A stretch of 64,000 nt of DNA from Desulfobacterales bacterium RIFOXYA12_FULL_46_15 (lineage in GTDB: Bacteria > Desulfobacterota > Desulfobacteria > Desulfobacterales > Desulfobacteraceae): NCBI GenBank assembly GCA_001799395.1, contig MGTJ01000096.1, positions 67,246 to 131,245 on the forward strand. The letters run 5' to 3'. The position numbers were made by a program, and so were the translations under genes. Below the pieces are notes generated by a model. That model saw nothing but the letters and a program-made list of their open reading frames with translations. It was not told where the DNA came from and did not search any database. This document shows, in pieces, positions 1 to 64,000 of the stretch (its first letter is position 1; each line of letters begins with the position of its first letter).

Positions 1-260
1 GGATACTGTGCTTTGCCTATGAATCCGCAGGACCGACCGGTGAAATCCGGCTTCACCTTTCTTCTGGGAATGACAAAGGAGTCTTTCTTAGTTTATTCAG
101 TACTGCTCAAATGCCTGCTGAAAAATTCCCGGATGAAAAAATGCAGAAAACAGCCGATGTGCTGGGGATAGAATTCAAAAAAAATCACTCCTTTTATGAA
201 CTTAATATGTTAATTCCCTATGTTTGTGATAAAATAAATGAAATAGAAAAAAATGCATAA
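1..260 (+). CDS. C-terminal end of an unidentified protein (partial)
   Basis: The reading frame starting at base 3 is open from the window edge to a TAA at 258-260 and gives 85 residues ending KINEIEKNA. It is too short for the ORF track because its start lies outside the window. The family is not recognised. The piece with VLGIEFKKNHSFYELNMLIP vaguely resembles the last strand region of a histidine-kinase ATPase domain, and the next gene is a receiver protein, so a signalling role is possible; that is a guess. The following gene starts 77 bp downstream on the same strand, so the two may be cotranscribed. Confidence 0.6.
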   Translation, partial: ILCFAYESAGPTGEIRLHLSSGNDKGVFLSLFSTAQMPAEKFPDEKMQKTADVLGIEFKKNHSFYELNMLIPYVCDKINEIEKNA

Positions 261-337
261 TTTTCAGTATCTTTAGTAGAAAAGCATGCCCATATAAAAG
301 GCCCTAATAAAAAAAGCCTGTAAAAAAGGAGACCATC

Positions 338-832
338 ATGGACAAAAATCAAAAAATCCATCTGCTAATGGTTGATGATGAGGTAAAATTCTTACATACC
401 ATTACCGAACGGCTGAAATTAAAATTCTTTGAGATCACTTCGGCAACAAATGGTGAAGAAGCCATTGCAGCAGCCAAAAAAGGCCGGTTTGATGTTGCCG
501 TAATTGATCTTCAAATGCCCGGTATTGACGGGGTGCAAGTCCTTGAAATACTTAAGAAGAACCACAAATACCTGGAGGTCCTGATCCTGTCCGGACATGC
601 CACCATCGAAACCGCAGTTACCTGTACAAAGCTGGGCGCTTTTAAAGTTCTGGAAAAGCCCTGCGATTTCGACAAACTGGTTGAAGCCATAAAAGAAGCT
701 TATGAAATACGCCTGAAAAAGAAATTCGAACATGATGAAATCAGGATGAAACAAATTCAGGCCTTAGCTTTGGGCCAATCCCCATTAGGGATATTGAAGG
801 AACTGGCCAAAATGGATGAAGCCGAAAAATAA
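338..832 (+). CDS. Single-domain response regulator with C-terminal extension
   Basis: The first 120 or so residues form a CheY-like receiver: acidic pair D13/D14 in MVDDE, phospho-acceptor D57 in VIDLQMPGIDG, the conserved Ser at 85 (LSGHA) and Lys at 107 (EKP). The remaining 45 residues are charged and helical with no DNA-binding or enzymatic domain visible, so the protein would act by protein contact. A good ribosome site, AAAAAGGAGA, lies just upstream of the ATG. The gene follows the partial ORF and converges on the deacetylase gene with a 23 bp gap. The cognate kinase cannot be assigned from this window. Confidence 0.88.
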   Translation: MDKNQKIHLLMVDDEVKFLHTITERLKLKFFEITSATNGEEAIAAAKKGRFDVAVIDLQMPGIDGVQVLEILKKNHKYLEVLILSGHATIETAVTCTKLGAFKVLEKPCDFDKLVEAIKEAYEIRLKKKFEHDEIRMKQIQALALGQSPLGILKELAKMDEAEK

Positions 833-855
833 ATCTCTTAATGAAAAAGCTGACA

Positions 856-1959
856 TTATTCCGGAATACCTGTCAATTCACTTGCACGGACAATTTCCAC
901 CTTGTTTTTCAGCTTTGGCAATTCCTTTGAAAGAGCCAGGAAGGTTGCTTTATAAGGATGGCCGATACCAATGGCCGAGCCATGCTTTTTTGTCAGATTG
1001 ACAAGTTCTCTTAATTGTCCGGCAATGTATTCGGTATCCTGTTGATTATCAAGAAAAACATCCCTGTGGGCGAATTTGAGTTTTAATAGCCTTGCCGATG
1101 CCTGCCCCTGGGATTTCAAAGAAGTCCGGGAATCAATAAAAAACAGGTTTTCTTTTTTAAGGATGGTAAATATCTGGTTCATCTGATCCGAACGGGTTGT
1201 CAGCTCAGACCCCATATGGTTATTTACCCCGATAATATAAGGCACATCCTTGATATTTTTTTTAAGCAGGTCCAGTAGATTATCCGGCGGCATAGAGACA
1301 AGGAGAGCACCGGGTCCTGGATCAACATTGGGATAATCCGCCGGTTCCATGGGAAGGTGCAGCATGATCTCAGCCCCTTTCGAATGCAGTTCCTCACTGA
1401 TATTCCTGCCAAAGGGAGAAAAAGGCAAAACTGAAAACGTAATATTTGAATGTAGCTCCCTCAATTCCATGGCAATTTTTTTATCATATCCGATATCATC
1501 GATAATAATTGCTATTCTGGGAATTTTATCTTTCAGCTTTGGTAGTGGTTTTTCAACGACACTTTGATCGACGTCTTCAAATACTTCATACTTTATGGGC
1601 TTATCATCTGCAGATTTTTCCCCGGTCGGTTTTTCCACAATGGATTTATCCATTGCAGGTTTTTCCTTCAGACCTTCAACCTGTTTTTTATCCTTTGGTT
1701 CAGTTCTATCCTCTTCAACGGGTTTGACTTCAGGAGAGACAACTGTCTTTTTGGCGATTTGATTTTTCCCAGGACGACCCGGGTGAAGAATCAGATCCGC
1801 AATCATTGCTGCTGTGAGACACACGGAAACAAGAATGGCAATCCCCATCAGAATTTTTTTCAATTCATTGATGACGGCAGGTTTCTGTTGTTTAGGGATA
1901 CTGGTCTGCTTTCCTGATGCTGCTTTTTTCCTTGGTATATTCCTTTTTTTAGCCACCAT
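856..1959 (-). CDS. Divergent polysaccharide deacetylase (YibQ-type)
   Basis: A 367-residue protein with a basic cytoplasmic N-terminus, one membrane anchor near residues 35-55, a long charged linker rich in K/E/P (about 60-140), and a C-terminal domain of the divergent polysaccharide deacetylase family. Visible motifs are IAIIIDDIGYD, VLPFSPFG, IMLHLPMEP, GVNNHMGSELT, FIDSRTS and AIGIGHPY. In E. coli the homologue yibQ lies directly behind envC; here it closes the ftsE-ftsX-envC-ctpA run and overlaps the end of ctpA by 11 nt, indicating one operon. The domain probably acts on or binds periplasmic glycan; the actual substrate is not known from sequence. Confidence 0.85.
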   Translation of the reverse strand: MVAKKRNIPRKKAASGKQTSIPKQQKPAVINELKKILMGIAILVSVCLTAAMIADLILHPGRPGKNQIAKKTVVSPEVKPVEEDRTEPKDKKQVEGLKEKPAMDKSIVEKPTGEKSADDKPIKYEVFEDVDQSVVEKPLPKLKDKIPRIAIIIDDIGYDKKIAMELRELHSNITFSVLPFSPFGRNISEELHSKGAEIMLHLPMEPADYPNVDPGPGALLVSMPPDNLLDLLKKNIKDVPYIIGVNNHMGSELTTRSDQMNQIFTILKKENLFFIDSRTSLKSQGQASARLLKLKFAHRDVFLDNQQDTEYIAGQLRELVNLTKKHGSAIGIGHPYKATFLALSKELPKLKNKVEIVRASELTGIPE

Positions 1960-3289
1960 TTAAATTGCTGAAGACTCCATAGCTTATCAGAATATCAAGG
2001 GCTCGTTTAACCTGTGCATCATGCAGAAGCTGATCCGTATCAAGAAGTCTCTGATTTTTTTTCGATTGAGTTTTTGCCTGTTCCGGTGGTTTTGCCTGTT
2101 CCGGTTTCAGGCTGTTTTTTAGATCTTTTTCCTTTACCATCCTGTCAAATACCGACATCTTTTTTTCTTTTTCTTCAAGGATTTCATATTCCACTTCAAT
2201 ATCAGGCTCTATCCCCTTGGCCTGGATGGATCTTCCATTGGGTGTATAATACCGTGCAATGGTATATTTAATCCCATATCCGTCTTTTAAAGGCCGAACT
2301 GTCTGTACAGAACCTTTTCCAAAGGATGTCATTCCGAGGATTAATGCCCTTGAGTGGTCCTGTAATGCACCGGCTACAATTTCAGAAGCCGAAGCCGACC
2401 CGCCGTTGATCAGGATGACAACAGGGTATTTCCGGTCATGATCCGCTTCGGATGCTTTAAACACTTGTGAGTTCCTCTCCTGTTTACCTTTTATGGAAAC
2501 AATGTCACCTTTGGATAAAAAAAGATCTGATATTTTTACCGCTTGATCCAGAAGGCCTCCCGGGTTGTCTCTTAAATCCATCACAAGGCCTTTCAATCCG
2601 TTGTTTTCAGCTTCGAGCCGTCCCAGGTGAATCTTGATATCATCAAGGGTATTCATCCTGAAATTGGTAATCCTAAGATAACCGAATCCGGGTTTCAGGG
2701 TTGAGCTTCTTACACTTTCCAAGGGAATCAAGTCCCGGTTGATGGAAAATTCAATAGCCGCGGGTTCCCCTTCCCTGATAATGGTAATATGAACGGGTTT
2801 ATTCTGGGGGCCCCGCATCATATTCACGGCTTCCCATAGTTCCATATCTTTGGTGGATTTTTCATCAATCCTGATAATCATATCCCCTGTCTGGATACCG
2901 GCCTTATAAGCAGGGGTTCCTTCAATGGGTGACACAACGGTCAATATACCTTCCTTCATGGTGATGACAATACCGATACCTGAAAATTCACCTTTTGTAT
3001 CATCCTGAAGTTCATCAAACGCTTCCGGCGGCATAAAGCTTGAGTGGGGATCAAGATTTCCCACCATGCCTTTGATGGCATTATGAATCAATGCTTCGGA
3101 ATTGACATCATCCACATAATTTTTTTCAAGCTCTTCAAGGACATCTGTAAACATTTTTAAAGAATTGTATGTCTTATCATCTGCCATCAGCGGATTGATT
3201 AATCCCACCGCCGGCATAAGGATAGCGATGACAACTGCTGCACACCATCCGGCTCTGATGATCTTAAACTTACTTAATATTAATTTCAT
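1949..3289 (-). CDS. ctpA: C-terminal processing serine protease (S41 family)
   Basis: 446 residues with an N-terminal signal/anchor (about 12-34), an N-terminal helical region, a PDZ domain (about 95-180, including GIGIVITMKEGILTVVSPIE) and an S41 catalytic domain. The nucleophile Ser lies in NGGSASASEIVAGAL and the general-base Lys in TSFGKGSVQT. The C-terminal 80 residues are lysine and glutamine rich. The family trims C-termini of periplasmic proteins and, in several bacteria, controls murein hydrolases. The gene starts three bases after the EnvC-like gene; that gene's stop codon lies inside its ribosome site (AAAGGAG), which suggests translational coupling. Confidence 0.94.
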   Translation of the reverse strand: MKLILSKFKIIRAGWCAAVVIAILMPAVGLINPLMADDKTYNSLKMFTDVLEELEKNYVDDVNSEALIHNAIKGMVGNLDPHSSFMPPEAFDELQDDTKGEFSGIGIVITMKEGILTVVSPIEGTPAYKAGIQTGDMIIRIDEKSTKDMELWEAVNMMRGPQNKPVHITIIREGEPAAIEFSINRDLIPLESVRSSTLKPGFGYLRITNFRMNTLDDIKIHLGRLEAENNGLKGLVMDLRDNPGGLLDQAVKISDLFLSKGDIVSIKGKQERNSQVFKASEADHDRKYPVVILINGGSASASEIVAGALQDHSRALILGMTSFGKGSVQTVRPLKDGYGIKYTIARYYTPNGRSIQAKGIEPDIEVEYEILEEKEKKMSVFDRMVKEKDLKNSLKPEQAKPPEQAKTQSKKNQRLLDTDQLLHDAQVKRALDILISYGVFSNLNGG

Positions 3290-3291
3290 CT

Positions 3292-4734
3292 TTACGCTCC
3301 TTTACGCAACCATTTCATGGGATCTATGGGTTTTCCGTGATGCCTGACTTCAAAATGCAGACATGTCCCCTTGATTGACCCTGTGTCCCCTGCCGTTGCA
3401 ATAACATCCCCTGTTTCAACATTTTCACCTTCTTTTTTAAACATCTCGTCAACATGGGCGTAGATCGTATAATAGTTGTCTCCATGATTGATGATCAGTA
3501 AATTTCCGTAACCTTTCAGCCATTGGGCAAACATGACCTCTCCTTTGAAAACGGATTTCACAGGTTCACCCCTATCGGCTTTTATATCAATTCCTTTTTG
3601 AAAAGTGAAGACCTTGTAATTGCCGGTGGTTGACCTGCCGAATTCAGAAATGATTTCACCTTCCACCGGAATCATGAGCCTTCCCTGTTGGTTCAAAAAA
3701 GAATTGTCCCCCGGCTTTTTTAAATCATTGGACTGAATCTTCTCCATCCTGTTGTCCAAGTGATGGGCGGCTATCTTTAAAGACTCAACCGCAGCAAGGG
3801 ATAACTGCTTTTTTTGACGGATTTCTTTTAATATCAATTCCTTTTTCAGCGTATCATTATGATTGATCCTGATCTGATCATTCAGCTCTGTTTCAAGAAG
3901 AGTTCTTGCCTGAATCTCTTTTTTCATTTCCTCTTCAAAATTATCAAAGTTTTCAAGATCTCCGCTTTGGCGTTCAATGACTTTAAAATCAGATTCGACA
4001 ATCGTCTTCATTGAGTTCTGCTGCAAAAAAAAATCAAAGACCGAGGAAGGCATACCTGCCACTTCCAGCCTGCCGATCATATGCATTTTATAAAGCGCCC
4101 GAAGCCTATTTTCTGCGTACTCCCTGTTCCGGGCTATGTCTTCGTATAATCGCTCCCTGCCTTTTTTCAGTTGAGTGATTTTTTCTTCCATCTGCCTGAT
4201 TTCCCCGGATAACGACTGGGCTTTGAGGCGGGCCTTATTTAATGCATGATCGATTTCATTCAGACCTTCGACAATTTCAATTTCCTTCTGGGAAAAGCTT
4301 TCAACCAGTTTTTCCTGGGTCTCGATATCAGCTTTGATGGCGTCATTTTTTTCCGGCCTTATTTCTTCGATTGCATTTTGTTGTTTTTTTTCAGCCTTCT
4401 TCTGCACCGGCTTTTCTTCTTTTCTATCAATGATATCTGTGAGTTTAATGTATTTGAGGCGATTCCGGATATAGCCTTTCACACCTTTATAGTCTACCAA
4501 AAGCCATCCCCCGATGTCTCCTTGTTTTTCCAGTACGTCCACGGCTTCGCCCTTATCCGCAACACCGACAACCTCGGAAAGAAGATTGGGGGACTTCCTG
4601 ATATTCATCCTGGGTGAATTGATAACCCCCTGGAAAAGGACCTGTCTCTCAGTCATCCCTTCTCCTGAAAGGAGAAAAAAAATAAGACCTGAAAAAAAAA
4701 TTATTTTAAAATTTGTTTTAATGACAGATAACAT
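3292..4734 (-). CDS. EnvC-like murein hydrolase activator: SH3, coiled coil, degenerate LytM (M23) domain
   Basis: 480 residues. A signal peptide (about 8-25) precedes an SH3-like domain (about 32-98), a lysine-rich linker, a long coiled coil (about 130-330) and a C-terminal LytM/M23 domain. The LytM domain keeps KGIDIKA, YAH and LHFEVR but the first zinc-ligand His of HxGxD is Gln (FQKGID) and the first His of the HxH pair is Cys (TCLHFEV). Loss of these residues is the hallmark of EnvC-type activators, which switch on amidases rather than cutting murein themselves. The start overlaps ftsX by 34 nt. FtsEX is the known membrane partner of EnvC, so the context supports the call; the protease alternative is weaker. 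Confidence 0.88.
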   Translation of the reverse strand: MLSVIKTNFKIIFFSGLIFFLLSGEGMTERQVLFQGVINSPRMNIRKSPNLLSEVVGVADKGEAVDVLEKQGDIGGWLLVDYKGVKGYIRNRLKYIKLTDIIDRKEEKPVQKKAEKKQQNAIEEIRPEKNDAIKADIETQEKLVESFSQKEIEIVEGLNEIDHALNKARLKAQSLSGEIRQMEEKITQLKKGRERLYEDIARNREYAENRLRALYKMHMIGRLEVAGMPSSVFDFFLQQNSMKTIVESDFKVIERQSGDLENFDNFEEEMKKEIQARTLLETELNDQIRINHNDTLKKELILKEIRQKKQLSLAAVESLKIAAHHLDNRMEKIQSNDLKKPGDNSFLNQQGRLMIPVEGEIISEFGRSTTGNYKVFTFQKGIDIKADRGEPVKSVFKGEVMFAQWLKGYGNLLIINHGDNYYTIYAHVDEMFKKEGENVETGDVIATAGDTGSIKGTCLHFEVRHHGKPIDPMKWLRKGA

Positions 4735-5576
4735 CCAAACCAGCCTAGAAAAGTACTGATAAAAATGATCAGAATAATGGTGTTAATTGAAAGAAACCTG
4801 ATATCAAAATAAATATAGGAGGATAAATTCTGCGTAAGCCCCGATGAAATCATGAGATAAGTGATCAAAAGAATCACAAGACCCAGAACACCTCCGAAAA
4901 ATCCCTGGAGAATACCTTCCACATAAAAAGGAGCTTTAATAAAAGTTTCCGTTGCTCCCACAAGCCGCATAACCTCCACTTCAATTTTCCGGGAATAAAA
5001 TGCAAGCCTTACCGTATTTGAAGTGATAAACAAGGCAACCAGAAAAAACAGGCTGCACATGGCATAACCGGTAATCTTGAACAAGGTGAAAATTTTTAGA
5101 AATTTTCCAAGCCAGCCCTGCCCGTATTCGACATCTTCAACAATTTCAATCTCTTTTATTTTTTGGGCAAATGCCTCCACTTCCTCAAGGCTGCTATAGG
5201 ATTTCATCTTGATCTCAAATGCATCCGGTAACGGATTCTCCTGTAATGTCCTTAAAAAATCACTATTGAATAATATCTCTTTTTTAAGTCGGTCAAGGGC
5301 CTCATCTTTTGAAATAAATATTATTTCCCGGATATTGCCCAAGCCATTGATCCTGTCTTTTAACTCCGGCATCATATCCATAGTGAAATTATCCTTCAAA
5401 TAAATCATGACCCGCCCTCCCTGGTTCCATGCTTCAATCACCCTGCCGGCATTTTCAAAAAAGAGTAGAAAAACACTGGCCACAAGAATTGAAAGTGAAA
5501 TAGTGAAAATCGTAACCAGATTCAAAAACCGGTTCAAACGAATATCAGTCAGGGCTTTTTTTATAAAATGGGACAT
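4701..5576 (-). CDS. ftsX: Cell division protein FtsX
   Basis: 291 residues with one N-terminal membrane helix (about 20-42), a periplasmic domain of roughly 120 residues containing the FtsX signature region (VMIYLKDNFTMD, LKEN-type motifs), and three further helices at about 170-195, 220-245 and 262-285. This four-helix layout is that of FtsX, the permease-like partner of FtsE. It starts 17 bp after ftsE and overlaps the EnvC-like gene. In known systems the periplasmic loop binds EnvC or a similar coiled-coil protein and transmits ATP-driven movement to a murein amidase. Confidence 0.94.
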   Translation of the reverse strand: MSHFIKKALTDIRLNRFLNLVTIFTISLSILVASVFLLFFENAGRVIEAWNQGGRVMIYLKDNFTMDMMPELKDRINGLGNIREIIFISKDEALDRLKKEILFNSDFLRTLQENPLPDAFEIKMKSYSSLEEVEAFAQKIKEIEIVEDVEYGQGWLGKFLKIFTLFKITGYAMCSLFFLVALFITSNTVRLAFYSRKIEVEVMRLVGATETFIKAPFYVEGILQGFFGGVLGLVILLITYLMISSGLTQNLSSYIYFDIRFLSINTIILIIFISTFLGWFGCYLSLKQILK

Positions 5577-5593
5577 GAATCATCTCTCTTGGC

Positions 5594-6295
5594 CTAAAGC
5601 ATGGTCGCCGTTCGTTTTATCATGCCTTCGGTAATTTCAATATTTATCCCTCTCACTGCGTTTTCCAGAAGATGCAGGTTGTGAGTGGCGATCAATACCG
5701 TTGCTCCTTTTTTATGGTATTCCATGATGGAATCAATCACAGCCCGGGCTGATTTTTCATCAAGACTTCCAGTCGGCTCATCGGCAAGAATGATGGAGGG
5801 TTCCCCCACCAGTGCCCTTGCCACGGCAACCCGCTGCTGTTCACCGCCTGAAAGCGTCTGCGGAAGGGCCTTTGCTTTCTTATCCATATCGGTTGTTCTT
5901 AAGACCTGCATGACCTTTTTCCGGATATAATCCGGTTTTTCTCCGGCAGCTTCCAGAACGATAGCGACATTTTCATAAACCGTTCTGTTAGGAATTAATT
6001 TAAAATCCTGGAATACCATTCCAAATCTCCTCCTCAAAAGAGGCAGGCGTGATGAAGAGATCCGCGCAAGATTCATACCATCAATCAGGATATGCCCTTC
6101 GGAAACTCTTTCAGCAAGATATAATACCTTGAGCAGGGTGGATTTACCTGCTCCTGAAGGACCTGAAATAAGAATAAATTCCCCTTGCTCTATATCAAGG
6201 TTAATATCTTTTAATGCAAATTTTCCATTATATCTTTTACTGACATTGAACAGCCGGATAATAGAATTTTTTTTGATCTCTTGGTTCATGTCCAA
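5594..6295 (-). CDS. ftsE: Cell division ATP-binding protein FtsE
   Basis: 233-residue ABC ATPase. Walker A is GPSGAGKST, the signature is LSGGEQQRVAVARAL and Walker B is IILADEPTGSLDE. The length and the immediate link to ftsX make this FtsE rather than a LolD or MacB-type ATPase. It heads a five-gene minus-strand run (ftsE, ftsX, EnvC-like, ctpA, deacetylase) with overlaps or very short gaps throughout. The 205 bp upstream region is shared with the divergent tatD gene and contains a large inverted repeat. Confidence 0.94.
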   Translation of the reverse strand: MDMNQEIKKNSIIRLFNVSKRYNGKFALKDINLDIEQGEFILISGPSGAGKSTLLKVLYLAERVSEGHILIDGMNLARISSSRLPLLRRRFGMVFQDFKLIPNRTVYENVAIVLEAAGEKPDYIRKKVMQVLRTTDMDKKAKALPQTLSGGEQQRVAVARALVGEPSIILADEPTGSLDEKSARAVIDSIMEYHKKGATVLIATHNLHLLENAVRGINIEITEGMIKRTATML

Positions 6296-6395
6296 ATTTA
6301 GTTATATTACCTTAACCATCCTTAATTGACTGAAACTGAATTTACTGTTATAAATTGCAAGTGTCAAGGAGTGCTGCAAAACAGTTTTCCTTACA

Positions 6396-6448
6396 TTGAG
6401 CCTTCACTGTTACCGTAAAACGGCTTCTTCCACTCAGTGAAGGCTCAA
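6396..6448. repeat. Long imperfect-loop inverted repeat between ftsE and tatD
   Basis: TTGAGCCTTCACTG at 6396-6409 is repeated exactly as its reverse complement at 6435-6448, giving a 14 bp perfect stem with a 25-base loop. The loop itself holds CCGTAAAACGG, able to form a small inner hairpin. It lies between two divergently transcribed genes, where a terminator would not be expected. It could be a protein-binding dyad, an RNA structure in the 5' leader of either gene, a small RNA terminator, or a miniature repeat copied elsewhere in the genome. No second copy was noticed in this window. Confidence 0.8.
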
Positions 6449-6500
6449 ATATTACTGAATTGAAGGTGAACCGTGTTGCTGAACCATAAAAAACCCCCAC

Positions 6501-7286
6501 ATGATATTATTTGACTCCCATTCCCATATTGATGATGAAGCTTATGACAAAGATCTTGAAGCCGTTATCGAACGTGCTCAAAAAGAAAATGTCTGTGCCA
6601 TAATGATTGTCGGAATTGATATTCCTACATCCCTGAAAGCCATAAAAATAGCCCAGATCCATCATCGCATCATCACATCCGTGGGGATTCATCCCCATGA
6701 TGCGAGTCAATGTTCAAGATCTATGCTTGACACCCTCATCCATCTTGCAAAAGAGAACCCCTGTGTTAAAGCCTGGGGAGAAACCGGCCTGGACTATAAC
6801 CGTATGTTTTCGCCCGTTAAAGATCAGGAATCCTGCTTTTCTGCCCAGCTTGAAATTGCCGGCAGCCTTGACCTGCCCTTGATTTTTCATGAGAGGGATT
6901 CAGAAGGCCGCTTCTATGAAATTTTAAAATCCAATGGTCCGAAATGCCGTAAAGGCGTGATCCATTGTTTTTCAGGCACCAGGGAAGAATTGTTCAAATA
7001 CCTGGATCTTGGATATTATATCGGGATCACCGGTATCCTGACCATTGATAAAAGAGGAAAATATTTAAGAAGTCTTGTCCCCCATATTCCGGAAGAAAGA
7101 ATAATCATTGAAACAGATGCACCCTATCTCACACCTGCTCCTCAGAAAAATAAATTCAGGCGCAATGAGCCCTCCTTTGTGAAATCAGTTTTACTGAAGC
7201 TGGCTGAAATTAAAAATGCAGATCCTGAAATTCTGTCACAGGCCATCTTTGACAACACAAAAAAACTGTATCAGGTTGACTTCTGA
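6501..7286 (+). CDS. TatD family metal-dependent hydrolase (DNase)
   Basis: 261 residues, the normal TatD length. Metal-binding motifs are all present in order: HSH near the N-terminus (residues 7-9), GIHPHDA, GETGLDY, IFHERDS, IHCFSGT and ETDAPYLTP near the C-terminus. The family is a TIM-barrel hydrolase with 3'-5' exonuclease activity on DNA. The gene is transcribed away from ftsE and converges with the coiled-coil gene, with only 14 bp between the stops. It is not linked to tatABC here; tatA lies 3 kb away in a separate unit. Confidence 0.93.
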   Translation: MILFDSHSHIDDEAYDKDLEAVIERAQKENVCAIMIVGIDIPTSLKAIKIAQIHHRIITSVGIHPHDASQCSRSMLDTLIHLAKENPCVKAWGETGLDYNRMFSPVKDQESCFSAQLEIAGSLDLPLIFHERDSEGRFYEILKSNGPKCRKGVIHCFSGTREELFKYLDLGYYIGITGILTIDKRGKYLRSLVPHIPEERIIIETDAPYLTPAPQKNKFRRNEPSFVKSVLLKLAEIKNADPEILSQAIFDNTKKLYQVDF

Positions 7287-7300
7287 TGAAGCAATAATGT

Positions 7301-8161
7301 TTATTCCAGATCAAAGCGTTGTTTGAGTTCCTGCCATCGTCTTTCTATTTCTCTTGCCCGGGCTGTCTGATCAAGTTTTAGTATTCTTTCATCAGCCAAT
7401 AACCTCTTTTTAAGTTCCTGCCATCTTTTTTCCAATTCCTGCATGCGTCTTGTTTCATCTGCAAATTTCTGTTCTGCTAATAACATGAGAAACTCTTCAT
7501 GGTCATTTCTTTCCTGTTCCTGTTGCCTTTTTAATTCTTCTGCTTCCCGATTCTGCTGGGCTTCTAATATTTTGCTCGTTTGAAGCTGTTTTTTTTCTTC
7601 TTCTCTTGCCTGGTCATGTTTTTCCAACATCTTTCTTTGTGCATCTTTTTCTTGTTCTGCTTTTTGATCAGCATTGACTTTTAAAGCAGCATCAGCTTTG
7701 GTTGCCGGTATAGAAGATTTTAGGTTGCCATATTTATTTATGGCCGCTCTTTTTCTGAGTTTTTCCAAGTCATCGAAACTCAGACCATTCTTTGTTTTTT
7801 CTTCTCCCTGTCTGTACAGGGTTAGATTGAACGGATGGATTTTTTTCTCATCGATTTCAAATGCATCTGATTTTAAGAAAAGATTATCCTGATCATCAGA
7901 TACCTTGACGATAAATGCGTTTCCTTTTGCAATATATTGCCTCAGCCATTTACGATAATAAGAATTATTTCCTATAAGAATAAGAAGTTTGGGACCAACT
8001 TCGGAATGGACCTGGAGGGTATGATAAACAACAGGAGAATAGGAAACCGGACCCTGGGTTTCCCTGTAATTTTCTTCAACCAATTCAACTACAAAATCTC
8101 CGGCAACACAGGTGATCTGAATAAAGAAAAATATAATGCAGGATATGAGTCCTTTTTTCAT
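7301..8161 (-). CDS. Secreted coiled-coil protein of unknown function
   Basis: The ORF track starts at a TTG (8191); the ATG at 8161 is preferred because it is immediately followed by a signal peptide (MKKGLISCIIFFFIQITCVAGD) and has AAGG upstream. The 286-residue product has a compact N-terminal domain (about 20-130, possibly beta rich) and then a highly charged coiled coil of K, E, Q and R. The last 60 residues contain a repeated unit, EKRWQELKKRLLAD and ERRWQELKQRFDLE. No family was recognised. It is downstream of the VWA gene on the same strand, separated by 89 bp containing a hairpin. Confidence 0.75.
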   Translation of the reverse strand: MKKGLISCIIFFFIQITCVAGDFVVELVEENYRETQGPVSYSPVVYHTLQVHSEVGPKLLILIGNNSYYRKWLRQYIAKGNAFIVKVSDDQDNLFLKSDAFEIDEKKIHPFNLTLYRQGEEKTKNGLSFDDLEKLRKRAAINKYGNLKSSIPATKADAALKVNADQKAEQEKDAQRKMLEKHDQAREEEKKQLQTSKILEAQQNREAEELKRQQEQERNDHEEFLMLLAEQKFADETRRMQELEKRWQELKKRLLADERILKLDQTARAREIERRWQELKQRFDLE

Positions 8162-8174
8162 TTTCCAGCCTTGG

Positions 8175-8219
8175 CTTACAAGGGTTTCCAATATAAAAAA
8201 CTATCGGCACCCTTGTAAG
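8175..8219. repeat. 10 bp inverted repeat in the leader of the coiled-coil gene
   Basis: CTTACAAGGG (8175-8184) and CCCTTGTAAG (8210-8219) are exact reverse complements separated by 25 bases. The dyad lies between the stop of the VWA gene and the start of the coiled-coil gene, ending 13 bases before the chosen ATG. No T-run follows on the minus strand, so it does not look like a simple terminator. A leader hairpin or an operator is equally possible. Confidence 0.55.
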
Positions 8220-8250
8220 AAACCTTGATGTTTAAAACCGGATTAACCCT

Positions 8251-9444
8251 TCAACTCTTGAGCATAAGCCGTGTCACAGCCTTTTCAAGCCCATCCAGAG
8301 ATAATTCAAACATGGAAAATATTTTTGAGATTGTCATAATCGTGTGGGTATATCCCCACATGGTTTCCGGTACCGGGTTTAGCCAGACACAATGGGAAAA
8401 CGTTTTGGCCAGGAAATGGAGCTGATCGATACTGGGCCTGCCGCTTCTTTCAGAAATATGAATGGAGCCGTCATGGGCCATGAGTTCATAGGGAGCCATG
8501 CTTGCGTCTCCTACGATCACGAGGCGGGTTTCCGGATCAAGCTTTGAAAATTCAATGATCTTCTTTGGCTTTTTATACCGGGCCGTATCCTCCCAGAGGT
8601 AATCATAGATCGTATTATGGAAAAAATAGGTTTTGACTTCTTTAAACTGGGATTTTGCATAGTCAAAAAGGGTTTGAACCACATGGATATAGGGGTCCAT
8701 GGACCACCCGCCGTTGTCGATGGCCAGGATTACCTTGAGCCTATCCTTTAAGGCCCTGTCAAACACAAGATCAATCTCACCTGCATTCCGCAGGGTCTCC
8801 CGAATGGTTTCATCAATATTGATCTTATCCTTGGGCCCGGCCGGAATCATATGCCGCATCCGTTTTAAAGCCTCACCGATTTTGGCCTGGGTCAGTGGCC
8901 CGGCTGTTGAATAATCTTTATAGCGACGCTCATTAGCAACCTTTACCGCAGATTTATTTCCGGATTCTCCCCCGACCCGCATACCGCCCGGATGATAGCC
9001 GGAATGCCCGACAGGTGAATATCCGCCTGTGCCGATCCATTTATAGCCGCCATGATGTTCCCCTTTCTGATCCTTGAGCCGTTCCTTGAAATACTCGATC
9101 AATTCTTGAGGTGACATATTTTTTAGTTCATCTTCGTTCACCCCTAGCGCATCCGCAACTCTTTTCGGGTTTTTCAACCATTCCTCCAGCATCCCGCGGG
9201 CAATCTCGTCGACTTCAAACCCATCATTCTCCGGTAAGGGGACACCTTCAAAATGGTGTGCAAACACCTGGTCATAGAGATCAAAATATCGTTCACTTTT
9301 TACAAGGATGGCTCTGGCACAGGTGTAAAAATCATCCAGGGTGTTGATACTGCCCTGATGCAAGGCCTTCTGGAGGGTCAGAAAGGATGTGGGGGAGACG
9401 GGAACGCCGATCTCTTTCAGTGTATAGAAAAATTTTAAAAACAT
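8251..9444 (-). CDS. VWA domain protein, CoxE-like
   Basis: 397 residues. The N-terminal half is helical and includes a glycine/histidine-rich stretch (about 140-170, GGYKWIGTGGYSPVGHSGYH). The C-terminal half is a von Willebrand A-type domain beginning VILAIDNGGWSMDP; the usual MIDAS DxSxS is replaced by DNGGWS, while a later IVGDAS segment supplies acidic residues. Proteins of this type pair with MoxR ATPases, and the moxR-like gene lies directly upstream with a 14 bp gap. Such pairs usually act as chaperones in cofactor insertion or complex assembly; the target is not encoded nearby. Confidence 0.85.
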   Translation of the reverse strand: MFLKFFYTLKEIGVPVSPTSFLTLQKALHQGSINTLDDFYTCARAILVKSERYFDLYDQVFAHHFEGVPLPENDGFEVDEIARGMLEEWLKNPKRVADALGVNEDELKNMSPQELIEYFKERLKDQKGEHHGGYKWIGTGGYSPVGHSGYHPGGMRVGGESGNKSAVKVANERRYKDYSTAGPLTQAKIGEALKRMRHMIPAGPKDKINIDETIRETLRNAGEIDLVFDRALKDRLKVILAIDNGGWSMDPYIHVVQTLFDYAKSQFKEVKTYFFHNTIYDYLWEDTARYKKPKKIIEFSKLDPETRLVIVGDASMAPYELMAHDGSIHISERSGRPSIDQLHFLAKTFSHCVWLNPVPETMWGYTHTIMTISKIFSMFELSLDGLEKAVTRLMLKS

Positions 9445-9458
9445 AGAGTTTCCCAGCC

Positions 9459-10310
9459 TTAATACATTTTTCTTCTGGCAGCGAGGTTTTTAACCCGTTC
9501 ATAATCAGGGCTTTTCTTGAACAAAACCCCGAGGTAAGGAAGCTGGGTTGTGATCAGATCCTTTGCTCTGAAGTCAGGGTCAGCGTTCAATGCCCTAATC
9601 CAGTTGATCAATTCCCGCGTGGCCGGTTTTTTCTCAATGGAGTCGATTTCCCGCATGACATAAAAGGCGTCAATTGCATTTTCAGCCAGTTTGGTATCGA
9701 TTCCTTCAAAATGAACATTAATAATCTTTCTCATCATTTTCGGGTCAGGAAAGGCTATGTGATGGAAATTGCACCGGCCCAGGAAGGGATCGGAAAGATC
9801 TTTTTTCGCATTGGATGTGATGATGATCACTGGTCTGTGTCTGGCTTTGATGGTCCTGTCTGTTTCAATGATATCAAACTGCATCTGATCCAGCACATCC
9901 AGCATATCATCCTGGAAATCCGTGTCAGCTTTATCGATTTCATCAATGAGCAGCACCGTTCTTCTATCTGCACAGAAGGCCTGGCCGATCTTACCCATTT
10001 TGATGTATTCATCAATATTGCTGACATCCCTTTTGGAATCCCCGAACCTTGAGTCATTCAGGCGGGTAAGGGTATCATACTGATACAAGGCTTCTATCAG
10101 CTTCATACTGGATTTTACATTTAAAATAATCAGCGGCATTGCAAGGCTTTCTGCAATGGCATGGGCCAGCATGGTTTTCCCGGTTCCGGGTTCCCCTTTA
10201 AGGAGCAGGGGCATTTCCAGCTTGATGGATATATTTACAATTGATGCCAGTTCCTGATCCAGAACATATTTTCCGGCGCCATGAAATTCATTTTTCGATT
10301 CCTGCTGCAT
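9459..10310 (-). CDS. MoxR-type AAA ATPase
   Basis: 283 residues with Walker A GEPGTGKTMLAHAIA, Walker B VLLIDEIDKAD, sensor-1 VIIITSNAKKDLSD and an arginine finger region (FLGRCNFHH). Length and motif pattern fit the MoxR branch of AAA+ proteins. It is the first gene of a minus-strand pair with the VWA protein; together they probably form an ATP-driven remodelling complex. The 228 bp upstream region is shared with the divergent tatA gene. Confidence 0.9.
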   Translation of the reverse strand: MQQESKNEFHGAGKYVLDQELASIVNISIKLEMPLLLKGEPGTGKTMLAHAIAESLAMPLIILNVKSSMKLIEALYQYDTLTRLNDSRFGDSKRDVSNIDEYIKMGKIGQAFCADRRTVLLIDEIDKADTDFQDDMLDVLDQMQFDIIETDRTIKARHRPVIIITSNAKKDLSDPFLGRCNFHHIAFPDPKMMRKIINVHFEGIDTKLAENAIDAFYVMREIDSIEKKPATRELINWIRALNADPDFRAKDLITTQLPYLGVLFKKSPDYERVKNLAARRKMY

Positions 10311-10465
10311 ATACGTATGTCTCCACTGTGGTTATGATTTGATTTTCAGATGTACATAATAATCACAAAATAGCTTTTGACAAGTTTTTTATTGCCCTGC
10401 AAACATTAAAGCCCTTAAGGTTACAAAAATGTAACTCAACTGTTTTTTAAAGGATTTCTAAAAGA

Positions 10466-10494
10466 TTGACACTTTAAAGACTTAGTGTTAATAG
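10466..10494 (+). promoter_or_regulatory. Possible sigma-70 promoter of tatA
   Basis: A perfect TTGACA lies at 10466-10471. Downstream, GTTAAT at 15 bp spacing or TAATAG at 17 bp spacing could serve as the -10 box; neither is ideal. It is about 45 bp from the tatA ATG and followed by an AAAGAGGAG ribosome site. Confidence 0.4.
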
Positions 10495-10538
10495 TTCTTA
10501 CCAGTCAACAATAAAATGATTCAAAGAGGAGTCGTGCT

Positions 10539-10730
10539 ATGATTGGTGGAGTCGGAATGCCGGAATTAATCATTATTCTTGTCATTATCCTTATTATATT
10601 CGGTGCCGGAAAACTTCCTGAAATAGGTGCCGGTTTGGGTAAAGGTATTAAAAATTTCAAAAAGGCAACCAAAGAAGCAACCATAGAAGACAAAGACGAA
10701 GAAGAGCCTGAAAAAATAGAAAAAAAATAA
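10539..10730 (+). CDS. tatA: Twin-arginine translocase subunit TatA/E
   Basis: 63 residues: one N-terminal membrane helix ([21 protein letters not shown]), the conserved F-G hinge ([10 protein letters not shown]), an amphipathic helix ([16 protein letters not shown]) and a short acidic/lysine tail. This is a complete TatA-type protein. It forms the protein-conducting part of the Tat pathway for folded, often cofactor-carrying proteins. It stands alone, with no tatB or tatC in this window, and is followed by a hairpin that probably ends its transcript. Confidence 0.93.
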
Positions 10731-10758
10731 CCTCCAGCCATTTTCACTGTTCTACAAC

Positions 10759-10789
10759 GCAGTCACTCTCTAAACAAAAGAGCGACTGC
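10759..10789 (+). terminator. Hairpin behind tatA
   Basis: GCAGTCACTCT (10759-10769) pairs with AGAGCGACTGC (10779-10789) with one mismatch and a 9-base loop. The T-run after it is weak (ATAGTTT), so termination is likely but not certain. It separates tatA from the glnD unit. Confidence 0.55.
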
Positions 10790-10975
10790 ATAGTTTCCCG
10801 TTTATTTTTAAATTTTTCCGCACAAAAACATCAATTCTTCGCATAAAGAACAAAAATACAAATTTGAAGTTTTAATTTGAGCTTTTAATACTTTTTTGTT
10901 ATTTTATTGGTTATGATATTAATTTTAGACCATGACTTTAGATGGAAACTTGATGTATTTACAGCATTGTCCGAT

Positions 10976-10993
10976 TTGGCACATCAATTGCTT
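10976..10993 (+). promoter_or_regulatory. Sigma-54 promoter of the glnD-glnB-glnA cluster
   Basis: TTGGCACATCAATTGCTT matches the sigma-54 consensus YTGGCACG-N4-TTGCW at all but one position, with exact -24/-12 spacing. Transcription would begin near 11002, about 20 bp before the glnD ATG. This places the PII uridylyltransferase, PII and glutamine synthetase under an NtrC-type activator. No enhancer site was firmly identified in the 180 bp upstream. Confidence 0.8.
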
Positions 10994-11024
10994 GTATAAA
11001 TTCAAAATAGAAATGTGACCAATT

Positions 11025-13983
<2,959 letters not shown>

Positions 13984-14014
13984 TATATAACCAATAAATT
14001 AATTTAAGAAAGGA

Positions 14015-15433
14015 ATGAGAATGACACCTAAAGATGTAATTGCAATGGCAAAAGAAAATGATGTAAAAATTGTGGATATCCGGTTTATGGATTTTATCGG
14101 CACCTGGCAACATTTTTCAGTTCCCATCAGCGAACTTACAGAATCAGCATTTGAGGAAGGCTTTGGTCTGGACGGATCAAGCATGAGGGCATGGCAGGTC
14201 ATCAACAACTCCGACATGATTGTTATCCCTGAACCCGGAACAGCCAAAATTGATCCATTTTTCAAGGTTCCGACCCTTGCTGTAATCGGTAACATCTATG
14301 ACCCCATCACCCAGGAAGCTTACAGCCGAGACCCAAGAGGCATTGCAAAAAAAGTTGAACAATATATCAAAAGCACAGGAATAGCAGATACCATTTATGT
14401 CGGCCCGGAGCCTGAATTTTTTATCTTCAGCAGCATCCGGTATTCATCAGAACCCCATGCCTCTTTTTTCGAAATTGATTCCTGTGAAGCCCATTGGAAC
14501 AGCGGATCGGATGAAATGCCCAACCTTGGTTATAAAATCCGTCCCAAACAGGGATATTATCCGCTTCCGCCCAATGATCAATACCAGGATATCCGGACGG
14601 AAATGATGCTGACCCTGGAAAATCTAGGCATTGCCATGGAATGCCAGCACCATGAAGTTGCGGCTGCCGGTCAGTGTGAAATCGATCTCAAATTTGATTC
14701 TCTCTTAAATATGAGTGATAAACTGGCATGGTTCAAATATGTCCTGAAAAACGTTGCCGTTAAGAACGGTCACACCGTTACCTTCATGCCCAAACCCCTG
14801 TTTGGGGACAATGGTACCGGCATGCACACCCATATGAGTTTCTGGAAAGGCGGGAACCCCTTATTTGCCGGCAACAAATATGCCGGACTGTCTGATGAAG
14901 CCCTTTATGCCATCGGCGGGATCATGAAGCATTGCAAAGCACTCTGCGCCATCACAAACCCAACCACCAACTCTTATAAGAGACTAGTCCCGGGTTTTGA
15001 AGCTCCCATCAACCTTGCCTATTCCAGCAGAAACAGAAGCGCTGCCATCCGTATCCCCATGTATTCAGGATCACCCAAGGCCAAACGAATCGAATTCAGG
15101 ACCCCCGATCCCTCATGCAACGGATACATGGCTTTTGCAGCCATCGCCATGGCCATGATAGACGGAATTCAGAATAAAATTGATCCGGGTGACCCCATGG
15201 ATAAAAACATTTATGATCTTCCGCCGGAAGAACTTGCAGAAATGAAATCCGCACCAGGCACCCTGGAAGAGGCTTTGAACGCCCTTAAAGAAGACCATGA
15301 ATTCCTGCTGAAAGGCGATGTTTTCACAAAAGATGTCATTGAATACTGGATTGACTACAAGATGACAAACGAAGTAAAACAAATCATCAGTCGTCCTCAC
15401 CCCCATGAATTTTATCTTTACTTTGATATTTAA
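14015..15433 (+). CDS. glnA: Glutamine synthetase type I
   Basis: 472 residues. The catalytic signatures are present: GFGLDGSSMRAWQ-type N-terminal loop, EFFIF metal site, NGTGMHTHMSFW, the ATP-binding KRLVPGFEAPINLAYS and RIPMYSG. Tyr400 in KNIYDLPPEE is the adenylylation site of the GSI-beta class, so regulation by an adenylyltransferase (GlnE, not in the window) is expected in addition to PII control. The gene follows glnB after 31 bp with ribosome site AAGAAAGGA and is ended by a strong hairpin. Confidence 0.96.
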   Translation: MRMTPKDVIAMAKENDVKIVDIRFMDFIGTWQHFSVPISELTESAFEEGFGLDGSSMRAWQVINNSDMIVIPEPGTAKIDPFFKVPTLAVIGNIYDPITQEAYSRDPRGIAKKVEQYIKSTGIADTIYVGPEPEFFIFSSIRYSSEPHASFFEIDSCEAHWNSGSDEMPNLGYKIRPKQGYYPLPPNDQYQDIRTEMMLTLENLGIAMECQHHEVAAAGQCEIDLKFDSLLNMSDKLAWFKYVLKNVAVKNGHTVTFMPKPLFGDNGTGMHTHMSFWKGGNPLFAGNKYAGLSDEALYAIGGIMKHCKALCAITNPTTNSYKRLVPGFEAPINLAYSSRNRSAAIRIPMYSGSPKAKRIEFRTPDPSCNGYMAFAAIAMAMIDGIQNKIDPGDPMDKNIYDLPPEELAEMKSAPGTLEEALNALKEDHEFLLKGDVFTKDVIEYWIDYKMTNEVKQIISRPHPHEFYLYFDI

Positions 15434-15466
15434 CCTGAACTGAAATTTATTTCTTCATAAAAACCC

Positions 15467-15503
15467 AGCCACCCGGCCCTGATACGATCGGGTGGCTTCA
15501 TTT
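15467..15503 (+). terminator. Terminator of the gln operon
   Basis: AGCCACCCG (15467-15475) pairs perfectly with CGGGTGGCT (15489-15497) over a 13-base loop, followed by TCATTT. It lies 33 bp after the glnA stop. Confidence 0.7.
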
Positions 15504-15600
15504 CAAGGAAAACGCTTCTGCCTCTCCTTTTTTTAATGCATTCCAAAAAAAAATAAGATATAAGAAAAAAACATTACTAATAAGGGAGCAGGCATTAACA

Positions 15601-16488
15601 ATGAAAATAAACATTCCGCCCATCCGATCAATGCTGATTCTTTCCCTGCTCATCTTTCTTAACTGCTTCACTCTCCCTGCCTCCTTGTTCTGTGAGGAAA
15701 CCATCAAAGGCAATGAATTTGAAAAATTGATTCAAAAGCTGGTTGATGATGGCTTTGACAAAGGAAAAATCGAGAAGATCTTCTCCAACAAAGAGGTTGC
15801 TTTTACACCTGAAGCGGTTTCCCTTTTTTTTATCCACAGCGAATCAAGCCTTGACTATGACCAGTTTACCACACCCAAAACCATTGAAAGCGCATTGAAA
15901 TACCTGAACGACAATAAAGAAATTCTCGAAAAGGCCGAAGGAACCTTTGGTGTTGATAAAACCGTTATCACGGCCATCCTGCTGGTTGAAACCCGTCTGG
16001 GATCCTATCTTGGGACAAAAACCGTTATCAATACACTTTCCACCATGGCGGCATTGTCTGATGAAACATTGCGGGAAAGAATCTGGAATGCCATTCCTGA
16101 TGATAAAAAGCCGGCAAAGGAAGCGTTTATCAAGAAAGCCGGGGACAAAACCAACTGGGGGTACAACGAACTGAAAGCCCTCCTCCAATATACTGAAAAA
16201 GAAGGGGTTGCTCCGGAGAGCATTAAAGGGTCCTATGCCGGAGCCCTGGGTGTGTCCCAGTTCATGCCCTCCAATGCCCTCAAGCTTGCAAAAGACGGCA
16301 ATAATGATGGCAGAATTGATCTTTACAACCATTCGGATGCTATTTTCAGTGTTGCCAATTACCTGAAACACCATGGCTGGCAACCAGGGATCACAAGACA
16401 GAGGCAACACGAAATCCTGTTTCTTTACAACCACAGCAATTACTATGTCGACACACTTCTGAAGATCTCGGATAAACTCAAAGGATAG
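15601..16488 (+). CDS. Lytic murein transglycosylase, MltB-like
   Basis: 295 residues with a signal peptide (about 8-28) and an SLT_2/MltB-type catalytic domain. The catalytic Glu is in AILLVETRLGSYLGTKTV; other family motifs are YAGALGVSQFMPS and DLYNHSDAIFSVANYLKHHGW. The enzyme cleaves murein glycan strands with formation of 1,6-anhydro ends. No lipobox cysteine is evident at the predicted cleavage site except LFCEET, where a Cys follows LPASLF; lipidation is therefore uncertain. The small membrane gene begins 11 bp later. Confidence 0.9.
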   Translation: MKINIPPIRSMLILSLLIFLNCFTLPASLFCEETIKGNEFEKLIQKLVDDGFDKGKIEKIFSNKEVAFTPEAVSLFFIHSESSLDYDQFTTPKTIESALKYLNDNKEILEKAEGTFGVDKTVITAILLVETRLGSYLGTKTVINTLSTMAALSDETLRERIWNAIPDDKKPAKEAFIKKAGDKTNWGYNELKALLQYTEKEGVAPESIKGSYAGALGVSQFMPSNALKLAKDGNNDGRIDLYNHSDAIFSVANYLKHHGWQPGITRQRQHEILFLYNHSNYYVDTLLKISDKLKG

Positions 16489-16499
16489 ACTGTTTAATT

Positions 16500-16703
16500 A
16501 TGGATCAGACCGTCTTAATTGTTCTTCTTATTTTTTCCATATCCTTTCTTTTGACAATGCTGGCTTTAAAGGACATCATCCTCAAGGATTTCGGATCCAC
16601 CAGAGCCAAACTCATCTGGCATTTCATTGCCATCGTTCCCTTGATAGGCTGGCTTGTCTACCTTGTCTTCGGATTTAAAAAGGGGCGGCGAAAGCCCATC
16701 TGA
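16500..16703 (+). CDS. Small two-helix membrane protein (PLDc_N-like)
   Basis: 67 residues with two hydrophobic helices (about 4-23 and 39-58) and a basic C-terminus (GFKKGRRKPI). The pattern LLTMLALKDII...LIWHFIAIVPLIGWLVYLVFG resembles the N-terminal membrane segment found before phospholipase D-type nucleases and cardiolipin synthases, here as a stand-alone protein. Function unknown. Its proximity to the transglycosylase gene suggests cotranscription. Confidence 0.75.
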   Translation: MDQTVLIVLLIFSISFLLTMLALKDIILKDFGSTRAKLIWHFIAIVPLIGWLVYLVFGFKKGRRKPI

Positions 16704-16717
16704 TCCGGCAATTTCAT

Positions 16718-16744
16718 TTGACAAGAGCCTGGCTTTAATATAAG
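16718..16744 (+). promoter_or_regulatory. Probable promoter of tRNA-Glu
   Basis: TTGACA (16718-16723) is followed after 15 bp by TATAAG (16739-16744). Six of six and five of six bases match the sigma-70 boxes, though the spacer is short. The mature tRNA begins 17 bp beyond. Confidence 0.5.
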
Positions 16745-16760
16745 TATAGATACCTTTTAA

Positions 16761-16835
16761 GGTCCCATCGTCTAGCGGTCAGGACGCTGGCCTCTCACGC
16801 CGGAAACCCGGGTTCGATTCCCGGTGGGATCACCA
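16761..16835 (+). tRNA. tRNA-Glu (anticodon CTC)
   Basis: A complete cloverleaf can be drawn: acceptor stem GGTCCCA/TGGGATC (one G-T pair), D arm with TAGCGGTCAGGA, anticodon loop CTCTCAC with anticodon CTC, and T arm CCGGGTTCGATTCCCGG. Discriminator A and an encoded CCA end the gene. It reads GAG codons; the TTC isoacceptor is not in this window. Confidence 0.96.
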
Positions 16836-16838
16836 CAT

Positions 16839-16857
16839 AGCCTTATCAAGGCTTTTA
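16839..16857 (+). terminator. Terminator of tRNA-Glu
   Basis: AGCCTT (16839-16844) pairs with AAGGCT (16848-16853) around a 3-base loop and is followed by a run of T. It starts four bases after the tRNA CCA end. Confidence 0.6.
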
Positions 16858-17013
16858 ACATTTCATTGAGAGCCTCTTTTATTGGTAATTTTTCAAGCTC
16901 CCCACACCATTCAGGGCATCATTATTTACAAATATGGGTCATGTAAAAATTAAGCACAGTGGATTTTGGATACTCTTGCCCTGTGGCCTTAAATAACATA
17001 TACATGAATTGCT

Positions 17014-18420
17014 ATGGAAAAAATATTAAAAGATGAACGAAACATTGATAAAAGGCCCATCCTGATTGTTGACGATGAACCTGAAATCCTTGTGGCTGTG
17101 GACACGAGTCTGAGGATGGCAGGTCTCTCGAATATTCTCACCCTCAGTGATGCCAGGGAAGTGATCCGGATGATGGAGCATCAGATTCCAAGACTTGTTC
17201 TTCTGGATCTGAACATGCCTCATATCAACGGCACCCGCCTGCTCCAGATTATCCGTAAAACATGGCCCAGGATTCCCGTGATTATTCTCACCGGCGCCAT
17301 TGACGTGGAGACAGCGGTGCATTGCATGAAAATCGGGGCACTGGACTATGTGGTCAAGCCTGTGGAAGAAGCGCGGCTCCTGGCAGCCGTCAGCCAGGCC
17401 CTGGACGGTGAAATTCTTTTCGGAGACGATAAAAAAGGTATCCCCGGGGAGGGGAGCCCCCGGGTTAAACATCCTGAGGCCTTCAGCCATATCATTACCC
17501 GGGACAGGAAAATGCATTCCCTTTTCCAGTATGTGGAGTCCATTGCCCCTTCGTCCCAGCCGGTCCTGGTTTATGGGGAAACCGGGGTGGGGAAGGAACT
17601 TTTCGGCCGGTCCATCCATACCTTGAGCCGGCGCAAAGGCAATCTGATCGTGGTTAATGTGGCAGGCCTGGATGATAATGTCTTTTCCGATACCCTTTTC
17701 GGTCATGTGCTTGGTGCATTTACCGGAGCTGAAAAAGCAAGGGCCGGGCTCATTGAACAGGCTGCCGCCGGAACCCTGTTCCTGGATGAAATCGGAGACC
17801 TGGCCTTAACCTCCCAGGTAAAGCTTCTCAGGCTGATCCAGGAAGGAGAATACCTGCCCCTGGGATCGGATCGTACCCGTAAATCCGATGCCCGGATACT
17901 GGCCTCCACCAACCTGGATCTGTGGAATCTTGAGAAAAAAGGGGGCTTTCGAAAGGACCTGATCTACCGCCTGTCTACCCATACCCTGACCCTGCCGCCC
18001 CTGCGGGACCGGATATCAGACCTGCCCCTGCTTCTGGACCGGTTTGCCTGCCAGGCCGCTCTTGAATTGGACAAACCCATCCCGGATATTCCCAAATCCC
18101 TGATTGAGCAGATGCAGGCCTATCCCTTCAAAGGGAACATCCGGGAACTGAAATCCATGGTTCATGATGCAGTCTCACGTTATAAAAAAGGACCGTTTAC
18201 CGCAGATCTGTTCAAAGGATTGATTCCGGATGCGGGCTTGACATCCAAAGACCATGGCAGTTCAACAGATCTGCCCACCCTGAAGGATGCATCCAGGGAA
18301 TTGGTGGAAAAAGCGCTTAAAAAAACCATGGGTAATCAGTCGGCTGCGGCCCGGATTCTGGGGATCTCCCAGCAGGCCCTTAGCAAACGGATTCAAAAAT
18401 TGAAAGCAGGAGAAGAATAA
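17014..18420 (+). CDS. Sigma-54-dependent response regulator (NtrC family)
   Basis: 468 residues: receiver domain (about 15-130; ILIVDDEP, phospho-acceptor Asp in LLDLNMPHING, Lys in VVKPVEE), AAA+ domain (about 165-400; Walker A GETGVGKE, the sigma-54 contact loop GAFTGA, Walker B GTLFLDEIGDL) and a Fis-type helix-turn-helix at the C-terminus (NQSAAARILGISQQALSKRI). All key residues are intact, so it should activate sigma-54 promoters when phosphorylated. No kinase gene is adjacent. Whether it acts on the gln promoter 6 kb upstream cannot be told; NtrB/NtrC proper usually sit together, so a different regulon is as likely. Confidence 0.92.
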   Translation: MEKILKDERNIDKRPILIVDDEPEILVAVDTSLRMAGLSNILTLSDAREVIRMMEHQIPRLVLLDLNMPHINGTRLLQIIRKTWPRIPVIILTGAIDVETAVHCMKIGALDYVVKPVEEARLLAAVSQALDGEILFGDDKKGIPGEGSPRVKHPEAFSHIITRDRKMHSLFQYVESIAPSSQPVLVYGETGVGKELFGRSIHTLSRRKGNLIVVNVAGLDDNVFSDTLFGHVLGAFTGAEKARAGLIEQAAAGTLFLDEIGDLALTSQVKLLRLIQEGEYLPLGSDRTRKSDARILASTNLDLWNLEKKGGFRKDLIYRLSTHTLTLPPLRDRISDLPLLLDRFACQAALELDKPIPDIPKSLIEQMQAYPFKGNIRELKSMVHDAVSRYKKGPFTADLFKGLIPDAGLTSKDHGSSTDLPTLKDASRELVEKALKKTMGNQSAAARILGISQQALSKRIQKLKAGEE

Positions 18421-18433
18421 GCCTTGATACGGA

Positions 18434-19810
18434 TTAATCCACTTTTCCCGTGATCAGATCAATGGTCAGATTGTTGTCATTTGGCGGAAGATCCGTCCAC
18501 CAGCCATTGATCAGATCCTTCTGCATCCAGGCAATGAATGTGAGCCAAAGCCCGAATCCTTCTTTGTTGATGGTCATCTCAGGTTTTTTTTCATCTCCGG
18601 AAAGATGGGCACAATAGGCCTTTGACACCTGGCCGCTGATCAAAGGCTGCTGTTTTTTAGAGACTCTATATCCATCAAGCGCGGCATTGGCCATGGTAAT
18701 GGTTCCGTTAAAGACATAATCGTAGGCATAACCGCTGAATTTATCTTTCATGGAAGGAATGGAATCAATAAAAATGCTTTTAATGACAGCACTACGGCCG
18801 TTTTTGATCTCTACGATCCGGTAGGGACAAGGGGCTGTGACAAGGGAACCGGTTTCAATGTCAAAGATAAAATTCCCTGAATCTTTAAACTCTTTCTTTG
18901 TAATGTCCTGGGCATGGTAATGGCCGGTGAAAACCATGCGAACCCCATAGGCGGCCAGGAGTTCCGCAACGGTTTCATCGTTATCAACAATATATTTGCC
19001 ATAGAATTTTTTATTGGCAGGATAATGCTCCATGATCCCGTGATGCATAAAGACAATGACGGCTTTTTTTTCTTTTTTGGCCAGGATAAGCTGGGATTCA
19101 ATCCATGCAAGAGTGGAGGGAGAAAAAGATCCATCGGTGTGGGGATGGCTCAGGGGTTTGTTTTCCTTCCATTTGCAGGAATCAAGGCCCATGAGCCATA
19201 ACTCTTTTTCAGGCTCCAGGATATAGCTTAAAGACTCCTTATCCGTTGCAATGGCGTCTTTATAGCCGAATTCATGATACAGGACCCTGAAATCCATATC
19301 ATTAATACCAGGGACAGGCTTTGTTTCATCCCCCTCGTAGCGGGCGGCATCCCCGTTGTTGATGTCATGATTTCCCGGAACTGCATAGACTTTCAGCCTT
19401 GAGGATTCAAGTTTTTTCAGGGTCTTCACAACGCCTTCGTGATTGATTCTTTCACCATCCTTGGTCATGTCGCCGGGAATAAGAACAAAGCGTACATTTT
19501 CCCGTGAAATTTTTTCCATGGCCGCTGCAATGATTTCTTCACTCAGGGTCAGGAGTTTTCTGTCATCGTCCAGATATTTTTGAAAGGCGCTGCCGCTGAT
19601 GCCCAGCGTCTTATCATAAAAATGGAGATCTGATACAACGGCAAAGCGGGTATCCGGGTAAGCAGGGCTGGTTTTAAGAAGTGTCTGGATGTCTTTGTCT
19701 GTCTGATACATAAATTTCTGATGGGTGCCGCAGGAGGCAAGGGGTAAAAAAGATAAAAGAAAAAAACAGATAAGACAGGAAATTTTAGATTTTGTCTTAG
19801 ATTTTGTCAT
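18434..19810 (-). CDS. Calcineurin-like metallophosphoesterase lipoprotein
   Basis: 458 residues. The N-terminus is a lipoprotein signal with lipobox LASC (Cys about 27). The phosphoesterase domain has all five blocks: VVSDLHFYD, PGDMTKDGE, PGNHDINNGD, FMHHGIMEHY and FTGHYHAQD. It is therefore a di-metal phosphoesterase anchored in the outer part of the envelope. The substrate is unknown. It converges with the NtrC-type gene (13 bp between stops) and lies downstream of the zinc-ribbon gene. Confidence 0.9.
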   Translation of the reverse strand: MTKSKTKSKISCLICFFLLSFLPLASCGTHQKFMYQTDKDIQTLLKTSPAYPDTRFAVVSDLHFYDKTLGISGSAFQKYLDDDRKLLTLSEEIIAAAMEKISRENVRFVLIPGDMTKDGERINHEGVVKTLKKLESSRLKVYAVPGNHDINNGDAARYEGDETKPVPGINDMDFRVLYHEFGYKDAIATDKESLSYILEPEKELWLMGLDSCKWKENKPLSHPHTDGSFSPSTLAWIESQLILAKKEKKAVIVFMHHGIMEHYPANKKFYGKYIVDNDETVAELLAAYGVRMVFTGHYHAQDITKKEFKDSGNFIFDIETGSLVTAPCPYRIVEIKNGRSAVIKSIFIDSIPSMKDKFSGYAYDYVFNGTITMANAALDGYRVSKKQQPLISGQVSKAYCAHLSGDEKKPEMTINKEGFGLWLTFIAWMQKDLINGWWTDLPPNDNNLTIDLITGKVD

Positions 19811-19840
19811 GGGGGGGTATTCTCCGGGAAAATTGAAACC

Positions 19841-19910
19841 AAAAAGGCCCTGTCCCGGCTTTTATCTTTTGGCTGCAATGAATGCTTGAAGAATAAAAAC
19901 CAGGACAGGG
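19841..19910 (-). terminator. Probable terminator of the zinc-ribbon gene (minus strand)
   Basis: Read on the minus strand, CCCTGTCC (19910-19903) pairs with GGACAGGG (19855-19848) across a 47-base loop, and CCTTTTT follows. The loop is long, but the 8 bp GC-rich stem plus T-run fits a terminator for the small gene upstream. Confidence 0.5.
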
Positions 19911-19929
19911 TGGTTTGCTGATTGTGTGT

Positions 19930-20115
19930 TTAATTGCCGGCCTCACAAGAGCAGGATGTGAAATCTATTTCCTCGCCGCATTTGCTGCATTTGTGGGTTT
20001 TTTCGAATTCATCTGAAAAGATTTCCTTTTCTGCCTTGCATTTCGGGCATTTGCAGGTAAAGGATTTTAAAGTTTTAAACTGCTGAAAACCTGGGCAATG
20101 TTGCGGTGTTGTCAT
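19930..20115 (-). CDS. Small zinc-ribbon protein
   Basis: The ATG at 20115 is chosen instead of 20127 because GGAGG sits 6-10 bases upstream of it. The 61-residue product (MTTPQHCPGFQQFKTLKSF) has two CxxC knuckles, CKCPKC and CSKC, and a cysteine-rich tail CSCEAG. It looks like a treble-clef or rubredoxin-like zinc ribbon with no other domain. Function unknown; a redox or metal-handling role is only a suggestion. Confidence 0.82.
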   Translation of the reverse strand: MTTPQHCPGFQQFKTLKSFTCKCPKCKAEKEIFSDEFEKTHKCSKCGEEIDFTSCSCEAGN

Positions 20116-20227
20116 GATATCCTCCATTTTTTATGGTTGGTGTTGAAAACCAGGGATGACCAAAATTAAAGGTTAATTCATCCCCATTGTCAATGATAAA
20201 ACAAAAACAATATAAAACAAAAAAGGG

Positions 20228-21220
20228 TTAATTCAGATTTACCAGGGTTCTGCCTTTTAATTCCCCTTTCAATATCAGGTCTATTTTTTCATCCAAACCG
20301 TGAAGATCTGTTTCTTCATAAATGCTGTAAAGAAGGTCGAATTTCCACTCCTGTGAAAGTTTTTCCCAGATCATGGCCCGAAGGTCCATGGGACAATGCT
20401 GGGAATCGATCCCCAGGAGAGAAACCCCTCTCAGGATAAACGGATATACATTAAGGGGAAGATCAGGGGATGCCACATTACCGCAAGCGGTCACAATGCC
20501 ATCCTGCTTTAAGGATTTAACGGCGGTTGCAAGGATCTCTCCTCCCACGGTATCGATTACACCGGCAAAGCAGGGCTTTAAAACAAGGGGCGCGGTTTCG
20601 GCCAGAAATTCTTTTCTGGAAATGACGGCTCTGGCTCCCAGCCGGCCCAGAAAGCCGGTGTCAGGTTTCCCGGACAGGGCGACAACAGAATATCCGAGAC
20701 GGGAAAGGATAGCCACGGCCATGCTTCCCACCCCGCCGGTGGCACCGGTGACCAGGATATCCCCATGTCCGGGCCGGATGGTCCGGATCAGTTTAAAAAC
20801 TGACATGCCAGCCGTGAACCCGGCGGTTCCGAAAATCATGCTCTCCTTTTCGTCCAGCCCTTTGGGCATCTTTACCACCCAGCCGGCCGGGACCCGGATA
20901 TATTGACCAAACCCGCCTTTGGTATTCATCCCGAGATCATAGCTTGTCACAATCACCTTTTCTCCCTTTTTAACGGAGCTATCGCGGCTTTCTTCAACAA
21001 TTCCTGATGCATCGATCCCGGGCGTATGGGGATAAACCCTTGTGACTCCCCGATTTCCCGTGGCAGACAGGGCATCCTTGTAGTTCAGGGAAGAATACAG
21101 GACCCGGATGAGGACATCATTGTCCGGCAGATCCTGGACCAATGCTTCCCGGATCTGTCTTTTAAACACATTTTTTTTTGTTTCCTCAACTACCATTGTG
21201 GTATAGAAGGTCTTATCCAT
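20228..21220 (-). CDS. Acrylyl-CoA reductase-like NADPH:quinone oxidoreductase (YhdH/AcuI type)
   Basis: The start at ATG 21220 (MDKTFYTTMV) is preferred: AGAGG is about 10 nt upstream, whereas the ORF-track ATG at 21229 abuts it. The 330-residue protein is a medium-chain reductase of the YhdH/YhfP group: GroES-like N-terminus with LNYKDALSATGN, then a Rossmann domain with VTGATGGVGSMAVAIL and TVGGEILA. No structural zinc cysteines are seen, as in this group. AcuI homologues reduce acrylyl-CoA; the physiological substrate here is not certain. Confidence 0.87.
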   Translation of the reverse strand: MDKTFYTTMVVEETKKNVFKRQIREALVQDLPDNDVLIRVLYSSLNYKDALSATGNRGVTRVYPHTPGIDASGIVEESRDSSVKKGEKVIVTSYDLGMNTKGGFGQYIRVPAGWVVKMPKGLDEKESMIFGTAGFTAGMSVFKLIRTIRPGHGDILVTGATGGVGSMAVAILSRLGYSVVALSGKPDTGFLGRLGARAVISRKEFLAETAPLVLKPCFAGVIDTVGGEILATAVKSLKQDGIVTACGNVASPDLPLNVYPFILRGVSLLGIDSQHCPMDLRAMIWEKLSQEWKFDLLYSIYEETDLHGLDEKIDLILKGELKGRTLVNLN

Positions 21221-21339
21221 TTTTACCATCCTCTTGATAAGGGTTAACCTTAAGTTTATCCTTATTCTAAGTCTGAATGCACGGGAAAGCTATATAAAAT
21301 CTTTTTACTTTACTGGGCAAATCTGCTACATATGCCAAA

Positions 21340-22485
21340 ATGAAACTCGAACGATTCCAGACCGGCAGGGTGATGCTGGTTGCTTTTTCCCATTTTGTCC
21401 ATGATGTGTACACCAGTTTTCTTTCCCCTCTCCTGCCCCTGATCATTGAAAAGCTTTCCCTGTCCTTGAGCCAGGCCGGACTTATGTCTACAGTGATGCA
21501 GACCCCGGCCCTGCTAAATCCCGTCATCGGACTGTTTGCCGACAACCAGGGGCTGGCCCGGTGGCTGGTCATTCTGGCACCGACCCTGACGGCATTTTCC
21601 ATGAGTCTGATATTAAATGCCGGCTCCTATGCGCTTCTCCTGGTGCTTGTTTTTCTGGCCGGGATCAGTGTGGCCCTGTATCATGTACCCTCCCCTGTCC
21701 TTGTGGCCAAATATTCCGGGGACAAAAAAGGCCGGGGCATGAGTATTTATATGACCGGCGGGGAAGCGGCCAGGACCGTGGGCCCCATGTTTGCCGTGGC
21801 TGCCGTCTCTTTCCTGGGACAGGGCCGGTTTTATCTGGTCATGGGCCTTGCCGTCCTTATCTCTGTCCTGCTGTATTTCAGCCTTGAAAAAGAAGAAGAA
21901 AAAATCAGCATAAAACGAAAAGGTTCCATCAAATCCGCCTATGATGAAATTCAACATGTGCTGCTTCCCATAACCGGGGTCCTGGCAGCACGGTCTTTCA
22001 TGCATGCAACCATGGGCACCTTTCTTACGGTTTTTGTGGAAAAAGAAACAGGGAGTCTCTGGTATGCTGGTGCCGCCCTTGCCCTGTATGAAGCCTTTGG
22101 TGTGGCCGGCATCCTGTGTGCCGGGACCCTGAGCGACCGGGTTGGAAGACGGCGGGTCCTGTTCTGGGTATTGACGGTGGCCCCGGTGGCCATCCTCACC
22201 TTTGTATTTACCATCGGGTGGATAAAAATTGTCATGGTGGCGATTGCCGGTTTTACCGTTCTTTCCACCACACCTGTCATGCTGGCCCTGGTCCAGGAAA
22301 ATGCAAAAAAGAATCCTTCGGCCGCCAACGGCCTTTTCATGATGGCCTCATTTTTTGTCCGGTCCGTGGCCGTATTCCTGGCCGGAATGATCGGCGATAT
22401 TGCAGGGCTCGAAAACATGTTTATCATAAGTGCCCTCATTGGTTTTTTTGCCCTTCCGTTTCTCTTAAAACTGGATCATTCATAA
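21340..22485 (+). CDS. MFS transporter, Fsr (fosmidomycin resistance)-like
   Basis: 381 residues and about 12 membrane helices. The N-terminus (FSHFVHDVYTSFLSPLLPLI) is characteristic of the Fsr-type drug exporters, and the loop motif GTLSDRVGRRRVLFW between helices is the MFS signature. It is the first gene of a plus-strand run with a 12 bp gap to the DUF4438 gene. The transported compound is unknown. Confidence 0.87.
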   Translation: MKLERFQTGRVMLVAFSHFVHDVYTSFLSPLLPLIIEKLSLSLSQAGLMSTVMQTPALLNPVIGLFADNQGLARWLVILAPTLTAFSMSLILNAGSYALLLVLVFLAGISVALYHVPSPVLVAKYSGDKKGRGMSIYMTGGEAARTVGPMFAVAAVSFLGQGRFYLVMGLAVLISVLLYFSLEKEEEKISIKRKGSIKSAYDEIQHVLLPITGVLAARSFMHATMGTFLTVFVEKETGSLWYAGAALALYEAFGVAGILCAGTLSDRVGRRRVLFWVLTVAPVAILTFVFTIGWIKIVMVAIAGFTVLSTTPVMLALVQENAKKNPSAANGLFMMASFFVRSVAVFLAGMIGDIAGLENMFIISALIGFFALPFLLKLDHS

Positions 22486-22497
22486 AGGAACATAAAA

Positions 22498-23388
22498 ATG
22501 CTGAAAACAAATGAAGACAAACTGGTTGAAATTCTGGTGCAATGCAAACCCGGGCCTCCCAGGCTCAGGGCCGGATGGCGGGTAAGCCACGAAGGAATCC
22601 CTTTTATCCTTCCCAGTATCGGGGGAATCACCCTGAACGTCAAGGTTGGGGATTCGGCCTTCGGCCTGGCCGGAGACCATATCGAACCGGGTGTGAGCTG
22701 TTCGGCCAACCCGGAAAAACCTTTTGAATTTCCCAATGATTCCCTCCAGATCCTTTCCTGCATCGGCAATGAAGCCAGGATTGTATCCGGAGATGCAAAG
22801 GGCGAAAAGGGAACTGTTACCGGACACCACGGCGGGTCAGAACATATCATGATCGATTTTTCGAAAAATGTGCTGGAAAAATTGACCTATGACGATAAAA
22901 TCGTGATCCGGGCTAAGGGTCAGGGCATGAAATTAATTGATTATCCGGATATCCGGCTCTTCAATCTCGACCCCGGCCTTTTGAAGAAAATGAAGATCAA
23001 AGAAATAAAAGGCGGGACACTGAAGGTTTCGGTGACCACCCGGGTTCCTGCCCAGTGCATGGGCTCCGGTCTTGGCTCGGCCCATGTGGCGGCCGGGGAT
23101 TACGATGTCATGACCAGTGATCCGGACACGGTCCTGGAATACGGTCTGGATAAGCTTAAATTCGGTGATTTTGTGGCATTGATGGATCATGACAATTCCT
23201 ATGGCCGGGCCTTTGTCAAGGGTGCGGTCAGTATCGGTATCGTTGTGCATTCGGACTGCCTCCTGGCCGGACACGGCCCCGGCATCTCGACCCTGATGAC
23301 CTGCAAGGCCGCCCTCATTGAACCGGTCCTTGATCCCGGCGCCAATATTGCCGATCTTTTAAAAATCGGGACTAAACGGAAGAAATAA
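22498..23388 (+). CDS. DUF4438 family protein
   Basis: 296 residues without membrane segments. The sequence has the pattern of DUF4438 proteins, for example [34 protein letters not shown] and [19 protein letters not shown], with many glycines suggesting a beta-rich fold. No enzymatic activity is established for the family as far as I know. The ribosome site AAAGGA precedes the ATG. It sits between the exporter and a methyltransferase with very short gaps. Confidence 0.8.
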
Positions 23389-23398
23389 GGATATACAT

Positions 23399-24604
23399 TT
23401 GAATACAGGCAGGAAAGCCATCCTTGAAAAAGGAACAGGCAGTATAAGAAAACAGGCAAAGCTTACATATCTCTATGAAAAAGAATCCCGGTATTTTGCC
23501 CAGGTATCTGAAAGCGTCAAGGAGCTGGCGGTTAAAGAACTCAGGGAGCTAGGGGCGGGTCAGGTCAAACCGGTTTACCGGGGGATATGGTTTACGGCAT
23601 CCAGAAAGGATTTTTACCGCATCACCTATTTTGCAAGGCTGTTGTCAAGGATCCTGGCCCCCCTTGTTGTATTTGACTGCAAAGACAAGGATGAGCTTTA
23701 CGTCCATGCCGGGAAAATACGGTGGGAAGAGTTTTTGACCCCCAAAAAAACCTTTTCCATTGCCGCCAATGTGTCTGAATCCAAGATCACCCATTCCAAT
23801 TTTGCAGGCCTGAGGGTCAAAGACGCCATTGCCGATTATTTCAGGGACAGGGCCAACAAAAGACCGGATGTAGATGCTAAAAATCCGTATATCACCATCA
23901 ACCTGCATCTTCACAGGGATATGGCCACTCTCTCCATTGATGCATCGGGCGGCACCCTGCACAAACGCGGCTATAGGGAAGAATCCGTTTCCGCACCCAT
24001 GCAGGAAACCATTGCCGCAGCCATTATAAGGATGTCTGAATGGGACGGCAGTGAGCCTTTATACGATCCCATGTGCGGGTCTGGCACCCTTTTGTGCGAA
24101 GCCCTCATGGCCTATTGCCGGATACCGGCCCAGGTGTTTCGAACCAAATTCGGGTTTGAACGGCTGCCGGATTTTGATGCAGCCCTGTGGGAAGAGGTTA
24201 AAAGGGAAGCGGCTGAAAACTTTATTTCCCTTCCCAAAAATCTGATTGGCGGCAGTGATATATCTGAAGAATCGGTAAATGCCGCCAGGGTCAATATCAT
24301 GGGGCTTCATTTCGGCAGCGAAATCGATATCCTGCAAAAGGATTTCAAAGAGATTGAGGCCATCCCAAACAGCGTAATTGTAGCCAATCCGCCCTACGGC
24401 ATCCGCATGGGAAAAGATGAAAACCTGAACCAATTCTATACAGACCTGGGCCTGTTTTTAAAGGACCGGTGTAAAACGTCAAAGGCCTTTATCTATTTTG
24501 GAGAACCCAAATATATTAAGAAAGTGCCGCTGTCGCCCACCTGGAAGAAGCCTTTGCAGATCGGAGGCCTTGAAGGAAAACTGGTCAGATACGATCTCTT
24601 TTAG
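23399..24604 (+). CDS. THUMP-domain class I RNA methyltransferase (RlmL N-terminal type)
   Basis: 401 residues. An N-terminal THUMP RNA-binding region (about 20-165) is followed by a methyltransferase domain with motif I DPMCGSGTLLCEAL and catalytic motif NPPYGIRMG. This is the COG0116 arrangement that makes N2-methylguanine in 23S rRNA. The start codon is TTG (23399-23401) with AAGGA nine bases upstream; no in-frame ATG or other good start occurs before the THUMP region. Confidence 0.9.
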   Translation: MNTGRKAILEKGTGSIRKQAKLTYLYEKESRYFAQVSESVKELAVKELRELGAGQVKPVYRGIWFTASRKDFYRITYFARLLSRILAPLVVFDCKDKDELYVHAGKIRWEEFLTPKKTFSIAANVSESKITHSNFAGLRVKDAIADYFRDRANKRPDVDAKNPYITINLHLHRDMATLSIDASGGTLHKRGYREESVSAPMQETIAAAIIRMSEWDGSEPLYDPMCGSGTLLCEALMAYCRIPAQVFRTKFGFERLPDFDAALWEEVKREAAENFISLPKNLIGGSDISEESVNAARVNIMGLHFGSEIDILQKDFKEIEAIPNSVIVANPPYGIRMGKDENLNQFYTDLGLFLKDRCKTSKAFIYFGEPKYIKKVPLSPTWKKPLQIGGLEGKLVRYDLF

Positions 24605-24630
24605 ACATCAGCGTAGGAATGTGAAGATTT

Positions 24631-24798
24631 ATGCAGAAAAATGATTCCAGCCCCAGATATACCTGTAATGAATACAGGGAAGAGATGATCCTGCTCGGAC
24701 TTCGGAAACGGCTTTCTTCCGGCAACCTCTCTGCCGAGGAAAAAGAAAGCCTTTTAAAAGAAATCCAAAGGGTTGAAGAAGAGATGGGAATCGGTTAG
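24631..24798 (+). CDS. Small conserved-looking protein (55 aa), absent from the ORF track
   Basis: ATG at 24631 to TAG at 24796-24798 gives a 55-residue protein beginning MQKNDSSPRYTCNEYREEM. It has a YTCNEYREEMILLGLRKRL block, a charged helical centre (LSAEEKESLLKEIQ) and ends EEEMGIG. Similar short proteins with this YxCxxYRxEM opening are, to my recollection, common in deltaproteobacteria, but no function is known. It lies 26 bp after the methyltransferase and its stop overlaps the stop of the convergent ctlX gene. Confidence 0.7.
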   Translation: MQKNDSSPRYTCNEYREEMILLGLRKRLSSGNLSAEEKESLLKEIQRVEEEMGIG

Positions 24799-25754
24799 CA
24801 GAAACCCTTTTCCCGGATGGAAAAGATTTCCGCCATCATGCACCGGGCGCTGCCGCCTCCGATTTTTTCAATGGTTGACAAATCAAAACTTAAAATTTCA
24901 CCATATTGCCTTAAAAATTCCTTCTGGTCGTTTGTGAAACCGGCTTCTGCGGTTTTTGACATGACAATAAAGGACCGGCTTTTCTGATTTCTGACTTCCA
25001 GGATATTGCCGCAGAAATGATTTTCCATCTGTTCCATGGAGATTTCCATGACGTCAAAAGATTTTTTCAGGGTAGTCAGAACCAGGCCCCGCTGGTTTTC
25101 ATCCGGGATGCAGGCACTGCAGATCACAGCATATTTTTCACCCAGACTCATCATGACATTGGTATGGTAGATGGGTTTTCCAGATGAACTTTTAGTATCA
25201 AACAAAATGCCCCTGGGGTAAAACCTGAGGCGGATAAAATTATCAAACTGATCCGGGTCGCACCGCTCGGAGCGGGCCGCATAAACGACCTCGTCCACAT
25301 GATCGATAATCATGGAACCCGTGCCCTCCAGGAATTTTTCAGGTTCATCCAGCCGTCCCACATTGATGCAGTTCCGGATGGTATACCCGTTCTCATTCAA
25401 CAGCTTTTCCACTTCCAGGAGCCGCCGCTCCGCCTTCCTGTTTTTGGCCATCATGGGGTAGGTCAGGATGGTGCCGTCATGCTCAGTGGAAAACCAGTTG
25501 TTGGGGAAAATGGCATCCGGCGTCGTCACCTCCCGGCTGATGGGCGGCTCCAGGATCAGCACGGTGACCCCTTTCTCCCGAAGGCCTGCCACCATGGCAT
25601 TAAATTCCTCATTGGCTTTTTTGTTGATGAATTCCGGTTCCATGTCCGGTTTGTGCTGAAATTCATTATCAACGCCTGTTTCCTCATTGTACCCGAAATC
25701 CCTGGGTCTCACCATGAGGATAGTATCTGCTGTCCGGGTGATTTTTATGTCCAT
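24795..25754 (-). CDS. Arginine deiminase-related hydrolase (CtlX type)
   Basis: 319 residues of the guanidino-modifying enzyme fold. The N-terminal block MVRPRDFGYNEETGVDNEFQ and FPNNWFSTEHDG are typical of the citrulline-hydrolase/CtlX group, and the catalytic Cys lies near the C-terminus in GGGSARCMMAEIF. In characterised relatives it opens a citrulline or arginine-type substrate. It is the last gene of the minus-strand run that begins with metY. Confidence 0.83.
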   Translation of the reverse strand: MDIKITRTADTILMVRPRDFGYNEETGVDNEFQHKPDMEPEFINKKANEEFNAMVAGLREKGVTVLILEPPISREVTTPDAIFPNNWFSTEHDGTILTYPMMAKNRKAERRLLEVEKLLNENGYTIRNCINVGRLDEPEKFLEGTGSMIIDHVDEVVYAARSERCDPDQFDNFIRLRFYPRGILFDTKSSSGKPIYHTNVMMSLGEKYAVICSACIPDENQRGLVLTTLKKSFDVMEISMEQMENHFCGNILEVRNQKSRSFIVMSKTAEAGFTNDQKEFLRQYGEILSFDLSTIEKIGGGSARCMMAEIFSIREKGFC

Positions 25755-25866
25755 ACGTTCTATCCCTGATGATAATTAACAAATCAGATAAAGAAAAAAG
25801 GGGAAAAAGTCAATATCCATCTTCAAAAGCAAATAATGGCAAACAAAGAATGCGTTATTTATCGCT

Positions 25867-26874
25867 TCATCCAACGGCCCGGCCCTGAAGGACCCCGGAC
25901 TGGGTAGGGCCTGCAAAGGAAAGGCGCCGGATATCGGTAACCCCGTTTGCCATAAGCATGTCTGAAAGCTGAGCTTCACTGTAGGCCTGGCCCTTTTCCG
26001 TGCCGAGATACATATTGATGGAAAACAAAGCCGGGAATAAAGGTCCGGCCATGTCGTTGTCGAGGATAAATTCATGGATGAAAATATGGCTCCCCGGTTT
26101 TAAGGCAGACACGGCTTTCCGAATGATATCCAGGGCCTCTTCAGGTCCTTCCCCATGGAGGATATGGGAGAGGAAAGCGGCATCATAGGCATTGGGGAAA
26201 TTGAATTCTTCTTCAATATAATTTCCTGAAATAAATTCAACCCTGTCCGGGACCTTGAATTTTTGTATGGTCTTTTCAGCAAAAGGCCGTGTGGTTTCAA
26301 GGTCATAAACAGAAGCGCTGAGTCCCGGGTTGGCAAGACAGAAATGAATGGCAAAGGTTCCGGGGCCTCCCCCGAAATCCAGGAGCTTTTTACAGCCGGA
26401 AAGGTCAAGCTCTTTTGACAGCTTGGGTGCAACCGCCATTCCCATGTTGAACATGCCCATCAAAAAGCTTTCACGCCATTCATCATCGGAAAAAGAAGCT
26501 CTTTCCCGGACGGGTCCGCCTTCCATAACAGCCAGGCCCATGTTCTGCCAGGAATCCATGAGGTGGTGGTGGTGCATGATGATAAACCCGATATACTGGG
26601 AGGAATCCTTGGACAGAAAGGTCAGGGCAGCCGGGGAATTGCTGTATTTCTCTTCTTTTTTGATTAAAAGCCCCATGGCGGAGAGAGCATTTAAGAGCAG
26701 GGGGAGACCGCGTTTATCTGCTTTTATTCTTTTATTGATGTCGTCACAGGATAGGGTATCAGGCCCGATGGCTGTAAAAATATCCAGCTTTACGCCGGTG
26801 TGGAGGGTGCAGGTTCTCCAGTAAGACCCGGATATTTCAAGAAGGGTTCCCGGATTCCAGTTTATTTCGGCCAT
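25867..26874 (-). CDS. SAM-dependent O-methyltransferase with dimerisation domain
   Basis: 335 residues. An N-terminal winged-helix dimerisation region (about 10-90; GVKLDIFTAIG, LPLLLNALSAMGLL) precedes a class I methyltransferase domain with SAM motif KLLDFGGGPGTFAIHF and ALKPGSHIFIHEF. This is the layout of acetylserotonin/caffeate-type O-methyltransferases, also used in bacterial natural-product and pigment pathways. Substrate unknown. Ribosome site AAAGGAG lies upstream. The gap to nadA is 31 bp. Confidence 0.86.
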   Translation of the reverse strand: MAEINWNPGTLLEISGSYWRTCTLHTGVKLDIFTAIGPDTLSCDDINKRIKADKRGLPLLLNALSAMGLLIKKEEKYSNSPAALTFLSKDSSQYIGFIIMHHHHLMDSWQNMGLAVMEGGPVRERASFSDDEWRESFLMGMFNMGMAVAPKLSKELDLSGCKKLLDFGGGPGTFAIHFCLANPGLSASVYDLETTRPFAEKTIQKFKVPDRVEFISGNYIEEEFNFPNAYDAAFLSHILHGEGPEEALDIIRKAVSALKPGSHIFIHEFILDNDMAGPLFPALFSINMYLGTEKGQAYSEAQLSDMLMANGVTDIRRLSFAGPTQSGVLQGRAVG

Positions 26875-26905
26875 AACAGCTCCTTTTAATTAAAGAGGTT
26901 ATTCT

Positions 26906-27952
26906 TTAAAGGTTCAGCATGTTTTCAAGAGCAATTAATGCATCCTTTTTAACGTCTTTATCAATATTCACAATATTGGTTTTGCCGATATTTTCAAGAC
27001 AGGAATGAAGATTTTTCAGATTGATCTTAAACATATTGGGACAGAGGGAATCCTTTAATGCCAGGATTTTTTTATCCGGATACTCCAGGGCAAGGCGTTT
27101 GACCAGGTTGATCTCCGTACCGATAATCACCGTCGATCCTGCAGGCGCATCAGCCGCATATTTTACAATAAAACTGGTGGAGCCTACCGCATCGGATGCC
27201 TTGACCACCTCTGCCGTACATTCCGGGTGAACCACAATTTTTGCGTCAGGATATTTTTTTCTCATGTCGCTGATATTATCCACGCTAAACCTTGTATGAA
27301 CCAGGCAGTAGCCTTTAAAAAGAAAAACCCTGGCCTTCCGGATATCGTCTTTGCTGTTGCCGCCCAGGGGCTTTTCCGGGTCATAGACCAGCATCCGGTC
27401 AGCAGGAATACTAAGGGCGTTTCCAGTATTTCTTCCCAGGTGTTCATCGGGAAAGAAAAAGATTTTTTCTCTTTGCTGAAAAGCCCAGGAAAAGGCTTTG
27501 GCAGCATTTGAAGAGGTGCAGACAGCCCCGTTATATCGTCCGCAATGGGCTTTGATGGCCGCGTCGGAATTCATGTATACCAGGGGGGTGATACGGTTTT
27601 CCCCCACAATTGCAGCAACCTCATTCCAGGCGCGTTCAACCAGATAGGCGTCTGCCATGTCCGACATCCAGCAGCCGGCATTCATGTCCGGGATCTGTAC
27701 GGTCTGATGGGGTTTAGCCAGGATCGCAGCACTTTCGGCCATGAAATGAACCCCGCAGAATACAATGAATCGAGCCTCTTCATCCCTGGCCGCTTTTTGT
27801 GAAAGATCAAAGGAATCTCCCTTGTAATCGCCCAGATCAACGATCTCTTTTCTCTGGTAATGATGGGTCAGGATGATAAGTTTTTTACCAAGCGTTTGTT
27901 TGATCGCTTTTATTTTTTCAATAAGGTCTTTATCCGTTTGATTGTCTTTCAT
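26906..27952 (-). CDS. nadA: Quinolinate synthase A
   Basis: 348 residues. The three iron-sulfur cluster cysteines are visible in VFCGVHFMAES, VHPECTAEVV and DSLCPNMFKI, and the substrate-binding HHYQR motif is near residue 31. It condenses iminoaspartate with dihydroxyacetone phosphate to quinolinate for NAD synthesis. It starts 3 bp after metW; its ribosome site overlaps the metW end. nadB and nadC are not in this window. Confidence 0.95.
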   Translation of the reverse strand: MKDNQTDKDLIEKIKAIKQTLGKKLIILTHHYQRKEIVDLGDYKGDSFDLSQKAARDEEARFIVFCGVHFMAESAAILAKPHQTVQIPDMNAGCWMSDMADAYLVERAWNEVAAIVGENRITPLVYMNSDAAIKAHCGRYNGAVCTSSNAAKAFSWAFQQREKIFFFPDEHLGRNTGNALSIPADRMLVYDPEKPLGGNSKDDIRKARVFLFKGYCLVHTRFSVDNISDMRKKYPDAKIVVHPECTAEVVKASDAVGSTSFIVKYAADAPAGSTVIIGTEINLVKRLALEYPDKKILALKDSLCPNMFKINLKNLHSCLENIGKTNIVNIDKDVKKDALIALENMLNL

Positions 27953-27955
27953 TTT

Positions 27956-28570
27956 TTATTCCTTTCCGATCAGGAAAATGCCATAGGTGGCCAACAGGTT
28001 GGGTAAAACCGTGATGAGTTTACCTTGGCGCTGATTGTTCTTTGTGTTGATGGACACTCTTTTAAGGATTTTATACCCCACTTCTTCCGCGAATTTTTCA
28101 AAATCCGTCAGGCTTAAGACCCGTATATTGGGGGTGTCATGCCATGAATAGGGAAGCTCCTTTGTGACCGGGGCCCGGCCCGTGAAAGCAAGCTGCATCC
28201 GGACCTTATAATGCCCGAAATTGGGAAAGCTCACCACGCCCATTTTTGCCACCCGCATCATGGAATGGATCAGGCTCATGGGTTCAAATACCTGCTGAAG
28301 GGTCTGGGAGCAGATGGCATAGTCAAAGGAATTGTCAGGGTAATCTTCGATTTCTTCATTAATATCCCCCTGCAGCACTGAAATTCCTTTTTCAATACAT
28401 TTTTCCACCTTTGATTCTTCTATTTCAATGCCTCTCTCCTTTACGGCTTTTTCCTTTTTCAGCCAGTACAGAAGATCGCCCTCCCCGCAGCCGAGTTCCA
28501 GGACCCTGGACCCTTCTTCGATCCATGAGGCAATGAGACTTAAGTCATATCTCAGATCACTCAATTTCAT
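27956..28570 (-). CDS. metW: Methionine biosynthesis protein MetW
   Basis: 204 residues with a class I SAM-type fold (VLELGCGEGDLLYWL) and the MetW-specific features SQTLQQV, SFPNFGHY and YSWHDTPNIR. It works with MetX in homoserine acylation in many proteobacteria. The start overlaps the end of metX by 14 nt, the usual metX-metW coupling. Confidence 0.94.
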   Translation of the reverse strand: MKLSDLRYDLSLIASWIEEGSRVLELGCGEGDLLYWLKKEKAVKERGIEIEESKVEKCIEKGISVLQGDINEEIEDYPDNSFDYAICSQTLQQVFEPMSLIHSMMRVAKMGVVSFPNFGHYKVRMQLAFTGRAPVTKELPYSWHDTPNIRVLSLTDFEKFAEEVGYKILKRVSINTKNNQRQGKLITVLPNLLATYGIFLIGKE

Positions 28571-29726
28571 CAGACACCCCTTTTAAGAAACCGGCCATGA
28601 GATGGTCCAGCCGTTCATTGGGCAAGAGGAAGGCATCATGCCCCCATTGGGCGTCAATCTCGCAGAAACTGACATCCAGATCGTTTTTTTTCATGGCCTT
28701 GACCATTTCTTTAGACTGGTAAGTAGGATAAAGCCAGTCCGAGGTATAGGAAACCACCAGGAATTTGGCTTTGCATCTTGAAAAGGCCTTGACCAGGGAC
28801 CCTGATCCGTATTGCCGGGCCAGGTCAAAATAATCGGCTGCCTTGGTAATATACAAAAAGGAATTGGCATCAAACCGTTCAATAAATTTCTTGCCCTGAT
28901 ATTGAAGATAGCTTTCCACCTGAAATTCCGCACCGAATTCAAAGCTCAGGGCAGACCGGTTCTGAAGTTTTCTTCCGAATTTAAGCCGCATGGATTCATC
29001 GGACAGATAAGTGATATGACCGATCATCCGGGCAATGGCAAGACCCATGTCCGGTTTTTTGCCTGAATAATAATGACCTTCATTCCAGTTGGGGTCTGCC
29101 ATGATGGCCTGTCTTGCGACTTCATTAAAGGCAATGGCCAGTGCAGAATGACGGGACGTGGTGGCAAGGGGGACGGCAGACCGGACCCTGTCCGGAAACC
29201 TTGCACACCATTCCAGGACCTGCATACCGCCCACAGACCCGCCGATGACCGATAACAGGGTTTCGATGCCCAGATGGTCCATGAGGGCTTTCTGGGCTTC
29301 CACCATATCCCCGATGGTGATGACGGGAAAATGGGTCCCATATTCTCTGCCAGTTTCAGGACTGACGGACATGGGGCCTGTTGACCCGGAACAGGAGCCG
29401 ATAATATTGGAACAGATTACAAAATATTTATCCGTATCAATTCCTTTTCCAGGCCCCACCATGATATCCCACCATCCGGGTTTGGCATCCTTGGGATCAT
29501 AATATCCGGCCACATGGGAGTCCCCGGACAGGGCATGCAGTACTATGACGGCATTGCTTTTGTCTGAATTCAGGGTCCCGCAGGTTTCATAGGCAAGGAT
29601 GACAGGGCCGATATCGGCCCCGCTTTCCAGTTTCAGCCGGTCCTCTCGACCGGCAAAGGTAAAAAATTTTTTTTCAACAACACCGATTGTCTGACCGGTC
29701 TGGTACGGGCCAATATATTCACTCAT
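28557..29726 (-). CDS. metX: Homoserine O-acetyltransferase
   Basis: 389 residues from ATG 29726; the ORF-track start at 29732 is a TTG, while GAAGG lies eight bases before the ATG. It is an alpha/beta hydrolase with the nucleophile in GGSVGGMQVLEW, the Asp in YTSDWLYPT and the His in WGHDAFLL. It transfers an acyl group to homoserine, the first step of the methionine branch. Whether acetyl or succinyl is used cannot be read securely from sequence, although the paired O-acylhomoserine sulfhydrylase favours acetyl. Confidence 0.94.
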   Translation of the reverse strand: MSEYIGPYQTGQTIGVVEKKFFTFAGREDRLKLESGADIGPVILAYETCGTLNSDKSNAVIVLHALSGDSHVAGYYDPKDAKPGWWDIMVGPGKGIDTDKYFVICSNIIGSCSGSTGPMSVSPETGREYGTHFPVITIGDMVEAQKALMDHLGIETLLSVIGGSVGGMQVLEWCARFPDRVRSAVPLATTSRHSALAIAFNEVARQAIMADPNWNEGHYYSGKKPDMGLAIARMIGHITYLSDESMRLKFGRKLQNRSALSFEFGAEFQVESYLQYQGKKFIERFDANSFLYITKAADYFDLARQYGSGSLVKAFSRCKAKFLVVSYTSDWLYPTYQSKEMVKAMKKNDLDVSFCEIDAQWGHDAFLLPNERLDHLMAGFLKGVSDEIE

Positions 29727-29741
29727 GGGCAACCTTCTTTT

Positions 29742-30995
29742 TTAAACAGCGGTCAGGGCCTGTTCAAGATCATATAAGATATCATCAATATGTTCGATGC
29801 CGAGGGAGAGGCGCAGCAATTTCGGATCAGCCAGTTGATTTTTAAGCGCTTCGGGAAAAGAAATATACTGGGATGAGTATGGGTGAATGATGAGGGTTTT
29901 GCAATCCCCGAGGTTGGCCAGGTTTAAAATCATTTCAAGGCGATCTATGAATTTAAAACAGGTTGTCTGATCTTTGAGGCCAAAGGTGAGCATGGCACCG
30001 AATCCTTTGTTGTTGAACTGTTCCTTTGCTGTTGTATAACTTTTATGATCCGGGAAGCCCGGGAAATTCACCCATTCGACTTTTGGCTGGGCTTTCAGGA
30101 AATCAGCGGCCTTTACGGCATTGGCTATGTGGCGCTCCATCCGGATGCCCAGGGTGTTCAGGCCCATGGCCGTCAGAAAGGAATGAAAGGGTGCGGGTGC
30201 GGTGCCGAAATTCACATGATATTCTTTGAACATCCGGTGCAGAAAGGCCAGATTGCCTTTCTGTTCAACAAAGGGAGCAAAATCCTGGAATTTTTCACCA
30301 GTCCAGTCGAATTTCCCGGCATCCACAACCACGCCGCCAATAGCCGCGCCATGGCCGGAAAGATATTTTGTGGTAGAATGCATGACAATATCCGCCCCAA
30401 GTTCCAGGGGTCTGCAAAGCCAGGGGGAGGCCAGGGTATTGTCCATGATAAGGGGCGCTCCATGGCTGTAGGCAATGTTTGCAATGGCTTTGATATCAGC
30501 CACTTCCATGCCTGGATTGGTGATGGTTTCCATATACACAAACCGGGTTTTTTCATTTATGGCAGCCTCGATGTCATCCAGGCTCATCGGATCGACAAAT
30601 TTTACCGTAATCCCATATTTTCTGAAAATGGTGTTGAAAAGGGTATATGTCGACATGAAAAGGGTTTTGCTGGCCACAAATTCATCCCCGGTGCGCAAAA
30701 GGGTCAAACAGGCATTGTTAATGGCAGCCATGCCTGAACCGGCCACAACGGCACCGGCTCCGGATTCAAGGGAGGCGAGTTTTTTTTCCAAAAACCGGCT
30801 GGTGGGATTGCTCAGCCTCATATAGATGTGCTCTTCAGTTTTTCCGGCAAAGGTATTGCTAAGGCTTTCAGCGGTTTCATGATAATGGGCGGCCGTCTGA
30901 AAAATGGGAGGAAGGGTGGCGCCCTGCCAGGGCGAATCTTTGAGCCCTTCGTGGATGGCTCTTGTTTCAAAATGGTAAGATCTTTTTTGTGTCAT
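29742..30995 (-). CDS. metY: O-acetylhomoserine sulfhydrylase (PLP)
   Basis: 417 residues from ATG 30995. The ORF track begins at a GTG (31007), but AAGGTGA lies nine bases before the ATG. It belongs to the Cys/Met-metabolism PLP enzymes: the PLP lysine is in HSTTKYLSGHGAAIGG, and MDNTLASPWL and NPTSRFLEKKLA are family motifs. Length over 410 residues and linkage to metX identify the O-acylhomoserine sulfhydrylase branch, giving homocysteine directly from sulfide. It leads the metY-metX-metW-nadA run. Confidence 0.92.
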   Translation of the reverse strand: MTQKRSYHFETRAIHEGLKDSPWQGATLPPIFQTAAHYHETAESLSNTFAGKTEEHIYMRLSNPTSRFLEKKLASLESGAGAVVAGSGMAAINNACLTLLRTGDEFVASKTLFMSTYTLFNTIFRKYGITVKFVDPMSLDDIEAAINEKTRFVYMETITNPGMEVADIKAIANIAYSHGAPLIMDNTLASPWLCRPLELGADIVMHSTTKYLSGHGAAIGGVVVDAGKFDWTGEKFQDFAPFVEQKGNLAFLHRMFKEYHVNFGTAPAPFHSFLTAMGLNTLGIRMERHIANAVKAADFLKAQPKVEWVNFPGFPDHKSYTTAKEQFNNKGFGAMLTFGLKDQTTCFKFIDRLEMILNLANLGDCKTLIIHPYSSQYISFPEALKNQLADPKLLRLSLGIEHIDDILYDLEQALTAV

Positions 30996-31045
30996 TATGA
31001 TAGTCACCTTGAATTTTTTGTTAAAGGCATAAAATGAATTCTTTG

Positions 31046-31074
31046 AATATCACATTGTGGTAGGGCTTTGTCAA
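31046..31074 (-). promoter_or_regulatory. Putative metY promoter with overlapping palindrome
   Basis: On the minus strand TTGACA (31074-31069) is followed after 17 bp by GATATT (31051-31046). The palindrome TATCACATTGTGGTA (31048-31062; arms match at 6 of 7 positions) covers the -10 box and spacer, a natural place for a repressor. A second dyad, AATCATGTGATT, lies upstream at 31096-31107. No SAM riboswitch core was seen. Regulator identity unknown. Confidence 0.45.
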
Positions 31075-31206
31075 TATTTACTTTTATTTTCAATAAATCA
31101 TGTGATTAATGATTTAAAAAGGATTATAATAAAATTGTTCAAGTAACCCCGCCAGGTTATCAAACACTATAGCCGGCCTTATATGAAGGCTGGGAGGGAG
31201 GATGCA

Positions 31207-31629
31207 ATGAATATTAAGAAAATATTGAATCCGGTGGACGGATCAGAGCAATCCATCAAGTCGACCCGGTATGCCATTGAGCTTGCAACGCTCATGAATG
31301 CAAAAATTATCCTGATGCATTGTCATGACAGATTCCCCATTATCCTAGCCGAGCCCTATTACCAGCAGGTCATTGATGATGTCCAGAAAGTGTCTGAAGA
31401 ACTTTTAAAACCCTTTATTGACATGCTTGAAGAGGCAAAAGCCGATTTTGAAATGCGTCTTGTCGAAGGGGCTCCCGGAAATAAGATACCGGAAGTGGCA
31501 AAAATTGAGAAAATTGACCTGATCATTATGGGGTCCCGAGGTGTTACGGCATTTGCAGGACTGTTTCTCGGCAGTGTTGCACACCAGGTGCTGAATAAAT
31601 CCGACTGTCCTGTTTTTATTGCCAAATAG
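31207..31629 (+). CDS. Universal stress protein (UspA family)
   Basis: 140 residues from ATG 31207; GGGAGGGAGG lies just upstream, so the earlier start in the ORF track (31183) is not needed. Features of the ATP-binding Usp class: NPVDGSEQSIKSTRYAIELA at the N-terminus and IIMGSRGVTAFAGLFLGSVAHQVL near the C-terminus (G-x2-G-x9-GS pattern). It is a soluble single-domain Usp. It stands alone between the divergent met unit and a region of gene remains. Confidence 0.9.
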   Translation: MNIKKILNPVDGSEQSIKSTRYAIELATLMNAKIILMHCHDRFPIILAEPYYQQVIDDVQKVSEELLKPFIDMLEEAKADFEMRLVEGAPGNKIPEVAKIEKIDLIIMGSRGVTAFAGLFLGSVAHQVLNKSDCPVFIAK

Positions 31630-31677
31630 CAGGCTGCTAACAAAAACTTATTCACCCCCCTTTACGGGGTTGAACTG

Positions 31678-31873
31678 TCAGAATTTTTCAATTGCTTCAA
31701 CAATTAACCCAAGGGATATTTCCGGGTTGACCGCAGCCCCTGTTTTTTTTTTGCAGCCCATGATGCTTTTTCCGGTGGACCTAATAAAAGCTCATCATGG
31801 GCTTTTGCGGTATTTATTATATCTGCATGATGCAATAATTGGGCAAGATAAGATTGAGATGAGCACTTAAAGG
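31678..31873 (-). pseudogene. Frameshifted remnant of an unidentified protein
   Basis: One minus-strand frame reads AQLLHHADIINTAKAHDELL and continues GPPEKASWAAKK, then after a run of ten A bases a second frame reads TGAAVNPEISLGLIVEAIEK and stops at 31678. The change of frame at the A-run suggests a slipped mononucleotide tract. The family was not recognised. A third frame further upstream (FNGSFGVIETGDPLSAHLN) may belong to the same gene. Confidence 0.3.
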
Positions 31874-32261
31874 GTCTCCCGTTTCAATGACACCGAAAGA
31901 ACCGTTGAATTCTGGAAAATTTAAAGGTAAGTAGTCTTGATTTCTTGAGAGTTCAAGGATAGTGGAATCCTTGACTTTTGAGATTCAAAAAAAGCTCCAT
32001 TTTTTGGTTTGAATAATTTTAAATGAATGTTGACTGGCAGGAAAAGTCCGGGGATTATTAAACTGTAGCCAAAACATTTTGCGGTTGGCGAGAATTTTAT
32101 CCATCAAGAGCGCTCAAGACTATTATCCGATACCGGAAAATTTCCAGGGGTATTTGATAATGCATACCATGCTATTCAAAACCAGGTATGTTGATTTGGC
32201 TTTAAGTCTATTCCTTTTTAAAACCATTGCCTCACCCTGGCTGAATAATCCGAATATTCTT

Positions 32262-32560
32262 TCACGGATTTTTGACAGAGAGTGTTCTTTCTGCTTCTGC
32301 TTCAATATCCATGTTCCTGCTGATTTCATACAGGGCATACAGCAGGGCCCTAAGCGGGGTCCCGGCAATCTCTGCATCGCCCGACATCGAAGCGCCCTTG
32401 AATTCAGCAGACAGTTTCAGGCGGGCCGTGTTGACCATGGTATTCCATGTCCGCCATTTTCAGATAAAACCGTTCAACAGGATTCAGCTTCAGCCTCCGT
32501 CACCATCTCCTTGCCGTCAATGACTGAGTAGGCCGTCAGCACCTGGATAGAGATCTTCGG
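32262..32560 (-). pseudogene. Frameshifted gene remnant with a conserved-looking segment
   Basis: A minus-strand frame reads LKLSAEFKGASMSGDAEIAG and continues TPLRALLYALYEISRNMDIE before a stop at 32262. Upstream, in another frame, IQVLTAYSVIDGKEMVTEAE joins it near 32480, so one frameshift is needed to connect them. The residue pattern is protein-like and would be unlikely in random DNA. A C-terminal piece of a large DNA-modification-type protein (DUF1156-like) was considered, but the family could not be named with confidence. Confidence 0.4.
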
Positions 32561-32729
32561 CTGTCCCAGACCCAGTCTTCAAAATCCGGGGGCGGGTTTC
32601 TGAAATTTCATTGTCCGCTTTTGAAACGGCATACACATACCTGCCTTCCTGGGTCTGGTATGGAATTGACCGCCGTGGAAAGGCTTGAAAGCAAAACAAG
32701 GGTTCCGACTTGTTTTTCACGGACCTCAT
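32517..32729 (-). pseudogene. Possible remnant of an RND efflux membrane-fusion protein
   Basis: The frame reads YQTQEGRYVYAVSKADNEIS and then ILKTGSGTAEDLYPGADGLL before a stop. This resembles the last beta domain of AcrA/MexA-type periplasmic adaptors (Q-x-GRYVYVV-D-x-DN). Only about 45 residues match that pattern and no neighbouring permease exists, so it would be a relic. It overlaps the preceding remnant in another frame. Confidence 0.35.
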
Positions 32730-32894
32730 GGTTGAAATTAAGGCTGGTTTCCGTTTTTTTTGCTTTTATGTTTCTTTTGGGTCGGTTTGAGAATAGCATA
32801 GTTTTATCAATGAAATAAGACCTATTCTATTGACAAAATCAGAAGGATTGAAGTACCTGTAACCTGCGTTCTTCAACTGATAAAGGGAGTCTCT

Positions 32895-34046
32895 ATGACT
32901 ATGCTCATCGCGTTTTATCTGTTTTTCCCGGCAGTGGTGATCCTGCTCTGTCTTAAATTTCCATTTTTAGATAAAATAGGAGCCGTGTTTGTCTGTTATG
33001 TGGCAGGCGCCCTGGTTGGGAATTCGGGAGGACTGCCTGAAAATGCAGCTGTCATCCAGGATGCCCTGAGCGGTGCTTGTGTAGCCGTTGCCCTTCCTTT
33101 GCTTCTTTTTTCCATGGATGTAAAGGCCTGGTTTAAAACAGCCGGGAAAGCCATGTTGTCCATGGCCGGGGCAACAATATCGATTGTAGCGGTTGCCGGA
33201 TTTGGAAGTGCGATGCTCAAGGGCCATGTGGAAGAGAGCTGGAAGCTTGCAGGTCTTGCCATTGGCGTCTATACTGGCGGGACACCCAATATGGCAGCCA
33301 TCAGAACCGCTCTTGATGTGGACCCGACCACCTATGTCATCCTGCATACCTATGATACCTTTATCAGCCTTGTTTATATTATCTTCTGCATCACCATTGC
33401 CCAGCGGATTTTTAATTGGTTTCTGCCCCGGTACAGGAAGACGGAAATAAAAAACCCGGGGTTGGGGGGGGATGATGTCGAGGATATCAATTCATACCCG
33501 GATATGTTTGAGCCGGAAATCATTAAAAAATTAATGGCAGCCATGCTCCTGTCTTTTCTGATTCTCGGGATTTCCGTCGGGCTGGCCGGCCTTTTCCCCA
33601 AAGCCGTGTCAACAACCGTCACCATTTTATCCATCACAACCCTTGGAATCGGAGCGTCATTCATTACAAGGGTGAGGCACATCAAAAGAACCTATTCCCT
33701 GGGCATGTATTTTATCCTGATATTCTGTCTTGTAGTGGGATCCATGGCCAATATCCGGGATCTTGTCCATATCAACATGGCCCTGCTGGCTTATGTAAGT
33801 TTCTGTATTTTCGGATCGTTTTTGCTCCATGCCCTTTTCTGCCGGATTTTTAAAATTGATGCCGACACCTTTATCATCACTTCCATTTCCGCCATCTGTT
33901 CACCGCCTTTTGTGCCGGTGGTGGCCAATGCACTGAAAAACAAAGAGATTATTTTGTCCGGCCTGACCACCGGGATCATCGGGTATGCCATTGGAAATTA
34001 TCTCGGCATCAGCTTTGCCTATATATTTAAAGCAGTGGCCGGCTAA
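32895..34046 (+). CDS. DUF819 family membrane protein
   Basis: 383 residues with about ten membrane helices. Two similar halves are visible: the N-terminal GALVGNSGGLPENAAV with TGGTPNMAAIRTALDVDPTT, and the C-terminal FIITSISAICSPPFVPVVANALKN, as in DUF819/YjcL proteins. The family is thought to be related to carboxylate or amino acid permeases; the substrate is unknown. Ribosome site AAAGGGAG precedes the ATG. The PLP decarboxylase gene begins 9 bp later, so the two probably act together. Confidence 0.85.
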   Translation: MTMLIAFYLFFPAVVILLCLKFPFLDKIGAVFVCYVAGALVGNSGGLPENAAVIQDALSGACVAVALPLLLFSMDVKAWFKTAGKAMLSMAGATISIVAVAGFGSAMLKGHVEESWKLAGLAIGVYTGGTPNMAAIRTALDVDPTTYVILHTYDTFISLVYIIFCITIAQRIFNWFLPRYRKTEIKNPGLGGDDVEDINSYPDMFEPEIIKKLMAAMLLSFLILGISVGLAGLFPKAVSTTVTILSITTLGIGASFITRVRHIKRTYSLGMYFILIFCLVVGSMANIRDLVHINMALLAYVSFCIFGSFLLHALFCRIFKIDADTFIITSISAICSPPFVPVVANALKNKEIILSGLTTGIIGYAIGNYLGISFAYIFKAVAG

Positions 34047-34055
34047 GGAGAAGAC

Positions 34056-35489
34056 ATGATTTCAATTCCTTCAAAGGGAAGACCCCATGATGACATCCTG
34101 GAATCCATGCAATTGTTCCGGGAAAATGACGCTGATCATAAGAATGGCCGGACCTGGTCCCTTGTATATCATTTAACCCCTGAGCATGATGCATTTTTAA
34201 AAACCGCCCACCAGCTTTTTTTCAGTGAAAATGCACTCAACCCCATGGCATTTAAAAGCCTTAAACGGTTTGAACATGAAGTGGTCCGGATGACGGCCCG
34301 GCTTTTAAACGGAGATGAAAAGGTGGTGGGGACCATGACCTCCGGGGGAACGGAATCCTGTCTTCTGCCTGTTCTCTGTTACCGGGAGCGCGCCCGTTCC
34401 AGAAAGCTGGGAGGGTCCCTGCCTGAAATGATAGCCCCAAAAACCATTCATGTGGCATGGGAAAAGGCGGCCCGGTATTTTAATGTCAAAATGATCAGAA
34501 TCCCCCTGAAGGATGATTTCACAGTGAATGTAGACATCCTCAAAAAAAAGATCAACCGGCGTACCATCCTGATTGTGGCATCTGCGCCTTCTTACCCACA
34601 CGGGGTTATTGACCCCATCGAAGAAATCGGCCGGATTGCCGTTGAACGAAACATCCCCTTTCATGTGGACGCCTGCCTTGGCGGATTCTTCCTGCCGTTT
34701 ATGGAAAAAATCGGATACCGGATACCCATATTTGATTTCCGTTGCAAGGGTGTCACCTCCATCTCGGCCGATGTCCATAAATACGGGTTTGGGGCCAAGG
34801 GTGCCTCAGTGCTGGTGTACCGGGATATGGAGTATTTAAAACACCAGTTTTTTATCCACCCGGACTGGCCGGGCGGGGTTTTTGCCTCTCCGGCCCTTCT
34901 CGGCACCCGGCCCGGCGGGCCCATTGCAGCAGCCTGGGCAGCCATGAATGCCCTTGGCATGAACGGGTATTGTGAGATGGCAGAAACCATTATGGAGACA
35001 ACCCGGAAACTGACAACAGGCATCAATGCCATAGACGGGCTTAAAATCCTTGGAAAACCCGCCATGGGCGTCTTTGCCTATGGCTCCACCGATTCAGGAA
35101 TCAGTATCTTTGCCGTGGGCGATATCATGGAAGACCGGGGCTGGCATGTGGATCGCCTTCAGCGGCCCGATGGGCTCCATGCCATGGTGACCCCGGCCCA
35201 TAAAAGCGTAGCTGATCAATATCTTCTGGATTTAAGGCAAGCCGTTGAAATGGTAAAGTCCAATCCCGGTCTGTCTTCCAGGGGAAATGCCGCCCTCTAC
35301 GGCATGATCGCCCATGTGCCCTTCAGGGGGCTCATCAAAAAAGAAGTCAAGAAAATGATGGAAAAAATGTATGGGCCTGAAGGTGAGATGCCCATGGGCC
35401 CGAAAGGGAAGGAATCCTTTGCGGTCCGCATGGGGACACGCATCTTCAGCAGGATTTTAAGATGGGCGTCCCGAACCGGCTGCAGATGA
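34056..35489 (+). CDS. PLP-dependent decarboxylase (group II; sphingosine-phosphate-lyase-like)
   Basis: 477 residues. PLP-binding motifs: TSGGTESCLLPVL, HVDACLGGFFLPF and the Schiff-base lysine in SADVHKYGFGAKGAS. The closest overall pattern is the sphingosine-1-phosphate lyase/MfnA-like branch of group II decarboxylases. The natural substrate could be an amino acid or a phosphorylated amino alcohol. Ribosome site AAGGAGA. The tight link to the DUF819 membrane protein suggests uptake followed by decarboxylation or lyase cleavage. Confidence 0.86.
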   Translation: MISIPSKGRPHDDILESMQLFRENDADHKNGRTWSLVYHLTPEHDAFLKTAHQLFFSENALNPMAFKSLKRFEHEVVRMTARLLNGDEKVVGTMTSGGTESCLLPVLCYRERARSRKLGGSLPEMIAPKTIHVAWEKAARYFNVKMIRIPLKDDFTVNVDILKKKINRRTILIVASAPSYPHGVIDPIEEIGRIAVERNIPFHVDACLGGFFLPFMEKIGYRIPIFDFRCKGVTSISADVHKYGFGAKGASVLVYRDMEYLKHQFFIHPDWPGGVFASPALLGTRPGGPIAAAWAAMNALGMNGYCEMAETIMETTRKLTTGINAIDGLKILGKPAMGVFAYGSTDSGISIFAVGDIMEDRGWHVDRLQRPDGLHAMVTPAHKSVADQYLLDLRQAVEMVKSNPGLSSRGNAALYGMIAHVPFRGLIKKEVKKMMEKMYGPEGEMPMGPKGKESFAVRMGTRIFSRILRWASRTGCR

Positions 35490-35512
35490 TTCCTTCCCTT
35501 TCAGTTGATCTG

Positions 35513-38500
35513 TCAGACCTTCTCCCCGCAGTTCGGGCAGAATTTAAAATCAATATTGAGAAATGGTTCTCCGCATCCAGGGCATTGCCTGGGCAGGGGC
35601 CCGAGTTCCACAAGAAGCTCGCCTGATTTCACGGGCACCATTTTTTTATCAAATTTATAATCCGCAGTTTTCATAACCCTGAGTACAATGCCGTCCACAG
35701 CAGACACCACGGATTTTTCCTGTTTCATGATGGTGATGTTGAACAATTCCTCACCTTTTTTGACTGTATCCCCGGGTTTGACATACATGATCCAGAGGTC
35801 CCCGTTGCTGGGTGATCCGGCATGACAGGGATTGCCCGGGTCGGCCATGGGGACCGCATCGGATTCATGGCCTGTGGCAGCCGCCACTTTGACGGTATGG
35901 GTAAAGACTTCCCCGTTCAGGGTATACCGGACCACGCTCATTCCTTTTTCATCCGGCGGTTCCAGCCCCAGTATCTTCATGGAATGGGGTTTTCCGTCCG
36001 TGTCCCTGAACTGGAGTTCCCGCCCCGGAACAAGGCCTTCAAACCAGACATCCAGGGGCACACGGTTGGGGTTGCCGAATTCGTTTCTGAACCGTATGGT
36101 CTTTAATGCATCCCCGGGATGGTTCAGATACATGATGGTTTCTTCTTTTGTGGGGATACGGCCGATCTGTTTTTCCAGTTCTTTTTTTTCAACATCCATA
36201 TCAACCTGCTCAAGGCCTTCCAGGGGTGAAGCCTCTGTTCTATTGGCAATGGCATATTCATATTCTTTTCCAAAGGCGCCGGCATAAACCCAGTCCGGCG
36301 GGAAACCTAAGGGAAGCCGCCCGAATTTACCCAGGAGAAGGTTTTTAAAGGCATCATTGCTGTTGCTGTAGAGAATGAGCCGGTCGTTTTTGATTTCATC
36401 ATTGAGTTCTTCTTCCGGTGTTGAAATCACGGTATCGAGAATCCATAAAAGATGCCGGACTTCTTCTTCCCCGCCCCTCTTGAATGCACTGGTCACTGCA
36501 AGAAAAGCCGTGTTCCAGGTGATCTGGGAGCCAGGGGTTACATCATGATACCGGATGATCTGCCTTGTGCCGGCCAGAAATTTGAGCATATAGGGCAAAA
36601 GGCGGATATAGCCCTGTTTCATGGCCCCTTCCTGAGAAGAAGAGGTGGCACCGCCGGGCATGCCGTGGAAAACCACATCATGATCAATGCCCTGGAAATA
36701 AGGGGCTGTATACCGGTCATAATAGGGCATGATCTGTTTCAGCACAAAATTACAGGTCCGGATCATATCTTTGTCAAGGCAGGTCTTAAGCCCCAGTTCC
36801 TCTTCGATATAGGCTGCGGTGGACAAGACCTCGCCCTGGCCGTACCATCGTACGGCAGCCCCAAGACCTGTATCCACGATATGGGCCCCGGCTTTGGCTG
36901 CAGCTCCCACGGCCGGGACAAAAAGGCCGTCCGTGCAGTGGCGGTGGTAATGGATCACAAGATCAGGGTATTTTTTCCGGATGTCCCGGACAAGGCCTGA
37001 GATAAACCTTGGAGGGCAGACCCCGGCCATGTCTTTTAGGCCCAGGATGATGAGGGCGGTTGCCTTTTTGGCGGAAACACCGGCCACATCGGCCGTCATA
37101 CCGATGATTTCATCCACAACCCCGAGGTAATGGGGGATATCGAATCCTTTGGCCCAGGAAAGGGAGACTGCCGGCTGAAACACATTCTTCTGCGAATTTA
37201 AGACCACTTCGGCCAGGGGCCGCATGTTTTCGATATGGTTGAGAAAATCAAAGCACCGGACAATGTCGTGGTGTTCGCATATGGATTCGCTGGTCATCTG
37301 CATGAGGTTTTTAGGCTGGGGTTTGTATCCCAGGAGGTTTGTGGATCTGACCAGAACCTGTTTCAAAGTCAGGGGGGCAAAATGGTTCCACAGTCTTGCC
37401 TCGTTAAAGGGATAGGTCATATTGGCCATCATGGCCACATGGAAATGGGCACCTCCTCCGTTTTCAATGGAGAAAAATCCGCACCGGTCGAGATAAGGCC
37501 CGATGAGCCGGTCTTCTGCCAGGCGGAAACGGTTCCCGCTGTTGGACTGGGTGATGTCCCGGGGTGTGGTGTCGGAAAAATGAATGACTTTGGAATCCCT
37601 TACCATATCCAGCAGCGCCTTTCGATCTCCCCTGGGGTATCTGCCTTTGGCAGGGGCGGGTCCCGGGTCCGGCAGAACCGGTTCAAAGGCCCCGATCCGT
37701 TTGTCGCCGGTTCCGCGGTAGTCGGACAACTCAATATGGGGATTGTATCCCATGGCTGAAATCTCCGCCATAAGCCTTGACAAGCGAAGGGCTTCGGATT
37801 CGTTGTCCCGGTAGCGCATAAGACCCGGCCGGGTTTCCACAAACCGGGTATCGTACAGGCCGGACCGGAATACCGGGTCTGAAACGATTTTCTGGTGAAA
37901 GGGAATAGTGGTTCGAAGACCCCCGATGATATATTCCTTCAAGGCCCGGTTCATGACGGCAAGGCTTTTTTCCCAGGTCTGCCCGTGGGCAATGAGCAGG
38001 GATGCGGCAGAATCGTAATTGGACGGGAATTCATAGCCTCCTGCAATACATGAGTCCAGCCTGACACCGGGTCCGCCAGGTGAGATATACCGGGTGATGT
38101 GCCCGGAATTGGGAGCAAAATTGTGTCTCGGGTCTTCGCAATTGATCCTGACCTGGAGGGCATGGGCCACGGGCTTTGTTTTTTTGCTGTTGAACCTGAG
38201 TTTTGACCCGAACGCAACGGCTATCTGCTCTTCTACAAGATCAATGCCGTAGCGGCATTCGGTAATGCCGTGTTCCACCTGGAGCCTTGTGTTCACTTCA
38301 ATGAGATACGGGTTCTGGTCCGCATCCACAAGAAATTCCACAGTGGCAAGGGAATAATAGCCGACTTCGCTGACCAGGGCTTTTGCATATTCTTTAAGCT
38401 GTCCGCGCAGGGCTTCCGTCATCCTGGGCCAGGGAGAAGGCGTGATTTCAACCAGCTTCTGGTGGTTTCGCTGGACTGTGCAGTCGCGTTCATCAAAGGC

Positions 38501-39193
38501 AAAAACATTGCCGTACTGGTCTGCAATAACCTGGATCTCAATATGGCGGACCGAGGTCAAGAGTTTTTCCACATAAATCCTCGGGTTTCCAAAGGATGCC
38601 TGGGCCAGGACAGAGGCTTTGGAAAAAGCGGTTTCAAGCTGGTCCATATCAAAAATTTCATAAATCCCCCGTCCCCCGCCGCCGCCTTCGGCCTTGAGCA
38701 TGACCGGGAGCCCGAGGTCAAGGGCCATTTTCCTGGCCTCATCCATTTCCACGGCATCCAGGGAGCCTGGAACTACGGGGATTTTTAATCGCCGGGCCAG
38801 CTCACGCACTTTTACCTTGTTCCCGAGGAGTTTCATGGGTTCTGTGGGTGGTCCGATAAAGAGGATGTCCATATCTTTGCATTTTTTCGGGAAGCTTGCA
38901 TCTTCTGATGCAAATCCCCAGCCCGGGTGGACGGCAACCACCTTTTGTTCCTTGGCAAGTTTTAATATCCGGTCGATTTCCAGGTAGGCCCTGGGATTTT
39001 CCCCCAAAAGGATCAGTTCCTGGGCACCGGCTGTGAACGGGGCGATTTTATCGACATCGGTCACTGTGAGGACAGGGACGGCCATGAGGACCTCCCGGAT
39101 GGAACGGATGATACGCCTGGCCGTGATACCACGGTTGGCCACCAGAATTTTTTTGCCTTTTATTTCCTTTACAACCTGGTCAAATGTCTTCAT
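35513..39193 (-). CDS. Pyruvate-carboxylase-like biotin enzyme with C-terminal zinc ribbon
   Basis: 1226 residues in one chain: biotin carboxylase (about 1-470; KAEGGGGGRGIYEI, DERDCTVQRNHQKLVEI, NTRLQVEHGITE), carboxyltransferase TIM barrel (about 545-880; FSDTTPRDITQSNSGNR, carboxyl-Lys region GLKDMAGVCPP, metal site HYHRHCTDG), a linker, and a biotinyl domain with attachment Lys in ITIMKQEKSVVSAVDG. The usual (A/M)MKM is IMKQ. The last 30 residues form a zinc ribbon, CPGCGEPF...FCPNCGEKV, not usual for pyruvate carboxylase. The likely reaction is carboxylation of pyruvate to oxaloacetate, but divergent active-site loops leave room for another 2-oxo acid or acyl substrate. birA and a LysR gene lie directly upstream. 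Confidence 0.88.
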   Translation of the reverse strand: MKTFDQVVKEIKGKKILVANRGITARRIIRSIREVLMAVPVLTVTDVDKIAPFTAGAQELILLGENPRAYLEIDRILKLAKEQKVVAVHPGWGFASEDASFPKKCKDMDILFIGPPTEPMKLLGNKVKVRELARRLKIPVVPGSLDAVEMDEARKMALDLGLPVMLKAEGGGGGRGIYEIFDMDQLETAFSKASVLAQASFGNPRIYVEKLLTSVRHIEIQVIADQYGNVFAFDERDCTVQRNHQKLVEITPSPWPRMTEALRGQLKEYAKALVSEVGYYSLATVEFLVDADQNPYLIEVNTRLQVEHGITECRYGIDLVEEQIAVAFGSKLRFNSKKTKPVAHALQVRINCEDPRHNFAPNSGHITRYISPGGPGVRLDSCIAGGYEFPSNYDSAASLLIAHGQTWEKSLAVMNRALKEYIIGGLRTTIPFHQKIVSDPVFRSGLYDTRFVETRPGLMRYRDNESEALRLSRLMAEISAMGYNPHIELSDYRGTGDKRIGAFEPVLPDPGPAPAKGRYPRGDRKALLDMVRDSKVIHFSDTTPRDITQSNSGNRFRLAEDRLIGPYLDRCGFFSIENGGGAHFHVAMMANMTYPFNEARLWNHFAPLTLKQVLVRSTNLLGYKPQPKNLMQMTSESICEHHDIVRCFDFLNHIENMRPLAEVVLNSQKNVFQPAVSLSWAKGFDIPHYLGVVDEIIGMTADVAGVSAKKATALIILGLKDMAGVCPPRFISGLVRDIRKKYPDLVIHYHRHCTDGLFVPAVGAAAKAGAHIVDTGLGAAVRWYGQGEVLSTAAYIEEELGLKTCLDKDMIRTCNFVLKQIMPYYDRYTAPYFQGIDHDVVFHGMPGGATSSSQEGAMKQGYIRLLPYMLKFLAGTRQIIRYHDVTPGSQITWNTAFLAVTSAFKRGGEEEVRHLLWILDTVISTPEEELNDEIKNDRLILYSNSNDAFKNLLLGKFGRLPLGFPPDWVYAGAFGKEYEYAIANRTEASPLEGLEQVDMDVEKKELEKQIGRIPTKEETIMYLNHPGDALKTIRFRNEFGNPNRVPLDVWFEGLVPGRELQFRDTDGKPHSMKILGLEPPDEKGMSVVRYTLNGEVFTHTVKVAAATGHESDAVPMADPGNPCHAGSPSNGDLWIMYVKPGDTVKKGEELFNITIMKQEKSVVSAVDGIVLRVMKTADYKFDKKMVPVKSGELLVELGPLPRQCPGCGEPFLNIDFKFCPNCGEKV

Positions 39194-39227
39194 TTTCTTT
39201 TTTTACTCCTTGACGGTTTTTTAAAAA

Positions 39228-39989
39228 TTATTCAATCCTGGGATAAATCCTTCCCCGATTGATGGTTTTTATCCCTTTTATTGTCTCAATAATAAGACTG
39301 CCTTGCGGATCTATCCCCAGAATCCGGGCCGGACCGCTGAAAGCGCCGGCATCTTCCAGGACCACGGTTTCTCCCGCTAAGGCAAGCCGCCTTTGGACAT
39401 TTTCAGCAACTGTCGATGGTGCGGCAACCATACCGGGAAGACGGCACCTGATCTGTTCAAGAATCTGTGTCCATACCTGGCAAGGGTTCAGATTTACACC
39501 GGATTCTTTTAAACAGCCGGCCTTGATTTGAAAAAATTTTTCACCAGGGCTGCTTTCCGGTGCAGAGCCTATATTAAGGCCTATCCCTGCCATAACGACA
39601 GGCCCTTTTTTTTCAATCAGAATCCCTCCCACCTTGGAATAACCCGTCATTATATCATTGGGCCATTTTATCTGTGCAGGTATCGTCAGGGTTTCAAGAG
39701 CCATGACAACACAGAGGGCCATTGCCATGGGCAAAAGATTGTCAAGCACCCGGGCTGAATCCGGAATTCTTATTGTTGCAAACAGGTTGCCGGAATCCGA
39801 GACCCATTCCCGGCCGAATTGACCCCGGCCCCGGGTCTGGTTTTTTGCAAGGACAAAGGTATAGTCGGAAAAAAGACCCTGGCCAAAAAGGCTCCAGGCA
39901 ATATCCATGGTTGAAGTGCAGGTGTCAGTAAGATAACCGTTTTGCCCTTCCGATGCTTCAGGGATCAGGCCAAAAACAGAAAGGTTCAT
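39228..39989 (-). CDS. birA: Biotin--protein ligase
   Basis: 253 residues without the N-terminal DNA-binding domain, so it is a mono-functional ligase. The biotinyl-AMP loop is GRGQFGREWVSDSGNLFATI and the catalytic lysine region KWPNDIMTGYSKVGGILIE. A short C-terminal SH3-like domain follows (about 205-250). It overlaps the LysR gene by 4 nt (ATGA) and ends 34 bp before the carboxylase, its evident substrate. Confidence 0.93.
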   Translation of the reverse strand: MNLSVFGLIPEASEGQNGYLTDTCTSTMDIAWSLFGQGLFSDYTFVLAKNQTRGRGQFGREWVSDSGNLFATIRIPDSARVLDNLLPMAMALCVVMALETLTIPAQIKWPNDIMTGYSKVGGILIEKKGPVVMAGIGLNIGSAPESSPGEKFFQIKAGCLKESGVNLNPCQVWTQILEQIRCRLPGMVAAPSTVAENVQRRLALAGETVVLEDAGAFSGPARILGIDPQGSLIIETIKGIKTINRGRIYPRIE

Positions 39990-40870
39990 TCTATATTCCA
40001 GGCATCCGTCAGGCAGTTGGCCACGGTTCCGATTAAACGGTCATCAGCCCTTTGCCTTGAATATACAAAGTACAGCAAGGTTTCAAATTTTTCACTTCCC
40101 TGCCGGCAAAAAATTTTTTGTCTTTGTGCGAACCCTTTTGCCACGCTTTTTTCAAGAACGCTGACCGCTAAGCCCTGCTCGATAAAAGTAGTTTTGGTGA
40201 TATCATCATTGGCAAAGATTTTATTTTTTAATTCAATACCCTTTTCAAACAGAAATGCTTTTACCGTGTCCAGGAACGGGCACTGGTTAGTCGGAAAAAT
40301 CCAGGGCAGGGCAGCAAGCGCATTAAGATCCAAAGGGTTTAAGCTTTCTTTGAAACTTAAGGGGATTGCAATTTCAAGATCCACATGTGAGAGAAAAATT
40401 GATTCCACCCGGCTGTTTGAGTGGCTCCCAAAAGCAAACCCGCAGTCAAGCGTTCCCTTTTCAACCTGTTTTAATATCTCTCCTGTGGAAGAGGTGATGA
40501 TTTCAAGGTTGATGCCGGGATATTTTTCAAACAGGGTCTTTATGATGTCCGGGATTTTCAGATATCCCGGCTCTGCATTGATCCCTAAGGTGACATGCCC
40601 CCTGATATCCTGTTGAAGGGCTTTGGCAAAATGATGCATTTCATCTGAGGCAGAGAGGATATCCACTGCCTTTTTTTCCATCCTTTCCCCTTCCGATGTC
40701 AGGCGCATTCCTTTGGATGTCCGGGTAAACAGGATAAGCCCCAGTTCTTCCTCCAGATGCCGGATATGGGCGGAAACTGCGGGCGGGGTGGTATTCAGCT
40801 CGGCCGCAGCCCGTGTCACATTGCCGATGCGGGCAACAGTGACAAAAGATATTAATTGATAAAATTCCAT
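39986..40870 (-). CDS. LysR-family transcriptional regulator
   Basis: 294 residues: N-terminal helix-turn-helix (about 1-60; SFVTVARIGNVTRAAAELNT then TPPAVSAHIRHLEEELG) and a periplasmic-binding-like effector domain. It is the first gene of the birA/carboxylase unit and faces the cupin gene across a 98 bp divergent promoter region, the classical position for LysR autoregulation and control of the neighbour. The effector is unknown; biotin or a keto acid are possibilities only from context. Confidence 0.9.
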   Translation of the reverse strand: MEFYQLISFVTVARIGNVTRAAAELNTTPPAVSAHIRHLEEELGLILFTRTSKGMRLTSEGERMEKKAVDILSASDEMHHFAKALQQDIRGHVTLGINAEPGYLKIPDIIKTLFEKYPGINLEIITSSTGEILKQVEKGTLDCGFAFGSHSNSRVESIFLSHVDLEIAIPLSFKESLNPLDLNALAALPWIFPTNQCPFLDTVKAFLFEKGIELKNKIFANDDITKTTFIEQGLAVSVLEKSVAKGFAQRQKIFCRQGSEKFETLLYFVYSRQRADDRLIGTVANCLTDAWNIE

Positions 40871-40968
40871 TCAGAAATTTTTAACACATCATTTAAAAAA
40901 CACAAATGGATATTTTTATGACCCTTCATTATAGTTTTTTTATTTAACCTTAAAGCAAAGGAAAAAGG

Positions 40969-41334
40969 ATGGACGTCAATATCATCAATCTAAAGGAAAA
41001 AGCAGCCCTGATCCGGGAACTTCACGCGTATAAGCGCATTGCCGGGATGAATGGTTATGATTTTAAACTGGTTAAGGCTCAAAGGGAATTTGTATGGCAC
41101 CGGCACCCGGATACGGATGAGGTTTTTTATGCTGTGGAAGGAGGTTTTGAGATTCATTTAAGGGAAAAGGTTTTGACCTTGAAAGAAGGGGATATGGTCG
41201 TGATTCCGAAAAATGCGGAACATAAGCCGGTCTGCAAATCGCTTTGCACCATCCTGTTGATTGAGCCCAAAGGAACCCTGAATACCGGTGATGCAGGCGG
41301 TGCCCTGACCGATACTCTTCTTGAAGATATCTGA
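40969..41334 (+). CDS. Cupin-domain protein
   Basis: 121 residues with one cupin barrel. Metal ligands HRHPDTDEVFYAVEGG and the second motif GDMVVIPKNAEHKP are intact (HxH, E, H). It begins after a clear ribosome site (AAGGAAAAAGG) and is divergent from the LysR gene. Single-domain cupins of this kind include isomerases, dioxygenases and small sensors; nothing here decides between them. Confidence 0.87.
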   Translation: MDVNIINLKEKAALIRELHAYKRIAGMNGYDFKLVKAQREFVWHRHPDTDEVFYAVEGGFEIHLREKVLTLKEGDMVVIPKNAEHKPVCKSLCTILLIEPKGTLNTGDAGGALTDTLLEDI

Positions 41335-41427
41335 TTGCCGCCAGGGTGTCGTTCTGATTAATCATTGGCTTTAAAGCCGGTTTCTGATATTAAAGAGCCT
41401 TACAAATTCATAGAAAAAAAGGCTGGG

Positions 41428-42450
41428 ATGAAGATATTGGAATTGACCCTGGACGGGTTGACAGGTTTATTAAAAAAGGGCTTCGGCAAAGGCCTGTTTC
41501 ATGCTTCTGCCCTTTACCGGGAAGTATATCAGCGGGGAAATCGGGATATTGCCGGTATTCCGGAATTTAAAGCATCACAGACCTTTGCAAAAACCCTTGA
41601 AAAACAATTGATCATAGAGCCCGGACAGGTTGTTGACGCCTTCAGGGAAAATGATCTTATCAAATTTATCACACAACTTTCCGACGGCCTGAAAATAGAA
41701 TCCGTCCTGATTCCCATGACAGGCCGCAATACCCTTTGCCTTTCCAGCCAGGTCGGGTGCAGAATGGGGTGCAGGTTCTGTGAAACCGGCAGAATGGGTC
41801 TGAAAAGAAACCTTTTTGTGTCTGAAATCATCGGTCAAATATTCAATGCAAGATTTGTCCTCAAGGAAAAAATCAAAAACATCGTATTTATGGGAATGGG
41901 CGAACCATTTGATAATTTTGATACTGTCATGGAGTCCATCCGGATCATGAACGAGCAGAAAGGGTTTGATATTGCTCTTCGCCATATCACGGTGTCCACA
42001 ACCGGGCTGACCGGCGGCATTGAAGCCCTCGGCCGTCTGAAGATGAAAGGATTGAGACTGGCTGTGTCCGTCAATGCCCCGGATGATAAAACCCGGTCCT
42101 TTCTTATGCCCGTCAATCATGCTCATTCCCTCCAGGCCCTGAAAGCGGCATTAGAAGCCTTCCCTTTGACCCGGCGCGAATGTTTTCTGTTTGAATACAT
42201 TCTGATCAAGGGGCTGAATGATTCCGGGAGCGACGCCATCAAACTGGCGGAATATATTTACCCGTTGCCGGTGCGGCTGAACCTGATTCCTTTAAACCCG
42301 GTTAAAGGATTCAATTATGAATCCCCTTCTGATGATGATATGCTAAGATTTTCCGAAATCCTTACAAGCCAGGGAGTTTTTGTGGTCAAACGGTGGAGCC
42401 GGGGCCGGTCCGTTGCAGCCGGTTGCGGGCAATTGGGCTTAACATGTTAG
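41428..42450 (+). CDS. RlmN/Cfr-like radical SAM RNA methyltransferase
   Basis: 340 residues from ATG 41428 (MKILELTLDGLTG), with AAAGG upstream; the ORF-track start at 41365 is a TTG. The radical SAM cluster motif is CRMGCRFCETG, followed by FMGMGEPFDNFD, both typical of the RlmN family. The C-terminal motif that carries the methylated Cys is AAGCGQLG, with one extra residue compared with the usual AACGQL. It should add a methyl group at C2 of an adenine in 23S rRNA or tRNA; it may be a paralogue of the housekeeping RlmN. Confidence 0.85.
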   Translation: MKILELTLDGLTGLLKKGFGKGLFHASALYREVYQRGNRDIAGIPEFKASQTFAKTLEKQLIIEPGQVVDAFRENDLIKFITQLSDGLKIESVLIPMTGRNTLCLSSQVGCRMGCRFCETGRMGLKRNLFVSEIIGQIFNARFVLKEKIKNIVFMGMGEPFDNFDTVMESIRIMNEQKGFDIALRHITVSTTGLTGGIEALGRLKMKGLRLAVSVNAPDDKTRSFLMPVNHAHSLQALKAALEAFPLTRRECFLFEYILIKGLNDSGSDAIKLAEYIYPLPVRLNLIPLNPVKGFNYESPSDDDMLRFSEILTSQGVFVVKRWSRGRSVAAGCGQLGLTC

Positions 42451-42540
42451 TTCCCGGCCAGATGCATTTGCCGCCTTGACACAACAGGCTAACTGTGAAA
42501 AGAAACAATCGGATAATCAATGATTTAATGTGAGGTGGTA

Positions 42541-43569
42541 ATGGCATATCTAGAAGAAAGAAACAAGGCAGGAGAGTATCTGAGGCTTGCCTTGACCTAT
42601 ATTGCAAAATACAATCTGCCTGCCAACCCGGTGAATTATACGGTCTGGTATGAATATGTAGCTGGTAAGAACATGAAGCTTAAAAAAGCCATTGATGCTT
42701 CCCTTGATGCTGCCGGACCCATCAGCGCCGATAACGTGGAAAGCCTGTACCAGAAATATGTGGCAGACGGAGACAGGATAGTGATCAGCAAGCTTTTAAC
42801 CAAGATTGCCCTGATGTTGAAAGATATCACCGGCCATGTTCTTGAAACCGAAGGAGACCTGGCCGGCCACGGCCAAAATCTTGGCGAGCTTGCCAACCAG
42901 ATCAGTGAAGCCCATAATTACAACCAGATTAAGGGTATTGTCGACCAGATGATCGTTGAAACAAAAGAGCTGGTGGATTCAGGGAAACGGCTTCAAACAA
43001 GGATGAAAATATCTTCTGAAGACCTGAAACAATTGCAGCAGGAACTTGAAAAATCCCAGCAGGAAGCACAAACCGATGCCCTGACGTCTCTTCTCAACAA
43101 AAGAGGGTTTGAAAAACGGTTCGAGCTGGAAAGGATCAGGGCCAAACAGAATGAAACCCCTTTTTCCATTATTATGGTGGATATCGACCATTTTAAAAAG
43201 GTCAATGATACCTTTGGCCACCTGGTAGGTGACAGCCTTTTGAAAAGCGTTGCCAATATCCTGAAAAGCCAGTTGAGGAAAAATGATATTGCCTCAAGAT
43301 ATGGCGGGGAAGAATTTTTAATCCTTTTACCGGAGACCGGTATCAAAGGCGCAAAGGCTGCGGCCCAGAAAATAAGGGATACCCTGGCCGTAAAAGAGTG
43401 GAAATTAAAGGAAACAGGCGAGACCATGGGAAAGATAACCGTTTCCATGGGGATCGCCTTATATAAGCTGAATGAACCTGAAGAAGCACTTATCAAACGG
43501 GCGGATGATGCCCTTTACCTTGCCAAAAACCGGGGCCGGGATCAGAGCATTACCGAGGAAGAGCTTTGA
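42541..43569 (+). CDS. Diguanylate cyclase (GGDEF)
   Basis: 342 residues from ATG 42541, with GAGGTGG upstream. The N-terminal half (about 1-170) contains NPVNYTVWYEYVAGKN and a helical segment found in many proteobacterial soluble cyclases. The GGDEF domain (about 185-340) has DALTSLLNKRGFEKR, the active site RYGGEEFLILLPE and an inhibitory RxxD site (RKND) five residues before it. It should make c-di-GMP and be feedback inhibited. No membrane helix. Confidence 0.92.
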   Translation: MAYLEERNKAGEYLRLALTYIAKYNLPANPVNYTVWYEYVAGKNMKLKKAIDASLDAAGPISADNVESLYQKYVADGDRIVISKLLTKIALMLKDITGHVLETEGDLAGHGQNLGELANQISEAHNYNQIKGIVDQMIVETKELVDSGKRLQTRMKISSEDLKQLQQELEKSQQEAQTDALTSLLNKRGFEKRFELERIRAKQNETPFSIIMVDIDHFKKVNDTFGHLVGDSLLKSVANILKSQLRKNDIASRYGGEEFLILLPETGIKGAKAAAQKIRDTLAVKEWKLKETGETMGKITVSMGIALYKLNEPEEALIKRADDALYLAKNRGRDQSITEEEL

Positions 43570-43595
43570 ACCAATAACCGGGTCAGAAATTTGCC

Positions 43596-46130
43596 TCATG
43601 GATGGATGGCATTTCCATCCTTTTGGGAAAGGATAGAACCCAGTTTCAAGGCAAGCTCCTTGATGGAAAAAGGTTTCTGTATGAAATTCACCCCCTCCTT
43701 TAAGACACCCCTTTCCGCAATAACGTTTTCCGTATAACCCGACATAAACAATACCTTCATTTCAGGTCTGGCATGTGTAATGGTTTCAAAGAGCATCTTC
43801 CCGTTCATCCCCGGCATCACGACATCGGTTAGCATCAGATGGATCACCCCTTTGTGGCTTTTTTCGACTGCCTGGGCTTCCAGCGGAGTCCCTGAAGACA
43901 ATACGGCATAGCCCAGTCTTGCTAATGCAGAACATATGAGCTGCCGTATTGTTTCTTCATCTTCCACCACCAGGATTGTTTCCCCATGGGGAGGCCAGGG
44001 GGTTGCTTCGGGTTTCTTTTTCCCTGCAGTCTCCTTTGTTCCGGATACCGGAAAATAGATTTTAAAAACAGTGCCCTGCAAAGGCTCACTATAGACCCAT
44101 ATGCTCCCCCCATGTTGCCTGACGATGCCGTAAACAGTGGACAAACCCAACCCCGTGCCCTTACCGGGCCCCTTTGTCGTGAAAAAGGGTTCGAAGATCA
44201 TCTGCCTTGTTTTTTCATCCATGCCGCAGCCTGTGTCGGCCATTGCCAGCATCAGGTATTCTCCTGGCCTGACATCCAGCTTTTCCGCAGTATGTTCCAG
44301 GTCAAGGGTTACCTTCCCTGTTTCTATGGTCAGGGTTCCTCCATCCGGCATGGCATCCCGGGCGTTAACGGCAAGATTGAGAAGGATCTGTTCCATCATC
44401 CCGGGATCTGCATTTATGTGGGGAAGGCTCTCCCCCAACACCATTTTGATGGAGATATCTTCTCCGATCAGCCGTTTTATCATCTTGGCAAAACCGGTAA
44501 TGACGGTATTGATGGAAAGATTGCTCATCTCAAGAATCTGTTTGCGGGCAAAGGCAAGAAGCTGGCGGGTCAAACCCTTGGCCCGTTCTGCAGCTTGCAG
44601 GATTTCTTCCAGATCTTTGTGCAAAACACTGCCTGACGGGGTGTCGTCAAGGCCAAAATTTGAGTACCCTATGATTACAGCCAGCATATTGTTTAAATCA
44701 TGGGCGACGCCGCCTGCAAGGCGGCCCACGGATTCCAGTTTCTGGGATTGCCGGAGTTGTGCCTCCAAAGACCTCTTTTCTTTTTCAATCTTTTGTTTTT
44801 CCGCCGTGATGTCCCTGGCAATACTGGAAGCACCGACGATCCGTTTATTGTCATCGCGAATCGGTGAGACCTGCAGGGAAACATTTAATAATTTACCTTC
44901 CTTGGTTATCCAGACTGTTTCGACCTGATCCACAGACCGCCCTGCTTTTATCTTATCCAGCATACGGGGCATTTCATCAGGCTGATCCTGTGGTGAAAGA
45001 AAGGAGATATGCTTTCCCAGGACCTCGCTCTCATCGTAGCCGTAGATACGTCCGGCACCCTGGTTCCAGCTTACAATTATCCCTTCCAGGCTCTTGCCGA
45101 TAATGGCATCATCCGATGATGCGACGATACGGGCCATTCTTTGCAAAGCCATTTCAGACTTCTGCCGCGCTTCCCGGATACGGGCATTGAAAATCGCCAT
45201 GGAGCAAACCTCGGTCAAAGGCAGTGCCAGTATCAGGTAACGCTCTTTATAATCCGGAAAAGCCAGGTTATCTATTTCCAGAATGCCCAGGCTGGTTTCT
45301 TTGTATCCCAGGGGGATGACAAATCCGCAACCTGACGCTGTCCAGGCAAATTTATCTTTGGTCCTGAGCACCGGGCATTCCTTATTATTGCCGGCCGGGA
45401 AATAATTCAGGCGGCCCGGGGCGAAAAGCAGGTTGAACAGTTCTTTAATATGGTCAATGGCTTCTTTTTCACTGTTGGAAGCAATGAGAACATTTATCAA
45501 ATCGATGGCCATCAATTGATCGGTAAAAAACTGATCCGGGGGGGGCAGGGATTTCTGGTTCTGCTGCAGTTTCATCACCAGATGTTCCAGGGAAAGCCTG
45601 AGCATATCCAGGCCCACGGGAATGGATCGGACCGGCAGATCAAGATACTCACCCATTGCCGATAACGCGTCAAGGCAATTGTTGTCGACCCCGGTATCGA
45701 ACAGAATCAGTTCTCTTGTGGTTTCCCGGAAAAATTGTCCGGCCGTTTCCTGATCAAATCCCCAGTCCTTTATGTGCTGCCGCCAATTCGACAGCCAGCC
45801 GGGAGTCATCAGATAAGCGCCCCCGGCTATCAGGCCGTCGACCAGGGTTGCCGGTGCCACGAGGTGAAAACAGATCCGGGTTGCCGGTATAATGATATTT
45901 GAATGGTTTTCACTTGTTGAAGGCAGGGCATCGAAACACCCGCCGCTGATGATCAGACCGGGGCCTTCAGTCTGATTTGGAAAAAGGTGAGCCCGGGTTG
46001 CCCGGTCTTTCTGAAAATTTTGACGGCAGGAAAACGCATGGGTTTCAACCCGGAGCCCGGACAGCTCCCGGGAACCAGCCACCACTGCCTCTATCTCCTG
46101 CAGGAAATAAGAACAACACCAGAGTTTCAT
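43596..46130 (-). CDS. Hybrid histidine kinase with DUF1638-like N-terminus, GAF, PAS and receiver
   Basis: 844 residues from ATG 46130, one base after the UROD-gene stop; earlier in-frame starts (TTG 46145, ATG 46142) lie inside that gene. Domains: DUF1638-like module (about 1-205; LIISGGCFD, YLMTPGWLSNW, ELILFDTGVD), a GAF-like region (about 220-325), PAS (about 330-435; SDDAIIGKSLEGIIVSWNQG), kinase with His in GGVAHDLNNMLAVIIGY and ATPase boxes (LLNLAVNARDAM, GKGTGLGLSTVYG), and a C-terminal receiver with phospho-Asp in MLTDVVMPGMNG. No membrane helix is seen, so the signal is cytoplasmic. DUF1638 proteins are associated with corrinoid methyltransferase systems; the operon here fits this. 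Confidence 0.85.
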   Translation of the reverse strand: MKLWCCSYFLQEIEAVVAGSRELSGLRVETHAFSCRQNFQKDRATRAHLFPNQTEGPGLIISGGCFDALPSTSENHSNIIIPATRICFHLVAPATLVDGLIAGGAYLMTPGWLSNWRQHIKDWGFDQETAGQFFRETTRELILFDTGVDNNCLDALSAMGEYLDLPVRSIPVGLDMLRLSLEHLVMKLQQNQKSLPPPDQFFTDQLMAIDLINVLIASNSEKEAIDHIKELFNLLFAPGRLNYFPAGNNKECPVLRTKDKFAWTASGCGFVIPLGYKETSLGILEIDNLAFPDYKERYLILALPLTEVCSMAIFNARIREARQKSEMALQRMARIVASSDDAIIGKSLEGIIVSWNQGAGRIYGYDESEVLGKHISFLSPQDQPDEMPRMLDKIKAGRSVDQVETVWITKEGKLLNVSLQVSPIRDDNKRIVGASSIARDITAEKQKIEKEKRSLEAQLRQSQKLESVGRLAGGVAHDLNNMLAVIIGYSNFGLDDTPSGSVLHKDLEEILQAAERAKGLTRQLLAFARKQILEMSNLSINTVITGFAKMIKRLIGEDISIKMVLGESLPHINADPGMMEQILLNLAVNARDAMPDGGTLTIETGKVTLDLEHTAEKLDVRPGEYLMLAMADTGCGMDEKTRQMIFEPFFTTKGPGKGTGLGLSTVYGIVRQHGGSIWVYSEPLQGTVFKIYFPVSGTKETAGKKKPEATPWPPHGETILVVEDEETIRQLICSALARLGYAVLSSGTPLEAQAVEKSHKGVIHLMLTDVVMPGMNGKMLFETITHARPEMKVLFMSGYTENVIAERGVLKEGVNFIQKPFSIKELALKLGSILSQKDGNAIHP

Positions 46131-46131
46131 G

Positions 46132-47184
46132 TCACATTTCATCAAAACCTATCCAGTCCAGAGGGTATTGCCCCCATCGGCGCACGGTTTCGGCAATTGT
46201 TAAAAGGATGTCCTCATCCACCGGGAAGGGGATCTCACCATGATTGTCCGACAAGACAAATCCTCCTCCCGGACCAGCCTGGGCAATGGCTTTCTTGATT
46301 TTGGATTCGATTTCCCCGGCAGTCCAATACCGCATATCGAGTGCGTTCAGGTTTCCGACCAAAGCCAGTCTGCCTCGGCAGGCGTCCTTTAACGCCCCCA
46401 GATCTTCCTCGGCACTGGCACTCATTGCGACAAAGCCTGCCCTGGAAATTTCGTCCACAACCGGCAAGCCCTTTCCTGAAGCCATATGAATCATTACAGA
46501 TCCTTTTATACGGGAAATAACGTTCACAGCCGTCGGCACCCCATACTGCAAAATAAGATCCCGGGACATGATTGCCGGAGAAAAAGCAGGGTCGGAATAC
46601 ATGACGGCTGCGGCCCCGGCCTCAAGTTGGGCATTGGCCCAGGCAGTACAGTATTCGGTGTTGATCCCGAGAAGACGTTCAAGCAGATCCGGACGTTCAT
46701 ATATCAAATCCAGATACGCCTCGAATCCCATCTGCATAATGGGAAGGGAGAAGGGTGAGACAATGACCCCGGCGATGGGGGTATCGCCTCCGACAATCGC
46801 CTTAAGCCCGGCTATTGCTTCCAGAACCCCCTGGAGGGCCGGATTTTTTTTAACTTCAGGCGGTTCAAGAAAAAAGATATCTTCAGGTTTTTTGATGATG
46901 GGCGGACCGGCATTGGGCGGTCCCTGATCGAAATAAATTGCTTCTCCGCCCCAGGCCAGGATCTCCAGGGCTGCAAAGGGATAGCAGCAGAGCATATCGT
47001 TGCCGAATTTTTTATGAAGCCAGACCTGTCCATCTACCACGTTCTGAGGCCTGGAAAAATACGCTTTAATCGTGAGTCCCATTTCCCTTGCCGGATGCAT
47101 GGCAGCAGAAATCACATAGGGAACCCTGTCCGGTTCCCTGTGGGAAAGGGTTTCCTGTAATCTTTGACTGGAAGTCATTCCCAT
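46132..47184 (-). CDS. Uroporphyrinogen decarboxylase-family methyltransferase
   Basis: 350 residues with the UROD/MtaA TIM-barrel pattern (QRLQETLSHREPDRVPY at the N-terminus, then LVGNLNALDMRYWTAGEIES and SDNHGEIPFPVDEDIL). In MtaA/MtbA-type enzymes a zinc is held by HxC and a later Cys; here the equivalent positions read HMA and DNHG, so the classical thiolate site is absent. The protein is probably a corrinoid-dependent methyltransferase of another subgroup, not heme-pathway HemE. It overlaps the corrinoid protein gene by 10 nt. Confidence 0.83.
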   Translation of the reverse strand: MGMTSSQRLQETLSHREPDRVPYVISAAMHPAREMGLTIKAYFSRPQNVVDGQVWLHKKFGNDMLCCYPFAALEILAWGGEAIYFDQGPPNAGPPIIKKPEDIFFLEPPEVKKNPALQGVLEAIAGLKAIVGGDTPIAGVIVSPFSLPIMQMGFEAYLDLIYERPDLLERLLGINTEYCTAWANAQLEAGAAAVMYSDPAFSPAIMSRDLILQYGVPTAVNVISRIKGSVMIHMASGKGLPVVDEISRAGFVAMSASAEEDLGALKDACRGRLALVGNLNALDMRYWTAGEIESKIKKAIAQAGPGGGFVLSDNHGEIPFPVDEDILLTIAETVRRWGQYPLDWIGFDEM

Positions 47185-47816
47185 ATCCGATTCTCCATTA
47201 AGGTGTGAATAATTCTTGCCGCTTCACCGGAATTGCGGCCCATGTAATGAGCCCCGGCTTCTTTTTGGAGCAGGGGGGCAAGACGAAAAGGAGCCCCGCC
47301 GACCACCACGACAGTCCTGCTGCCTGCCTTCTCAAGCCCTTCCACCACGTCCTTTACATGCAGTGCAGACGTCAGCATGAGACAGGAAAGAAGAAGAATA
47401 TCCACTTTGTCCTGAAGCGTTTTCTCAACCAGATCATCAGCCTTAAGGCCGTGCCCGTAATCCAGCAGATTGTATCCGGAAGAGCGAAGCGTCGATAAGA
47501 CCATGCGCTTGCCCAGGGCGTGGTAGTCCCCTATCACACCGATGGCCAGTCTTGGACGGTCATATAGAGAGGGGCCGTCAACATTAAGCAACTCTCCTAT
47601 GATTTTTTCGCAGATCCGTCCGGCCATGTAGACCTGGGAAAGCGATATACGGCCTTTCTCCCAGGCAAGACCAATAGATTCCAGGGCTGGAATCACCACA
47701 TTCTCAGCCGGGATCAGGCCGTCTCCCTGTGATGACTGGGGTTTGAGCAAGATCCTGCACCTATGTTCATCCATATGTAGAAGGGCATCTGCGAATTGTT
47801 TGGATATCTTATCCAT
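47175..47816 (-). CDS. Corrinoid (B12-binding) methyl-carrier protein
   Basis: 213 residues: an N-terminal helical cap domain (about 1-85) and a Rossmann-type cobalamin-binding domain. The B12 signature is intact: DxHxxG in GVIGDYHALG, SxL in LLLSCLML and the GG loop in VVVVGGAPFRL. It resembles MtaC/MtbC/MtmC carriers. It is the first gene of the three-gene operon with the UROD-type protein and the hybrid kinase; no substrate-specific methyltransferase (MtaB/MttB type) and no RamA reactivase lie nearby. Confidence 0.9.
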   Translation of the reverse strand: MDKISKQFADALLHMDEHRCRILLKPQSSQGDGLIPAENVVIPALESIGLAWEKGRISLSQVYMAGRICEKIIGELLNVDGPSLYDRPRLAIGVIGDYHALGKRMVLSTLRSSGYNLLDYGHGLKADDLVEKTLQDKVDILLLSCLMLTSALHVKDVVEGLEKAGSRTVVVVGGAPFRLAPLLQKEAGAHYMGRNSGEAARIIHTLMENRIWE

Positions 47817-47926
47817 GCGAGTTACTATTTTCCCCCGAAGAAACGACTAAAGACATGCTTAGTGCGTTGATACTAACTATTGAATTGTGTATTTTTTGTC
47901 AAGCTTATTTTAAAGTTGTCAGGCTA

Positions 47927-49795
47927 TCAGCACGCGACTTGTGTCAGATCAATGGTCAAGGCATAGACGCCCTGCTCCATTTTTGCCTGGACCGGGAAAG
48001 GACCGTTTTCAAAAACTTTAAGCATGGCCCGGTTTGAGGCCAGGACATCAGCGGTTAACCCAACGGCACCTCTTTCTTTTGCAAGTTTTGCCAGCATCTG
48101 GTAGAGGTAGGTGGCAATGCCGCATCCCTGGTAGGCTTCATCCACGACAAAGGCAATGTCCACAAAGGGTTTATTCCTGTGCCGGGCGAATCTGGCTTCG
48201 GCAATCAGGGTCTGCTGGCCGGGTTCGCCGGTGAAGGCCACGATGGAGAGGACGTCCCGGTAATCCACATTCACGTATTCCTGCATTTTTTCATGGGGCA
48301 TGGTTTTAATGGGGCTGAAATACCGGTAATAGATGGCTTTGTCGGAAAAACGGTAGAAAAGCCGTCTCATCTGGTCCTCATCAGAGGGTTTGATGGCTCT
48401 GAACCGGACATTGAGATTGTTTTTAAAGGTGTGCCGGGTTTCAATTTCAGAAGGATAGAAATGGGCGCTGTCAGCCAGGAAAATCTGGTCTTTGTATAGA
48501 ATATTGATTTTTTTAGCACCTTCCAACAGAAGGGGCCGGTCTTCGGGGTAGGCGATTTCGATGAGGGCCTGGGCCCTTTCCCTCAAAGTCCTGCCCCTCA
48601 AATGGGCAATACCCTGTTCCGTGACCACAAGATCAATGGATTCGGGAATGCTTAAGAGATCGGGCTGATCTTCCACTGATACCCGGATATTGGGTTTTCC
48701 ATCCCGGTTGCGGCTGGGAAGGGCAACCATAGTATACCCGCCCTGGGAAATCTCGGCACCATTGAAAAAATCGGCCATCTGACCCGGTCCTGCCGTGACA
48801 TTGGCAGTGCTGTTGTGCAGCACCACACGGCTGGACAGGTCCACCCTCCGGACCGGAAGAATGAATACAAACCTGTGATTCCGCCCGATTTCCATGGGGG
48901 TGAAGACCTTGTCAATGCTCTGGAATTCAACCATGGGGTTTTTGTCCAGAAACTGCATCAGTTCTTTGGTGCCACAGGCATAAGCTGCCAGGGATCTTCC
49001 CCGGAAAAGCCCTTTTCGCCTGTTGGTGACGGCCCCGCTTTTTACGAGGTCCATGACAGCATCGGTAAAAAAAGGACTGTGAATACCCAGATCTTTTTTG
49101 TGGAAGAGGTATCTGGGAAGGGCCTCAAAAATCGGGCCAAAGGTAAATGCAAGACAGGACCCATCCTCTATGACCGATGCGATATTGGCGGCCAGTTTGT
49201 CAAAGACCGGGTCTACGGGAAATCTGGGGAAATAAAAAGGCGGGTTTGCGGATTCAATGACCATGTCAAAATCATCAAAGGGAACAAAGGTATCCCCAAT
49301 GGTAAACGGGGTATCAGGGTTGATTTCTCCCACCACAAGGCTTGCCTGTTCCATGGCCCTTCTGGCCACATCAACACCTACGCCCAGGCTGCAATACCCG
49401 GCCTGGTTGGGTGGGGTAATCTGGATAAAGGCGATATCAATGGGGATATGACCGTCTTTCATGAGCTGGGGGATGGCTGAAAACCGGGACGGTACCAGAT
49501 CCACCTGCCCTGCGGCAATGGCTTCAGCAGACACCCATCCTGAAAAAAAGGTCTTCAGGCGGTACCGTTTGGATTGAAGGGCTTTATAGGAGATGGCATC
49601 CCCGAAGCTGACAAGCTGGATCAGGGTCAGGTCCTGGAGGCCGGGGCCTTTCTCATTCATGAGGCAGTTGACCAGGGTCCTGGGTTCGGCCGCGCCCGTA
49701 CCGATAAAGATATTCATGCCAGGCTCGATTTTGGCTAAAACATCTGCCGGGGAAACCAGCTTTTTTTTCCATGGGGGTATTTTTTTTAGAAACAT
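47927..49795 (-). CDS. Acetyl-CoA hydrolase/transferase fused to GNAT acetyltransferase
   Basis: 622 residues. The N-terminal two-thirds (about 1-430) is a CoA-transferase of the acetyl-CoA hydrolase/4-hydroxybutyrate CoA-transferase family (GTGAAEPRTLVNCL, VTEQGIAHLRGRTLRERA). The C-terminal third (about 465-615) is a GNAT domain with AcCoA-binding loop VDEAYQGCGIATYLYQML. The fusion is known in sulfate-reducing deltaproteobacteria. The transferase moves CoA between short-chain acids; the GNAT part may acetylate a protein or act as a regulator. A TPR-YcaO gene lies immediately upstream. Confidence 0.89.
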   Translation of the reverse strand: MFLKKIPPWKKKLVSPADVLAKIEPGMNIFIGTGAAEPRTLVNCLMNEKGPGLQDLTLIQLVSFGDAISYKALQSKRYRLKTFFSGWVSAEAIAAGQVDLVPSRFSAIPQLMKDGHIPIDIAFIQITPPNQAGYCSLGVGVDVARRAMEQASLVVGEINPDTPFTIGDTFVPFDDFDMVIESANPPFYFPRFPVDPVFDKLAANIASVIEDGSCLAFTFGPIFEALPRYLFHKKDLGIHSPFFTDAVMDLVKSGAVTNRRKGLFRGRSLAAYACGTKELMQFLDKNPMVEFQSIDKVFTPMEIGRNHRFVFILPVRRVDLSSRVVLHNSTANVTAGPGQMADFFNGAEISQGGYTMVALPSRNRDGKPNIRVSVEDQPDLLSIPESIDLVVTEQGIAHLRGRTLRERAQALIEIAYPEDRPLLLEGAKKINILYKDQIFLADSAHFYPSEIETRHTFKNNLNVRFRAIKPSDEDQMRRLFYRFSDKAIYYRYFSPIKTMPHEKMQEYVNVDYRDVLSIVAFTGEPGQQTLIAEARFARHRNKPFVDIAFVVDEAYQGCGIATYLYQMLAKLAKERGAVGLTADVLASNRAMLKVFENGPFPVQAKMEQGVYALTIDLTQVAC

Positions 49796-49800
49796 GGGGT

Positions 49801-51531
49801 TTAGGGGCTCTTCAGTGTTTCAATATTATTCCTGGCAAATTCAATGTCAGGGTCAATTTCAAGGGCCATTTCATAATACTGGACAGCCAGCTTTTTGTCC
49901 CCCAGTTCCCTGTAGCAGGACCCGATATTGGCATAATCAAGGGCAAGGGAAGGGTCGATTTCCAGGGCGTTTTCAAAACAGGCCATGGCAGCTTGATAGT
50001 CTTTCTGCATAAAATGGGAAAAGCCCATGGTATTAAACATATCCGGCCGCTGGGGGTCGATTTCAAGACCATGCTTGCAGGTTTCAACAGCTTTTTCATA
50101 TTGCCGGAGGTCTTTCTGGCAGGCCCCCATATGGGAATAGATATCTGGCAGGTTCATCCGGACAGGATCTCTTTTCAGAGCGGTTTCAAATTCTTTTAAG
50201 GCATTTTCCAGGTTTTCCATAGCAACGTGCATGAGCCCCCTGTAAAAGCTGGTGTAGTATTGTCCGGGCAGGGCTTTTTCCAGGGCGGAAAGTTTTCGCA
50301 GAGCCGGTGCCGGATCATAATTTTCCGTGATGAGTCTTGCCGCAAACATGCCCACGCCGGCAGAGGCTGCTCTTTCCCTGAAATGGGCACCGGGGATGAC
50401 TGCATAAAAGGCCGGGATGCCAAGATCGGCATGTTTCGTGTTGATGGCCAGAATCTCGTATCCCCTTTTTTCAAGAACCTCTATCAGGTTTTCAACCTCG
50501 GTTTTGATATTCCTGCTGGAAAGGTCCGGCAGATCTTTTATGGAGACCATTTTTTCAGGATGGGTGATGAATCTTGCATCCTCTATGTGCGTGAATTTGG
50601 GCAGGCCGCTGGCTACATAATTGGAGCCGGTATTAAAATCTCCTGCAAGCTGGGCTGTTTCGGTCAATGCCCGGCTCATGGCCTTTTCCGGGTCAGGGGA
50701 GGTTCCGGCAGTCCAGACGATTTCACTCATGGAAGGAAAAGTGGACGGGTCATAAGCCAGAACCCCGACCGTGGGGACGCCCGTGTCAAGGGAAAAATCC
50801 GAAGCATAGACTTCTATACCGTTTTTTTTATATTTTCCCAGCATTTCAATGACCAGGGGATCGGTAAAAGAATCAAGACGGATGCCCGGAACCTTTATCC
50901 GGCCATGGCTGACAAGGGAGGAGGTATGACGCTCCACCAGCTCACAGATACCCTGGCTCAACGCTTCTTCCGTACAGTTCCCGGCACTGGGGCCGTTGAA
51001 TTCATTGATCATGTAAAACCAGTTGAACGGGATCAAAACTTCTTTTTTCCGGGTGAGATTATACCCCATGGTCCACTTTAAAGGGAGGTCATCAAACACG
51101 GGTTTGACCTTAAAAGCATCGGTTTCATTGTCATGCACGGATTTAATGATCTGATCAAAGGGCAGTGCCTTGTCTCCGAGCTGTCTTGGTGTTGAATAAA
51201 AAAAGTTTTTTTCATTTTTGACAAAGGAAAAAAAACTGAACCGCTCGGCCAGCTCCATGACGGCGCTGGCTTCGGACTGGGCCGGGGTTCCGCCTTTACC
51301 CATCTGTTTTTTTGTGCCGATCACATCAATGGCATCCATGCCGCATTCACTGAAAAACACGGGGATATCCAGCCTTCCCTTATCAATCCGCCTTGTCCGG
51401 CTCAGGATATCAAGATTCAGCCGGGCGGTTTTTTCTTTGAATGCAGCCACGGTGTCTTCCGGGGATATAATCTTGTCCTGGTCATAGGTATAGCCTTTAA
51501 AGGCATCCTTTAATTCAACGGTATAGGTCAT
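49801..51531 (-). CDS. YcaO-domain protein with C-terminal TPR repeats
   Basis: 576 residues. The YcaO domain (about 40-390) has the ATP/Mg ligand motifs SEASAVMELAERFSF, TEEALSQGICELVERH and ALTETAQLAGDF. About four TPR repeats follow (about 420-570; for example ALKEFETALKRDPVRMNLPD). YcaO enzymes activate amide backbones to form azolines, thioamides or amidines. No precursor peptide, E1-like or TfuA partner is visible beside it, so the substrate may be a protein bound by the TPR part. A gap of only 5 bp separates it from the CoA-transferase gene. Confidence 0.88.
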   Translation of the reverse strand: MTYTVELKDAFKGYTYDQDKIISPEDTVAAFKEKTARLNLDILSRTRRIDKGRLDIPVFFSECGMDAIDVIGTKKQMGKGGTPAQSEASAVMELAERFSFFSFVKNEKNFFYSTPRQLGDKALPFDQIIKSVHDNETDAFKVKPVFDDLPLKWTMGYNLTRKKEVLIPFNWFYMINEFNGPSAGNCTEEALSQGICELVERHTSSLVSHGRIKVPGIRLDSFTDPLVIEMLGKYKKNGIEVYASDFSLDTGVPTVGVLAYDPSTFPSMSEIVWTAGTSPDPEKAMSRALTETAQLAGDFNTGSNYVASGLPKFTHIEDARFITHPEKMVSIKDLPDLSSRNIKTEVENLIEVLEKRGYEILAINTKHADLGIPAFYAVIPGAHFRERAASAGVGMFAARLITENYDPAPALRKLSALEKALPGQYYTSFYRGLMHVAMENLENALKEFETALKRDPVRMNLPDIYSHMGACQKDLRQYEKAVETCKHGLEIDPQRPDMFNTMGFSHFMQKDYQAAMACFENALEIDPSLALDYANIGSCYRELGDKKLAVQYYEMALEIDPDIEFARNNIETLKSP

Positions 51532-51582
51532 TCATCTTCCTTGAGATTATGTTCGTTCCGTGTTTAAGACAACCCTTTTTTC

Positions 51583-52017
51583 CTAAAGGCCGACTGGTTC
51601 AATGGGATCACCGACCCGGATGGTTCCGCCTTTCAGAATTCTAGCAAATACACCTTCCTTTGGCATAATGCAATCCCCTGTCCGGTAAAATATGGCACAT
51701 TTCTGATGGCATTCCTTTCCGATCTGGGTGATTTCCACCAGGGCGTCCCGGCCGAGCCTGAAAACCTTGCCGATGGGTTCGTTTTTCCAGTCAACCCCGG
51801 TTGTTGCAACATTCTCGGCAAAATCCCCGAAATTCAATTTAAATTCTTCAGAGCTTGCTTTTTCAATACTTTCCGAAGCCAGGAAGCTTAACTGGCGGTG
51901 CCAGTCCCCGGCATGGGCATCATCTTTAATACCATGGTTTTCAATGAGTTCCGCCGTTTCAACACAGTGCTTGGTGGTCCCTTTTTTTTTGCTCACGGCA
52001 ATGGATACTATTTTCAT
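51583..52017 (-). CDS. MOSC-domain protein
   Basis: 144 residues, a single MOSC domain: VSKKKGTTKH at the start, GIKDDAHAGDWHRQLSFLA, FAENVATTGVDW and the conserved Cys in GKECHQKCAIFY. Stand-alone MOSC proteins are predicted sulfur carriers for molybdenum-cofactor or other metal-sulfur chemistry. It is upstream of the YcaO gene on the same strand with a 51 bp gap; a functional link through sulfur transfer is conceivable but unproven. Confidence 0.88.
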   Translation of the reverse strand: MKIVSIAVSKKKGTTKHCVETAELIENHGIKDDAHAGDWHRQLSFLASESIEKASSEEFKLNFGDFAENVATTGVDWKNEPIGKVFRLGRDALVEITQIGKECHQKCAIFYRTGDCIMPKEGVFARILKGGTIRVGDPIEPVGL

Positions 52018-52145
52018 AAATTTTATTCTCCTATGCTACATTGTGATATTCCTTATACCACAAAAGAGTAGCCTTCTGTCAATACCAAACCGGATGGAGT
52101 TGCCAAGAGGACCTGTAATTATGCGTGTCAGGGAGATGAAATTGG

Positions 52146-52454
52146 CTATTGCAAAATCAACAGGGTCATTATCACGGCAATAAAAGCGATCCACGCAGAA
52201 AATGCTGCGATTTCCGCCTTTTTCAGCCGGAACGGTTTCTTTGCCTGATCAATTGCCAAATCAATCCGGCTGAAAAGCTCTTTGGAAATTTCCTGCCGGA
52301 TAAAACCGGATCGGATGTTTTTTTCAAGGCAGGTATCTGCCAAATATAAGTTTTTACAGGCATCACAGGTTTTGAGGTGAAAGAGAGTATCAGGGGTTTC
52401 ATTAAAAAAAATATCCCTTGTAACGAGCCAGTACTGAAATTCATTACAATTCAT
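52146..52454 (-). CDS. Membrane-anchored anti-sigma factor (zinc-finger type)
   Basis: 102 residues. The N-terminal half carries a HxxxCxxC zinc-binding motif (HLKTCDACK), as in ZAS-type anti-sigma factors, and the C-terminus is one membrane helix (AAFSAWIAFIAVIMTLLIL). It starts four bases after the ECF sigma gene and would hold that sigma factor at the membrane. It has almost no periplasmic part, so the signal is more likely cytoplasmic, such as redox or metal effects on the zinc site. Confidence 0.8.
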   Translation of the reverse strand: MNCNEFQYWLVTRDIFFNETPDTLFHLKTCDACKNLYLADTCLEKNIRSGFIRQEISKELFSRIDLAIDQAKKPFRLKKAEIAAFSAWIAFIAVIMTLLILQ

Positions 52455-52458
52455 TTAT

Positions 52459-53031
52459 TTATGCTGGTATCAGTGGTTTTTTAAAGTTCAGGGTCATTTT
52501 TGGATTCATCTGTTTTAATAAACTAATCTTGAGGCCTTCCCTGGCCCGTGTAAGCCGGGACATGACCGTTCCTATGGGAATATCAAGAGAATCTGCAATG
52601 TCTTTGTACAGCATCTCGTCAATATAATATAAGGTCAGAATTTCTTTATATTTTACAGGCAGTTTGTCCATGGCATGCTGAACCGCCTGTTTGCCGTCTG
52701 CCGAAAAAAGCCGGGTGTCGGCATTATCATCGGATATACTGCTCTCCAGGAATTCGATATAATCCGTTTCATTCAGTTTCTGCATGCTTTTTCGCTTATG
52801 ATAAGTTTTTAAAAAATTGTTTCTTAATATCTTCAGCAGCCAGGGTTTGCATTTTGATTTCTCCCTTAATTGATGGAAATTCTTAAAGGCCATCAAATAT
52901 GTTTCCTGGACGATATCTTCAGCATCGAATACATTGCCGCAGTACCTCAAGGCCACATTATACATCAATTTCATATGGGGATAAGCAAGCTGTTTAAACT
53001 CATCCTTTGAAGTATTTTTTTTGAATATCAT
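52459..53031 (-). CDS. ECF-family RNA polymerase sigma factor
   Basis: 190 residues with sigma region 2 (about 10-95; DAEDIVQETYLMAFKNF, KPWLLKILRNNFLKTYHKR) and region 4 (about 115-175; ILTLYYIDEMLYKDIADSLD then IPIGTVMSRLTRAREGL). Complete ECF layout. The partner anti-sigma gene follows at once. A 24 bp palindrome lies about 120 bp upstream. No adjacent target operon stands out; the Ysc84 gene is upstream but separated by a terminator. Confidence 0.93.
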   Translation of the reverse strand: MIFKKNTSKDEFKQLAYPHMKLMYNVALRYCGNVFDAEDIVQETYLMAFKNFHQLREKSKCKPWLLKILRNNFLKTYHKRKSMQKLNETDYIEFLESSISDDNADTRLFSADGKQAVQHAMDKLPVKYKEILTLYYIDEMLYKDIADSLDIPIGTVMSRLTRAREGLKISLLKQMNPKMTLNFKKPLIPA

Positions 53032-53153
53032 GTAACCATTTCCTGACCCTGCCTCCTTCGCATATATTAATCAGGTTATGGATCAATTCAATTGCCTCTC
53101 TGTATTTATACTTTTAAAATCTTTGAATTGATGACGGGAATTCGTTCTCTTTT

Positions 53154-53177
53154 ATTCCAAATCAATTGTTTTGGAAT
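53154..53177. promoter_or_regulatory. 24 bp near-perfect palindrome upstream of the ECF sigma gene
   Basis: ATTCCAAA (53154-53161) and TTTGGAAT (53170-53177) are exact reverse complements; the central TCAATTGT is also palindromic except for its outer bases, so 22 of 24 positions are symmetrical. It sits between the Ysc84 terminator and the sigma gene. It may be an operator; no factor is known. Confidence 0.5.
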
Positions 53178-53214
53178 TCTTTTGATATCTGTCTGGCAGA
53201 TGGCTTATTTCCAG

Positions 53215-53263
53215 AATAAAAACCGCCCCTTATCCTGAATGGAAATTAACGGACAGGGGCGGT
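53215..53263 (-). terminator. Rho-independent terminator of the Ysc84 gene
   Basis: Read on the minus strand, ACCGCCCCT (53263-53255) pairs exactly with AGGGGCGGT (53230-53222), followed by TTTTTATT. A strong GC-rich stem with T-run, 14 bp after the gene stop. Confidence 0.8.
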
Positions 53264-53276
53264 GAAATTGGATAGA

Positions 53277-53855
53277 TCAGTTTATCGGAGAAAATGAGAA
53301 TCTTTGCCCGCCGATAGACACTTCATACATCAGGCCGCCAATAGTGTGGACAAAAACAGCCATTCCTTTTGTATAATTTGTCTCTGCCTGGGCTCCGGTG
53401 GCAGGCCCGAGACCCGCGCCTGCCGTATTGCCCTGGGTTCCTGCCTGGGCCTGGGCGCTAAGCGTAACGACAACCGCAGAAAGCGAGCCGTCAAACTCAA
53501 ACCCTTCGCTTGTAAACTCGTCATAGGCACGCTTGTCCTGAAAAAAAATGATTTCACGGAATGCTTGCCCCCCCAGTTGAAACCCGATATTGACTTTAAA
53601 CAGGGTGGCAGTGCCTGTAATATCTCCCTGCCTGTAAACCCGGCCTGCGCCATAGGCGCCGCCAAGGATGATGCCTCCTTTTCCAACAGTGGGAAAGACG
53701 GCATAGCCATAGGCCTCATTGAAAAACGGCTTTACTGCATCGGATTTGATGAAAATATCGATGGTATCCGTATAATTATCTGCCCTTGCAGGGGATAATG
53801 AAAATACTGAAAGAATTACCAAAACCAGGATCAGATTTGTTTTAAAAAACCTCAT
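53277..53855 (-). CDS. Secreted Ysc84/lipid-binding domain protein
   Basis: 192 residues from ATG 53855; AAAGGAGG lies seven bases before it and the signal peptide starts there (MRFFKTNLILVLVILSVFSL), so the ORF-track start at 53897 is rejected. The mature part has the Ysc84 domain pattern: YGYAVFPTVGKGGIILGGAYGAGRVY and a C-terminal GLMYEVSIGGQRFSF. The family (SH3YL1/Ysc84-like) binds membrane lipids in eukaryotes; its bacterial role is not established. Single-gene unit with its own terminator. Confidence 0.87.
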   Translation of the reverse strand: MRFFKTNLILVLVILSVFSLSPARADNYTDTIDIFIKSDAVKPFFNEAYGYAVFPTVGKGGIILGGAYGAGRVYRQGDITGTATLFKVNIGFQLGGQAFREIIFFQDKRAYDEFTSEGFEFDGSLSAVVVTLSAQAQAGTQGNTAGAGLGPATGAQAETNYTKGMAVFVHTIGGLMYEVSIGGQRFSFSPIN

Positions 53856-54015
53856 AACCGGCCTCCTTTGAGGGTTAATATCATGTAGCGGTTTCATATT
53901 TATCAGCCTTTGCTTTTTTATTCCAGAGGTTTCGATGCTTTTAATTTAAAAATTTGATTTGAAAAATAGATTCCGGTATCATGGGAAAAAAGGATAAGCT
54001 TTAAGTCCACCCACT

Positions 54016-55146
54016 ATGAAACCAAAAACAAAATACATCCTGTTTTTTCTGCTCCTGGCATCAACGGCAGCCATAGGCCTTTTCCATGCCCTGACACCCG
54101 GGCATATGATTTTTTACCATGATACGTATCGGCGGCTCAGCTATTTTCCCATTGCCGTCGGCGCAGTTTTTTTCGGGCTGTGGGGAGGAATAAGCCTTGC
54201 CGTTGTTTCCTGCCTTGCCTTTGTCCCTCATCTTTTTTTATTCTGGGCAAGGGGACCGGAAGCCTATTACAGCGAATTGTCGGAAATTATGTTTTATCTT
54301 GCCGCCGGGATTGTCATAGGACTGATTTCAAGCCGGGAAAACCGGTTAAGGGAAAAATACAAGACTCTTTCTGAAAAACTGGCCATCTCCTACGAACGCC
54401 TGCACGATCAGGCATCAAGGCTTCTTGAGGCTGAAAAACAGCTTGGTGAGAGTCAAAAGCTTTCCATGCTGGGCCACGTGTCTGCTTCCCTGGCCCATGA
54501 ATTGAAAAATCCCCTGGCTTCCATCAAGGGAGCAGCGGAAATCCTGGCCGATGAATTGCCGCAAGGCCATCCAAAACATGAATTCATTGACATCATGCGC
54601 TCGGAGATTTCAAGACTGAACCATTCGGTGGAAGATGTCCTGAGCTATTGCCGGGGCAGGCAGCAGGCCAACCAAAGCAAACAGGAATCAATTGCAAAGA
54701 TTATCCACCACGTAATCTCTCTGCTGGAAACCCGGTTTGAAGAAAAATCCATAGCCCTTACGGTTCAGGCCGACCCTGAAGATGATTTTTCAACAGATGA
54801 GGCAGCCATGATCCAGGTTTTGATAAACATCCTCCTCAATGCTGTGGATGCAGTCGGAACAAAAGGCAGGATCATGGTCGAGGTTGAACACAATGAGACC
54901 ACCCGGGTCATAAAAATTTCAGATGACGGCCCTGGAATAGATGCCGGTAAAGCCGAAGACGTGTTCCAGTCTTTTGTCACCTTTAAGGAAGGGGGAACCG
55001 GCCTCGGTCTTTCCATTTCAAAACGGATCATTGAAAGCCTGGGCGGAAAAATAGAGATCAGGACATCCCCCCTGGGCGGAGCGCTTTTTTTAATCGCCCT
55101 TCCGGAACAAACCGGTTCCGGAAGTCAGGGAATCACATCTGTGTAA
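54016..55146 (+). CDS. Membrane sensor histidine kinase
   Basis: 376 residues. Three to four N-terminal membrane helices (about 8-110, partly WGGISLAVVSCLAFVPHLFLF) with almost no extracellular domain, a coiled coil, then HisKA with phospho-His in HVSASLAHELKNPLASIKG and an ATPase domain (LINILLNAVDAVG, DDGPGIDAG, GGTGLGLSISKRI). The architecture is that of NtrB/AtoS-like kinases with a membrane-embedded sensor. No response regulator is beside it; the nearest on this strand is the NtrC-type gene far upstream. Confidence 0.91.
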   Translation: MKPKTKYILFFLLLASTAAIGLFHALTPGHMIFYHDTYRRLSYFPIAVGAVFFGLWGGISLAVVSCLAFVPHLFLFWARGPEAYYSELSEIMFYLAAGIVIGLISSRENRLREKYKTLSEKLAISYERLHDQASRLLEAEKQLGESQKLSMLGHVSASLAHELKNPLASIKGAAEILADELPQGHPKHEFIDIMRSEISRLNHSVEDVLSYCRGRQQANQSKQESIAKIIHHVISLLETRFEEKSIALTVQADPEDDFSTDEAAMIQVLINILLNAVDAVGTKGRIMVEVEHNETTRVIKISDDGPGIDAGKAEDVFQSFVTFKEGGTGLGLSISKRIIESLGGKIEIRTSPLGGALFLIALPEQTGSGSQGITSV

Positions 55147-55200
55147 GGTTATTTTTCACGGTCCGGCAGGCAAAGACCCGGTTGCTGAAACCAAAGGCAG

Positions 55201-56138
55201 CTAATGGGACAGCGAATACTCAAAATATTGATTCTCACAAGGAAGTCCAAAAGCAATATGGATTTTCAGTTCCCCGGGTATCATAATAAATGATGCCCTG
55301 GACATGGAAGCCATTTCCGGCGTTTTTGTATTATCTATGTGATGACAGATGGAATTCGGATGATTCTGGTGATCTGACAGAAAGCTCATCATCTGTTTAG
55401 GGGTAATATTACCGAAAGAATTTGAAATCAGCTCCCTGAGACGGTCTGCACGTCCAAAGGAATATGCATTGTTATGGGGCCCATGGGAGAAATGGTCAGA
55501 TTGGAACAGTTACCGATCCCGGCAGAATTGAGATAATATGTGCAATTGCCTAAAAAACATATAGCCAGTTGTTCCAGCCCATCCCTATGTTTTATATGGA
55601 GAAGGTCGATAGGCGCATCCGGATGCCAGTCAATATTCTGTCCTATCATTGTTATTCCATTTTTTGTTGCCGGTCCTGTGAGTGCAAAAGAAGTGCACAT
55701 CCCTGACAGTTGAGGATAGTTCATGGCAATTTCAAGATAACTCTTAAGCGCAAAAGATTCTTTATCGGTATATGTCTTGAATTGATGAAGCCTTTTCAGT
55801 TTTTCAACTGTTTTCTGAAATCTGACAAGCCGGATAAATTGTTTTGGCGAAACCCCCAATATTTCAAAATATTTTCTTTCAAGTGTCCTGGTGATCACTC
55901 CTAAAAGATTTGCAAGTTCATTTACTTTGATCTGACCGTCGCAGGACTCTATGATCGCTGTTGACCGGCTATATAGTTTATTCTTCATCATCTGTTGAGG
56001 CTCAAGATTACACAGCAGTTTCTCAATGATCCTCTGTCTTGCAAAAAGCCTCTTTTCAGACCAGAGCATTTCACAAAGATCATCCGGCTGCATGCCGGAA
56101 ACCTTAGGAAGCGGAAGAATTTCAATCTCAGTGTTCAT
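55201..56138 (-). pseudogene. Broken fusion of an AraC-type regulator and a C45 acyltransferase-like peptidase
   Basis: The N-terminal 150 residues are the remains of an AraC-family regulator: a helix-turn-helix (VNELANLLGVITRTLERKYF, then GVSPKQFIRLVRFQ), but the second helix-turn-helix stops at YLEIAMNY. The frame runs straight into the N-terminal nucleophile segment of a C45 (penicillin acyltransferase-like) peptidase, CTSFALTGPATKNGITMIGQ, and stops at 55428. In the next frame, from about 55450, the true C-terminus of the same family follows: RLRELISNSFGNITPKQMMS, SICHH, and GLPCENQYFEYSL. The middle of the peptidase, roughly 100 or more residues, is missing. Two gene ends were joined by deletion and one frameshift has since occurred. 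Confidence 0.8.
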
Positions 56139-56150
56139 TGGCTGTGAACT

Positions 56151-59147
56151 TTAAATTTCCTGCTGCAGCGGAAGCCTGATGATAAAATTTGTTCCCTTGC
56201 CCGGAACGGATTCAACCGTTATGCTCCCTTTATGGTTTTCAACAATGATAAAATAAGAGATATACAAACCCAGACCTGTTCCGGCCCCAACGGATTTGGT
56301 GGTGTAAAACGGCTCGAATATCCTTGCCTTCACGGTTTCATCCATACCGGGACCATTATCTTCAATCTCAATCACAACTGAGTTGCCCTCTCTCAAGGTG
56401 GCGATTCTGAATTCCGGCTCCCTGTTCTTCAGATTTTCCATCATGGCCTGGGCACCATTTTTCAGGATATTGAAAAAGACCTGCTGAAGTTTACCCCGGT
56501 CGCAGGGGGTTTCGGGTAAATCAGCATCATAATGGCGCTGGATTTTGATTTTTTTAAAATCCATATGTTTTTTCAGGTCAAAATCCTTGATCACAATACC
56601 CAGGGTCTGATCCAGCACTTTATCAATCCGTTGAAGTGAAAATACACTATCGCTTTTGCGGCTGAAGGTCAGCATATTGGCAACAATATCTGCCGCACGC
56701 CGGCCTGCATCCAGTATGGATCGGGTCATGACATAAATTTTACGCTGCTGAAAATATAAGTGAAGTTTTTCAAGATCAATGCCGATTTCCCGGGCGACCT
56801 TGATATTCTGTTCCATGTCTGGTTTCGTGCGATTTTCAATGATCTGGGCACTCTGAATAATCCCGGCAAGAGGGCTGTTGATTTCATGGGCCATTCCTGC
56901 AGCAAGACCGCCGATGGATTGCATTTTTTCCGTCTGGATCATCATTTCTTCCATATTCACCCGCGTGGTGATATTGTCTATTCTGATCACCGCACCATCT
57001 GTTTTGCTGCTGATCAGCGGATATGCAATCACATCATAAATAAACCGCTCATCATGAATCACTGTTTCCAGCCGTTCTTCCTTTTTTATCTGCCCCAGCT
57101 CAATGGCAGAGAAAACAATGGATTCTTCTTTTTTCAGCAAGGGAAAGACCTGAAACAGATCTTTCCCTTCAACATCCCTGAACCTTTTGCCGGTTAGTTT
57201 TCCGGCTTCGCTGTTCCACAATATCACATGGGCAAACGGATCCACGCCAATGATGACGGAGGGCATGGAATCAATAATATTGGACAGCATGGCTTTTAAG
57301 GACACATTTGAATCTTCAACCGATGATTTGGATTGTTCAAGCTCAAGAATGGATGTTTGGATCGTGTCTGCCATTGAATTAAAGGAACAGCCCAGGGCAC
57401 CCATTTCATCCTGGGATTGGACAGGAAGACGATAATCCATATCTCCTCTCTGAAATTTTGAAATCCCCTTGATCATAGTGGTAATTCTTCTGGTCAGGGC
57501 CGAGGCCATCATTACGGCAACGGCAATCACCAGGACGACCATGATGGCGGTATAACCGGCCAGCCGTACAGCCGTTTCCCGTAGGGAGGTTTCAATCACC
57601 TTCTTATTTTCCATGTTCTGCTTTTCAATGGTTTCAATAAACCGGCCCTCTGTTTCTTTGATCGCCGCTGCCGTTTCATCAGCCGGTCTGTGGAATTCAC
57701 CCACATTGGCGCCAATGGTGACGTATCCGAATCCCCTGGGGCTGTTTTTGTACTGCCCTGTAAAATAGGGGATGGCTGCTGCCGTGGTCAATTTTTTAAG
57801 CCCGCTCCATTCAATCACAAAAGACCCTGACCCGCCGTATTGGGTCAGTTTATGCCATCCGTCACACTGTGGCGCAAAATTCAGATACCGGCAGTCCAGC
57901 CCGACCAGCCCTTTTTGAAGCATTTCTTTTGAAGGTATTTTTGAAAGTGACTGGTGATCGTATTCCGGCAGGGTTTTTAAAAACCCGCCGATATCAAGCC
58001 CGCTGTTTTTAAAATTTTCATAAATCCCTTCCTCAAGCCAGGGAATCGCCGGTTCACCCGTTGCCGGGTCATATCCTGCAATGGAATAATCCCTGGGATG
58101 GGAAATATTACGGCCCATATGGTCCCACATAAAGGCATAATTACCGGAACCTGCGTCCGAGATATCGGAATATCGCTCGCTGGTCGGTACAATATGATCG
58201 GTAAACTCCATGATATGGGTATGATCCAGGGCCAGGGTGATATATCCGGTAATGGTTCCGTTTTGAGTAAGGGGAATAGCCCACCGGACAAGGCCCTGAA
58301 ATCTCCTTCCCACCGGGTTTTCCTTGCCGGCATACCCGGAAGCCTCGGGAAGGAATTCCAACCCCTTCTGCCCTGCCTGTTTTTTTGTATAAGGGCCGAT
58401 CAGGTGTGTCTTTACATAGGCGCCGATCACATCGGAAACATATATCTCCCCCGGCTTGAGACGCTTCAGGTGTTCAAAATAGGTTTCCGCCTTGCAGAAT
58501 GTCCGGTCCCTTTTGGAAATATCCCTTAATTCGCCGGGCAGGATATCAGAGCTTGTGACTTTCATCATTTCCTTTCCCGAAATATCCACATAGGTCATTT
58601 CCAGGTACAGGGGAATGGATTGAACCATTCCTGTTTTCTCCGGGGCCCTGTAATGAAAATCAAGTTCATTATCCTTATTTTCCGCCGTGACGGTCCGGTC
58701 GTCATCCGGATCTCCCACCGATGGTTCCCATATATTTTTTTCTTCATTGAGCACCCAGGGTCTGTGACGGGTAATATTGCGCCTGTGGGCGTCTAAAAAT
58801 GCCTGAAACAGTTTTTTATCAGGCTTGAGCAAAGATGCGGTCCGGATATCAATATCCCGGTCAGATAAAAATGCAGCTACCTTCCTTGCCGTATCCGTTG
58901 CCAAATGCTCAATGGCTTCCCGTGATCTTAAATCCAGTGCCCTGATGGAACTTGACGTGGCAAGGCCTGCTACCTCTTTTGTCGTGCCTGCACTGGTCTG
59001 TGCCATCTCATTGACATGAGTCTCAAGTGTAACCGATAAAGAAGAGATCTCATTCCAGGCAAACCATGCCAGTACGATGAGCGGAATAACCTTTATTAAT
59101 ACGAAAATACCGATCAGTTTATCTCTAATGCTTGCTTTATATCCCAT
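56151..59147 (-). CDS. Large membrane sensor histidine kinase with periplasmic Cache-like region, HAMP and PAS
   Basis: 998 residues. One membrane helix at about 12-32, a very large periplasmic region (about 35-520, Cache-like), a second helix (about 525-548), HAMP (about 550-600; GDMDYRLPVQSQDEMGALG), a PAS domain (about 630-735; IDSMPSVIIGVDPFAHVILW), HisKA with phospho-His in GGLAAGMAHEINSPLAGII and a HATPase (FFNILKNGAQAMM, EDNGPGMDE, GAGTGLGLYISYF). It should sense an extracellular ligand. It ends 12 bp before the AraC/C45 remnant on the same strand, so that locus could once have been its output. Confidence 0.91.
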   Translation of the reverse strand: MGYKASIRDKLIGIFVLIKVIPLIVLAWFAWNEISSLSVTLETHVNEMAQTSAGTTKEVAGLATSSSIRALDLRSREAIEHLATDTARKVAAFLSDRDIDIRTASLLKPDKKLFQAFLDAHRRNITRHRPWVLNEEKNIWEPSVGDPDDDRTVTAENKDNELDFHYRAPEKTGMVQSIPLYLEMTYVDISGKEMMKVTSSDILPGELRDISKRDRTFCKAETYFEHLKRLKPGEIYVSDVIGAYVKTHLIGPYTKKQAGQKGLEFLPEASGYAGKENPVGRRFQGLVRWAIPLTQNGTITGYITLALDHTHIMEFTDHIVPTSERYSDISDAGSGNYAFMWDHMGRNISHPRDYSIAGYDPATGEPAIPWLEEGIYENFKNSGLDIGGFLKTLPEYDHQSLSKIPSKEMLQKGLVGLDCRYLNFAPQCDGWHKLTQYGGSGSFVIEWSGLKKLTTAAAIPYFTGQYKNSPRGFGYVTIGANVGEFHRPADETAAAIKETEGRFIETIEKQNMENKKVIETSLRETAVRLAGYTAIMVVLVIAVAVMMASALTRRITTMIKGISKFQRGDMDYRLPVQSQDEMGALGCSFNSMADTIQTSILELEQSKSSVEDSNVSLKAMLSNIIDSMPSVIIGVDPFAHVILWNSEAGKLTGKRFRDVEGKDLFQVFPLLKKEESIVFSAIELGQIKKEERLETVIHDERFIYDVIAYPLISSKTDGAVIRIDNITTRVNMEEMMIQTEKMQSIGGLAAGMAHEINSPLAGIIQSAQIIENRTKPDMEQNIKVAREIGIDLEKLHLYFQQRKIYVMTRSILDAGRRAADIVANMLTFSRKSDSVFSLQRIDKVLDQTLGIVIKDFDLKKHMDFKKIKIQRHYDADLPETPCDRGKLQQVFFNILKNGAQAMMENLKNREPEFRIATLREGNSVVIEIEDNGPGMDETVKARIFEPFYTTKSVGAGTGLGLYISYFIIVENHKGSITVESVPGKGTNFIIRLPLQQEI

Positions 59148-59271
59148 CCGATCCCCACCTAATCCTTTTAAAATATCTGCATCATATTTTAAAAAAGGAT
59201 ATCAGATAACCATTTGCCTCACAATTTAAAACTATAAAGCCGTTTTTTATCAGGATTCAGAATTCAGGACA

Positions 59272-60369
59272 TCAAGATATCATCCTGACCCTGTCTTTTA
59301 TACATCCGCCATCCACGGCTTCCATAAATGCATCGGCCAGGATACGGCCCATTTCTGCCGCTTTCTGCCAGGCTTGAATCCTTTCACCGTCTTTTTTCTT
59401 AAATCTTATAAAATCCTGCCGGTCCGGGATTCTGCCAAAGGGTAGCCGTGCGACAAATTCAGGTGACGGCGCAACCAGGATCACCCGATCCACCAGACTG
59501 CCATGGGCACGGCGGCCTGTAAGTTTTTTGTCAAACCATCCCGGTACAAGGTAAGGGTAAAAATGCGGATACAGGATAAATTTTTCAGACCCCGGCTTCA
59601 TGGGAAAAACCGGATGATAATCCAGAAGCCCGCCATCCCGGAAGACCCCTTCCGGACTCCCCGGAATCCCGGTAACTCCTTCCATCAGAAGCGGGATTGA
59701 TCCCGAAGCAAGCAAGGCTTTTGAAAAATTTAATGGAGTAAGCGCTATGAATCCGGTCCTGAAATCAGTCATATCCATTACCGCGGTGTCATACCGGGGG
59801 TCATGGAACATGGTCCTTTCAAAATAAAGACCCTGAAGTTTTCTGGACAAGAGATTCAGCTCAAAGGCCGACCATATGCCGGCACCTTGAACAACATGCC
59901 GGTGAGACGCCAGAACATTTTTGCATTTGACTGCTGAAAACCCGATACGGATAAACGGGTGGGAAAGGACCTCATCAATGCCTGCACCGGAAAGGAAAAG
60001 CCTCATGACCCGTCTTGATTCCCCTGATACCTTGGCTGGTGTGAAAAGCCCTCGATACGATTGATGAATATAGGCATCTTTTAATCGATCAAGGGCCCGG
60101 CGAGGATCTTTTTGTGCGACTGCCGCAAATTTCCAGGCCCCGACAGAAGTCCCGAAAAGATACAGCGGCTCTTTTCGGTCTTTGAACCACTGAGAAAAAA
60201 GAACTGAATCCAAGGCCTGGATGGTCAGCCATTTAGCGGCACCGGAAGCTCCCAGGACGATCCGGATATCGGATTCGGATAACCCGTTTTCCCGGATATG
60301 ATAATAGGCTGATTTCCCTGCAAGTATGACCAGGTCTTTTTCCATTGATTTATTTTTAGCTTTGTTCAT
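59272..60369 (-). CDS. Patatin-like phospholipase
   Basis: 365 residues with the patatin triad elements: oxyanion region VLGASGAAKWL, nucleophile elbow GTSVGAW and the catalytic Asp in RDGGLLDYHP. No signal peptide, so probably cytoplasmic or membrane-peripheral. Substrates of this family are phospholipids or acyl-CoA. An alternative start is the Met at residue 9. It follows the next gene upstream by 45 bp. Confidence 0.85.
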   Translation of the reverse strand: MNKAKNKSMEKDLVILAGKSAYYHIRENGLSESDIRIVLGASGAAKWLTIQALDSVLFSQWFKDRKEPLYLFGTSVGAWKFAAVAQKDPRRALDRLKDAYIHQSYRGLFTPAKVSGESRRVMRLFLSGAGIDEVLSHPFIRIGFSAVKCKNVLASHRHVVQGAGIWSAFELNLLSRKLQGLYFERTMFHDPRYDTAVMDMTDFRTGFIALTPLNFSKALLASGSIPLLMEGVTGIPGSPEGVFRDGGLLDYHPVFPMKPGSEKFILYPHFYPYLVPGWFDKKLTGRRAHGSLVDRVILVAPSPEFVARLPFGRIPDRQDFIRFKKKDGERIQAWQKAAEMGRILADAFMEAVDGGCIKDRVRMIS

Positions 60370-60414
60370 TATTTTTGTTATATATTTTGTTGAGTTTCAC
60401 GCACCCATTTTCAT

Positions 60415-60924
60415 TTAACTCAACCCGGCCGGTTTGGACAGGATTTCAGACCAGACAAAGGCCTGTTTTAATTGTTGCCTGGGAATCCGTCCATATCTTT
60501 GGGACCTGTGATTTAACCCGCATTTTCCGGCCATGGCGGTTTCTTTTGTCCCAAAAAGGTTTGGCGGAACCGGTGAAACAGTCCTCTGGGGATCGGACTC
60601 CTTGACTTCAATAACCGTCCTTTTTTCATCAACCAGCGTCTTCAGCCTGTCAAGGCTCCCTGAAGTCCTATCGGTTTTTTCATCTTCACCCAGGATTTCC
60701 CATATATTGTCCTGGTTTTTTCCTTTGTTTTTTTCCTGTATGGCCTGCTGCTCTATTTCGCTGACAAATTGACGAACCTGCTCGCCCATCCGCTCAAATA
60801 AAGAAGTCTTTTTCTTTTTTAGCACAGACTGGGTAGTAGATTTTTTTTTCATTCCTTTTAAAACAGCCGGGAGAATAAAAAAAATAAAAACTAAAAAAAT
60901 TGATATGATTGAATCAAAATCCAT
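60415..60924 (-). CDS. Membrane-anchored hypothetical protein
   Basis: 169 residues: one N-terminal membrane helix (IISIFLVFIFFILPAVLKGM) followed by a charged, lysine-rich cytoplasmic part (SLFERMGEQVRQFVSEIEQQ) with low-complexity and no recognised domain. It is on the same strand as the patatin-like gene downstream and the NfeD/FloA cluster upstream. Function unknown. Confidence 0.7.
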   Translation of the reverse strand: MDFDSIISIFLVFIFFILPAVLKGMKKKSTTQSVLKKKKTSLFERMGEQVRQFVSEIEQQAIQEKNKGKNQDNIWEILGEDEKTDRTSGSLDRLKTLVDEKRTVIEVKESDPQRTVSPVPPNLFGTKETAMAGKCGLNHRSQRYGRIPRQQLKQAFVWSEILSKPAGLS

Positions 60925-60990
60925 GGGCCTATCCTTGATTGAGAGCCGGCCTTAAATCAGAAGAAACAAATTAAGGCCGGCCATGTTGAT

Positions 60991-61965
60991 TTATTTTTCA
61001 GGTTCCGGTCCCGGGCTTGCAATCTGGTCTCTCATTCTCGTATCTGCGGAAATATTCTGCATTTTATAATAGTCCATAATACCTAAATTCCCATTCCTGA
61101 AGGCTTCCGCCATGGCCAGGGGCACCTGGGCCTCAGCTTCCACAACCTTGGCCCGCATTTCCTGGACCCTTGCCTTCATTTCCTGTTCCTGGGCAAAAGC
61201 CATGGCCCGCTTTTCTTCAGCCTTGGCCTGGGCAATTTTCTTGTCGGCCTCGGCCCGGTCGGTTTCCAGCTCGGCACCGATATTTTTGCCCACATCCACA
61301 TCGGCAATATCAATGGAAAGGATTTCATAGGCGGTCCCTGCATCCAACCCTTTTTTCAGAACGGTTTTGGATATCATATCCGGGTTCTCAAGCACGGCTT
61401 TATGGGTTAAGGCAGAACCGATGGTGGTGACAATGCCTTCCCCCACCCTTGCCAGAATGGTTTCTTCCCCTGCTCCGCCTACCAGCCGGTCAATATTAGC
61501 CCGCACAGTAACCCTTGAGATGGCCTTCAACTGAATCCCGTCCTTAGCCATGGCAGCCACCAGCGGAGTTTCAATGACCTTTGGATTGACGGACATCCTC
61601 ACTGCCTCAAGAACATCCCTGCCTGCCAGATCAATGGCTACGGCCCTGTTAAAACCCAGGTCGATATTGGCTTTGTCGGCTGCAATAAGAGCCTGGACCA
61701 CCCGGCTGACATTACCGCCGGCCAGGAAATGGGACTCAAGGCTGTCTGTGGGGATTTCAATACCGGCTTTCACAGCCATGATTTTTGATTCTACAATCAG
61801 CTTTGCCGGAACTTTTCGTAGCCGCATGAAAATAATATTGATCAGCCCGACCTTTGCCCCGGATACCAGGGCCTGCAACCAAAGCGCAAGATGAGAAAAG
61901 ATGAAATAAAACAGTATGAGTCCGATAAAACCTGCAACGATTATCAAAATAGCCATTAAATTCAT
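60991..61965 (-). CDS. floA: Flotillin-like protein FloA
   Basis: 324 residues. N-terminal membrane hairpin (about 4-30), an SPFH domain (about 60-200, including [20 protein letters not shown] and [19 protein letters not shown]) and a coiled coil rich in E/A/K ([20 protein letters not shown]). The length and sequence fit the YqfA/FloA group that organises membrane microdomains. It starts 15 bp after the short NfeD gene, with ribosome site AGGAGA, the usual nfeD-floA pairing. Confidence 0.93.
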
Positions 61966-61980
61966 TGAACCTGTCTCCTG

Positions 61981-62457
61981 TTATTTTATTTTTTCAACAA
62001 TAATCCGGTTGCCTGTAACGCCTGTAACCACAATCGGTGTTTCTGCATCAATATATTCTCCATCCGTGACCACATCTACCCGCTGCGAGTTTATCTCTGC
62101 CATGCCGGACGGGCGAAGATCCGTAACTGCCGTTCCCTTCATATGCATATAGGCTTCATATTCCATTCTTTGTGAAACCACGCCATCCTGTTTTGACAAT
62201 TCCCGTTTCAATGAAAGAGAGGATTTAGCCAGGATTTTCATCCCAAAAACAATTAAAACAGGAACTATGATCAGATCCAGGCCAGTGAAAACCATCCCGG
62301 CCGTTGCAGAAATGGTTGTAAAGACAAGGTATAGGGAATAGGAAAAAAGTGCAAGCGCAACGGCTGCCAAAAGTCCGAAAGAAGGGATGAAAATCTCGGC
62401 AATGACAACCAGAATGCCGATGATTTGGACAAGAACAGGTAAAATATAGGGTTTCAT
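61981..62457 (-). CDS. Short NfeD-family membrane protein
   Basis: 158 residues: two to three membrane helices in the first 80 residues and a C-terminal OB-fold-like NfeD domain (GTAVTDLRPSGMAEINSQRV). Its ATG overlaps the stop of the long NfeD gene (4 nt). The soluble OB domain is thought to act with the neighbouring SPFH protein. Confidence 0.88.
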   Translation of the reverse strand: MKPYILPVLVQIIGILVVIAEIFIPSFGLLAAVALALFSYSLYLVFTTISATAGMVFTGLDLIIVPVLIVFGMKILAKSSLSLKRELSKQDGVVSQRMEYEAYMHMKGTAVTDLRPSGMAEINSQRVDVVTDGEYIDAETPIVVTGVTGNRIIVEKIK

Positions 62458-63935
62458 TCCAATGCCTTTATATTTTTCGTCTTTATGGGTTTAACAATCA
62501 CACGGTTCGGTTCTATTCTGTCAATGATGACCTCGACACCCTGTTCAAGAAACTCGCCCTGGGTGACGGCATCAATTTTTTTATTATTGATCACTACCTT
62601 TCCCGAAGGGCGGAGAAATGAATGGGCAATTCCTCTATCCCCCGGCTTTATCCCCAGAGCGGTTGTGACATCCACATGGGATTGGGTCAGGGTTGCATCA
62701 AGACAGGGACCTTTTATGATTTTTGAAAACTGTGGCAAAACATACCGGATCATGAACAGAGAGATGAAAAAAGCAAACAGGAAAGACCCCAGTACATATG
62801 CCAGATTGTCCATCAATAAATCGGCTTCCCAGGGCAGTTCCGGGTCCGGAATGACAAATCCCTGGAAAGAAAGGACAAGACCTGCTGCAATACATATCAG
62901 GCCTGTAATCCCTGCAACCCCGAATCCCGGAAGGACAAACACTTCCACTCCAAGGAGCAGAATCCCAATGAGCAGGATTAGTAATTCCGTATAATCTGCA
63001 AGACCCACAAAATATTGATTAAAAATTACAAGCCCGATACAGATGATCCCTATAACCCCGGGCAGACCAAACCCAGGGGCTTTTATTTCCATATAGACGG
63101 CGCCGATTCCGATCAGCATGAGCATGGGAAGAAAGGGCTGCAGGAACCTGACCAGGCTTTCAGACCAGGATTCTTCAATGGTGATGATGTCCATTGAGCC
63201 ATACCCCAGAAACAAAAGGGCTTCATTCATATCTTTGACGCTTTTTTGGGAAAATCCAAGATCAAAGGCTTCGTCATCATCCATGGTCAGAAGCTCCCCC
63301 TTGGCAACAATTGTTTTTTTTGTACCCATGGCTTTTTTTTCATCTTCCGTCAGGTCATCATAGGCTTTTTTATCCATGAATGTTTTCTTTTCCCCGGCCA
63401 TTACCTGGTAGACTTCCATATCAATGGTAACCATGGATTCAGCCAGAACCACAGGGTAATTGTTCTTTTTTGCCAGTGCCCTGAACCTGGCCCTCAGAAC
63501 CGTTTGGACTTTTTCTCCAGCCATTTCCATACCTTTTTCCGTTTGAATAATGGGTGCACAATCACCGATAATGGTATTTTCTTTCATGACCAAAAGATTG
63601 GAAGCCAGGGCAATGAGGGCGCCCGCGGAAATAGCCCTCTTCTCGACATAGGCAATGGTCTTCCCCCGGGTGATACCGGATATCTCTTCTACAATATCAA
63701 GAGCTGAATCCACGCGGCCGCCAAAAGTGTCCAGCTTAAATATAAAAACCGCATCCGTCTCATCTTTCAGATTTTTCAAAGATCGTTTGACATATGCGGC
63801 CATGCCAGGTTCCACTGCCCCTTCAATGGGAATGACATAAATTTTGGGCTTCCCCTCAACCGCTCTGAGCCAGGAACAGGAAAAAACCAGGCAGAAAACG
63901 GTAATGATGAAAATCAGATATTTATTTGGCTGCAT
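62454..63935 (-). CDS. Long NfeD protein: ClpP-class serine protease plus membrane and OB domains
   Basis: 493 residues. Signal sequence (about 8-24), a ClpP-like protease domain (about 30-230) with nucleophile Ser in KRAISAGALIALASN and an oxyanion loop (FKLDTFGGRVDS), four to five membrane helices (about 265-410) and a C-terminal OB/NfeD domain (GDRGIAHSFLRPSGKVVINN). This is the long NfeD (NfeD1b) organisation known to cleave membrane-associated substrates such as stomatin partners. It heads the nfeD-nfeD-floA unit. Confidence 0.92.
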   Translation of the reverse strand: MQPNKYLIFIITVFCLVFSCSWLRAVEGKPKIYVIPIEGAVEPGMAAYVKRSLKNLKDETDAVFIFKLDTFGGRVDSALDIVEEISGITRGKTIAYVEKRAISAGALIALASNLLVMKENTIIGDCAPIIQTEKGMEMAGEKVQTVLRARFRALAKKNNYPVVLAESMVTIDMEVYQVMAGEKKTFMDKKAYDDLTEDEKKAMGTKKTIVAKGELLTMDDDEAFDLGFSQKSVKDMNEALLFLGYGSMDIITIEESWSESLVRFLQPFLPMLMLIGIGAVYMEIKAPGFGLPGVIGIICIGLVIFNQYFVGLADYTELLILLIGILLLGVEVFVLPGFGVAGITGLICIAAGLVLSFQGFVIPDPELPWEADLLMDNLAYVLGSFLFAFFISLFMIRYVLPQFSKIIKGPCLDATLTQSHVDVTTALGIKPGDRGIAHSFLRPSGKVVINNKKIDAVTQGEFLEQGVEVIIDRIEPNRVIVKPIKTKNIKALE

Positions 63936-63963
63936 TTAACATCTCGCTTTGAAGAATATTTAG

Positions 63964-63993
63964 ATTTTATGTTACAGTCATATTGAATTTCAA
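63964..63993 (-). promoter_or_regulatory. Possible promoter of the nfeD-floA unit
   Basis: On the minus strand TTGAAA (63993-63988) is followed after 18 bp by TAAAAT (63969-63964). Both are close to sigma-70 boxes. The distance to the long NfeD start codon is about 30 bp. The window ends just upstream, so further elements cannot be judged. Confidence 0.35.
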
Positions 63994-64000
63994 CTTATAG

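Follow-up and report, generated by a model that had tools for sequence, protein, structure and literature searches.

The minus strand at positions 55201-56138 of the window, the 64,000-nt stretch of DNA analysed here, encodes parts of an AraC regulator and of a C45 (AAT-like) acyltransferase/hydrolase, fused and broken. The locus very probably represents the pseudogenized remains of an accessory araC-C45 pair, shortened by ordinary deletion-biased neutral decay: an intact homologue is found in a relative, and disabling lesions are found here. The source genome, from a sulfate reducer of the genus Desulfobacula, is a 4.74-Mb draft in 250 contigs. A previous sequence-only reading had described two ORFs, 55428-56138 and 55201-55392, and both are indeed present on the minus strand, between two convergent histidine kinases. 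The features of the locus, compared where possible with the same-genus genome G004, are the following.

54016-55146, plus strand: histidine kinase HK2; in the sister genomes G016 and G017 an NtrC-type regulator follows it
55201-55392, minus strand: smaller ORF, 63 aa; C45 C-terminus in another frame
55214-55458, minus strand: C45 C-terminal block, 183 of 245 nt the same as G004 C45; reads in a different frame from the fused ORF
55428-56138, minus strand: fused open frame, 236 aa; its stop is met in the wrong frame past the C45 deletion
55459-55762, minus strand: C45 block that includes the Cys nucleophile motif (MCTSFALTG...GQNIDWHPD), 232 of 304 nt the same as G004 C45
55763-56111, minus strand: AraC block, linker and first helix-turn-helix (HTH), 231 of 349 nt the same as G004 araC
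56112-56123, minus strand: possible 4-codon nub (EILP) of the AraC N-terminal domain, 11 of 12 nt matching G004
56124-56138, minus strand: start of the araC remnant (MNTEI), first five residues as in G004 AraC; a short, weak match, 10 of 15 nt
56151-59147, minus strand: histidine kinase HK1; in the sister genomes G019 and G005 an OmpR-type regulator and another kinase follow it

The 236-aa frame matches an AraC HTH over its first half and then the C45 nucleophile region. Among the 57 other genomes searched, a single same-genus genome, G004 (Desulfobacula co234_bin15, JABGOU010000050.1; L009/L050), strongly matches both halves. It holds both genes intact, arranged in tandem on one strand in the order seen here: araC (247 aa), 103 bp, C45 (355 aa) and then a flavodoxin/4Fe-4S gene. 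The halves of the remnant match the two adjacent G004 genes with E values of 2.8e-35 and 3.7e-58. Thus the proposal that a deletion had joined two neighbouring genes is borne out, and the sister genome with an intact pair, which had been proposed for comparison, exists. The window shares with G004 the two genes, their order and their strand; the C45 blocks are 81% and 69% identical to the G004 protein and the araC block is 66% identical in DNA. However, the G004 pair is intact and lies among HigBA-like and DUF262-like genes, whereas the remnant lies between two histidine kinases, and the flavodoxin/4Fe-4S gene that adjoins the pair in G004 does not adjoin the remnant.

A dynamic-programming alignment to G004, in which deletions of any length were allowed, resolved the locus into blocks 56111-55763, 55762-55459 and 55458-55214, with 454 and 253 nt of G004 absent between them. 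About 454 nt are lost at the join 55763/55762 (TYTD|KESF), a stretch that takes in the 3' end of araC, the spacer and the 5' end of C45. The AraC portion stops near residue 125 (TYTD, about 55763). The earlier placement of the break at YLEIAMNY is therefore too late, as this segment is already C45: SFALKSYLEIAMNY is C45 sequence, since the intact G004 C45 reads SFALKSYLEISMNY. The large internal part of the peptidase that had been thought absent corresponds to 253 nt of the C45 core (in G004 terms), lost at 55459/55458. As this length is 1 mod 3, the deletion alone explains the change of frame. Hence the C-terminus does continue in another frame, matching G004 C45 residues 272-355, and the separate, later frameshift proposed with it falls away, the 253-nt deletion being itself the frameshift. 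The loss of the AraC N-terminal domain is an additional lesion that the previous reading had not described. Three deletions are firm, and the EILP nub, if genuine, implies a fourth; together these lesions, at least three in number, have removed about half the combined length of the two genes. Because there was a single close intact relative to compare with (69% protein identity), the deletion ends can be placed to within a few nucleotides. G004 carries two near-repeats, ATTCCTTTG and ATTCTTTTG, at the ends of the 253-nt C45 deletion; of random pairs, 0.8% share as much sequence. When every junction was put to the short-repeat test, the C45 core deletion alone stood out and the others were at chance level. 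A preference for in-frame deletions was also considered and dropped, since remnants are noticed through their open frames and the counts were too small.

On the AraC side, the effector domain has gone by one or more deletions right after the start codon. In G004 this N-terminal domain is DUF6597-like, slightly under the cut-off. The short MNTEI and EILP matches suggest two separate upstream deletions, since 87 and 189 nt of G004 sequence are absent on either side of the nub; short as the EILP match is, it is unlikely to be due to chance. The AraC block lacks the second HTH. HTH_18 is matched in the 236-aa ORF over positions 1-42 of 80 (E 7e-4, 20.3 bits, below the cut-off of 33.6), while the intact G004 AraC covers 2-76 of 80 with 67.8 bits. 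The remnant thus does not hold the two helix-turn-helix motifs of the AraC family, that is the whole HTH_18 domain, and a normal AraC regulator would not be expected from it.

The C45 half keeps the Cys nucleophile in its conserved motif, MCTSFALTG, including C109, T110, F112 and A113. Conserved positions were defined as those with the same residue in at least 90% of 21 C45 relatives (n=72); the consensus residue is kept at 40 of the 44 that the remnant covers. The deleted parts hold the other 28 of 72, among them N252, a conserved Asn that aligns with Asn246 of 2x1d, the Penicillium acyltransferase, a residue described as catalytic. This fungal isopenicillin-N acyltransferase is the closest solved relative, at an E value of only 1e-15, and the penicillin-acylase-like or quorum-type hydrolase function suggested in the previous reading is putative for this clade. 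The C-terminal out-of-frame piece matches the same G004 C45 protein over residues 272-355 with E 4e-35, which excludes chance, and the last C45 residues and the stop extend to 55201. In comparison with the C45 family (NF040521; PF03417; 2x1d), the remnant retains the nucleophile motif and many conserved residues, but it lacks the pro-segment (about 85 N-terminal residues deleted), about 84 core residues and the segment with the conserved Asn, and its matches fall under the family cut-offs. No full-length C45/AAT domain above a curated cut-off is found: NF040521 matches the 236-aa ORF over positions 76-160 of 313 (E 1e-9, 38.1 bits, cut-off 85), and a search of the whole genome with Pfam AAT (PF03417) gave zero matches because the pieces are too short. 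An active enzyme would not be expected from this remnant.

The DNA identity of the surviving blocks to G004 is 66-76%. pN/pS values against G004 are 0.254/0.603 for araC, 0.111/0.671 for the C45 N block and 0.159/0.687 for the C45 C block, and the corresponding dN/dS ratios are 0.25, 0.07 and 0.10, which are rough because dS, at 1.2-1.9, is near saturation. The low pN relative to pS and the retained consensus residues indicate that the pieces diverged mostly as working genes, and from these sequence comparisons we take inactivation to be late.

It could be thought that the 236-aa frame encodes a new protein with a function, for instance a small regulator that combines a single AraC HTH with a piece of C45. 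No stop interrupts the frame, which reads through the first joins as it also would under selection for a fusion, and dN/dS is low in the surviving blocks. However, the low ratios mostly mirror the time before the fusion, the AraC part matches no more than the initial half of the HTH profile, and the C45 part is without pro-segment, core and conserved Asn. Moreover, the fused join is absent from all 57 other genomes searched, and a promoter scan found promoter-like sites at chance level. We consider a functional fusion very unlikely; the locus very probably reflects ordinary gene decay, not a new gene. It seems equally improbable that the joins arose in assembly or sequencing and that the organism has an intact pair. 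The draft state of the assembly, in 250 contigs, would allow for this, but the remnant lies well within a contig of 142,855 bases and the positions of the three joins bear no relation to one another. When intact C45 and AraC were used as queries against the genome, the missing segments were not recovered, and apart from this locus the hits were distant paralogues of AraC; with the PF03417 profile and the intact C45 protein, no AAT-family match was found elsewhere in the assembly.

Under deletion-biased decay, an ancestor would have had an intact araC-C45 pair, as G004 still does, and the pair would then, judging from the sequence, have lost its function. In the order that we infer, at least three internal deletions would have shortened it afterwards, in the AraC effector domain, at the araC/C45 boundary and in the C45 core, one of them shifting the frame. 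The C45 core deletion probably arose by slippage between the short near-repeats. Deletion erosion in bacteria is a well known process. In Salmonella pseudogenes, erosion is likewise mainly by deletions, but a single lesion was present in 346 of 378 and few had lost more than 20% of their length (Kuo and Ochman 2010, PMC2916853), so that the lesions here are larger in number and in size.

C45 relatives of the same length as that of G004 are mainly from Firmicutes (such as Syntrophomonas, Clostridium and Sporomusa), at 39-52% identity; the other Desulfobacterota copies show 37-38%. As the Firmicutes proteins are full-length, G004 and not the window has the ancestral length. These identity levels suggest that the version of C45 in G004 and the window may have been acquired horizontally. 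No araC homologues were found beside the Firmicutes C45 relatives at E 1e-4, and consequently the window and G004 are the only documented carriers of the araC-C45 pair. In G004, a reading of the ORFs at L009:3301-8227 places a HigBA-like pair and DUF262-like genes beside araC-C45, surroundings that suggest a putative mobile or defence-type island. What is documented in Desulfobacula is thus the loss of a regulator–acyltransferase pair with a patchy distribution, possibly horizontally acquired. The locus is a clear case of a remnant with several deletions that can be compared with an intact reference. It is also an annotation trap, as the 236-aa frame could be taken for a hypothetical protein of AraC-like or C45-like type even though it is debris.

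The previous reading had also pointed to the two flanking histidine kinases. They show no link to the pair: the operons that hold them in sister genomes are different ones and lack it. In the genome of the window, the NtrC-type regulator of HK2 is on contig C62 (89% identical) and the OmpR-type regulator and second kinase of HK1 are on contig C173 (63%). When the window was compared with sister genomes over 20 kb of DNA, similarity ended at the kinase ends, with HK2 matching G013 up to 55120 and HK1 matching G019 from 56150. Since both kinases are split from neighbours that sister genomes keep, the remnant fills a synteny breakpoint, and the rearrangement at whose junction it lies may have brought in the pair or led to its inactivation.

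A 234-aa ORF next to the displaced regulator on contig C62 (L077:6260-6961) is composed of pieces of a sensor kinase and of a GGDEF/EAL regulator, with 83-88% DNA identity to G013, where the two genes lie more than 3 kb apart. A condensed two-gene remnant is therefore not unique in this genome, and both remnants adjoin ends of a split kinase-regulator operon. It is tempting to propose that this lineage condenses dead genes unusually fast, with repeated internal deletions outpacing point mutation and leaving short fused frames in which segments of two adjacent genes are well preserved. We think this unlikely, and one or two cases are too few to make a new process. The broader value of the locus hinges on how common such remnants are in the genome.

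Elsewhere in the window, a mutY-like glycosylase gene, which in G017 lies between a sigma factor and a YSC84-like gene (L038:1725-2849), is absent at 53032-53276, and no mutY remnant was found in this spacer. The best match elsewhere in the genome is only 26% identical, and the flanking DNA is conserved on both sides of the gap.
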